Shown here: piece by piece, positions 1-36,101 of the stretch
Layout: each line of letters begins with the position of its first letter
How positions within the stretch are numbered: position 1 is the first letter of the stretch
Assembly (NCBI GenBank): GCA_024224155.1
Contig: JAAENP010000348.1
Span: forward strand, 1-36,101
Origin: a bacterium
GTDB lineage: Bacteria; Acidobacteriota; Thermoanaerobaculia; Multivoradales; JAHEKO01
Length of the DNA: 36,101 nt
Direction: 5' to 3'
Notes under the pieces: model-generated
What the model was told of the DNA's origin: nothing
Database searches by the model: none
The model's input: the letters and a program-made list of their open reading frames with translations, nothing else
Translations under genes and position numbers: made by a program

Positions 1-61
1 CTCTCTCGACCCGGTGGATCCTCGGCTCCGACTCGAACGCTGCGCCCGACAAGAGCTCCGG

Positions 62-142
62 ACGCGCCCAATGCGCGTGGGCGCGTTCGGGGAGAGATCT
101 TCAACTCGTGTCATTCCTCGGCCGTGGCCGATGGCCGAGGAA
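62..142. repeat. two intergenic hairpins
   Basis: Two inverted repeats lie side by side upstream of the aldolase. The first pairs ACGCGCCCA (62-70) with TGGGCGCGT (78-86), a 9 bp stem with a 7 nt loop. The second pairs TTCCTCGGCC (114-123) with GGCCGAGGAA (133-142), a 10 bp stem with a 9 nt loop. Neither is followed by a T-tract, so a classical intrinsic terminator is not supported. They may be transcript-end structures of a gene left of the window, or part of the repeat family described next. Confidence 0.45.
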
Positions 143-240
143 ATCCTCACCCCGCCAGGGGTCCGCTCATACGTCGGAACGACAGGCCCGATCGAAGAGT
201 CTGACTCCGATCTCGTCCCGAACGGAGCGCCGAGGCAAGG

Positions 241-421
241 CGGTTCGGCAGGGAATTCGCCCAGGGGGCTCGCCGCAAGCGCACGGGAGATCGAGTCGGA
301 GTCCTCCGTCGGTTTGCGCGTAGCCGTCGCCGATGGCGCAGCCGAGGGCCAGACCACCGCAGGCCTCTTCTCCCGAGGCGTCCCCTGGCCAGAGGCTCTG
401 CCGATCGGCGCCGAAGCGCAC
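241..421 (+). repeat. left arm of ~180 bp inverted repeat flanking the aldolase
   Basis: This segment is, at roughly 90% identity by eye, the reverse complement of 1577-1757 on the other side of the aldolase gene. A 48 nt stretch around 317-364 is identical in both arms. Similarity continues more weakly outwards, to about 190 on this side. Both arms contain an open frame ([12 protein letters not shown]... followed by ...[13 protein letters not shown]), but arm differences change amino acids about as often as not, so I do not treat it as coding. Together with the hairpins it fills the gene-free first 492 bases. Confidence 0.8.
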
Positions 422-492
422 GATTGATCCGCGGGCCCTCGCACTTCGCTGCGCTCCGGGATATTCTGAGCAGGCGAAAAAGGAGGAAACAA

Positions 493-1554
493 ATGTCGAG
501 CATTGACAAGATTCAAGAGCATCTGGGCGCCGAGGCCGGCGACCTGTTGGCACACACTTGCAAGGGGATTCCGAAGGCGAGCCTGCAAATGCCGGGACCC
601 GACCACATTGATCGGGTGTGGACGGGCTCCGACCGCAAGCCCGGTGTCCTGGTCAACCTGCACCGGCTCTTCAACCATGGCCGGCTGGCGAGCAGTGGCT
701 ACCTCTCGATCCTGCCCGTGGACCAGGGCATAGAGCATTCAGGGGCCGCGTCCTTTGCGCCCAATCCCGAGTACTTCGACCCCGAGAACATCGTTCGCCT
801 GGCGATCGAAGGTGGCTGCAATGCCGTTGCCTCGACTCTTGGCGTGCTCGGCTCGATGGCGCGCAAGTACGCGCACAAGATCCCGTTTGTGGTCAAGCTG
901 AACCACAACGAGCTGTTGACGTATCCGACCACTTTCCGCCAGATCGAGTTCGCCCAGGTCGAACAGGCCTGGGATCTCGGGGCCGCTGCCGTAGGGGCCA
1001 CGATCTACTTCGGATCAGAAGACGGCAATGCCGATCTGGTCGAGATCGCCGAGGCCTTCGCTCGCGCCCACGAACTGGGAATGGCGACCATTCTCTGGTG
1101 CTACTTGCGCAACTCGGCTTTCAAGAAGGACGGTGTCGACTACCACGCGGCGGCCGACCTCACCGGCCAGGCCAACCACATAGGAGCCACGATCGAGGCC
1201 GACATCGTCAAGCAGAAGCTTCCGACCAATAACGGCGGATACCCGGCGATCGGATTCGGCAAGACCCACGACCTCGTATACAGCGATCTGGCGCCGGATC
1301 ACCCGATCGACTGGGTGCGCTGGCAGGTCGCCAATTGCTACATGGGGCGGGTCGGGCTGATCAACTCCGGCGGTGCCTCGAGCGGGGGGAGCGACCTGGC
1401 CGAAGCGGTGCGTACCGCGGTGGTCAACAAGCGTGGTGGCGGAACGGGGCTGATCTCGGGGCGCAAGGCCTTCCAGAAACCGATGTCCGAGGGCGTGGAG
1501 CTGCTCAACGCGATTCAGGACGTCTATCTGTGCGAGGACGTCACCGTAGCTTGA
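493..1554 (+). CDS. fbaB: class I fructose-bisphosphate aldolase (FbaB/DhnA type)
   Basis: A 353-residue protein of the archaeal/DhnA-type class I aldolase family (E. coli FbaB is about 350 residues), which cleaves fructose 1,6-bisphosphate to dihydroxyacetone phosphate and glyceraldehyde 3-phosphate through a lysine Schiff base in the cytosol. Visible family segments are [10 protein letters not shown] near the N-terminus, [32 protein letters not shown], the ADIVKQKLP segment expected to hold the Schiff-base lysine, and the C-terminal phosphate-binding stretch NSGGASSGG...[15 protein letters not shown]. The ATG at 493 is chosen because AAAGGAGG lies about 6 nt before it; the frame is open further upstream but without family similarity. 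It stands alone between the two inverted-repeat arms, with no operon partner. The family assignment is firm; gluconeogenic versus glycolytic use cannot be read from the sequence. Confidence 0.93.
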
Positions 1555-1576
1555 TTCGGGAAGCCAGATGCCGATC

Positions 1577-1757
1577 TAGCGCTTTGGCGCCGATCGGCAG
1601 CGCATCCGGCCAGGGGACGCCTCGGGCAAGGAGACCTGCGGTGGTCTGGCCCTCGGCTGCGCCATCGGCGACGGCTACGCGCGAACCGACGGAGGCCTCC
1701 GATTCGATCTCGCGTGCGCTTGCGGCGAGCCCCCTGGTCGGTCGCCTGCCGAACCGG
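1577..1757 (-). repeat. right arm of ~180 bp inverted repeat flanking the aldolase
   Basis: Reverse-complement partner of 241-421. Most of the gene-free gap 1555-1941 is made of this arm plus a weaker extension of the similarity towards about 1810. The rest of the gap, 1811-1941, shows no gene or terminator that I can recognise. Confidence 0.8.
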
Positions 1758-1941
1758 TTTTTCTCAGCGCTTCGGATTCTTGAAACGGAACCCGACTTCG
1801 ATCTCTCCAAGAGCCCGCCGGATCGCATGAGCCGAAAGGCTCGAGCGGCGCCAAGGTCGAGATCGGCTCCAGACCGAGTCACGCAAAGGAGCACTCGAAT
1901 GCCGGCTGTCGAAGCCTCGGAGTCCTGGAGCAGCCGGACGT

Positions 1942-3198
1942 CTAGGACGCCAGCTTTGGAGTGGATTCGGGGTCGAGCGAAGGTGTGCTTTGGGCAGCCG
2001 GAGCGAAGAGCTCCTGGATCTCGCCGAGCCGGGCCTCGGCGTCACGTTGGCCGATGGCCATGAGCTCGCTCAAGTAGTCACTCTGGAACATCAGGAGACT
2101 GAGAAAGTCGGGGCTTCGGGTCTCGCGGGTGCCCCAGCCGCGGGTCAAGAAACGAAAGGCGCCCGGGAGCCTGGCTTCGAACTCCGCCGCGAGCTCGCCG
2201 AGATCCCGGGACGGTCGCAGTACCAGGGTCTTGATGGGGCGAAAGTCGCCGTACTCTCCTTCGGGAATGTGGTCGAGCATTCGGTTGATCCGCCGGAGGT
2301 TCTCGGCGTCTTGATCAATGGCATCCAGAAACGCCGCGTTGAGCATGGTGCCGGCCACCTGGGCCGGGGGCGGGTAGCCGCTGAAGGTGGGTTTGCTGGC
2401 TTCGGCGACGCTCTTGCGCTGACGCGTCGCGATCGCGAGGATCTTGCGGGCTCCAAGGTGAATCGCCGGCGCCAGCGGAGCCGCGAGGCGGATTCCGCCG
2501 TCACCGAACCAGCTATCTCCGATCTTGACCGCTGGGAACATCAGTGGCAGAGCGGCCGAAGCCATGACGTGGTCCAGGTTGATCTTGGTATTCACACCGA
2601 GTCGCAGAGGCCGCTCCCAGGCATGGAAGCTTCGGCCTTGGACCCAGGTCACTGTTTGCCCGGTCGAGTACTTGAGAGTCGAGAGCGCCAGAGCCTCGAG
2701 CTTGCCGGCTTCGAGGTTCTGCTCGACGCCGGTGATCCCGCCGTGCTCGGTCGCAAGGGTGCGCTGCAGGAGCTCGCGCAATGGGGACACGTCGAGGACG
2801 CTCTGAGGCTCCGGAACCGCACGGGCGCCTCCCGAGAAGAGCGTCACACTCCAGCGCACAATGTTGGATAGGAGCGGGATCGTTCCCACCCGGTAGATGT
2901 GGTCGGGATCGAGATTCGCCCACAGGCTCTCGAGACCCTCCGCCGCCTCGCCCAGGGTTCCTTGGTGTGCGGCCAGGTAGACGGCATTGATGGCGCCCGC
3001 CGAGACGCCGGTGATGATCGGTAGCTTCGCGTCCGGCATGTGCTGGGCGAGGCACCGAAGAAAACCCACCTGATAGGCCGCGCGAGCACCTCCGCCGGTC
3101 AGCACCAGCGCTACTCCGTCGCCGGTCGCGGTCGCGCTGGGGCCTACGCCGCCTGGCGCGGAGCTCTCTTCTCGGCCGGGGCCATTCGGTTCATGCAT
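1942..3198 (-). CDS. patatin-like phospholipase
   Basis: A 418-residue patatin-family serine acyl hydrolase, expected to cleave acyl esters of phospholipids. Using the ATG at 3198, the oxyanion-hole motif GGGARAAYQVG is near residues 35-45, the nucleophile elbow GVSAG places the catalytic Ser at residue 66, and the DGG motif gives the catalytic Asp at about residue 233, so the Ser-Asp dyad is complete. No signal peptide is evident, so the enzyme looks cytosolic or peripheral. The frame is open to a TTG at 3240, but TTGACC at 3240-3235 and GACAAT at 3217-3212 (17 bp spacer) look like a promoter, which favours the ATG. It is divergent from the metallo-hydrolase gene at 3275. The natural substrate is unknown. 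Confidence 0.88.
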   Translation of the reverse strand: MHEPNGPGREESSAPGGVGPSATATGDGVALVLTGGGARAAYQVGFLRCLAQHMPDAKLPIITGVSAGAINAVYLAAHQGTLGEAAEGLESLWANLDPDHIYRVGTIPLLSNIVRWSVTLFSGGARAVPEPQSVLDVSPLRELLQRTLATEHGGITGVEQNLEAGKLEALALSTLKYSTGQTVTWVQGRSFHAWERPLRLGVNTKINLDHVMASAALPLMFPAVKIGDSWFGDGGIRLAAPLAPAIHLGARKILAIATRQRKSVAEASKPTFSGYPPPAQVAGTMLNAAFLDAIDQDAENLRRINRMLDHIPEGEYGDFRPIKTLVLRPSRDLGELAAEFEARLPGAFRFLTRGWGTRETRSPDFLSLLMFQSDYLSELMAIGQRDAEARLGEIQELFAPAAQSTPSLDPESTPKLAS

Positions 3199-3211
3199 CG
3201 CCGTGGTTTCT

Positions 3212-3240
3212 ATTGTCCCGTCCTCCAAGGTACGGGTCAA
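3212..3240 (-). promoter_or_regulatory. sigma70-like promoter of the patatin gene
   Basis: On the minus strand, TTGACC (3240-3235), a 17 bp spacer and GACAAT (3217-3212) lie 13 nt before the ATG at 3198. The match is 5/6 for the -35 and 4/6 for the -10 hexamer. Confidence 0.45.
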
Positions 3241-3259
3241 ACAGTGTGTTCAGTTCAGG

Positions 3260-3265
3260 TAGACT
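3260..3265 (+). promoter_or_regulatory. -10-like hexamer TAGACT before the MBL-fold gene
   Basis: TAGACT lies 9 nt before the ATG at 3275, where no Shine-Dalgarno is visible. A transcript starting about 7 nt downstream would have a leader of only 2-3 nt. No clear -35 element is seen. The same hexamer precedes lipA. Confidence 0.3.
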
Positions 3266-3274
3266 GCCGGCCCT

Positions 3275-4117
3275 ATGCGCTTGGGGGAGATGCAATTGCA
3301 TGTCGTCAGCGATGGCGGATTCCGGCTGGACGGCGGCGCCATGTTCGGCGTCGTGCCGCGGGTTCTCTGGGAGCAGAGGTCCCCACCCGACGAGTTGAAC
3401 CGCATCAGGATGACAACGAACTGTCTGCTGGTCGAATCGCCGGACGGCGTCGTCCTGGTCGACACGGGGATCGGTGACAAGAACGACGCCAAGTTCCGCG
3501 ACATGTTCGGTATGCGGGAGGCCGATAGCAGGCTCCCGGATGCGATACGGGCGCGTGGGTTCGCGCTCGAGGACATCCGCCATGTTGTCCTCACCCACCT
3601 GCATTTCGATCATTGTGGCTGGAATACGCGCTTCTTGGACGGCGAGATCGTGCCGACCTTTCCGAACGCGATCTACTGGGTCGAAGCCGGCGAGCTTGCC
3701 CATGCCTGCAATCCCACGCTCAGAGATCGGGCCAGCTACGACGAGCGGAACTGGGAGATTCTGGTCGACGCCGGAGTCATGCGCGAGTTCGAGGGGCGCG
3801 CCGAGCCGGTGCCCGGCCTGCGGGCGATCAAAGCGAGCGGTCACAATGCCGATATGTGCGTTGTCCTGATCGAGTCGAAGGGGTCGACAGCAGTGTACTG
3901 GGCGGATCTGGTGCCGACGACGCACCACCTCCCGTATCCCTGGATCATGGGCTACGATCTCTACCCGCTCGAGACTCTCGCGAACAAGCAGCTTTGGCTG
4001 CCGCGAGCGCACTCGGAAGGCTGGATTTGCTTCTTCGAGCACGACCCCGACGTGGCTTGTGGAAAACTTGTCGAAGAGAAGCCCGGCCGGTTTGTGGCGG
4101 AGCCCGTAGCGGTATGA
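3275..4117 (+). CDS. metallo-beta-lactamase-fold hydrolase
   Basis: A 280-residue protein of the metallo-beta-lactamase superfamily. The zinc-binding signature THLHFDH (HxHxDH) is near residues 108-114, preceded by the fold's typical LVDTGIGDK strand-turn (about residues 64-72). A later GHNADM segment supplies the third-ligand histidine, and WADLVPTTHH the bridging aspartate and last histidine region. No signal peptide is present, so it is probably a cytosolic hydrolase such as a lactonase-like or thioester/glyoxalase-like enzyme; the substrate cannot be named. It ends 9 nt before the E3 gene, whose Shine-Dalgarno overlaps its stop region, so the two are probably cotranscribed. It diverges from the patatin gene. 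Confidence 0.88.
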   Translation: MRLGEMQLHVVSDGGFRLDGGAMFGVVPRVLWEQRSPPDELNRIRMTTNCLLVESPDGVVLVDTGIGDKNDAKFRDMFGMREADSRLPDAIRARGFALEDIRHVVLTHLHFDHCGWNTRFLDGEIVPTFPNAIYWVEAGELAHACNPTLRDRASYDERNWEILVDAGVMREFEGRAEPVPGLRAIKASGHNADMCVVLIESKGSTAVYWADLVPTTHHLPYPWIMGYDLYPLETLANKQLWLPRAHSEGWICFFEHDPDVACGKLVEEKPGRFVAEPVAV

Positions 4118-4126
4118 AGGAGGACC

Positions 4127-5524
4127 ATGTCTGATGAAAAGGACCTAGTAGTGCTCGGGAGCGGTCCCGGCGGCTACGTGGCTGCGATCCGGGCAGCCCA
4201 GCTGGGCCTGAGCGTGGCGGTCGTCGAGAAAGACCCGAGCTTTGGCGGCACCTGCCTGCATCGCGGATGCATTCCGACCAAGGCGTTACTCCATACGGCG
4301 TCGGTTCTGGATCAGGCGCGCGAAGCCGGGAAGTTCGGCGTGGCAGTGAGCAGCGCGGTCCTCGATCTCGACAAGGCGCAAAGCTACAAGCGGGGCGTAG
4401 TGGACAAGAACGCGAGCGGCATCGACTATCTGTTCAAGAAGAACAAGATCGAAGGCATTCATGGTTTTGGCCGTCTGGTAGCCCCGACACGAGTCGAGGT
4501 GCGCGGGAGTGACGGTGCGATGCGCACTCTCTGGGCTCGGTTCGTGTTGATCGCCACGGGTTCGGTACCGCGTGAGGTACCGATGGCGCCGACCGATGGC
4601 ATCCGCTTGTTGAATTCGGATCACATCCTCAACGTCGACCGGGTGCCGGCCTCGCTGGCGGTCATCGGCTCGGGAGCGGTGGGCAGCGAGTTCGCCTCGA
4701 TCTTTCGTTCCTTTGGCTCGGAAGTCACGCTCGTAGAGATGTTGCCCCGGATCTTGCCGCTCGAGGACGAAGAGGTGTCCAAAGAGCTGGCGCGCTCTTT
4801 CAAGAAGAGGGGGATCAAGATCAAGACCGATACCAAGCTCGCCGGCACCGAGCCCGGTTCCGGCGGGGTGTCCGTGCTGCTAGACAAGAACGGCAGCACG
4901 GAATCGCTGGCCGCCGAGATGCTGCTCGTCGCCATCGGTCGAGCGCCGGTAACCCACGGTATCGGGCTGGAAGGGGCCGCAGTGGCAACGGCGAAGGGCT
5001 ACGTCGAGGTGAACGAGCACATGCAGTCGAGTGTGCCGCACATCTACGCGATCGGCGACGTCGTGGCGACGCCCTGGCTCGCTCACGTTGCCTCGGCGGA
5101 GGGGATCCTGGCGGCCGAGCACATGGCCGGCGAGAAGACCTACCCCCTCAACTACGACCAGGTGCCCTCGGTGACCTACTGTGAGCCCGAGGTGGGGAGC
5201 GTGGGCTTGACCGAAGCGGAGGCCCGGGAGCGAGGCTTTGACGTTGCCGTTGGGAAGTTCCCATTCTCGGCCTCGGGCAAAGCTGCGATCGAGGGTAAGA
5301 CGTCCGGGTTCGTCAAGGTCGTCCGCGAAACCAGGCACGACGAGCTATTGGGCGTGCACATCATCGGCCCCAAGGCGACCGATCTCATTGCCGAAGCCTG
5401 CGTGGCGCTCAAGATCGAGTCGACTACCGAGGACTTGTTCCGGACGATTCATGCCCATCCGACGCTGTCGGAAGCGATGGCCGAGGCGGCACACGCCGCG
5501 GCCGGGCACGCAATCCATATCTAA
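4127..5524 (+). CDS. lpdA: dihydrolipoyl dehydrogenase (E3)
   Basis: A 465-residue flavoprotein disulfide reductase that reoxidises dihydrolipoyl groups of 2-oxoacid dehydrogenase complexes using NAD+. The FAD-binding GSGPGGYVAA is at residues 11-20, the redox-active disulfide GGTCLHRGCIPTK gives Cys43 and Cys48, and the NAD-binding GSGAVGSEFAS lies mid-protein. The second FAD contact is AIGDV, and the C-terminal HAHPTLSE supplies the His444/Glu449 acid-base pair. AAGGAGGA sits just before the ATG. It is followed 24 nt later by the E2 gene, and lipB and lipA lie about 4 kb downstream, which supports a role in a lipoyl-dependent complex rather than another disulfide reductase. Confidence 0.95.
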   Translation: MSDEKDLVVLGSGPGGYVAAIRAAQLGLSVAVVEKDPSFGGTCLHRGCIPTKALLHTASVLDQAREAGKFGVAVSSAVLDLDKAQSYKRGVVDKNASGIDYLFKKNKIEGIHGFGRLVAPTRVEVRGSDGAMRTLWARFVLIATGSVPREVPMAPTDGIRLLNSDHILNVDRVPASLAVIGSGAVGSEFASIFRSFGSEVTLVEMLPRILPLEDEEVSKELARSFKKRGIKIKTDTKLAGTEPGSGGVSVLLDKNGSTESLAAEMLLVAIGRAPVTHGIGLEGAAVATAKGYVEVNEHMQSSVPHIYAIGDVVATPWLAHVASAEGILAAEHMAGEKTYPLNYDQVPSVTYCEPEVGSVGLTEAEARERGFDVAVGKFPFSASGKAAIEGKTSGFVKVVRETRHDELLGVHIIGPKATDLIAEACVALKIESTTEDLFRTIHAHPTLSEAMAEAAHAAAGHAIHI

Positions 5525-5548
5525 CGACGATTCGATCAGGAGAACCGT

Positions 5549-6943
5549 ATGGCAACCGAAGTCATCATGCCCCAGATGGGGGAGTCGATCGCCGAAGGGA
5601 CGATCACCCGCTGGCTGGTCAAGGTAGGCGACAGGGTCGAGCGCGACCAACCGCTGTTCGAAATATCGACGGACAAGGTCGACGCCGAGATCCCCAGCCC
5701 CGCCGATGGGGTACTACTCGAGATCAAGTTCGACGAGGGCGCGACGGTGCCCGTCAACGACATCGTGGCACGGCTTGGCGAACCGGGTGAGCTCGGCGAG
5801 ATGCCTGCTGCTGCGGACCTCGGGGCAAAGGAAGCCGCGCTCCGGGTGCCGCTTCCTGGGACTCCGGAGGAGAGACCCCAGGAGTCGGCGGCGAGCCTTT
5901 CGGCCAGCGCCGAATCCGGCGCCGCGCCTGCCGGTGGCGACGCCGAGCGGGTGAGGGCGTTCTCGAGCCCACTCGTTCGCAAGATGGCGGCCGAGGCCCA
6001 GGTGGACCTGTCGAGAGTAGAGGGAACCGGGATTCACGGCCGGGTGACGAAACGGGACCTAGAAGGGTATCTCGAAAACGCCGGCTTGCCGGCCGAGGCC
6101 GAGGAAGAGCCGTTCGCGGCCAGCGCCGTACCTTCGCCGCCCGCCAGCGCCCCGCCGGCTCAAATCGTCACTCCCATGCGGCGCGACCCCGGCACTTTCT
6201 CGGTGGCGCCCTACAGCGAGGGCGACAACGTCGAGATCGCCCCGATGAGCAGGATCCGTCAGATCACTGCGGCGCACATGTCTTACTCGAAAGCGACCTC
6301 GGCCCACGTGACGACAGTTTTTCAGATGGACCTCGCCCGAGTGGCCAGAACCCGAGACCGGGCGAAGGCGGGCTTCGCCGCGGCTCACGGAACCAAGCTC
6401 ACTTATATGCCGTTCATTTTTACCGCGGTGGCGAGCGCGCTCAAGTCCAACCCGAAGCTCAACGCGTCGATCGACGGCACCAACATCGTCTTCAAGAAGG
6501 ACATCAATCTCGGCATGGCGGTCGCCCTGGACTGGGGGCTCATCGTGCCCGTAATCCGGAATGCGGATCAACTCAATCTCGTGGGGCTGGCCAAAGCTGC
6601 GAACGATCTGGCGGCTAGAGCAAGGACAAAGAAGCTGCAGCCGCACGAGGTGCAGAACGGTACCTTCACTGTGACCAACCCCGGCGTCTTCGGCAGCCTG
6701 TTCGGCATGCCGATCATCAACCAACCTCAGGTCGCGATCCTCGGTCTTGGCGTGATCGAGAAGAGACCGGTTGTAGACACCGACCGAGAAGGCAACGACA
6801 TCATCGCGATCAAGCCGATGTCCTACTTCGCGATTACCTACGATCATCGGCTGGTAGACGGCGCCGACGCCGATCACTTCATGAACGACGTCAAGCGAAC
6901 CTTGGCGGAGGAGACCTGGAGCGAGCTGGACCCGTTTATCTGA
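5549..6943 (+). CDS. 2-oxoacid dehydrogenase E2, dihydrolipoamide acyltransferase
   Basis: A 464-residue E2 core subunit. Residues 1-75 are one lipoyl domain with the lipoylated lysine at Lys43 (STDKVDAE). A flexible Ala/Pro/Glu-rich linker follows, then a peripheral-subunit-binding domain at about 139-176 (SSPLVRKMA...GTGIHGRVTKRDL), a second linker, and the acyltransferase domain from about residue 225 to the end with YDHRLVDGADA, giving catalytic His433 and Asp437. AGGAGA precedes the ATG. It forms an operon with E3. The E1 gene is not in this window, so pyruvate, 2-oxoglutarate or branched-chain specificity stays open; a single lipoyl domain and a binding domain occur in all three types. 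Confidence 0.93.
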   Translation: MATEVIMPQMGESIAEGTITRWLVKVGDRVERDQPLFEISTDKVDAEIPSPADGVLLEIKFDEGATVPVNDIVARLGEPGELGEMPAAADLGAKEAALRVPLPGTPEERPQESAASLSASAESGAAPAGGDAERVRAFSSPLVRKMAAEAQVDLSRVEGTGIHGRVTKRDLEGYLENAGLPAEAEEEPFAASAVPSPPASAPPAQIVTPMRRDPGTFSVAPYSEGDNVEIAPMSRIRQITAAHMSYSKATSAHVTTVFQMDLARVARTRDRAKAGFAAAHGTKLTYMPFIFTAVASALKSNPKLNASIDGTNIVFKKDINLGMAVALDWGLIVPVIRNADQLNLVGLAKAANDLAARARTKKLQPHEVQNGTFTVTNPGVFGSLFGMPIINQPQVAILGLGVIEKRPVVDTDREGNDIIAIKPMSYFAITYDHRLVDGADADHFMNDVKRTLAEETWSELDPFI

Positions 6944-6959
6944 GCAGTGACCAGCCGCT

Positions 6960-8318
6960 CTACCGAGCGGTGAGGTCGGCGGCTCGAAAACGGATCGTGG
7001 GATCGCGTTGTACGCGCTGGATGAAAGCCGCGGTCTGCCGAATGAGCTCGCTGCCGGCGACCTGTGTGAGCACAGCCTGCTCGAGAAAGGCGAGTGCCGC
7101 GAGCGCTTCCGGGTGCACGGCGAGAGCTTCGAGAATCGGAATGGCCTCTTTCAGCCGCTCCTGCGCTTGTCGAGCCTGGCCCTGTTGCCAGAGCACCTCA
7201 GCGAGTTCCAACGAGGCCAGCGCGGCGTCGATCCCGATCTCGAGATCGATGAATGTATTCCGGACTTCGGTAAAAACGCGCTCTGCCTCGTAGAGATCGC
7301 TCTTGGCGTAGGCCAGACGGCCCTCCAGCCAGCGGAAGCGCAGTAGACTCAGCCGACCACCCTGCTCGGCGTACAGCCGGCGCAGCTTGATCACGTTGCG
7401 GTCGGCTTCGTCCGTCCTGCCGGCATCGATCAGAGCAGCCACGAGGTTGTGGAGCGCGTTAAGTTGGCGTCGCGGGTCCCGCGCCGGGTCTAGCAGCTCT
7501 AAGGCTCGGGTCAAGAGTTCGATCTCTCGCTCAGGCTTTCTCTTCTTGCCGAACGCAAAGGCCTTATCGAGCAGCACGCGCCCCACCATGTGAAAGTCGC
7601 CGAGTTTGGAGTAGATCGCCTCGAGCTGCGTCAAGATGACGAGAGATTCGTCCGTACGCCGCTTCGCAGTCAAGAGTTTTGCGAGCGAGTTCAGGTATTT
7701 GGCCTTTTCGGTCGGCCTCCCAGTACCTTCTTCTAAGTAGGCGCGAGCCGTTCGGAGCGCGCTCTCCGCACCCCCGTAGTCTGACGACACACGCAAAGCG
7801 CCGGCATAGGTGCCCCAGGCTTCGGCTCGCGCATCCGCCACCATCGCCAGACCGTATCGACCCGCATCCAGATGGTCGGTGATCTCGCGCGCCAGATTCG
7901 CCAGGTGGCAGGCCGTAGCCGCGTCGTCCCAGGTGCTGCGCTCCGAGGCCGCGATCAGGGCTTCGGAGAACGCCAAGGTCTGGAACCGCTCGTCATTGCG
8001 AACCCGGAGTTGTTGTTGCTGGGGCGCGAGCTCGAGCAACTCTTCGCAGAGCGATGCAGCCAGCTCCTGCTCGTGTTGCAGCTGGTCGTGGGTCTCGGCA
8101 GCACGGGCCCAGGCCCGGTCGAAGGCTGCCTCGTATTCGTCGGGCTCGGGCTTGGGAGCTTGCCGCCCGGTGACCAGAACCTCCCATAGGTGAGAGGTGG
8201 TTTCGCCGCATTCCGAACAGCCCGCGACCAGATGGCGCACGATCGATCGGTTCTCCTCGGCCGCCAACTCACCGGTCATGAAAAGCTCTAATCGCTGCGC
8301 CGATGGGTGCGGTGACAT
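6960..8318 (-). CDS. zinc-finger-like / TPR-repeat protein (putative anti-sigma or sensor)
   Basis: A 452-residue protein. The N-terminus carries a His/Cys cluster, His29-x4-Cys34-x2-Cys37, resembling the HxxxCxxC of zinc-binding anti-sigma domains but with one extra residue. The rest, from about residue 100, is helical and rich in Ala/Leu with tetratricopeptide-like units (for example ...SLAKLLTAKRRTDESLVIL and ...HNLVAALIDAGRTDEADR). No transmembrane segment is evident. Its ATG directly abuts the TAG stop of the ECF sigma gene, so the two are translated together and the protein probably acts on that sigma factor; this is inference from context. It ends 17 nt from the E2 stop, convergently. 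Confidence 0.8.
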   Translation of the reverse strand: MSPHPSAQRLELFMTGELAAEENRSIVRHLVAGCSECGETTSHLWEVLVTGRQAPKPEPDEYEAAFDRAWARAAETHDQLQHEQELAASLCEELLELAPQQQQLRVRNDERFQTLAFSEALIAASERSTWDDAATACHLANLAREITDHLDAGRYGLAMVADARAEAWGTYAGALRVSSDYGGAESALRTARAYLEEGTGRPTEKAKYLNSLAKLLTAKRRTDESLVILTQLEAIYSKLGDFHMVGRVLLDKAFAFGKKRKPEREIELLTRALELLDPARDPRRQLNALHNLVAALIDAGRTDEADRNVIKLRRLYAEQGGRLSLLRFRWLEGRLAYAKSDLYEAERVFTEVRNTFIDLEIGIDAALASLELAEVLWQQGQARQAQERLKEAIPILEALAVHPEALAALAFLEQAVLTQVAGSELIRQTAAFIQRVQRDPTIRFRAADLTAR

Positions 8319-8852
8319 CTAGGCACGCCTCCGACGAGTCACGAGCAGACTCTTGCTCAGCGCCGCCAGACAGCGCTCGAGCGTCTTGTAGATGCCCGTG
8401 CGGCTGTAACCCAGCAGATCGGCCAGCTGGGAGGGCTTGAAATCCGACTGGTAACGGAGCTTGAGCAGGCTGGCGCATTTGTGGGGCAGCTGTTCCAGGC
8501 GACTGACTACGTCCCTGAGAAAGACCCGGTGCTCCTGGCAGGGCGCGGTGGGCTCGGCCAGCGCCTCGAGGAGGGCCGAGTCCATGCTGCTGTAGAACCG
8601 GCGTCGCCGTTCGCGCCAATAGACCAGACAGCGGTGTTTCAAAGTCCACTGAAGCCAGCCTTCTACGCACGACGCTGCGGGTTTCTTGGTCAAATAGAGC
8701 AGGAGAACGTCCTGCAGCAAGTCCTCCGCGTCCTGCGCCGGGATCCGGAAACGCGCCAGGACCTTGCGAGCGTCAACTCGGAAGTCGTCCAGAAACTCGC
8801 GGGCTCGGGACTCGGGGAGGTTGGAAACGTCGGAAGATACAGATTCACCCAT
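8319..8852 (-). CDS. ECF-type RNA polymerase sigma factor
   Basis: A 177-residue sigma-70-family protein of ECF size. Region 2 is recognisable around residues 28-70 (...IPAQDAEDLLQDVLLLYL..., followed by the WLQWTLKHRCLVYWRERRRR stretch), and region 4 near 120-165, with a helix-turn-helix QLADLLGYSRTGIYKTLERCL that would read a -35 element. No Shine-Dalgarno is obvious before the ATG. It is followed immediately by the zinc-finger/TPR gene, the usual arrangement of an ECF sigma with its regulator, and is preceded 118 nt upstream by a small exported protein on the same strand. The target regulon is unknown. Confidence 0.88.
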   Translation of the reverse strand: MGESVSSDVSNLPESRAREFLDDFRVDARKVLARFRIPAQDAEDLLQDVLLLYLTKKPAASCVEGWLQWTLKHRCLVYWRERRRRFYSSMDSALLEALAEPTAPCQEHRVFLRDVVSRLEQLPHKCASLLKLRYQSDFKPSQLADLLGYSRTGIYKTLERCLAALSKSLLVTRRRRA

Positions 8853-8875
8853 ACCGATGGCCTAGCCCAAAGCTA

Positions 8876-8947
8876 CCACCGGTGGGCGAGGACTGTCTAA
8901 CCAAGCCGCGGGTCGGTGGTGTCCCAATAGCTACTGGAACACCACCG
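8876..8947. repeat. palindrome and hairpin upstream of the sigma gene
   Basis: CCACCGGTGG (8876-8885) is a perfect 10 bp palindrome. Next to it, CGGTGGTGT (8914-8922) pairs with ACACCACCG (8939-8947), a 9 bp stem around a 16 nt loop that can pair further. Both share the GGTGG core. They occupy the gap between the exported-protein gene and the sigma gene and could be an operator, an attenuator or a processing site. No T-tract follows on either strand. Confidence 0.5.
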
Positions 8948-8970
8948 AAGATCGTCTCCCGACCGCTACG

Positions 8971-9237
8971 TCAACACGATCCGTCCTCTTCACAGGGGTC
9001 GACGCGCGCGCCATCCTGGGCCCAGATCACGCCGAGCTTCTGCAGGAAGTCGAAGAAGCCGTCTCCGAGACTGGAGAGGGCCATGGAGACTCGGCTTCCG
9101 AACGACTTTTCCATGTCGGTTCCGGGATCGATCCCTTGCTCGAAAAAGGCCGATGCCGGTGCCGCTGCGAAGGTGAAACAAACCAGCGTCAAGGCGATGA
9201 CTCCCAGGATGCGGCTGCTTTTGCGGATACTCTTCAT
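8971..9237 (-). CDS. small exported protein of unknown function
   Basis: An 88-residue protein with a clear Sec signal peptide: basic MKSIRKSSR, a hydrophobic core ILGVIALTLVCFTFAAA and an Ala-x-Ala cleavage site at about residues 26-28 (ASA). The mature part is about 60 residues, predicted helical, and ends in CEEDGSC with two cysteines that might form a disulfide. The ATG at 9237 is chosen because GGGAG lies about 7 nt upstream; the frame continues upstream to 9336 without support. It precedes the ECF sigma gene on the same strand and could be a regulated target or an envelope signal for it. I recognise no family. Confidence 0.65.
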   Translation of the reverse strand: MKSIRKSSRILGVIALTLVCFTFAAAPASAFFEQGIDPGTDMEKSFGSRVSMALSSLGDGFFDFLQKLGVIWAQDGARVDPCEEDGSC

Positions 9238-9359
9238 TTCGAACTCCCTGTCAGTGCGAATCGCAACCAGCCTCCAATAGCCCGTTTCGTTCGCCTCTAC
9301 TGATTGAGTTGCCGCTCGGGTGGCGATTCCTGACAAATCCGCCGAAGTTTTTTCAGCGC

Positions 9360-9365
9360 TACAAT
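9360..9365 (+). promoter_or_regulatory. -10-like hexamer TACAAT before lipB
   Basis: TACAAT stands exactly 6 nt before the GTG at 9372 and no Shine-Dalgarno is present, the geometry of a leaderless transcript. No good -35 hexamer is found 16-18 bp upstream. Confidence 0.4.
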
Positions 9366-9371
9366 GTACGG

Positions 9372-10085
9372 GTGGACGGGCAAGGGCATTTCAGGCCGTT
9401 GCGCTGGGCTTTTCTGGGCCTGGTGAGCTACGCCGAATCGCTTGCGCTTCAGGACCGGATTCGCGCCGCAATTCGGCGAGGCGAACAGCCCGATCACCTC
9501 CTCCTGCTCGAGCACCCGCACGTCTACACGATGGGACGCTCGGCGACGCCGGATGACGTACTGCTGGACGAGCCGGGCAGGAGCAGTCTCGGAATCGAGG
9601 TCGCCGAGACCGATCGCGGGGGGAAAGTCACCTATCACGGGCCGGGTCAGCTCGTCGGCTACCCGATTGTGGACCTGAATCCGGATCGTCGCGACGTCCG
9701 GCGCTATGTTGCCGATCTACAGGCGGTCTTGATCGGTACGCTGGCCCACCTGGGCATTTCGGCCCGAGGGGGCGGCGATTCCGAGACCATCGGAGTTTGG
9801 GTCGGAGAAAGGAAGATCGCTTCGATCGGGGTGCACTTGAGTCGCTGGATTACGACCCACGGTTTTGCTCTTAACGTTTCGACCGATCTGTCGCTATTCC
9901 AGGGGATCGTTCCGTGCGGCCTGTCGGATGTCGAGATGACCTCTATCCAGGCCGAGATCGGTGAGGCTCCGCCTCCCGAAGAGGTCGGCACGATTTGCGC
10001 CGGCGAGTTTGCCCGGGTCTTCGAGCGTTCTCTGGAGGCCGCCCCGGTTTCCGAGGACTTGGCTCAATGGGCCGTCAACGCGTAG
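9372..10085 (+). CDS. lipB: lipoyl(octanoyl) transferase
   Basis: About 237 residues from the chosen GTG. LipB moves the octanoyl group from octanoyl-ACP to the lipoyl-domain lysine of E2 subunits. Family motifs are LLLEHPHVYTMGR, the glycine-rich GGKVTYHGPGQLVGYP, GVWVGERKIASIGVHLSRW with the conserved lysine, HGFALNV, and GIVPCGL with the catalytic cysteine. The frame is open back to a TTG at 9309, but similarity to the family begins near RWAFLGLVSYAES, and a TACAAT hexamer 6 nt before the GTG favours this start. It lies upstream of lipA with a 113 nt gap and downstream of the E3-E2 genes whose product it would modify. Confidence 0.92.
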   Translation: MDGQGHFRPLRWAFLGLVSYAESLALQDRIRAAIRRGEQPDHLLLLEHPHVYTMGRSATPDDVLLDEPGRSSLGIEVAETDRGGKVTYHGPGQLVGYPIVDLNPDRRDVRRYVADLQAVLIGTLAHLGISARGGGDSETIGVWVGERKIASIGVHLSRWITTHGFALNVSTDLSLFQGIVPCGLSDVEMTSIQAEIGEAPPPEEVGTICAGEFARVFERSLEAAPVSEDLAQWAVNA

Positions 10086-10110
10086 CCCATACGGCGGGAT
10101 CGTGGCCAGA

Positions 10111-10128
10111 TACCGCCCTATGGCGGTA
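10111..10128. repeat. hairpin in the lipB-lipA gap
   Basis: TACCGCC (10111-10117) and GGCGGTA (10122-10128) form a perfect 7 bp stem with loop CTAT. No T-tract follows, so it is more likely an operator or RNA structure than a terminator. Confidence 0.4.
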
Positions 10129-10182
10129 ATCAGAGGCCGAGCCCACTCCACCGACGGCGTGAGGCGCGGAATCCCGGCACGA

Positions 10183-10188
10183 TAGACT
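10183..10188 (+). promoter_or_regulatory. -10-like hexamer TAGACT before lipA
   Basis: TAGACT lies 10 nt before the lipA ATG, where no Shine-Dalgarno is seen. The same hexamer sits 9 nt before the ATG at 3275. Confidence 0.3.
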
Positions 10189-10198
10189 CGCGAACCTG

Positions 10199-11140
10199 AT
10201 GAGCGGACTCGTACAGATCGGCGAATCGCCCGAGCGTCCGGACTCGGCTGTCACTTCCGGGCGCGGTGGCAGACCCTCCTGGCTTCGCATTCGACTCTCG
10301 ACGCCCGAGAGGTATCACGATGTGCGCAAGCTCGTCGACGGCCTTAAACTCAACACGGTTTGCGAGGAGGCTCGGTGCCCGAACATCTACGAATGTTGGG
10401 GTGAGCACGGCACGGCGACGTTCATGATTCTGGGTGATATCTGCACTCGCAGTTGCGGCTTCTGCTCGGTCACGACAGGCCGGCCGAACCCGGGCGTGGA
10501 TCCGGACGAGCCCACCAACGTCGCCGCGGCCGTAAGCAGCATGGGCTTGCGCCATGCCGTCATTACCTCCGTCGATCGCGATGACTTGGCCGACGGGGGA
10601 GCCGGTCATTTCGCCGACGTGATTCGAGCGATTCACGCCAGCGATCCGGGTATCGCTGTGGAGGTCTTGACCCCGGATTTCCGAGGCGTCCCTGAAGCGC
10701 TCGATGTCGTTCTGGCAGCGAAGCCGGAGGTCTTCTCTCACAATGTCGAGACCGTACCGAGCATGTATCGGAAGGCCAGACCGGGGAGCAGTTATGAGCG
10801 GTCGCTCCAACTTCTCTCAGAGGCAGCCGGCCGAAGGAATCGCGGCGAATACTCGGGTCGGGTGAAGACCGGAATCATGGTCGGAATCGGCGAGGCGCCG
10901 GAAGAGGTCGTTCAGACACTGTTCGATATTCACAAGGCCGGCGTCGAGATCCTGACCATTGGGCAGTACATGCAGCCGACCGCCAAGCACCTGCCGGTCC
11001 ATCGCTGGGTCCATCCTGACGAGTTCGCCTCCTACCGGGCGCGGGCGCTCGAGATCGGGTTCTTGCATTGTGAGTCGGGCCCTCTGGTGCGAAGCAGTTA
11101 TCACGCCCACGAGCAAGTGTCCGCGGCAGCAAGCGCGTGA
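10199..11140 (+). CDS. lipA: lipoyl synthase
   Basis: A 313-residue radical-SAM enzyme that inserts two sulfurs into protein-bound octanoyl groups. The auxiliary-cluster motif gives Cys55, Cys60 and Cys66 (CEEARCPNIYEC), and the radical-SAM motif CTRSCGFC gives Cys82, Cys86 and Cys89. The C-terminal SSYHA near residue 304 supplies the conserved serine ligand (RSSY). Other family stretches are TSVDRDDLADGGAGHFA and VGIGEAPEEV. Length is typical. It works after LipB on the E2 lipoyl domain encoded at 5549. Its stop overlaps the GTG start of the broken oxidase gene by 4 nt, so the oxidase was once translationally coupled to it. Confidence 0.96.
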   Translation: MSGLVQIGESPERPDSAVTSGRGGRPSWLRIRLSTPERYHDVRKLVDGLKLNTVCEEARCPNIYECWGEHGTATFMILGDICTRSCGFCSVTTGRPNPGVDPDEPTNVAAAVSSMGLRHAVITSVDRDDLADGGAGHFADVIRAIHASDPGIAVEVLTPDFRGVPEALDVVLAAKPEVFSHNVETVPSMYRKARPGSSYERSLQLLSEAAGRRNRGEYSGRVKTGIMVGIGEAPEEVVQTLFDIHKAGVEILTIGQYMQPTAKHLPVHRWVHPDEFASYRARALEIGFLHCESGPLVRSSYHAHEQVSAAASA

Positions 11141-11792
11141 CCGGTCGCGGTGCTGCCGACTCGATCCTGCTCAATCTGGGCGACTATCGAGAGGCCGCTC
11201 GCCGCCGCCTCGAGGAGCCCACCTTCGACTACTACGCGGGTGGCTCCTATGACGAGATCACGTTGCGCGAGAACCACCGCGCCTACGATCGGATTCGCCT
11301 GTGCTACCGGGTGCTGCGCGAGGTGTCGAGCCGAGATCTGAGCACAACGGTGCTGGGCTCCGCGATCGATCTGCCGATCTTGGTGGCGCCGACCGCGTTT
11401 CAGTCGATGGCCAGCCCGGAGGGCGAAGTGGCGACGGCCAAGGCAGCGGGTCGGTCCGGCACGATCATGATCGTTTCGACCTTGTCCAATCGGCCGATTG
11501 AGGAGATCACGGCCGCGGCGACCACGCCGGTTTGGTTCCAGCTCTACATCTACCGTGATCGTGGCGCGACCCGCGCGTTGGTGAAGCGCGCGGAGGAGGC
11601 CGGCTGCGAGGCGTTGGTGCTCACCGTCGATGCTCAGCTGTGGGGAGAGCGAGAGCGCGATGCTGGATGGATGGCCAGGCCGGAGTCGAGAGCGTGTTCG
11701 CGATCTTGCGACGAGAGCTCGATACTGTGATGGGCCTGTGCGGTGCGAGCCGAGTCACTGAGCTGAGTCGGGGTTTAGTGCGGCGTGGTTGA
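11137..11792 (+). pseudogene. alpha-hydroxy-acid oxidase (FMN-dependent), internally deleted and frameshifted
   Basis: The first ~175 codons, from a GTG overlapping the lipA stop, match the N-terminal half of glycolate/lactate-oxidase-type flavoproteins (FDYYAGGSYDEITLRENH, LPILVAPTAFQSMASPEGE, WFQLYIYRDR, ALVLTVDA, GERERD). The family motif then stops at about 11661 and the frame runs on only to 11730. In the -1 frame, 11670-11792 encodes DGQAGVESVFAILRREL...LCGASRVTELSRGLV and then stops, which is the normal C-terminus of this family. So about 150 central codons, including the active-site His/Arg and much of the FMN phosphate site, are missing and the two ends are out of frame. The join lies in a GATG-rich stretch (11659-11674), consistent with a short-homology deletion. 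The gene cannot make an active enzyme. Confidence 0.85.
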
Positions 11793-11820
11793 CGAGCCGA
11801 GAGTCGTCGCTGACTTCACC

Positions 11821-11850
11821 TTGCCAGCGCCGTTTTGGGGTCGATACAAT
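11821..11850 (+). promoter_or_regulatory. sigma70-like promoter of the GNAT-diiron-PRODH operon
   Basis: TTGCCA (11821-11826), an 18 bp spacer and TACAAT (11845-11850) match the consensus at 5/6 in each hexamer. A start at about 11857 gives a leader of roughly 80 nt. Confidence 0.55.
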
Positions 11851-11874
11851 CGCGCGGGCGTCGATCCCACATGG

Positions 11875-11891
11875 GAGCTGATTGTCAGCTC
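11875..11891. repeat. hairpin in the 5' leader of the GNAT operon
   Basis: GAGCTGA (11875-11881) and TCAGCTC (11885-11891) form a perfect 7 bp stem with a 3 nt loop in the predicted leader. Its role is unknown. Confidence 0.4.
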
Positions 11892-11938
11892 GCGCCCGTT
11901 CGGCAATTCCAGACGAAGTGGAGCAGAGACTCTGAGCG

Positions 11939-12382
11939 ATGAGTAAGGTCGAAGTGCGAATCCGCGCGCTGGAGGACACGGACATCGGGGATATCACCGC
12001 CCTGGACGAGAAGCTCGGCGGGACCTACCGGCCCGCGGTCTGGGAGCGCCGCCTTGGCTACTACCTCAGGCGTGACCCGGAGAGCTCGACGGTCGCCGAG
12101 GCCGACGGCAAGGTCGTGGGTTTCATGCTCGGTGAGGTTCGCTCGGGTGAGTTCGGCTTGGAAGAGCCGACCGGCTGGATCGAGGTGCTGGGTGTCGATC
12201 CCGACTATCGCGGAAACGCCATCGGTCGGCGCTTGGCCGAGCGAGTTCTCGCCAAGTTCGGCGCTCTGGGCGCCAAGAGCGTACGTACGCTCGTGGACGA
12301 TGAAATGGCAGGCATCGGGGATTTCTTTACCGCCCTGGGCTTCGAAGCGGCCACGCTGCGGCCGTTCATCAAGAAGCTCTGA
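11939..12382 (+). CDS. GNAT-family N-acetyltransferase
   Basis: A 147-residue protein of the GNAT superfamily, which transfers an acyl group from acyl-CoA to an amine. The acetyl-CoA pyrophosphate loop is visible in LGVDPDYRGNAIGRRLAE (about residues 83-100; the Q/R-x-x-G-x-G/A core is RGNAIG). The N-terminal RALEDTDIGDITALDE and the mid-protein VGFMLGEV strands also fit the fold. Nothing indicates the substrate; small-molecule or protein N-terminal acetylation are both possible. It is first in the presumed operon: a promoter lies about 90 nt upstream and the diiron-protein gene follows after 23 nt. Confidence 0.87.
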   Translation: MSKVEVRIRALEDTDIGDITALDEKLGGTYRPAVWERRLGYYLRRDPESSTVAEADGKVVGFMLGEVRSGEFGLEEPTGWIEVLGVDPDYRGNAIGRRLAERVLAKFGALGAKSVRTLVDDEMAGIGDFFTALGFEAATLRPFIKKL

Positions 12383-12405
12383 GGCAAGGACACGGAAGAG
12401 GCATC

Positions 12406-13761
12406 ATGTCGACGCGACAAGTCGAGTTACCCAAGAAGTACCATCAGGCGATCGTCAAGTGGAGCGAGCGCTACCTTCCCGATTACGATTTCCTGATCGA
12501 GAGCTGGGACAAGTACTTTCCGCGCGATCCGGAATTCAAGCTCTGCGCCTATCGCGAGCTAGGCATGTGCAACAAGATCGAGTGCGGAGACCTGGAAGGC
12601 CAAGCCAAGTTCGAGCGGGCTGGCAAAATGCATCCCAAGCAGTCGGGCCACGTTTTGGGCGCGATCAGAGCTCAGGCCTCGACCGAATTCGGGTCGATTC
12701 AGCAGCATCAACTGACTCTGGCTCGAGCGCAGGAAGAAGAGGAACAGGTCTGGATTCTGCGCATGATGGCCGAGGAACTGCGCCACGGCTACCAGATGAT
12801 TCATCTGCTCCTAGAGGATGACTGGTCGGGTGCCTCGGACGTGTCCGAGGAGGACATGGTGGAGCAGATTCTCTCGATGCGGACCGGCTCGCACATTCTG
12901 GGCGCGTTCAATATCGACTTCGATTCCTTTGTCGACAACGTGACCTTCTGTGCGTTGATCGATCGAGTGGGCAAGTTCCAACTCGCGATGCAGAAGGTGA
13001 GCTCCTACCAGCCGATGGCCGAGAGCATGCCGCAGATGTTGCGCGAGGAGGCCTTTCATCTCGCCGCTGGGGTCGTACCTCTCAGGCGCTACATGGAGAA
13101 GGCCGCGCGCGGATCGTTCTGCGTCAGCTCCGCGGATATTCAGAAGGCCTTCAACAAATGGTTCCCTCGCGGCTTGGAGATGTTCGGCGACGAGCGCGGC
13201 GGCGGCACGAATGTCCGGTTCGGCCTCAAGCCGATGAAGAACGGAGAGGCGCAGGTCGCCTATGTCGAGGAGGTCGCGAAGGTCGTCCGGGACTTGAATG
13301 TCAGGTTCGTGCGAGCCCGGCTACCGGAGCTCTCGCCCGGCGACTCCCAGAAGGTGCTGGACAAGGTCCTCGAGAATCGAGGGACCGAGCGGGGCATCGC
13401 CTTCGAGGATCTGGTGCATCTACCCGACACGAGGTTCTTCCGCCGTCGCGGAGTCCCCGCATTCGAGCTCGTGGGTCGCGATGGCGAGACTTTCGACGAC
13501 GTCGATGCATACCTGGGCCATCTGACCCGGCATCTCCCGGACGCCTACAGGGCCGGTCGCGACTTCAAGCACTACGTCGACCTGCTGACCCGGGTCCATT
13601 CGGGCGAAACCAGCGTCGTTGACGCCTCACGAGAGATGCCGACGCTGACCCGCGTGGGCGGTGTCTGTCCGTGCTCGAAGTCCGTGCGCTGGGTCAACGG
13701 CAACGGCTCCGATGTCGCCGGGCAGGATCCTCAGGACGGCGTACCAGCGTCCACTCTCTGA
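12406..13761 (+). CDS. PaaA/BoxB-like diiron (ferritin-like) protein
   Basis: A 451-residue protein resembling the phenylacetyl-CoA/benzoyl-CoA epoxidase catalytic subunits (PaaA, about 310 residues; BoxB, about 470). Two diiron ExxH motifs are visible, EELRH (Glu124-His127) and EEAFH (Glu215-His218), in long helices; the intervening carboxylate ligand may come from NIDFDSFVDNV (about residues 169-179). The WFPRGLEMFGDERGG segment is BoxB-like. The C-terminal 120 residues end in an unusual GGVCPCSK with a CxC pair. No PaaBCDE or BoxA reductase genes are nearby, so the epoxidase function is not established; another oxygenase or oxidase reaction on a CoA thioester or other substrate is possible. 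It overlaps the next gene by about 50 nt. Confidence 0.7.
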   Translation: MSTRQVELPKKYHQAIVKWSERYLPDYDFLIESWDKYFPRDPEFKLCAYRELGMCNKIECGDLEGQAKFERAGKMHPKQSGHVLGAIRAQASTEFGSIQQHQLTLARAQEEEEQVWILRMMAEELRHGYQMIHLLLEDDWSGASDVSEEDMVEQILSMRTGSHILGAFNIDFDSFVDNVTFCALIDRVGKFQLAMQKVSSYQPMAESMPQMLREEAFHLAAGVVPLRRYMEKAARGSFCVSSADIQKAFNKWFPRGLEMFGDERGGGTNVRFGLKPMKNGEAQVAYVEEVAKVVRDLNVRFVRARLPELSPGDSQKVLDKVLENRGTERGIAFEDLVHLPDTRFFRRRGVPAFELVGRDGETFDDVDAYLGHLTRHLPDAYRAGRDFKHYVDLLTRVHSGETSVVDASREMPTLTRVGGVCPCSKSVRWVNGNGSDVAGQDPQDGVPASTL

Positions 13762-14701
13762 GGCGCTTCGGCGAGAACGGGCCAAGCAGTTGAGTTTCAC
13801 CAGCCGGCTGATCGTCGCGACCCTGCCACTGATCCCGAAGTTCCTGGTCGGGTGGGTCGCGAGCCGATATGTTGCCGGGGAGACTCGCGAAGAGGCTCTG
13901 GCGGCTGTCAAGGTGCTGAACGAGACCGGTGCCTGCGCGACGTTGGATCTGCTCGGCGAAGAAGTCACGGAGCGTTCCAAGGCCGAGGCCGCCGTGGCCG
14001 AGTACATCGGCTTGTTCGAGGACATCGGACGCGACCAGCTCGACGCCAACGTCTCGATCAAGCTGACTCTCCTGGGGTTGAAGATCGACGAGGACTTCTG
14101 TCGGGAGAACGTCGCGCGAATCGCTGCCGCGGCAGCCCGGTGGAGCAATTTCGTGCGCATCGATATGGAGGATTCGTCCTGCACCGACGCGACGCTCAGG
14201 ATTTACCGGGCGGTTCACTCCGAGCACAGCAACCTGGGCGTGGTTCTGCAGTCCTACATGCGCCGAACGCTTGACGACATAGAGCGACTGCCGGCCGTCA
14301 AGCCCAACGTGCGGCTGTGCAAGGGGATCTACATCGAGCCCCGGCCTCTTGCCTGGAAGGGCTACGAAACGGTTCGGGCCAACTTCACGGCGGCTCTCGA
14401 GAAGTTGCTGCGCAACAACGTCTATGTCGGCATCGCGACCCACGATGAGCATCTCGTTTGTGAAGCCGAGATCCTGATCGACCGCCTCGCATCAACCTCG
14501 GAAGACTACGAGTTCCAAATGTTGCTCGGCGTTGACGAAGAGCTCCGGGCCATCCTCCTCGAGCGGGGCCACAAGTTGCGGATCTATGTGCCCTATGGCG
14601 CAGATTGGTACCCGTACTCGACGCGGCGGCTGCGGGAGAATCCGGAGGTTGCCAAGCACGTGATCCGCGCGACCCTGGGCCTGGGCCCTTCCAGGCGGTA
14701 A
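13712..14701 (+). CDS. proline dehydrogenase
   Basis: About 329 residues of monofunctional PutB/PRODH type (family about 300). The flavoenzyme oxidises proline to pyrroline-5-carboxylate. FAD-barrel motifs visible are VRIDMEDSS, RLCKGIY, GIATHDEHL, FQMLLGV and the substrate-binding YVPYGADWYPYSTRRLRENP near the C-terminus. The ATG at 13712 leaves a 50 nt overlap with the diiron gene; the frame is open to 13661 without support, and a TTG near 13789 would remove the overlap. No P5C dehydrogenase gene is in the window. Its coupling to the diiron protein and GNAT gene suggests one regulatory unit of unknown metabolic purpose. Confidence 0.9.
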   Translation: MSPGRILRTAYQRPLSEALRRERAKQLSFTSRLIVATLPLIPKFLVGWVASRYVAGETREEALAAVKVLNETGACATLDLLGEEVTERSKAEAAVAEYIGLFEDIGRDQLDANVSIKLTLLGLKIDEDFCRENVARIAAAAARWSNFVRIDMEDSSCTDATLRIYRAVHSEHSNLGVVLQSYMRRTLDDIERLPAVKPNVRLCKGIYIEPRPLAWKGYETVRANFTAALEKLLRNNVYVGIATHDEHLVCEAEILIDRLASTSEDYEFQMLLGVDEELRAILLERGHKLRIYVPYGADWYPYSTRRLRENPEVAKHVIRATLGLGPSRR

Positions 14702-14715
14702 GCGCCTTTCCGGAC

Positions 14716-16998
14716 CTATTCCCGCGGCGGGCTCTCGCGGCGCATCGTGACTATTCGATGGCGGCGGTCGCGTTTCGCCCCGCCTTTGGCGGAGCGCTTG
14801 CGTACTGTCTTGGCGCTTTCGGCATAGAAACGCTCGATGGCTTCGGCGCCCGAGCGAGCGGCCTTTTCGGCGGAGTGCTCCAGCCAGGGCAGGGCCTCGG
14901 CCTCGTTCCCTGATTCGAGCAGGTGGAAGGCCAATTCCTCGCTGACGAAACCGGGGTCCGCGCTGTGGCGCCGGAGTAACGCCCGGGCGGCCTCGCCGTG
15001 CATGAAGCCTCTGCGCAGTGGGTTGATGTGGTCGAGGATCGAACTGCGAATCGCTCGGTGGGCGAACTCGAAGAAGCCTCGCCGCGCACCGTGGGCCCAC
15101 AGGACGATGTCTCTCTCCGGGCCGGCCTGGGCCCACGACTGGGGGAACTGCCGGATGAGCCAGCGCTCGAGGGAAAGCTCGATCGCGGTTTCGACCACTG
15201 TCAGGTGTTCGTCGGCCGCTCGGGTGAGGACCTCGACATCGAACTGGTGGCCGAGAATGGCCGCTAGCGAGATGAGTCGTCTCGCGGAGTTCGGCAGCCC
15301 TTGGAAACGACGGTTGATCAACTCGCCGATCTCCTCCGGAGGTTCGATGGCGCCTGGATCCGCGCGCAGCGCCCAGTGTCCGGGAGCAAGCTGGATCAAG
15401 ATCTTCTCGTCCCAGAGCAGGTTGACGAGCTCCGCGATCGCGAGCGGAAGGCCCTGTCCGCTGCGCCAAAGATAGTCGGCAAGCACCGGCGCGCTGGCGA
15501 GATCGACCAGCGACTTGGCGATCTCCTCCACCTGCTTCGAATCGAGTCGTGTCAGGGGGATACCGACGCCCGAATCTCCCAGGGCCGCGAGCGACTCGGC
15601 GATCTTGTCGCTGTCTCGGCTGGTGGCCAGCACCCAGATCGAGCGGCTCGCGAGGTTTTTGGCCAGGAAGTCGAGGAGTGCCAATGTGGCTTCGTCCGCC
15701 CACTGGACGTCTTCGAGCAGGAAGATGATGGGCCTCGTTTCACCCTGCGCAGGCTGGAGCAAGACGTCGATCAGCTCGAGGAAGGAGGCTGCCAGGCGTT
15801 CGGTCCTGCCCAGGCCGGGATTGATCTCGATGTCGAGCGTGGTCGCCGTCAGTTTGGGTAGCTCGGGGCAGAGCAGTGCCAGGTCGGCCAGCACCTGCGG
15901 TTCGAGCCGGCTGGCGCCTTCGGGCTCGTCGGCCAGCAGATCGACGAACACGGAGCGGATGGCCTCGGCGATCGGCCGGTAAGCGACAAGGGGGGCCGAA
16001 GCGTAGGACCGTCCTCTCAGGACCACGGCGTTGCGCATCGAGCTGGCGCTATCGACAAAGGACTTGACTAGCCGGCTCTTCCCGACGCCGCTCTCTCCGG
16101 TGACCACGGAGAATTGCCCCTGGCCGTCGATGACACGGCTCCAGGACGCCTGCAGGATGTCGAAATGATCTCCGCGTCCGATCAAGGGGATGATGGGGGG
16201 GGTGCTCTCTTCCCGGTCCGTGGTCTCTTCGTCGGCTCCGCTCTGCAGCAGAATTGAGCGGTAAAGATCGGTGGTGTCTTCGACCGGATCCACACCCAGC
16301 TCGGTTTGTAGCAGATTGAGAAGCTGCTCGTACTGGGCGAGGGCGCGATTGCGTCGGCCGGCCATCGTGTAGAGGCGCATCAGTTGCTGGTGCGTCTCTT
16401 CGGAGAGCGGATCGATGGCCAGTAGACGCTTGGCGTATTGAATGCCGAAGCGGTGTTCGCCGCGAGCGAGATAGGCACGAACCAGCTCTCGGAAAGCCTG
16501 AAGTGCCTCTTCCCGAGTCTGTTCCTGGCGAGTCACCAGCCACTCCTCGAACTCCACGCAGCCGCGCAGAAAGAACCCGGCCAACAGATCGCCTTTGTAG
16601 AGGCGCACGGCCTCTCGGAGGTGGAGCGGATCCGCCCCAGACTCGGAAAGCCCACGGCGGATGCGGTCCTTGAACTCGACGACGTCGATCCAACACTCGA
16701 GATCGGGATTCAGCCGGACCTGGCTCTGGTCGGTGTCGAGAGCCGCAACGTTCTCGTCATCGTTTCCGAGAGCGATCCGAATGTTGTAGAGCGCCTGGCG
16801 GAGATTCCGCCGGGAAGCCTCGTCGGTTCGTTCCGGCCAGAACAGTCCGGCCAGGTGATCCCTGTTGAGCGACCGGTCTCGATGCAGGGCGAGGTAGGCG
16901 AGCAGCGCTCGGACCTTCTGTGATTCAAACCGCTGAACGGGCCGGTCGGTCAGTTTGGCTTCGAACCCGCCGAGCAGGCGAATCTCGAGGCGTTTCAC
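14716..16998 (-). CDS. BTAD-domain transcriptional regulator with AAA/NTPase domain (SARP/LAL-like)
   Basis: A 760-residue regulator. Residues 1-95 are an OmpR/PhoB-type winged helix (LLAYLALHR...HLAGLFWPER...LRQALYNIRIAL) and about 100-250 form the bacterial transcriptional activation domain (VEFKDRIRRG...LYKGDLLAGFF...EEWLVTRQEQ...ELGVDPVEDT). A P-loop NTPase follows, with Walker A GESGVGKS at 301-308 and Walker B IIFLLEDVQWAD at 424-435. The rest is a helical region typical of large ATP-dependent activators. The start is a GTG with GGAAAG about 8 nt upstream. It is divergent from a small-protein gene, across a region with direct repeats at 11 bp spacing, the geometry SARP-family activators recognise. 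No local metabolic target is obvious. Confidence 0.88.
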   Translation of the reverse strand: MKRLEIRLLGGFEAKLTDRPVQRFESQKVRALLAYLALHRDRSLNRDHLAGLFWPERTDEASRRNLRQALYNIRIALGNDDENVAALDTDQSQVRLNPDLECWIDVVEFKDRIRRGLSESGADPLHLREAVRLYKGDLLAGFFLRGCVEFEEWLVTRQEQTREEALQAFRELVRAYLARGEHRFGIQYAKRLLAIDPLSEETHQQLMRLYTMAGRRNRALAQYEQLLNLLQTELGVDPVEDTTDLYRSILLQSGADEETTDREESTPPIIPLIGRGDHFDILQASWSRVIDGQGQFSVVTGESGVGKSRLVKSFVDSASSMRNAVVLRGRSYASAPLVAYRPIAEAIRSVFVDLLADEPEGASRLEPQVLADLALLCPELPKLTATTLDIEINPGLGRTERLAASFLELIDVLLQPAQGETRPIIFLLEDVQWADEATLALLDFLAKNLASRSIWVLATSRDSDKIAESLAALGDSGVGIPLTRLDSKQVEEIAKSLVDLASAPVLADYLWRSGQGLPLAIAELVNLLWDEKILIQLAPGHWALRADPGAIEPPEEIGELINRRFQGLPNSARRLISLAAILGHQFDVEVLTRAADEHLTVVETAIELSLERWLIRQFPQSWAQAGPERDIVLWAHGARRGFFEFAHRAIRSSILDHINPLRRGFMHGEAARALLRRHSADPGFVSEELAFHLLESGNEAEALPWLEHSAEKAARSGAEAIERFYAESAKTVRKRSAKGGAKRDRRHRIVTMRRESPPRE

Positions 16999-17172
16999 CG
17001 GCTGCTTTCCAGGCGGGGCCAGCGGGAAGAGAGACCGGTTGCAGAGGTAGAAAACACGAGAAGAAACTTGTCAGATTGGGCAATTACTTTAGCACGCACT
17101 AGCCGCCTGAACCCTGCCGAGGGCACGGAGGATGAGTGGTCTATTGACGGATGGCTATGCCTCGATGTTGTG

Positions 17173-17190
17173 CTGACGCCTCCCTGACGC
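17173..17190 (+). promoter_or_regulatory. 11-bp-spaced CTGACG direct repeat, site A
   Basis: CTGACG at 17173-17178 and again at 17184-17189, one helical turn apart. The 18-mer CTGACGYCTYCCTGACGC is shared with site B. A binding site for the adjacent BTAD regulator is proposed because SARP-type BTAD proteins bind direct repeats with this period; the match is geometric only. Confidence 0.5.
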
Positions 17191-17246
17191 CCGCCGGAGA
17201 CTCTTTGAGGCCGAGGAACTAGGCATCTGATGCCTGCACGTGCTTC

Positions 17247-17264
17247 CTGACGTCTTCCTGACGC
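17247..17264 (+). promoter_or_regulatory. 11-bp-spaced CTGACG direct repeat, site B
   Basis: CTGACG at 17247-17252 and 17258-17263, matching site A at 16 of 18 positions and starting 74 bp after it. It ends 48 nt before the start codon at 17313, where a -35-proximal activator site would be expected. The rest of the 314 bp gap 16999-17312 holds AT-richer DNA near 17048-17100 but no gene or clear promoter that I can assign. Confidence 0.5.
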
Positions 17265-17312
17265 GGTCGGAAGACACTCACGAACGAGGATGAAGTTTCT
17301 TGGGGGAAAGCC

Positions 17313-17549
17313 TTGAAGGAAAAAGACGACGAAAGCGCAAGGGATCGAGAACGGCGATCGCCATCGAGCTCATACCTGGTCAGAGTTTGGCAGGAGAACG
17401 GGGAGGACGCGGAAGTGCGATTCTACCTGCGAGATCTGAAGACCGGACAAGAAAGGTATCTCGGCGACCCCACTCGGATCGGAGAGCTGTTGACACGAGG
17501 CCTGGAGCAGGAGAAATCAGGGCAGCCGCGTCAGCGGGACACGGCATAG
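17313..17549 (+). CDS. small protein of unknown function, divergent from the BTAD gene
   Basis: A 78-residue cytosolic protein with a charged N-terminus (KEKDDESARDRERR), then SSYLVRVWQENGEDAEVRFYLRDLKTGQERYLGDPTRIGELL. This pattern (S-x-L-VR-W-E ... G-x-x-R-Y-L ... I-x-x-L) recalls short uncharacterised proteins I associate with Chloroflexi and Acidobacteriota genomes; the resemblance is from memory. The start is TTG, chosen because GGGGGAAAG precedes it. An 8-codon open frame (ATG at 17290, MKFLGGKP) ends in a TGA that overlaps the TTG, which might couple translation. A terminator follows at 17614. Its position behind the CTGACG repeats suggests it is a target of the BTAD regulator. Confidence 0.65.
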   Translation: MKEKDDESARDRERRSPSSSYLVRVWQENGEDAEVRFYLRDLKTGQERYLGDPTRIGELLTRGLEQEKSGQPRQRDTA

Positions 17550-17613
17550 CCGGCAAGGCGGGCCGATCGGGATGACAGGTATCGCGCACGCGGGGGGAGC
17601 GGCTTTTCACTAG

Positions 17614-17640
17614 AAGGGCGGGGCAACGAGCCCCGCCCTT
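17614..17640 (+). terminator. intrinsic terminator of the small-protein gene
   Basis: AAGGGCGGGGC (17614-17624) and GCCCCGCCCTT (17630-17640) form a perfect 11 bp stem around AACGA, followed by CGCCTTTTCT. It lies between the small-protein stop and the convergent membrane-protein gene, and the stem would act on both strands, although only the plus strand has a T-rich tail. Confidence 0.8.
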
Positions 17641-17666
17641 CGCCTTTTCTTGGCGAACCGCTCGAT

Positions 17667-18821
17667 TCAGTCGAGGCCGCGCTCGAAGATGACGATGCCG
17701 ACGTCGTCTTCGAGGAGTTCCCAGTCCGTCGAGTTCCGACGTCGGTTGGGGCCGAAGGAGTACAAAAAGGCGATCTCGCGCCGCTTGCTCTTGGAGCACT
17801 TGTGCCGGATCCAGTAGGCGGTATTCCAAGGGTCGATGAAGTACCCGGCGCGTGGCTCCGGCAGGCCCTGGTCGACAAGACGAGCGAACCGCCCCTCGGA
17901 CAGACGATCGAGCTGGCTATACTTCTCGCCCCAGGAGAAGACGCGCTTGTGAGTGCCGCATCTCGAGATCGGCCGGCCGCGCCGCGTGAAGTCCTCGGCC
18001 AGCGCCCCGAGCTCAGCCCGAGCGGTCTCAATGCGCTCGGGATCGTTGGCGGTGGCGTACCTCGAATAACCAAAGGAGGCGAAGCCAAGGACAGCAGTGA
18101 CCGCAAAGACCGCGAGGATCCTCCTGCTGTCGCCGTCCGGCAGGAGCTTGGCCAAACCGACCGGTGGAACTGCGGCGAACAAGAAGCCGAGACCGAGCAT
18201 GAGCTCGACGATCTCCCCCGAGAACTTCCATGGATACTCCTCATAGATCCAGTAGGTAACGGCGAACGCGGGAATCAGACCGAGTGGCGCAATCGCCGGC
18301 CCGAACCTGCGGACCAGCTTCTTGACCGGCGTCGCGAGAGCCAGTAGCGGCAGCACCACCCCGAAGCCCAGGATCGTGGTCTTCAGCGCCAGCTTGCGCA
18401 GGCTGGTGTCGAAAACGTTGTGGACGTTGAACTCCTGCTGGAAGTTCTGTTCGAGGAAGTACTCCGGCGGCCGATAGCCCAGGACTCTCTGCCCCCAAGA
18501 GATCTCCTCCATCGCGACGACGACGCTGAACAGGGCGAGGCCCAGGGTCAGCCAGGGCATTCCCCCTCCGGCGCGCCGTTGGGCCCTTGCCGCGATCACG
18601 AAACCGACCGCGGCGAGGAAGAAAGCCCAGAAGGTCATCCATTCGAGCGTCCCGTCTTCCTGGACCAGGGCATAGTAGAGCCTGGAGTTCGAGCTCTCGA
18701 TCAGTCCGGCCGCGATCGCGAAGGCAAGGATCAGCAGGTTGGCCAAGATCACCGGTCCCGCGGCCAGCGAGGTGATTCCGAAGGGAGGCGAGGTGTCCAT
18801 GTCCGAGCGCTTCTTTCTCAT
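17667..18821 (-). CDS. polytopic membrane protein with soluble C-terminal domain
   Basis: A 384-residue protein with about seven hydrophobic segments between residues 15 and 265 (for example VILANLLILAFAIAAGLI, LTLGLALFSVVVAMEE, ILAVFAVTAVLGFASFGY). A conserved-looking stretch EEISWGQRVLGYRPPEYF followed by QEFNVHN joins two segments; similar EEISWGQR membrane proteins of unknown function are common in several phyla. The last ~110 residues are soluble, and YFIDPWNTAYWIRH, FLYSFGPNRRRNST and the acidic EDDVGIVI resemble the C-terminal domain of GspG-type pseudopilins (DPWGNPY ... YSxGxDG). No pilin N-terminus exists here. Function unknown. It converges on the terminator at 17614 and diverges from the PqqD-like gene. 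Confidence 0.8.
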   Translation of the reverse strand: MRKKRSDMDTSPPFGITSLAAGPVILANLLILAFAIAAGLIESSNSRLYYALVQEDGTLEWMTFWAFFLAAVGFVIAARAQRRAGGGMPWLTLGLALFSVVVAMEEISWGQRVLGYRPPEYFLEQNFQQEFNVHNVFDTSLRKLALKTTILGFGVVLPLLALATPVKKLVRRFGPAIAPLGLIPAFAVTYWIYEEYPWKFSGEIVELMLGLGFLFAAVPPVGLAKLLPDGDSRRILAVFAVTAVLGFASFGYSRYATANDPERIETARAELGALAEDFTRRGRPISRCGTHKRVFSWGEKYSQLDRLSEGRFARLVDQGLPEPRAGYFIDPWNTAYWIRHKCSKSKRREIAFLYSFGPNRRRNSTDWELLEDDVGIVIFERGLD

Positions 18822-18922
18822 AGTCTCTGTTCCAGCGTCGGCGGACCGTTCGATTCGCGAGGCTTTTGTTCGGTCTCCCTCAGCGAGATAGACTCGGTTT
18901 CACGTCGCGGGAGTCTAGCGAG

Positions 18923-19216
18923 TTGGAAGTATCCATTCCAGAGCAGGTCTTGTTTCGGGATCTCGACGGCGAGTCGGTGTTGCTACACCTGGGCTCGGGG
19001 CAGTACTTCGGGCTGGATGAGGTCGGGACCCTGATCTGGAACTCCTTGAGCGAGGGCTGCTCGCTGGACGAGATCGAGCGGCGGATCCTCACTGAGTACG
19101 ATGTTTCGGCGCAAGAGGCGAAGGCCGACGTGCGCCGCCTCGTCGACGAGCTTACTCAGAGTGGTCTCCTCGAGGTCAAGGACTCGCGAAACGCGCTCTC
19201 CTCGACGGAGCCGTAG
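18923..19216 (+). CDS. PqqD-like protein (peptide-recognition wHTH)
   Basis: About 97 residues of the PqqD family, a small winged-helix fold that binds precursor peptides for radical-SAM and other RiPP enzymes. Visible family features are LFRDLDGESVLLHLGSGQYF, GLDEVGTLIWNSL and the C-terminal helix VRRLVDELTQSGLLE. The start is uncertain: TTG at 18923 has GGGAG about 9-10 nt upstream, while the frame opens at 18866. No precursor peptide, radical-SAM enzyme or PQQ gene is nearby, so it is an orphan. It is followed by the Crp-type regulator after about 150 nt, a gap that includes the hairpin GCCGGC-GAGA-GCCGGC near 19240. Confidence 0.8.
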   Translation: MEVSIPEQVLFRDLDGESVLLHLGSGQYFGLDEVGTLIWNSLSEGCSLDEIERRILTEYDVSAQEAKADVRRLVDELTQSGLLEVKDSRNALSSTEP

Positions 19217-19368
19217 TGTTCGATGCTGTTCGAGTCGGCCGGCGAGAGCCGGCTGTGATCGGCAGCAGCTCCGCGGTGCAGCTTGGTGTACAATTCCAGC
19301 TACTTGAGAGGCAGTAGTGCATGGAGCGGGTGCTCCACGACCGGAAGTAGAGGAGGATTTCGAGGTCG

Positions 19369-20067
19369 ATGCCGGCTGTAGAGGATCCAAGTGTTCTGTC
19401 GAAGATGCTTTTGTTCGAGGGCCTGAGCCCAGCCGAGCTCAAGCGCCTCAACGAACAGCTGCTCCACAAGAAGGCCTTCCCGGCCGCCACCAACATCATC
19501 ACCGTCGCCCAGCCCGGTGAAGTCGTGTACTTGCTGCTCGAGGGCTCGGTCAAGATCTATGTGGACCAGCTCGACGGCTCAGAGGTGATTCTCGCCTTTC
19601 TGGGTCCCGGCGACACTTTCGGAGAGATGGGGCTCATCGGAAGCTCTGGCCGGTCGGCAAGCGTCTTGACGCTCGAGCCCTGCACCTGCCTGGTAATGAA
19701 TCGTGCCACCTTCTTGCAGTCGGTACGGTCGATCAATCAGCTGTCGTTCAACCTCGTGCGTTTGCTGAGCAAGCGATTGCGACTTGCCAACGAGCAGATC
19801 CAGGCGCTGTCAAGCCTGGATGTCAGGGGACGAGTGGCGCGCCAGCTGCTCGCGTTCGCGCAGCGATACGGAGAGGCGAACCAGGATGTCGAGATCCGGA
19901 TTCCGTTGCGCCTCACGCAGACCGATCTGGCTTCCCTGGTCGGGGCCTCCAGAGAGCGCGTGAATCAGGTCGTGGTCGAGTTCAAGGAAAAGGACTTCAT
20001 CGCGGTTGACGCCCAGCACCACATTACGGTGAACGATCTCCAGGCCCTTATCGATTGCTGCCAGTAG
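19369..20067 (+). CDS. Crp/Fnr-family transcriptional regulator
   Basis: A 232-residue regulator. A cyclic-nucleotide-binding-type beta roll spans about residues 12-125 (LFEGLSPAELKRLNEQLL, GEVVYLLLEGSVKIY, GPGDTFGEMGLIG), but the phosphate-binding arginine region is only partly matched (SSGRSASVLTLEP). A long dimer helix follows, then a winged helix-turn-helix near 175-207 (LTQTDLASLVGASRERVNQVVVEFKE) that has the QTDLA...SRE pattern. No Cys cluster for Fnr-type iron-sulfur sensing is present, so the effector is probably a nucleotide or another small ligand. The ATG at 19369 has a purine-rich GGAGGATTTCGAGG upstream. Confidence 0.92.
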   Translation: MPAVEDPSVLSKMLLFEGLSPAELKRLNEQLLHKKAFPAATNIITVAQPGEVVYLLLEGSVKIYVDQLDGSEVILAFLGPGDTFGEMGLIGSSGRSASVLTLEPCTCLVMNRATFLQSVRSINQLSFNLVRLLSKRLRLANEQIQALSSLDVRGRVARQLLAFAQRYGEANQDVEIRIPLRLTQTDLASLVGASRERVNQVVVEFKEKDFIAVDAQHHITVNDLQALIDCCQ

Positions 20068-20125
20068 GCCGGCTGCATCACCGTCCGATTGCTCGTTTCG
20101 CCGCTGGTGGAGGCGAAGGCGAAGG

Positions 20126-20131
20126 TAGAAT
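20126..20131 (+). promoter_or_regulatory. -10-like hexamer TAGAAT before the YkgJ-type gene
   Basis: TAGAAT lies exactly 6 nt before the ATG at 20138, with no Shine-Dalgarno. This is the same geometry as the TACAAT of lipB and TAGAAT at 34336. A small inverted repeat, TTCGCC/GGCGAA (20097-20117), lies just upstream. Confidence 0.4.
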
Positions 20132-20137
20132 CTTCCG

Positions 20138-20521
20138 ATGAGGAAGCGCGAGCGGGTCTTCTACAACTGCGATAAATGCCCGGCCTACTGCTGCACCTAC
20201 GCGGCGATTCCGGTCAACCGGGTCGACCTCAAGAGACTCGCCAGGTTTTTTGGCATCTCGGAGCGCCGGGCCTTGGAAAAGTTCACCAAGAAGGGCGAGA
20301 AGAGAAACGAGCGCGTCATGCGCCACCGCCGGGATGAGCACTTCGGCACCGCCTGCCGCTTTCTGGATCAGGAATCTCGGCAGTGCACGGTCTACGATGC
20401 GCGCCCCAAGATCTGCCGCGCCTTCCCCGACAGCAAGCGTTGCGGCTATTACGATTTTCTCTGCTTCGAGCGGCATCACCAGGACGATCCGGAGACAATC
20501 GCCACGACCTGGAATTCCTGA
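20138..20521 (+). CDS. YkgJ-type cysteine-cluster protein
   Basis: A 127-residue protein of the zinc- or iron-chelating YkgJ/UPF0153 family. Cysteines cluster as CDKCPAYCC near residues 11-19, then CRFLD...CTVYDARPKICRAFP in the second half, followed by further cysteines in KRCGYYDFLC. The family is thought to bind metal, but its reaction is not established. No signal peptide. It is 17 nt upstream of recN on the same strand and is probably cotranscribed with it. No Shine-Dalgarno is seen; a TAGAAT box 6 nt before the ATG suggests a leaderless message. Confidence 0.85.
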   Translation: MRKRERVFYNCDKCPAYCCTYAAIPVNRVDLKRLARFFGISERRALEKFTKKGEKRNERVMRHRRDEHFGTACRFLDQESRQCTVYDARPKICRAFPDSKRCGYYDFLCFERHHQDDPETIATTWNS

Positions 20522-20538
20522 GCACTTCCCTCAATCCA

Positions 20539-22269
20539 ATGCTCAGGGAGCTTCACATTCGGAACCTGGCGATTATCGATGAGGTAACGGTCGAGTTCGA
20601 TCGCGGCTTGAACGTCCTCACTGGCGAGACCGGCGCCGGGAAGTCCATCGTGGTCGACGCGCTCGGATTACTGGGAGGAGGTCGAGCCACGACCGATTCA
20701 ATCCGTGCGGGCGCGGAGACGCTTACGGTCACCGGACGATTCCAGCCGGCCGGGACGGCTTGGCGCTCGGCGCTCGAGACAGCCGGTTTTGAGGTGGAGG
20801 GAAACGAGGTCGTCGTTCGTCGAGAGGTCTCGCGCTCAGGCCGCAACCGTGTCTACGTCGACGACCAGCCGGTGACTCTGAGGCTACTGTCCTCACTCGC
20901 GCCCTTTCTGTTGCGCATCCACACTCAGCGCGAGGAGCTCGGCCTGGTTTCAAACGAGCTCCAGCGCGAATGGCTTGACCGAAGCTCGGGCGCCAACGGC
21001 GAGAGGCTGCTGGGTAAGGTAGCGCGACGCTTCGCAGAGGTCGAGGCCGGGATCGCGAAGTGGGAGCGCCTTACAGGGAACGAAAAGTTGCGGCTGGAGC
21101 GCATAGACCTGCTCCAGTTCCAGATCGGCGAGATCAACTCTGCCCGGCTCAACGAGGGGGAGGAGGACGAGCTTCGAAGCGACCGGGACCTGCTTCGCAA
21201 CGCCGAAGCGATTGCCGAGGCACTCGGTACGTCGTTGGGACTGCTCTACGACGACGATGACTCGGCGGCCGACCGGCTGGGTCGCAGCGAGCGTTCGCTC
21301 GCGGCGATTTCGGCCTGGGTGTCGGAGGCCGAAGGCTGGAACGAGCGGCTCGCCGAGGTACGGGCGTCGTTGGAGGATGTCATCGCCGAGTTGCGCAACC
21401 GATTCTCAGGCGCGGAGGCGGATCCAAAACGCCTCAACGGAATCGAGGATCGATTGGCCATCCTGGAACGCCTGTTTCGCAAGTATGGATCGACCAGCCG
21501 TGAGGTGCTCGTGCATCGTGCCCGAATCGAGGACGAGCTGCGGGAACTGACCGCCGACGAGGCCGACCGCGCAGAGCTCGAGGCGAGGGTCGCGAAGTCG
21601 GTCTCCGCATACAGAGAATCCGCCCTGGAGTTGTCCCGGCAACGGCGCGTGTGGGGTCGGGACCTCGCCAAGAGGGTTCATGCCGAGTTGAAGGAGCTGG
21701 CCATGAGCAAGGCCAAGTTCTCGGTCAGGCTGGAGCGGCGGAATCGGGCGGGCTCCCGCGTCGAGGTCGAAGGAGCGGGTGTCGACTACTCGGCCCAGGG
21801 TGTCGACCTAGTCGTGTTTCATTTGCAGGCCAATCCCGGCGAGGCCGCCGGTGCGGTGGCGAAGGTGGCATCGGGCGGTGAGCTCGCGCGTCTCTATCTG
21901 GCGCTGCAGCTCGCGGTGGAGGCCGGCGGTGTTGGCTGCGACGATTCCCGCGACGCCGAGCCAGCGCTGATTTTCGATGAGGTGGACGCGGGCATCGGAG
22001 GAGCCGAGGCCGCGGCGCTCGGGCGCAAGCTCCAGCGCCTGTCGAGTGCCGGCCAGATTCTGGCCGTGACCCACCTGCCACAGGTCGCTAGCTTCTCGGA
22101 CGAGCACTTCCGGGTCAGCAAGAAGGCGGGGCCCGACCGCACTCGGATCTCAGTCGCTCGACTCACCAAGGGAGAGCGCGTGGAGGAGGTCGCCCGCATG
22201 CTCGCCGGTGAGGAGGTCACCGAGCTGTCTCGGTCGCACGCCGAAGAACTGATCGCCGGAGCCCGATGA
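20539..22269 (+). CDS. recN: DNA repair protein RecN
   Basis: A 576-residue SMC-like ATPase (family about 555) that acts in recombinational double-strand-break repair. Walker A GETGAGKS is at residues 29-36. Long coiled coils flank a central hinge, and the signature plus Walker B regions are in the C-terminal part (ASGGELARLYLAL, then ALIFDEVDAGIGG, then AVTHLPQVAS). The ATG at 20539 gives the canonical N-terminus MLRELHIRNLAIIDEV. Its stop overlaps the start of the tsaC-like gene by 4 nt, the first of several tight joints in this run. Confidence 0.96.
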   Translation: MLRELHIRNLAIIDEVTVEFDRGLNVLTGETGAGKSIVVDALGLLGGGRATTDSIRAGAETLTVTGRFQPAGTAWRSALETAGFEVEGNEVVVRREVSRSGRNRVYVDDQPVTLRLLSSLAPFLLRIHTQREELGLVSNELQREWLDRSSGANGERLLGKVARRFAEVEAGIAKWERLTGNEKLRLERIDLLQFQIGEINSARLNEGEEDELRSDRDLLRNAEAIAEALGTSLGLLYDDDDSAADRLGRSERSLAAISAWVSEAEGWNERLAEVRASLEDVIAELRNRFSGAEADPKRLNGIEDRLAILERLFRKYGSTSREVLVHRARIEDELRELTADEADRAELEARVAKSVSAYRESALELSRQRRVWGRDLAKRVHAELKELAMSKAKFSVRLERRNRAGSRVEVEGAGVDYSAQGVDLVVFHLQANPGEAAGAVAKVASGGELARLYLALQLAVEAGGVGCDDSRDAEPALIFDEVDAGIGGAEAAALGRKLQRLSSAGQILAVTHLPQVASFSDEHFRVSKKAGPDRTRISVARLTKGERVEEVARMLAGEEVTELSRSHAEELIAGAR

Positions 22270-22985
22270 GTGCATCGGCAAGGGCCTTGACGACCGGAAC
22301 CGTGCAGTGGCGGTCCTGGCACCGCTTCGAGCAAGAGAGCGAAGCAAGGGGATTGGCCCGGTTTGTGCGAAGCGGAGGAGTCGTGGTGTTTCCCACGGAG
22401 TCTTCCTACGCGCTCGGTGCGGACCCCGAAAACGCTGACGGGGTCGCGACCGTATACAGAATCAAGAAGAGGCCCGGGGACAAACCTCTCCCGGTGGTGG
22501 TCGCGAGCATTGATTACTTCAAACAACTCGGAATCCATTGCGGTTCCGGCGGCTTCTCGGGATTGGCAAAGGCCTGGCCAGGGCCGCTGACCGTGGTCGT
22601 GCCCAGCGAGAGAGCTCTGCCGGCCGCATGCGGGCGCAAGGAGTTGGCGGTTCGAGTTCCGGGCCATCGCCGCCTGCGCCGTTTGCTGGAGCGCGCTGGC
22701 GTCGCACTCACGGCAACCAGCGCCAATCTGGCCGGAGACGAACCTCTGCTCGAGCTCGGCCAGTTGGCCAAGCTGGTGGCCGGCGAGCGAGTCCTGGTGA
22801 TCGACGAGGGCCCACTCGACGGAGGCGCGCCGTCGACTCTGGTGCGCTGGGAGGGCGACTCGGCCACCGTGCTGCGCTGGGGCGCCCTGAACCTCGAGGG
22901 CCTTCGCAGGGTGGCTCCGGGCCTGCGTTTCAAACAGGGCTTTTCCGCAGGCGCTGTGGAAATCCCTGTGGAGGAGGGCGCGTAG
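22266..22985 (+). CDS. L-threonylcarbamoyladenylate synthase (TsaC/Sua5/YrdC family)
   Basis: A 239-residue YrdC-fold protein that makes threonylcarbamoyl-AMP for tRNA t6A37. Family features are VVFPTESSYALGAD at about residues 40-53, the KKRPGDKPLPVVV nucleotide-binding stretch near 68-80, WPGPLTVVV, and ATSANLAGDEP with the conserved SAN. The C-terminal domain of full Sua5 is absent, so it is a TsaC-like single-domain form, with a short linker-like tail. ATGA overlaps recN, and the next gene begins directly after its TAG. Confidence 0.9.
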   Translation: MSASARALTTGTVQWRSWHRFEQESEARGLARFVRSGGVVVFPTESSYALGADPENADGVATVYRIKKRPGDKPLPVVVASIDYFKQLGIHCGSGGFSGLAKAWPGPLTVVVPSERALPAACGRKELAVRVPGHRRLRRLLERAGVALTATSANLAGDEPLLELGQLAKLVAGERVLVIDEGPLDGGAPSTLVRWEGDSATVLRWGALNLEGLRRVAPGLRFKQGFSAGAVEIPVEEGA

Positions 22986-24926
22986 TTGCACCGTTTGAGA
23001 CAGCTAGCCGGATTGCATCGGTTTTTGTGCAATGCCCTGACCGTCCTCGGCGTCCTGGCCGGCGCCGGCGCGGCGGCATCGGCAGACGTCGAGGTGCTCT
23101 ATTTGAAAGATGTCAAGAAGGGGCAGCGCGGCTACGGACTGAGTGTCTTTTCCGGCGCCGAGATTGAGCGTTTCGAGGTCGAGGTGCTAGGAGTGTGGGA
23201 GAACCTGCAGCCGAAGACCAGCTATGTATTGGCGCGGCTCGAGGGGCAGGGTCTCGAGGAGAGCGGGGTGATCGCCGGAATGAGCGGCAGTCCCGTCTAT
23301 GTGGACGGCAAGCTACTGGGTGCGGTCTCGTTCGGCTGGCCGTTTTCGAACGAGGCCATCGCCGGTATCACTCCGGTTCAGCATATGAGGACCATGCTCG
23401 AAGAGCCCGGCACACCGGCTCCGGCGGTGGGGCTTTCCGATCTCACGGTGGGCCGGCTGATCCGGGCCGAGACCGATGAAGGCGATTTCCGCGAGGCACT
23501 CGGGCTTCTGCGACCTCATCGAATCGGTGATGCTCCGGCAGCGATCGAATGGGCGGCCGTCGGATTCGGCAGTGAAGTGAGATCGTTGCTGAGCGAGGAG
23601 CTGGGGCAGGTCGTTGCGGCCGGCAGCCTGGCCGCGAGTGGGGGCCAGGGAAGCGCTGGCCTTGAAGGCGGCGACTTGCAGCCCGGGAGCGCGGTCGCCG
23701 CGGTCCTGGTGGATGGTGACTTCCGGCTGGCGGCGACCGGAACCGTCACCGACCGTGTGGGGGACTCGATTCTCGCCTTCGGGCACCCGTTTCTGGGCAT
23801 CGGATCGCTGGCGGTGCCGATGGCCTCCGCGGAGGTGCTGACCGTGGTATCGAGCCGGTTGAGCTCTTTCAAGGTCGCCAATCTAGGGCCGGTAGTGGGC
23901 GCCGTTGATTTCGACTATCTGACCGGGATCAGGGGAACCCTGGGTCGAAGCGCTCCGGTCGTGCCGATGGTCGTGCGGCTCGGTGACGCCGCCGATCCTA
24001 TCCGACTCTCGGTGGCCAAGATTCCGAGACTGACGCCGACGCTGGCTGCCGTGTCCGTCCTCGGGGCTCTCAATGCCGATCTCGATACGGCGGGCGCGCA
24101 GAGTCTCGATCTGAAGCTTCAGTTCGACCTGGGAGATCACGGCTCGGTCTCGATGGAGCAGAGTTTCGACGGTCAGGGCGCGCCATTGGCGGCGGCGATC
24201 CACATGTTCGCCGTGACCGGATACCTGCTGCAGAACCGGCTGGCCGAGGTCGACTTGCGCAGTATCGAGGTCGATCTGACCACCCACCCAGAGCCCAGGA
24301 CTCTGGCTCTGGTCGGCGCTCACCCGTCGCGATCGGTGGCGCGCCCCGGCGATTCGCTGAGCCTCAACGTCGATCTGGCCGCCTATCGCGGAGGCAAGCA
24401 AAGGCACGAGCTCGAAGTTTCGGTCCCATCGAACCTGGCCGCGGGGCGCTACATCCTGCTGGTGGGTGACGGCTTCAGCATTGATGCGGTTCGCCTCGGT
24501 ATCGAGCAGTCGGAGCCGCGGACCTTTGCGCAGGCCATCACCCTTCTCAACACCCTCCACTCCCGGCGCGAGCTGCGCGTACTCGGAATCGTCGAGGGCC
24601 CAGGCCTGTCGGTTTCCGGAGAGGTTCTGCCGGATCTACCCGGTTCTGTGCGCTCGCTCTGGACGGCCTCCGGTGCAGGCGGTTCGAAGGCTCTGCGAAT
24701 GGCGGTGGTCGAAGACGCGGGTGCTCTTCTCGACCAGCCGGTCGAAGGACTCCTGCGGGTCGATTTGGAGATCAAACGCGGTGAGCCGGTTCTGGGAAAC
24801 GGTGACGCGGGCGGTGAAGGCGGCGCCCGCCCGACGCCGAGCGCTCGCCGGAAGAAACCCCAGCAAGCTGCCGATGGCGGCGCGGGAGAAGACGCCAAAG
24901 AAGATTCTCGAGGAGAAGATGGATGA
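22986..24926 (+). CDS. secreted SpoIVB-type (peptidase S55) domain protein
   Basis: A 646-residue protein with an N-terminal signal peptide or anchor (NALTVLGVLAGAGAAASA, cleavage near residue 33). The S55-like motif GVIAGMSGSPVYVDGKLLGAV places the candidate nucleophile at Ser100. A second conserved motif, DSILAFGHPFLGIG, places a candidate His at 267, so Ser comes before His, unlike the order in B. subtilis SpoIVB. The remainder is a beta-rich region ending in a low-complexity, basic then acidic tail. The start is TTG, supported by GGAGGAGGG 7 nt upstream and lying directly after the previous stop. The genes before and after overlap or abut it. Proteolysis of an envelope target is possible but unproven. 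Confidence 0.85.
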   Translation: MHRLRQLAGLHRFLCNALTVLGVLAGAGAAASADVEVLYLKDVKKGQRGYGLSVFSGAEIERFEVEVLGVWENLQPKTSYVLARLEGQGLEESGVIAGMSGSPVYVDGKLLGAVSFGWPFSNEAIAGITPVQHMRTMLEEPGTPAPAVGLSDLTVGRLIRAETDEGDFREALGLLRPHRIGDAPAAIEWAAVGFGSEVRSLLSEELGQVVAAGSLAASGGQGSAGLEGGDLQPGSAVAAVLVDGDFRLAATGTVTDRVGDSILAFGHPFLGIGSLAVPMASAEVLTVVSSRLSSFKVANLGPVVGAVDFDYLTGIRGTLGRSAPVVPMVVRLGDAADPIRLSVAKIPRLTPTLAAVSVLGALNADLDTAGAQSLDLKLQFDLGDHGSVSMEQSFDGQGAPLAAAIHMFAVTGYLLQNRLAEVDLRSIEVDLTTHPEPRTLALVGAHPSRSVARPGDSLSLNVDLAAYRGGKQRHELEVSVPSNLAAGRYILLVGDGFSIDAVRLGIEQSEPRTFAQAITLLNTLHSRRELRVLGIVEGPGLSVSGEVLPDLPGSVRSLWTASGAGGSKALRMAVVEDAGALLDQPVEGLLRVDLEIKRGEPVLGNGDAGGEGGARPTPSARRKKPQQAADGGAGEDAKEDSRGEDG

Positions 24927-27172
24927 GTGATCCGAGACCTGGTTCGACCGTATCGGCTCTGTGCCTTGCGGCGCTCGTCACGAGTTTTTTTGTGCTGCCG
25001 GCTTCGCCGGCCGGGGCCGCCGGCGAAGTGAGGTACTTCGAGCTCGATTCGCAGCGTGACTTCCTCGAAGGCACGCTCGAGGGAATCGCCATCGACCCCC
25101 TGGGAGTGCTTTCGCTGGCCGATCGAGCGGAGCGCCTCGCGGATCTTGGCGAGCCGTTTTTGCTCAGCGCGGCGGTCCATCCGAAGGGCTGGGTTGTCGG
25201 CACCGGCAACGACGGCAAGGTGCTCCTGGTCGCTCGAGACGGCTCCGTGAGCACCTTGTTCGAGGCTCCGGAACCTGAGGTGTTTGCCGTCGCCGTCGCC
25301 GCCGACGGCACCGTGCTTGCCGGAACCTCGCCCAACGGCAAGGTCTACCGTATCCGAGCCGGCGACGGCCTCGAGATCTTCGATCCCGAGCAGACCTACA
25401 TCTGGGATCTACTCCCCAGGCGCGACGGCTCCCTGTTGGTGGCGACGGGTACCGAGGGCAAGCTGTTTCGCCTTTCCGAGGCGGGCGCGGCGGAAGTGGT
25501 TTTCGACAGCGCAGATACCCATCTCAGGAGTCTCAAAGAACTGCGCTCGGGAGAAGTGCTGATTGGCACTGCCGGTGACGGGCTGGTGCTCCGGATGAAG
25601 CTCGACGGGAGCGTGCGTACCCTCTTCGACGCCGCGCAGCCGGAAGTCGTGGCGTTTGCCGAGGGTCCGGGAGATACCTGCTATGCCGCCGTTCTGGCCT
25701 CGGAAGCGAGCCAAGTGGAGCTGTCGGCTCGGCAAAGGCCGGCTGAGGCCGCCAACGGTGCCCGTTCGACCTCCGGGCAAGGGAAACCTCCCGATGGCGA
25801 GGGCAACGGCCAGGTCACCGTAACCGTGAGCGGGCAGCCGGTGCAGGCAGCGGCGGCGACCGGAACGCGGCCGGCGGGGTTCCAGGGGCCGCGATCCGAG
25901 ATTCTCAGAATCCGTTCCGGCGACAGCGTCGACACGGTCTGGAGCTTCGATGAGGAGACCGTGTACGCACTGTCCTGGCAGCGAAGCCGGCTTTGGGTCG
26001 GCACTGGCCTCGAGGGCAAGGTCTTCAGCCTCCAGGACGGCCGGATGATCCTCGAGAAAGATCTCGACGAACGCCAGGTAGTGGCGGTGCTGGCCGACAA
26101 GCCGGGTCCGGTGTACGCGACCACGAACGCCGCTGCTCTGTTTCGCGCCGCTGGAGAGCCGGAAAGGGCCGGCGCATTCATCAGCCCGGTGCTGGACGCC
26201 GGGTTGACCTCGGATTTCGGCTCGTTGAGCTGGGTCGGGAACCAGCCGCAAGGAACCAGTGTCCGGTTCTCGGCTCGTACCGGCATGAGCGGTCGCGCCG
26301 ACCGGACCTGGTCCGACTGGTCGGCCGACCAGACCGGTTCCGAGGTGTCTCTGAGCGAGGTTCCGCCCGGGCGCTTCATCCAATGGCGTGCGAGCCTCGA
26401 CTCGGGCAACGGCGCTTCGCCCGAGTTGAGCCGAATCGCGATTTCCTACCGGCAGCGCAACTTGCCACCACGTATCAAGAAGCTCGAGGTGATGGGGCCC
26501 GGCGAGGTCATCGTTCCGGCGGGCTTCGTTCCCGGGAGTCAGACCTTCGAGCCGTCGCGACCCGACAAGAACGGCATCTTCTCGGCTCTAGAATCGCCGA
26601 AATCCGAACGCGAAAGGCAACGCAAGACATTGTGGAAGAAGGGCTACCGCACCCTGGCATGGAAGGCCGAAGACCCGAACGGTGATGAGCTCAGATACGC
26701 CCTGCACTTTCGGCCAGATCGGCCGGACGCGAGGTGGCTTCCAATGCGCGACGACATCGATGAGGAGTTCTTCAGTTTCGACGCGACCGCCCTTCCGGAT
26801 GGCGTCTATCGATTCAAGCTCGAAGCCCACGATCGGCACGAGCGCGAGCTTGATCCGCCGCTGCGGACCGAGGAAGTGAGTGAGCCCGTCCATATCGATC
26901 ACGCGCCGCCGCGGCTGGTCGCGATGCAAGCGGACTCGGGGTGGCTCGAGGTGGAGCTTGCCGACGCCATGAGTCCGCTCAAGGAGGCCTTCTACAGCGT
27001 CGACGCCCGGGAGTGGCAGCCTGCCAAGGTGGGCGATGGACTTCTCGACGGCAAGACAGACACGCTCGCGATCGAGCTGCCGAAAAAGAACGAGGCTCAG
27101 ATCCTCTTGCTCCGGGTCAGCGATGCCGCCTTCAACGTCACGACATTCGATCTGTCAAAGGAGCTGCCATGA
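24923..27172 (+). CDS. secreted beta-propeller-like protein
   Basis: A 749-residue exported protein: signal peptide in the first ~33 residues (LCLAALVTSFFVLPASPAGA). From about residue 85 repeated units of the type AAVHPKGWVVGTGNDGKVLLV, VAADGTVLAGTSPNGKVYRI, RRDGSLLVATGTEGKLFRL and SGEVLIGTAGDGLVLRM recur about every 40 residues, the look of a WD/NHL-like beta-propeller. A Pro/Gly/Gln-rich insert interrupts it near 260-310, and the C-terminal part, from about residue 400, has Ig/fibronectin-like beta sandwiches (FIQWRASLDSGNG...ISYRQRN). No catalytic motif is visible. Its ATG overlaps the S55 gene's stop, so the two are probably functional partners in the envelope. Confidence 0.8.
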   Translation: MSDPRPGSTVSALCLAALVTSFFVLPASPAGAAGEVRYFELDSQRDFLEGTLEGIAIDPLGVLSLADRAERLADLGEPFLLSAAVHPKGWVVGTGNDGKVLLVARDGSVSTLFEAPEPEVFAVAVAADGTVLAGTSPNGKVYRIRAGDGLEIFDPEQTYIWDLLPRRDGSLLVATGTEGKLFRLSEAGAAEVVFDSADTHLRSLKELRSGEVLIGTAGDGLVLRMKLDGSVRTLFDAAQPEVVAFAEGPGDTCYAAVLASEASQVELSARQRPAEAANGARSTSGQGKPPDGEGNGQVTVTVSGQPVQAAAATGTRPAGFQGPRSEILRIRSGDSVDTVWSFDEETVYALSWQRSRLWVGTGLEGKVFSLQDGRMILEKDLDERQVVAVLADKPGPVYATTNAAALFRAAGEPERAGAFISPVLDAGLTSDFGSLSWVGNQPQGTSVRFSARTGMSGRADRTWSDWSADQTGSEVSLSEVPPGRFIQWRASLDSGNGASPELSRIAISYRQRNLPPRIKKLEVMGPGEVIVPAGFVPGSQTFEPSRPDKNGIFSALESPKSERERQRKTLWKKGYRTLAWKAEDPNGDELRYALHFRPDRPDARWLPMRDDIDEEFFSFDATALPDGVYRFKLEAHDRHERELDPPLRTEEVSEPVHIDHAPPRLVAMQADSGWLEVELADAMSPLKEAFYSVDAREWQPAKVGDGLLDGKTDTLAIELPKKNEAQILLLRVSDAAFNVTTFDLSKELP

Positions 27173-27666
27173 AATCTCCGCAGATAGGAGTCTATCCGGG
27201 CTCTTTCGACCCTCTGCACAACGGCCATCTGGACATCATCGAGCGCTGCTGTCCGATGTTCGACGAGGTGATCGTCGCCGTTCTCGGCAACGAGACCAAA
27301 GATCCGCTGTTCAGCGTCGCGGAACGGGTGGAGATCATCCGGAGCGAGATCGGTGACCTCGAGGCATGCCGGGTCGAGAGCTTCTCGGGGTTGTTGGTGG
27401 ATTTCATGGATCAGCAGGGAGCCCGGATCATTGTTCGCGGTCTGCGGGCGGTTTCGGATTTCGAGTACGAGTTCCAGATGGCGCTCATGAACCGGCGCCT
27501 GAACAACCATGTGGAGACGGTGTTTCTCGTGCCCAAAGACGAGTACATCTATCTCTCGAGCCGACTGGTCAAGGAGGTGTTCTTCCTGGGAGGCGATCTC
27601 GAGGGGTTGGTCGGAGAAACCGCTCTCCGGCGGATGGCGGAGAAGGTGTCCTCCCGCGGAGGCTGA
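27169..27666 (+). CDS. coaD: phosphopantetheine adenylyltransferase
   Basis: A 165-residue nucleotidyltransferase that makes dephospho-CoA from phosphopantetheine and ATP. The ATP-binding YPGSFDPLHNGH is at residues 9-20, RGLRAVSDFEYEFQMA is the conserved central motif, and YIYLSSRLVKE replaces the usual ISSTxVR pattern with a small change. Length is typical. The ATG overlaps the previous stop by 4 nt. CoA supply is not obviously related to the two envelope proteins upstream. Confidence 0.95.
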   Translation: MKSPQIGVYPGSFDPLHNGHLDIIERCCPMFDEVIVAVLGNETKDPLFSVAERVEIIRSEIGDLEACRVESFSGLLVDFMDQQGARIIVRGLRAVSDFEYEFQMALMNRRLNNHVETVFLVPKDEYIYLSSRLVKEVFFLGGDLEGLVGETALRRMAEKVSSRGG

Positions 27667-27690
27667 CCCGAGCGGCCACTGGAGTCGACG

Positions 27691-28746
27691 ATGCCACCAG
27701 CGAGGATCTCGGCAGACGAGCGCTCTCGGTTCGCGCGGCGAATGCCAAAAGCCGAGCTGCACGTTCATCTCGAAGGCTCGATTCGCGCTCCGACGATCCT
27801 CCAGCTGGCGAGCCGACGAAACGTCGAGCTACCGGCGCGCGACGAGGACGGTATTGAGAGGTGGTTGGATTACCGCGACTTCGACCATTTCATCGAGGTC
27901 TACCTGACAATCTCTCGCTGTCTCAGAGACCCCGAGGATTTCCAGTTGGCAACCGAGGCGTTTCTGGAGCAGAGGGCGCGAGAGAGTATTCTCTATACCG
28001 AAGCCCACTTCACGATCTCGACGCATGTGGCGAACGGGGCGAATGGCGAAGAGGTAGCCGACGCACTGGCCGAGACCGTGAGCGCCGGCGAGAGGGACCT
28101 GGGCGTCCGTTTGCGATGGATTCCGGACATTGTGCGCAACGTCGACTACGGACGCGCCGATCAGACCTTGGAGTGGGCACTGGACCACCGCGACAAGTAT
28201 GTGGTGGCTCTGGGGTTATCGGGGAAAGAGGACCATCCGGCGCAGCCGTTTCGTGAGCATTTCGGCGTTGCAGCGCGGGAGGGTTTGCACCGTACCGTTC
28301 ACGCGGGGGAGCAGACCGGCCCCGACGCGGTTTGGGACGCGCTGGAACACTGTGGAGCCGAGCGCATCGGACACGGGATTCGCTCGGTGGAGGACCCTCG
28401 GCTACTTGAGCTGCTCCGGGAGCGCGATGTTCCGCTCGAGGTCAGCCCCACTTCGAACCTGCGCCTGGGTCTGATTCCGTCGCTGGAAGAGCACCCCCTG
28501 CGTGAGCTCCACGCCGCCGGCGTTCCCTGGTCGCTCAACAGCGACGATCCGGCTTTGTTTCGCGTCAGCTTGACCGAAGAGATCGAGTCCGTCGCCGACC
28601 TTCTGGACCTCGACCTGGGACAGATGGCCGGTGTCTCGATGGCGGCCCTGGAGCAAGCGTTTCTCGATGATGCGGACCGAATCGCACTGAAGGATCGCTT
28701 TCGAGCCTGGTTCGCCCAGGCCGGAGTGGATCCGGAGCCGCGGTGA
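27691..28746 (+). CDS. add: adenosine deaminase family protein
   Basis: A 351-residue amidohydrolase-fold enzyme that deaminates adenosine (or adenine) to inosine (hypoxanthine). Zinc ligands His24 and His26 lie in AELHVHLEGS; HAGEQTGPDAV supplies the next His and the catalytic Glu; AERIGHGI the catalytic His; and SLNSDDPALF the final Asp pair. Family-typical length. The start at 27691 is the first ATG; GGAG lies about 9 nt upstream. Whether the substrate is adenosine or adenine is not decided. Confidence 0.9.
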   Translation: MPPARISADERSRFARRMPKAELHVHLEGSIRAPTILQLASRRNVELPARDEDGIERWLDYRDFDHFIEVYLTISRCLRDPEDFQLATEAFLEQRARESILYTEAHFTISTHVANGANGEEVADALAETVSAGERDLGVRLRWIPDIVRNVDYGRADQTLEWALDHRDKYVVALGLSGKEDHPAQPFREHFGVAAREGLHRTVHAGEQTGPDAVWDALEHCGAERIGHGIRSVEDPRLLELLRERDVPLEVSPTSNLRLGLIPSLEEHPLRELHAAGVPWSLNSDDPALFRVSLTEEIESVADLLDLDLGQMAGVSMAALEQAFLDDADRIALKDRFRAWFAQAGVDPEPR

Positions 28747-28788
28747 TAGCGTTTGGTGTTACCGAGTGCGAACAGGAAAGGGGAACAG

Positions 28789-29031
28789 ATGTCGAAACCA
28801 GTGATTGCCGAGCGGCTGCCCGCCGTGTTGGAGCTCGAGGCCGGAACCTATCGGTGGTGCGTCTGCGGTCTTTCCAGGACCCAGCCTTTCTGCGATGGGG
28901 CTCACAAGGAAGAGGGAGTCTTCTCGCCCCTCAAGCTCGAGTTGGACGAGGCCAAGCGCGTCGCCCTGTGTCAATGTAAGCACACGCAGAACCAGCCTTT
29001 TTGCGACGGACAGCATTCGCGCCTGGAGTAG
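28789..29031 (+). CDS. CDGSH-type iron-sulfur domain protein
   Basis: An 80-residue protein with two CDGSH motifs, CVCGLSRTQPFCDGAH (about residues 24-39) and CQCKHTQNQPFCDGQH (about 62-77). Each is a three-Cys, one-His site expected to bind a 2Fe-2S cluster. Apart from the two domains there is only a short N-terminal extension, so this is the small tandem bacterial type. AGGAAAGGGG lies before the ATG, which excludes the open frame further upstream. Role unknown; redox or iron-sulfur storage is likely for the family. Confidence 0.93.
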   Translation: MSKPVIAERLPAVLELEAGTYRWCVCGLSRTQPFCDGAHKEEGVFSPLKLELDEAKRVALCQCKHTQNQPFCDGQHSRLE

Positions 29032-29054
29032 GAAGTTCGACAGAGGGCGCCTGA

Positions 29055-29798
29055 ATGATCTTTCGGACAGTTATCCAGGATTGTCTATGGCTCAACTGGG
29101 CGGTACCGGAAGAGGCCCTGCCTCCTCCTCCTCGTCCACTCACCTACGACGTCTGCAGGACCCGGGAGGGCGGGTTCGTGTTCGTCTCGGCGATGTTGTT
29201 TCGGCAGCACGGACTCGGGCCTGGAATCAACCTCCCGGGAGTGTCCTATCCGCAGTGCCAGCTGCACGCTTGTGCGCTGGACGGCGACCGCCTCGAATGC
29301 GCCTGGGTCTTCAGCATGCTCCTGCCGAACTGGCTGGCCACCAGCGTTCGTTGGGTGGCCGGCCGACCGGCAAGGGGGGCACGGCTGGACTATCCTGCCG
29401 CGGGAGATCCTGGGCGCCTGGGGGAGCGCTGGAGCTGGTCGGTGAAGCGAGGCAGCCGTTTCGAGGTGGAAGCCAACCTGTCGAGCCCTCCGCCGGGGGC
29501 CGGTCCGTCGCTGGGAAGTTGGAAAGAAACCCTGGCCTATTTCAGGAGACAGCGACTGGAGTACGTCTTGGTTCGCGGCAAGTGGCAGCGCGTAGAAGTG
29601 GATCGGAGAAGTGCGGATGCGGTACCGGTCAGGGCGGCCGTGCTCGATGATGCGCTGGTCACCGAGCATTTGATGAAGGAAGGATCGAGTCTGCCGCCAC
29701 TTCACTCTTCCTGGCTCCTGCCCACGGTCAAGACCTCGTTCGAGTACGCTGGAGAAGGGGAGCACTCCGCGCTACCCGAGGCTCCGGCACCGCTCTGA
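29055..29798 (+). CDS. DUF2071-like protein
   Basis: A 247-residue cytosolic protein. The N-terminal pattern CLWLNWAVPEEAL...YDVCRTREGGFVFVSAMLFRQHGLGP...CQLHACALDG and the middle VFSMLLPNWLATSVRW recall the DUF2071 (YqjF-like) family, whose fold is a beta-barrel of unknown function. I see no catalytic or metal motif. It sits 23 nt after the CDGSH gene and 14 nt before the membrane-protein gene, all on one strand. Similarity is from memory and moderate. Confidence 0.7.
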   Translation: MIFRTVIQDCLWLNWAVPEEALPPPPRPLTYDVCRTREGGFVFVSAMLFRQHGLGPGINLPGVSYPQCQLHACALDGDRLECAWVFSMLLPNWLATSVRWVAGRPARGARLDYPAAGDPGRLGERWSWSVKRGSRFEVEANLSSPPPGAGPSLGSWKETLAYFRRQRLEYVLVRGKWQRVEVDRRSADAVPVRAAVLDDALVTEHLMKEGSSLPPLHSSWLLPTVKTSFEYAGEGEHSALPEAPAPL

Positions 29799-29812
29799 TA
29801 TCTTCGGCCCCA

Positions 29813-30985
29813 ATGATCGAATCTCCTGCGGCGGTGATGGCCGTTCTGGTTGGCATCGCCGCTTTCTATTTCTGGCTCGAACGTTTCACTGGCTGGAAGT
29901 TGTTCCAGTACTTGATTCCCCTGATCTGGATCTATGCCACTCCGGTGGTGCTGCGCAATGTCGGTGTCCTCCCGGACTCGTCGCCCGCCTATGGAGTGCT
30001 GCGCAACTTCGGGCTTCCTGTCGTGATCGTCCTGCTGCTGGTGTCCGTCGACGTCGGCGCCGCGATCCGGGTAATGGGCAAGGGTGTGCTGGTAATGCTC
30101 ATGGGCACGGCGGGAATCGTGTTGGGAGCCCCGGTCGGTTACTTCGTCGTTCATCGCTTCTTGGCGGAGGACGCCTGGAAGGGTTTTGGGGCCTTGGCGG
30201 GCAGCTGGATCGGCGGCACCGGCAATCTCGCCGCGGCCGCGCACGCCCTGGGGACGCCCGAGGAGCAGTTCGGCCTGGCGGTATTGGCGGACACGGTGAT
30301 CTACATCGGCTGGCTGCCGTTGCTGCTGGTCTCGAAGAATTTCGCCGACAAGTTCAACCGCTGGACGGGCGTCTCGGACGAGCACGTCGCTCGGATGGAA
30401 TCGGCCGCCGCCGCCGAGGTCAAGGCACCTAAGGTGGCCGGATTTCGTGACTACCTGAACCTGGGAGCGATCGCGCTGGCCGTGACCTGGCTCGCGGGAG
30501 CGGCTGCCGGCCGTCTGCCGGAGATCGAAGCCGGTGGGGAAGTCGTGATCTCGACCGCGACCTGGGTGGTGCTTCTGGTGACTACTCTGGGAATCGCGCT
30601 CTCCTTTTCTCCGGCCAAGGCGATTCCCGGTTCGCACGAGTTGGCGATGGCCATTCTGTACGTCTTCGTCGCCCGCATGGGAGCGACCGCTTCGCTGGCG
30701 GGCTTCGATCAGGCGGGCTGGTTTTTGCTCGGCTCGGCGATCTGGATCTCCATTCACGGCCTGTTCTGCCTGGCCGGAGCCTGGCTGTTCAAGGTCGACG
30801 TTCACAGTGCCGCGATCGCCTCGGCGGCAAATGTCGGTGGCGCCGCTTCGGCGCCCGTGGTGGCCGCCCACCATCGAGAGAGCCTGGTTCCGGCGGCCAT
30901 CCTGATGGCGCTGATCGGCTACGCGATCGGGAACTATTTGGCGATCCTGACCGGACACTTGTGCAGGATTGTAGGAGTCGGTTGA
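29813..30985 (+). CDS. DUF819-like integral membrane protein
   Basis: A 390-residue polytopic membrane protein with about ten or more transmembrane segments, beginning PAAVMAVLVGIAAFYFWLE. Two glycine-rich inter-helix motifs, GSWIGGTGNLAAAAHALG at about residues 132-150 and ASAANVGGAASAPVVAAHH in the C-terminal half, are the inverted-repeat signature of the DUF819 (YjcL-like) putative transporter family. Substrate unknown. Its stop overlaps the ATG of the dehydrogenase gene by one base. Confidence 0.85.
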   Translation: MIESPAAVMAVLVGIAAFYFWLERFTGWKLFQYLIPLIWIYATPVVLRNVGVLPDSSPAYGVLRNFGLPVVIVLLLVSVDVGAAIRVMGKGVLVMLMGTAGIVLGAPVGYFVVHRFLAEDAWKGFGALAGSWIGGTGNLAAAAHALGTPEEQFGLAVLADTVIYIGWLPLLLVSKNFADKFNRWTGVSDEHVARMESAAAAEVKAPKVAGFRDYLNLGAIALAVTWLAGAAAGRLPEIEAGGEVVISTATWVVLLVTTLGIALSFSPAKAIPGSHELAMAILYVFVARMGATASLAGFDQAGWFLLGSAIWISIHGLFCLAGAWLFKVDVHSAAIASAANVGGAASAPVVAAHHRESLVPAAILMALIGYAIGNYLAILTGHLCRIVGVG

Positions 30986-32079
30986 TGAGGGAAGACTTAA
31001 ACGAGGCAACCGTGCAGCGCATCGCGGTGTTGCCCGGCGACGGCATCGGTGTCGACGTCACGGCCGAGGCGGTCAAGGTGCTCGAGGCAGCCGCCGAACG
31101 GTGGCGTTTGCCGCTCGAGCTGGTCCAGTTGCCTTGGAACGCGGACCGCTATCTCGAGACCGGGGAGACCCTGCCCGAAGGAGCTCTCGAGAGATTCCAG
31201 TCGGACTACTCGGCTATCCTGATCGGAGCCTACGGCGACCCCCGGGTTCCGGACATGAAGCATGCCGGAGACATCCTCCTGGGTATCCGGTTCGGTCTCG
31301 ATCTCTACATCAACTTCAGACCGATTCGGCTCTACGATGAGCGCCTGTGCCCGCTCAAGGGCAAGTCCAAGGAAGATATCGACTTTGTCATCTTTCGTGA
31401 GAACACCGAGGGGGCCTACGTCGGTGTCGGCGGGCAGTTCAAGCGCGACACTCCCGATGAGGTCGCGGTACAGGAGTCGATCTACTCTTACAAGGGCACC
31501 GAGCGCATCATTCGGGCCGCGTTCGACTACGCCGACCGCGAGGGCCGAACCAAGGTGTGCATGGCCGACAAATCCAACGTCATGCAACACGGCCATGAGC
31601 TTTGGCAACGTCTTTTCTGGCGAGTGGCGGAGGAGTACGCGAATATCGAAGCCAGCCACCTTTTTGTCGACGCCCTTACGATGCAGATGGTCCGCAAGCC
31701 GGAGATCTTCGAGGTCATCGTCACCAACAACATGTTCGGAGACATCGTCACCGATCTGGGCGCGGCACTTCAAGGGGGGCTGGGCGTTGCCGCTTCCGCC
31801 AACCTTCATCCAGGTCGCACATCGATGTTCGAGCCCGTCCACGGCTCGGCTCCCAAGTACGCGGGCTCGAATCGGGCCAACCCGATGGCCGCCGTGCTTT
31901 CGGCTTCGTTGATGCTCCACGATCTCGGCCACGCAGAGGCGGCGCAGGCCGTGGAGGACGCGGTCGAAAGGGCGATTCGCTCAGGCGCCACGACCTCGGA
32001 CCTCGGCGGAAGCCTCACCACCTCTGAAGTCGGCGATACTCTGTCGGAGCTCGTATCGGAGGCGATCGCCGCCCACTAG
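30985..32079 (+). CDS. isopropylmalate/isocitrate dehydrogenase-family beta-decarboxylating dehydrogenase
   Basis: A 364-residue NAD(P)-dependent beta-decarboxylating dehydrogenase of the LeuB/Icd family. It has the N-terminal VLPGDGIGVDVT nucleotide loop, IGAYGDPR, FRPIRLYDERLCPL, FRENTEGAYVGVGG, the metal and substrate Asp region TNNMFGDIVTDLGAALQGGLGVAASANL, and GSAPKYAGSNRANPMA near the C-terminus. The substrate could be 3-isopropylmalate, homoisocitrate or tartrate-like; the sequence does not decide. It is followed 3 nt later by a LeuA-like synthase, so a 2-oxoacid chain-elongation pair is likely. LeuC and LeuD genes are absent here. Confidence 0.9.
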   Translation: MREDLNEATVQRIAVLPGDGIGVDVTAEAVKVLEAAAERWRLPLELVQLPWNADRYLETGETLPEGALERFQSDYSAILIGAYGDPRVPDMKHAGDILLGIRFGLDLYINFRPIRLYDERLCPLKGKSKEDIDFVIFRENTEGAYVGVGGQFKRDTPDEVAVQESIYSYKGTERIIRAAFDYADREGRTKVCMADKSNVMQHGHELWQRLFWRVAEEYANIEASHLFVDALTMQMVRKPEIFEVIVTNNMFGDIVTDLGAALQGGLGVAASANLHPGRTSMFEPVHGSAPKYAGSNRANPMAAVLSASLMLHDLGHAEAAQAVEDAVERAIRSGATTSDLGGSLTTSEVGDTLSELVSEAIAAH

Positions 32080-32081
32080 TC

Positions 32082-33329
32082 ATGCCTTTTGACCGAGCTC
32101 GACTGATCTACGACTGGAACACCGCGGCCAGCGCGGAGCCCGGTCCTGCTCGAGGGAAAGTAGAGCTCAACGACGAGACTCTCCGCGACGGCCTGCAGTC
32201 GCCCTCGGTTCGTGACCCCTCGCTCGAGCAAAAGCTGGCGATTCTGCACAAGATGTCCGGTCTCGGGATCGAATCGGCCAACATCGGTCTGCCCGGGGCC
32301 GGACCTCATGTCGTCGAGTCCGTGCGCAGGCTCGCGCATGAGATCGTGGATCACGATCTCGAAATTGCACCCAACTGCGCGGCCCGAACCTTGGCACGAG
32401 ACATCGAGCCGATTCTCCAGATCTCGCAGGATACCGGTCTCGAGATCGAGGTGGCCTGTTTTATAGGCTCGAGCGCGATTCGCCGATTCACGGAGAGCTG
32501 GGAAATGGATCGCCTCCTGGAGCTGGCGGAGAACGCCGTCGGCTTGACCGTCGCGCACCAGCTGCCGTGCATGTTCGTCACCGAGGACACCACTCGGGCA
32601 GCGCCGGAGGATCTTCGACGCCTCTATCAGGCGGCGGTGCGCGCGGGAGCCCGAAGGGTCTGCGTGGCCGATACTGTGGGGCATGCAACTCCACGGGGGG
32701 CGCGAGAGGTGGTCGGCTTCATCCGTAGCGTCGTCGACGAAGTCGCGCCCGATGTCAAGGTCGACTGGCACGGACATCGCGATCGCGGCCTGGCGCTGGA
32801 GAACTCGATCGTCGCCGCGCAGGCCGGTGCCGATCGACTGCACGGCACCGCGCTCGGAGTGGGAGAGCGGGTGGGCAACACGCCGATCGATTTGCTGCTG
32901 GTCAACTTGAAGCTCCTGGGCTGGATCGACCGGGATCTGACCAGCCTGCCGGAATACTGCCGGCTGGTGTCGAAGGCGACCGGAGTGCCCCTTCCGGAGA
33001 ACTACCCGATCGTGGGTCGTGATGCTTTTCGTACCGGTACCGGCGTGCATGCCGCAGCCATCATCAAGGCTCAGGCCAAGGGTGATGCCGAGCTCGCCGA
33101 CTGCGTCTACTCGGGAGTTCCCGCGGCCTGGGTTGGCAGGCGGCAGAGAATCGAGATCGGTCCGATGAGCGGCATGTCCAACGTCGTCTTCTGGCTCGAG
33201 CAGCGCGGCTACCATCCGTCGGACGGCCTCGTCGAGGCGATCTTTCGGTGCGCCAAGGCCGCCGGCACGGTGCTCGAGGAAGACGAGATCGTGGCTATCT
33301 GCGATGACTGCGGTGCCCAGCGCGCCTGA
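32082..33329 (+). CDS. 2-isopropylmalate/homocitrate synthase-family (HMGL-like) protein
   Basis: A 415-residue TIM-barrel aldol-condensation enzyme. Visible are the metal and substrate motif NDETLRDGLQ at about residues 28-37, FIGSSAIRRF, VADTVGHATPRG, the metal histidine pair in DWHGHRDRG, and LGVGERVGNTPIDLLL. FRTGTGVHAAAIIKAQAKG replaces the SGIHQDG-type stretch of LeuA. The C-terminus stops at ICDDCGAQRA, with no LeuA allosteric dimer domain, so leucine feedback is not expected. Isopropylmalate, citramalate and homocitrate synthesis are all possible. It overlaps the recombinase gene by 26 nt. Confidence 0.85.
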   Translation: MPFDRARLIYDWNTAASAEPGPARGKVELNDETLRDGLQSPSVRDPSLEQKLAILHKMSGLGIESANIGLPGAGPHVVESVRRLAHEIVDHDLEIAPNCAARTLARDIEPILQISQDTGLEIEVACFIGSSAIRRFTESWEMDRLLELAENAVGLTVAHQLPCMFVTEDTTRAAPEDLRRLYQAAVRAGARRVCVADTVGHATPRGAREVVGFIRSVVDEVAPDVKVDWHGHRDRGLALENSIVAAQAGADRLHGTALGVGERVGNTPIDLLLVNLKLLGWIDRDLTSLPEYCRLVSKATGVPLPENYPIVGRDAFRTGTGVHAAAIIKAQAKGDAELADCVYSGVPAAWVGRRQRIEIGPMSGMSNVVFWLEQRGYHPSDGLVEAIFRCAKAAGTVLEEDEIVAICDDCGAQRA

Positions 33330-34242
33330 AGCCGACCCGTCGGAGCCAGAAGCGACGAGCGCGTCGCGCCGGCTCGTCGAGCGCTACCTGGAAGGACTGG
33401 CTTTGGAACGGGGTCTGGCCGCGAACACCGTAGCCGCCTACCGCCGGGACCTGGAGGGTATCGTGCTCTATCTGGAGGAACGCCGGCTCGATCTGCTGAG
33501 CGCTGCCCATGAGCACCTGTCTGCGTACATTCGCCATTTGAGACGGAGAAATCTCGCGCCCAGCAGCGTGCGCCGCGCGGTGGCTTCGCTTCGCGGGCTG
33601 TTCGGCCATCTGGTCGAGCAGGGCGAGCGCGACGATGACCCGGCGGTCAACCTGGTGGCGCCCAAGCTCTGGAAGAAGCTGCCGCGAGTTCTCGCCGAGG
33701 AGGAGATCGAAGCTCTCTTGACCGCGCCCGACGTCGAGACGCCTCTCGGCATTCGTGATCGAGCCATGATCGAGCTGCTCTATGCGTCGGGGCTACGCGT
33801 GAGCGAGCTGGTGGGCCTGAAGCTGTCGCAGCTGCGACTGGATCTGGGGCTCGTCGTGGTCATGGGCAAGGGCAGTCGGGAGCGCATGGTGCCGCTGGGA
33901 GAGGCGGCGGAGGAATGGGTCGGGCGCTATCTCGCGGAAACGCGTCGCCAGCTCGTGACCGGACGCCACGAGATCCTGTTCGTGAACCGGTACGGAAGGC
34001 CCTTGACGCGGCAAGGGTTCTGGAAGCTCCTGCGCGGCCACGGTCTTTCGGCCGGCATCGCGGAGATTCATCCACATCTCCTGCGTCACAGCTTCGCGAC
34101 CCATCTCCTCGAGCATGGAGCCGACCTACGTTCGGTCCAGGCAATGCTCGGCCATGCCGATATTTCGACGACTCAGATCTATACTCACATCCACCAACAG
34201 CGGCTCCGAAGCATGTATGACAGGTTCCACCCGCGGGCCTGA
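33304..34242 (+). CDS. XerC/XerD-type tyrosine recombinase
   Basis: A 312-residue site-specific tyrosine recombinase. The N-terminal SAM-like core-binding domain spans about residues 22-110. The catalytic domain shows Arg165 (SGLRVSEL), Lys189 (GKGSRERMVPL), His258 and Arg261 (HPHLLRHSFATHLLEHGADL), His284 (LGHADIST) and nucleophile Tyr293 (TTQIYTH). All catalytic residues are present. Length and the C-terminal RHSFATHLL...GHADISTTQIYTHI pattern fit chromosome-dimer resolution rather than phage integrases. XerC versus XerD is not decided, and no attachment site or phage gene is nearby. Confidence 0.93.
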   Translation: MTAVPSAPEADPSEPEATSASRRLVERYLEGLALERGLAANTVAAYRRDLEGIVLYLEERRLDLLSAAHEHLSAYIRHLRRRNLAPSSVRRAVASLRGLFGHLVEQGERDDDPAVNLVAPKLWKKLPRVLAEEEIEALLTAPDVETPLGIRDRAMIELLYASGLRVSELVGLKLSQLRLDLGLVVVMGKGSRERMVPLGEAAEEWVGRYLAETRRQLVTGRHEILFVNRYGRPLTRQGFWKLLRGHGLSAGIAEIHPHLLRHSFATHLLEHGADLRSVQAMLGHADISTTQIYTHIHQQRLRSMYDRFHPRA

Positions 34243-34311
34243 GAGTCCCGGGGAAAAGCGCCGCTAGCGCGCGACCCGAGAAGTCCGCAGACCGGTGATC
34301 CGGCACACTTG

Positions 34312-34341
34312 TTGGTGACCATCGCCTCCAGGTTTTAGAAT
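34312..34341 (+). promoter_or_regulatory. sigma70-like promoter of the lytic transglycosylase, leaderless geometry
   Basis: TTGGTG (34312-34317), an 18 bp spacer and TAGAAT (34336-34341), followed by only GCGCGC before the ATG at 34348. Transcription would begin at or next to the start codon. No Shine-Dalgarno is present. Confidence 0.5.
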
Positions 34342-34347
34342 GCGCGC

Positions 34348-35040
34348 ATGTGGAGGCCCCCTTTCAGGTTGGTTGTGGCCGTCGTGGTGTTGACCGCGAC
34401 CTCGCTGCCCAGCGCCGCCGAGCTGGTTGTTTTCTCGGGTGGCCACGTCCTCAAGGTCGCGGGTTTCGAAGTGATCGGCGAAGGTGTTGTCTTGCGGCTG
34501 CCGAGTGGCGGCGGCATGCGGGTCTCTCTGAGCTCGGTCGAGCGGATCGTCGATGACGAGGTCGAGGCCCCGGTCGAAGGACCCGATGGCGAGACCGGGG
34601 GAGCCCCTATCAGGCTCGGATTCGACGATGGCCAACCGGTTCCCGATACGCCCTATGGCGATTTGATTTTTGTCGCGGCTCGGCGTGAGGAGATCAACCC
34701 GGCCCTGGTGGCGGCGATGGTGCGAGCCGAGTCGGCCTTCGACCCGGGCGCTGTGTCGGTGAAGGGTGCCCGTGGCTTGATGCAGCTCATGCCGGCCACC
34801 GCGAGGCGCTTCGGGGTGCCCACGGGCGACCTCTTCAACCCTGAGCGCAACCTAGAGGCTGGCACTCGCTATCTGAGTTGGCTGGTCAAGAAGTTCCCCG
34901 ACGATCTGCCTCGAATCCTGGCGGCCTACAACGCCGGCGAAGCCAATGTTGCGCGTTACGGGGGTGTGCCTCCGTTTCGTGAAACCCGAGGCTACATCAA
35001 GCGGATCTACGGCACATTGGGACTCGACGCGGTTCGGTAG
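34348..35040 (+). CDS. lytic transglycosylase (SLT domain)
   Basis: A 230-residue exported murein lytic transglycosylase that cleaves the MurNAc-GlcNAc bond with 1,6-anhydro product formation. The signal peptide (RLVVAVVVLTATSLPSAA) is within residues 1-24. Residues 25-90 form a short beta-rich region (GGHVLKVAGFEVIGEG) of unknown role, and the SLT domain covers about 100-225: MVRAESAFDP with catalytic Glu128, KGARGLMQLMPATARRFG, NPERNLEAGTRYLSWL and AYNAGEANVARYGGVPP. All hallmark motifs are intact. The gene ends inside the convergent phosphatase gene, overlapping 34 nt. Confidence 0.93.
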   Translation: MWRPPFRLVVAVVVLTATSLPSAAELVVFSGGHVLKVAGFEVIGEGVVLRLPSGGGMRVSLSSVERIVDDEVEAPVEGPDGETGGAPIRLGFDDGQPVPDTPYGDLIFVAARREEINPALVAAMVRAESAFDPGAVSVKGARGLMQLMPATARRFGVPTGDLFNPERNLEAGTRYLSWLVKKFPDDLPRILAAYNAGEANVARYGGVPPFRETRGYIKRIYGTLGLDAVR

Positions 35041-36101
35041 CGCATCGCGACGAGAGTCTGGTCGTCGTCGGCGGGGACGCCTGCGGCGTGCTTCTCGACG
35101 GCTCGGACCACTCGATCTCTTGCGGCGCTTGCGCTCGAGTGAGTGGCCCGCAGCGAATCGCGAATGCCGTCATATCCGAAGGGCTCTCCTTCTGCATTCA
35201 CCATTTCGATCAAGCCGTCCGAGAGCCAGACGAGCACGTCTCCCTCTTCGAGCTCAAAACTAGTGTGTCCGTAGTGCTCTCCGAGCGCACCGAGGGGATT
35301 GCCCGGCAGCAGGATCTCCTCGACCTCGCCGCTGCGGATCAGATAGGTGGGCGGGTGGCCGGCGTTGGTCAGGTCGAGCCGCCCTCGCCGGAAATCGACG
35401 ACGGCGACCGTCGCGGTCACGAAGAATCGACCGTCTTGATCTGTGCGGATCATGCTGCTGAGCCGGCTGAGAATCTCTTTGGGCCGCTTTTCCTCTTCGA
35501 CAAGAATGCCAAGGGCCGCTTTGATCATGGCCATCCGCAACCCGGTCGGAAGACCGTGCCCGGAGACATCGGCGATTACGACCGCCAGCCGCGATTCGTC
35601 GATCCGGAGAATGTCGAAGTAGTCGCCGCCGATCGCGGCACTTGGCTCGAACAGGGTCGCAAACTCGAGGGCGTCGGCCTGAGGCAACTCAGAGGGCAAC
35701 AGGCTCTGCTGCAGATCGCGCGCGATCGCCAGCTCCTTTTCGAGGCTCTCCTTTTGAGCTTCGGAGGCGACTAGCTCCTCTAGATTCTCGGCCATCTGGT
35801 TGAAGGACCTCTGCAGCTCACCGACCTGGTCTTTGCGGCGCACCGGTATTCGAGCGGCGAAGTCGCCCGCCCGTACCGCGTCGGTCGCCCGGCTCAGACG
35901 ATTCACTGCCCGGCTGAGGGTGAAGATCATGAACAGCGCCATGCCAAGGGCGGCCGCATAGATTCCCGCGAGCAGGCTCGCTAGCGAGATGAAAGCCGCC
36001 CAGGCGGCGGTATCGACCTCCGAGCTCGACAGAAAGTAACGAGCTACTCCTCGAGTCGTGCCGTTGAGCGTGGCGGTGACGTACTCGGCAACCACCTGGC
36101 C
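35007..36101 (-). CDS. HAMP-PP2C (SpoIIE-type) protein phosphatase, partial
   Basis: The frame is open to the right edge of the window (GQVVAEY...), so the N-terminal sensor part is missing; 364 or more residues are visible. A transmembrane segment (LASLLAGIYAAALGMALFMIF) is followed by a HAMP domain (LSRAVNRLSRATDAVRAGDFAARIPV), a coiled coil (EKELAIARDLQQSLLP) and a PP2C/SpoIIE phosphatase domain with GGDYFDI, VIADVSGHGLPTG, NAGHPPTYLI, LVWLSDGLIE and ADDDQT supplying metal-binding aspartates. Such proteins dephosphorylate anti-sigma-factor antagonists; no anti-sigma or antagonist gene is present here. Confidence 0.9.
   Translation of the reverse strand, partial: GQVVAEYVTATLNGTTRGVARYFLSSSEVDTAAWAAFISLASLLAGIYAAALGMALFMIFTLSRAVNRLSRATDAVRAGDFAARIPVRRKDQVGELQRSFNQMAENLEELVASEAQKESLEKELAIARDLQQSLLPSELPQADALEFATLFEPSAAIGGDYFDILRIDESRLAVVIADVSGHGLPTGLRMAMIKAALGILVEEEKRPKEILSRLSSMIRTDQDGRFFVTATVAVVDFRRGRLDLTNAGHPPTYLIRSGEVEEILLPGNPLGALGEHYGHTSFELEEGDVLVWLSDGLIEMVNAEGEPFGYDGIRDSLRATHSSASAARDRVVRAVEKHAAGVPADDDQTLVAMRYRTASSPNVP

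Follow-up and report, generated by a model that had tools for sequence, protein, structure and literature searches.

The window, by which we mean the whole 36,101-nucleotide stretch of acidobacterial DNA that was analysed, carries three consecutive genes on its forward strand, encoding a GNAT-family acyltransferase, a protein of the diiron oxygenase family PF05138 and a proline dehydrogenase (PRODH) (Table 1). All three are real genes under purifying selection, and Pfam bears out the identities first given to them from sequence: the PF05138 match scores 43.6 bits, above the gathering cut-off of 28.5, and the PF01619 match of the PRODH scores 111 bits, above a cut-off of 27. The direct neighbour 5' of the GNAT gene is a fragment of an FMN-dependent dehydrogenase. 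The plausible promoter of the original prediction is also there, as a sigma-70-like site, the one such site found between 11600 and 15000, where shuffled sequences gave a mean of 0.4; the same scan found none inside the three-gene stretch. This site recurs at a comparable distance in a second locus (L003), the core of its second hexamer, GATACAATC, is also present in L004, and a full sigma-70-like site occurs in three of nine upstream stretches scanned (the window, L003 and L014).

Table 1. Features of the GNAT, diiron protein and PRODH locus (positions in the window)
Feature	Position	Strand	Evidence
Promoter-like site TTGCCA-18-TACAAT, 5' of GNAT gene	11821..11850	+	10/12 consensus matches
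GNAT-family N-acyltransferase, BadL-like by nearest relatives	11939..12382	+	PF00583, E 6e-14
Diiron oxygenase-family protein of 451 aa, BoxB-like, bearing the cysteine signature	12406..13761	+	PF05138, E 2.8e-11
C55-x4-C60, N-terminal part of cysteine signature	12568..12585	+	25/25 subfamily, 0/20 others
Predicted ligand E94 (BoxB E120), codon	12685..12687	+	HMMER alignment to 3per
Predicted ligands E124 and H127 (BoxB E150, H153), codons	12775..12786	+	Alignment
Predicted ligand D186 (BoxB D211), codon	12961..12963	+	Alignment
Predicted ligands E215 and H218 (BoxB E240, H243), codons	13048..13059	+	Alignment
C421-P-C423 tail motif	13666..13674	+	25/25 subfamily; nothing aligned there in 20/20 others
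PRODH from its corrected TTG start, taken as a separate housekeeping gene	13790..14701	+	PF01619, E 1e-31

The last two genes had been thought to overlap by about 50 nt, and this proved to be an artefact of placing the PRODH start too early. Of 30 loci, 22 have a start codon precisely where residue 44 of the long PRODH frame lies, and six more have one no further than nine residues away (in the remaining two the start could not be placed); in the window this start is the TTG at 13790, 28 nt past the stop codon of the diiron gene. The distance between the two genes ranges from -4 to 201 nt across loci, and therefore no overlap is conserved. Given the 28-nt gap and the lack of an internal promoter-like site, the sequence makes co-transcription of all three genes likely.

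The trio is not unique to this genome, since the three genes are neighbours in 29 of the 30 loci that we checked, counting that of the window; in the 30th, the contig has just 107 bases ahead of the diiron gene. A search that reached close relatives only gave 24 loci, under the titles Acidobacteria, Acidobacteriota, Thermoanaerobaculia, Thermoanaerobaculum or uncultured bacterium. Identity within the diiron subfamily is 63-91% among 21 aligned proteins, an alignment that takes in 21 of the 30 loci (it omits L005, L007, L008, L009, L015, L016, L021, L022 and L025, some of them with a truncated match or one interrupted by a stop, the rest simply not given). In a sample of the phylum, 42 of 297 genomes match the diiron profile; only four exceed 800 bits, namely the genome of the window and three others from its order, with eight more at 364-392 bits and the remaining matches lower. 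Plasmids yielded 30 homologous records, none covering 80% of the query, which are annotated as boxB, paaA, PaaI or 'Phenylacetic acid catabolic protein', or left unannotated. Literature searches, judged by their listings, gave nothing on the trio or on the diiron subfamily.

It is the distribution of the genes that best reveals which of them belong together. The diiron gene is present in 44 of 59 related genomes, and a GNAT orthologue accompanies it in 43 of these 44 as against none of the other 15, while PRODH is also found in 14 of the 15 genomes that lack the diiron gene; these counts are not independent, because 11 of the 15 come from one family. In addition, three genomes (G020:C24, G035:C183 and G038:C175) hold a second GNAT-diiron pair without a second PRODH, and these paralogous pairs form one clade in the GNAT tree and in the diiron tree alike. 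The co-occurrence, the retention of PRODH without the pair and the paralogous pairs without PRODH together argue that the GNAT and the diiron protein form a unit. All three paralogous pairs lie near genes for RIC and a radical SAM protein, and two of the three near HemN and a Crp/Fnr-type regulator. A tryptophanase/tyrosine phenol-lyase-like gene accompanies two of the three as well, and was not taken as a partner because it has a match (E 1e-30) in 41 of the 59 genomes, including 11 of the 15 without the pair.

These data bear directly on the undescribed pathway that had been proposed for the trio. In its explicit three-step form, PRODH would make P5C or pass on electrons, the diiron protein would oxidise P5C or an acylated form of it, and the GNAT would acylate. 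The constancy of the trio, the short gap and the absence of an internal promoter-like site are all in keeping with this, as are the six of 25 loci in which PRODH has a ProC-type neighbour (L046 of these confirmed by Pfam). One genome of 81% completeness, G051, has a diverged diiron gene adjoining PRODH and no GNAT that we could find, an arrangement more readily explained by a tie to PRODH than by one to the GNAT. However, PRODH persists in nearly all of the genomes without the pair and was not copied with the pair in any of the three duplications, and ProC also follows PRODH in the pair-less loci L081 (proC above cut-off) and L083 (by reading), and we therefore regard a proline-linked pathway as very unlikely. 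Of the original prediction, the idea that the GNAT and the diiron protein serve a function not yet described is supported; a pathway joining them to proline oxidation is not, given the second copies of the pair that lack a PRODH and the PRODH genes of genomes that lack the pair.

Indeed, the PRODH seems to be an ordinary proline-degrading gene, apparently independent of the pair. No other PRODH was found in the genome, which encodes a P5C dehydrogenase elsewhere, on contig C458 (761 bits, with a family cut-off of 613.6), and the protein resembles the monofunctional PRODH of Thermus thermophilus (PDB 2EKG, E 3.5e-54), keeping the motifs KLTxLGL, DMEDS and YPYxTRRxxExPE, although it scores 245.1 bits where the cut-off of NF045947 is 500. 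The order lipA, PRODH, amidotransferase or ProC, and recN stands without the pair in L079/L080, L081 and L083 (the names mostly read from translations); among the other pair-less loci, no lipA was seen adjoining PRODH in L077 and L078, and no recognisable ProC or recN follows it in L082. PRODH lies behind the diiron gene in 30 of 30 loci, which would not be required of a mere neighbour and is a point against taking it for a bystander.

The diiron protein itself retains a complete six-residue iron site, with the ligands kept in 45 of 45 aligned proteins at the spacing of BoxB, the benzoyl-CoA 2,3-epoxidase of Azoarcus evansii; the BoxB residue names that we use follow PMC5489048. Q90, T93, S97 and F168, equivalent to BoxB Q116, T119, S123 and F193, are likewise invariant in all 45. 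BoxB T210, whose peptide that DFT study ties to selectivity, is matched by I185. The same text names a BoxB phenylalanine as F203 at one point and F206 at another, of which F206 is matched by F181 and F203 falls on N178. A structure model built with 21 sequences had a pLDDT of 69.8, rising to 89.3 with 45 sequences, and its best fold match is BoxB (Z 30.9 over 344 residues). The C-terminal CxC tail noticed at the outset is real, and belongs to a five-cysteine signature found in 25 of 25 subfamily proteins and none of 20 relatives. The tail could not be placed in the model, because residues 413-451 stay under pLDDT 50 even with 45 sequences.

Such a protein might no longer make any product, consuming O2 or peroxide and thereby shielding oxygen-sensitive enzymes. 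The genes around the paralogous pairs would suit this role, and so would locus L065, with a hemerythrin and a BcrAD-family ATPase in the vicinity. Yet the substrate-contact residues of BoxB are kept, and a scavenger would have no need of them, so that we give this idea little credence.

What the GNAT does is best approached through its relatives. We found 17 non-orthologous GNAT matches, 29-38% identical to that of the window. They are spread over 13 contigs, and a gene of the benzoyl-CoA reductase C type (BcrC) is present on 11 of these. Seven of the 13 contigs were read gene by gene; the two with no BcrC-type match, G006:C23 and G014:C342, are among the other six. In L087, L088 and L090 the related GNAT adjoins an Rrf2-type gene within a bcr cluster (profile-tested in L087 and L090). 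Across the 59 genomes, a BcrC-type match at E 1e-30 occurs in 18, all of them pair-bearing (18 of 44 as against 0 of 15); 26 of the 44 pair-bearing genomes have no such match, and therefore benzoyl-CoA itself is unlikely as a general substrate of the pair. The Rrf2 neighbours raise the idea of a signal that is made or sensed, with the GNAT acetylating an aromatic amine as BadL does and the diiron protein making, removing or oxidising the signal. We consider this unlikely, since the window pair is flanked by the dehydrogenase fragment and PRODH with no Rrf2 gene, and its GNAT shares just 28-38% identity with those of the bcr clusters. Protein acetyltransferases can also switch acyl-CoA synthetases by lysine acetylation, and the close pairing of the two genes would accommodate a GNAT that switches an acyl-CoA ligase, or the diiron protein itself, in this way; we see only a slim chance of this, BadL homologues having failed to acetylate BadM under the conditions of the published test.

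The reading that we prefer, and to which we give about an even chance, is that the GNAT and the diiron protein are a two-gene unit, consisting of a thioester oxygenase and its dedicated acyltransferase, and that PRODH is a separate housekeeping gene which probably shares their transcript, its separateness being argued from distribution. Locus L065 also speaks for this reading, since a GNAT of the present kind, a hemerythrin and a BoxB-like protein adjoin one another there. The diiron protein would most likely bind a substrate carried as a CoA or similar thioester, as BoxB does, with Q90 holding the substrate carbonyl, and oxygen from O2 would be inserted at a two-iron site of E94, E124, H127, D186, E215 and H218, which we place by alignment and whose metal content and chemistry we infer. 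The GNAT, judged by its family, would either transfer the acyl group, once oxidised, from CoA onto an amine or acetylate a small aromatic amine like BadL, and an unlinked reductase would supply the electrons, possibly via the subfamily's own cysteine site. A bolder version holds that this is a new class of BoxB-like oxygenase, in which that cysteine metal or redox site (C55-x4-C60 with C421-P-C423) replaces a BoxA- or PaaE-type reductase as the electron entry and the oxidised acyl thioester is passed to the dedicated GNAT to give an undescribed N-acylated product; this we think distinctly improbable.

To our knowledge, those PF05138 relatives that have both a solved structure and an assigned role serve aromatic catabolism, by the Box or the Paa route. 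The clade described here, present in 44 of 59 genomes, combines a full BoxB-like site with a cysteine signature of its own and, in 43 of the 44, a GNAT partner, in a window genome without BoxA or BoxC above cut-off, and if the oxygenase does act on a thioester the PF05138 chemistry would have a third use. The host group consists of little-studied bacteria, in which the pair is tightly conserved. The locus also illustrates how conserved gene order can tie a functional pair to a likely bystander, in this case PRODH.

Set beside the known systems, the window protein shares the Pfam family and fold core of PaaA, the catalytic subunit of phenylacetyl-CoA epoxidase (Z 23.0), but reaches 34.8 bits where TIGR02156 has a cut-off of 280; the genome holds only one PF05138 match, and no second such protein, and therefore no PaaC, so that a multisubunit enzyme of the PaaA type was rejected. 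A Box pathway was rejected too, with no BoxA or BoxC above cut-off in a genome that is 96.59% complete (best scores 36.6 and 101.6 bits). The lack of a reductase and further subunits, remarked on at the outset, is less odd than it was made to seem, given that BoxB, according to a review (PMC4498308), acts as a monomer without a structural subunit, and its contact with the reductase seems to be no more than transient. The best PDB sequence match is SSO1313 (PDB 4MUD, E 3.2e-16, Z 22.7), a ring oxidation-like protein of Sulfolobus that differs in having 235 residues, aligned to model residues 58 to 344 only, and an Arg at the position of Q90. The GNAT, for its part, shares a GNAT domain with BadL, the aminobenzoate acetyltransferase of R. 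palustris, Geobacter and Magnetospirillum, a likeness that rests on the bcr-cluster context of its nearest non-orthologues and not on published BadL sequences; the BadL-BadM arrangement (PMC6191541) is mirrored by the related GNAT and Rrf2-type gene in three of the loci read, whereas the window GNAT has no Rrf2 (BadM) gene beside it. BoxB (PDB 3PM5, 3PER and 3Q1G; 22% identity in the fold match) differs from the window protein, which scores 48.8 bits where TIGR03225 demands 499.1, has Ile for T210 and Asn for F203, bears the extra cysteine signature and tail, and has a GNAT as its gene partner; the two are nevertheless alike in all six iron ligands and in the residues matching Q116, T119, S123, F193 and F206.

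The GNAT, diiron (PF05138) and proline dehydrogenase (PRODH) genes do indeed travel together in relatives, as the original prediction had asked: tblastn of the three proteins against 30 distinct loci (L002-L031, the window's own among them) found the diiron protein and PRODH at all 30 and the GNAT at 29. The exception, L008, lies on a contig that starts just before the diiron gene, and its genome carries a GNAT near the start of a different contig. In substance, then, the predicted arrangement holds, whereas the ~50-nt overlap of its last two genes is an artefact, the PRODH start codon being conserved at residue 44 of the long ORF. With the PRODH frames of the 30 loci aligned on that residue, 22 have a start codon at that very position and 6 have one no more than nine residues away, while 2 could not be placed; in the window this leaves a 28-nt gap after the diiron stop. 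The GNAT and diiron genes of the window are 23 nt apart, and over the 28 measurable loci this distance ranges from -4 to 266 nt. Those 28 exclude L008, without a GNAT on its contig, and L017, whose GNAT match has an internal stop.

Genes of the window at and beside the conserved trio
Feature	Position	Strand	Remark
FMN-dependent dehydrogenase ORF	11137-11730		197 residues
GNAT protein	11939-12382	+	
PF05138 (diiron) protein	12406-13761	+	451 residues
Proline dehydrogenase	13790-14701	+	corrected start, TTG
BTAD/AAA_16 regulator (SARP/AfsR-like)	14716-16998	-	760 residues

A promoter-like site upstream of the window GNAT recurs in locus L003, and the core of its second hexamer also in L004; a scan of 11600-15000 found no further promoter-like site and no terminator-like site on the + strand. 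All three genes are clearly under purifying selection, with dN/dS (window versus L003, L004 and L006) of 0.06-0.13 for GNAT, 0.06-0.14 for the diiron gene and 0.10-0.16 for PRODH, at dS values of 0.8-1.7 that are in part near saturation. The window genome has one PF05138 match and one Pro_dh match, and relatives with named assemblies carry the titles Acidobacteria, Acidobacteriota, Thermoanaerobaculia, Thermoanaerobaculum or uncultured bacterium. Upstream, the FMN-dependent dehydrogenase ORF matches only the first 156 of the 350 positions in PF01070 and looks like a truncated remnant. Among 25 stretches that were compared, 8 contain the regulator family seen downstream, and in seven of these it lies at most two genes from PRODH.

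The idea that the three enzymes share a pathway now seems unlikely, as GNAT and diiron form the unit and PRODH is present independently of them. A diiron orthologue occurs in 44 of the 59 genomes searched, the window genome counted (hits at E 1e-130 or better, by reading, with the diverged G051 counted in and nine weak hits of family f3, E about 1e-9, scored as absent). A GNAT orthologue accompanies it in 43 of the 44, against none of the other 15 (which gave no hit, or none that was better than E 1e-4), a contrast that amounts to few independent events (f3, genus g18, G047, perhaps G032), because 11 of the 15 belong to one family. The 43 take in contig-end pieces (G009, G014) and a 45-residue match at 71% identity (G042); in G051, which is 81% complete, the search found no GNAT orthologue. 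PRODH occurs in 42 of the 44 and in 14 of the 15 (all but G032), the two shortfalls being G004, where the contig ends inside the diiron gene, and G016, where the diiron match stops short. In addition, three genomes contain two diiron genes (the second at G020:C24, G035:C183 and G038:C175). A separate GNAT directly precedes each second copy, PRODH is not duplicated in any of the three genomes, and these paralogous pairs form one clade, with support 1.0, in both the GNAT and the diiron tree.

Where the pair is missing, the order lipA, PRODH, amidotransferase or ProC, recN is found in L079/L080, L081 and L083 (names from reading, ProC of L081 from a profile), and PRODH surroundings are partly different in L077, L078 and L082. 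L079 and L080 are two copies of one PRODH region, inverted relative to each other on the same contig (G047:C89), probably an assembly palindrome. The window genome encodes P5C dehydrogenase, over the TIGR01236 cut-off, on another contig. Together with the co-occurrence, the paralogous pairs and the pair-less loci, this means that PRODH is best read as ordinary proline catabolism, adjoining the pair by history. Two points count against a bystander: at every one of the 30 loci PRODH comes after the pair, and the G051 diiron gene (49-51% identical) adjoins PRODH with no GNAT found.

What might the pair act on? Non-orthologous GNAT matches (E 1e-10 or better, after orthologues) number 17 on 13 contigs, at 29-38% identity, and 11 of these contigs carry a BcrC-type gene, the exceptions being G006:C23 and G014:C342. 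In all seven contigs read gene by gene (L087-L092, L095), the GNAT next to the ATPase gene comes, by reading, after the BcrAD-type frame. Profiles place BcrD over its cut-off in L087 and L095, BcrB and oah in L087, and BcrC in L095, where BcrA scores 571.7 against 578. An Rrf2-type gene adjoins GNAT in L087, L088 and L090 (profile-tested in L087 and L090), which is the badL-badM arrangement of PMC6191541. Near a BcrAD ATPase, locus L065 has a related GNAT (34%) together with a hemerythrin and a BoxB-like protein, which scores 239.4 bits against TIGR03225, where the cut-off is 499.1. As for the paralogous pairs (L084, L085, L086), all three lie near a variant radical SAM gene and RIC/YtfE, and HemN, a tryptophanase-like enzyme and a Crp/Fnr-type regulator each stand by two. 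Such gene neighbourhoods suggest CoA-bound or aromatic compounds, with no named substrate, and oxygen or nitrosative control. A BcrC-type gene is present in 18 of the 59 genomes, all 18 pair-bearing; we do not name benzoyl-CoA as substrate because 26 of the 44 pair-bearing genomes lack one at the threshold used.

The Acidobacteriota benzoyl-CoA reductase clusters of L087-L092 and L095 contain BadL-like GNAT genes, two each in L087, L088, L089 and L090. A diverged benzoyl-CoA reductase-like cluster occurs in the window genome on contig C99 (L113), with oah and had over cut-off and, by reading only, a hemerythrin-like gene nearby. Elsewhere (L069-L072, L074), BoxB-like proteins of 369-391 residues, possibly another undescribed group, stand beside enoyl-CoA hydratase-like genes and in some cases aldehyde dehydrogenase-like or NuoF-like genes, all named from reading rather than profiles.

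The C-terminal CxC tail of the original prediction proved to be part of a subfamily signature: all 25 subfamily proteins (21 from the alignment of pair loci, three paralogues and the diverged L076) have C55, C60, C182, C421 and C423, and 23 of them have C47. None of the 20 relatives compared (eight tier-2, eleven tier-3 and one BoxB-like from L094) has the five cysteines. The subfamily is monophyletic (support 0.945), with tier 2 as its sister group; tier 2 proteins have no cysteine tail, and the stretches fetched around their genes held no GNAT or PRODH match. The tail has no resolved position in the structure model, and C55/C60 with C421/C423 could form a four-cysteine metal or redox site.

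The GNAT-diiron pair is genuine and conserved as a unit, and literature searches found no paper on it. Its function is unproven, the best reading being that a BoxB-like thioester oxygenase is paired with an acyltransferase dedicated to it. The diiron protein scores far under the BoxB and PaaA cut-offs, and no BoxA or BoxC match above cut-off was found in the window genome. When the subfamily profile is aligned with BoxB (3PER), the predicted ligands E94, E124, H127, D186, E215 and H218, invariant in all 45 aligned proteins, fall on E120, E150, H153, D211, E240 and H243, residue names as given in PMC5489048; the steps are 30, 3, 59, 29 and 3 residues, against 30, 3, 58, 29 and 3 in BoxB. In BoxB, Q116 holds the benzoyl-CoA carbonyl; Q116, T119, S123 and F193 correspond to Q90, T93, S97 and F168, again invariant in 45 of 45, and F206 to F181, invariant in the 21 sequences from pair loci. 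I185 stands in place of T210, and N178 in place of F203, a residue that PMC5489048 names in one passage. The structure model (pLDDT 89.3) has BoxB as its best match both in Foldseek (E 2.4e-12) and in VIA-align (Z 30.9, 344 residues, rmsd 2.6), ahead of PaaA (Z 23.0) and 4MUD (Z 22.7). Though below the BoxB-family cut-off, the protein looks like BoxB at the site.
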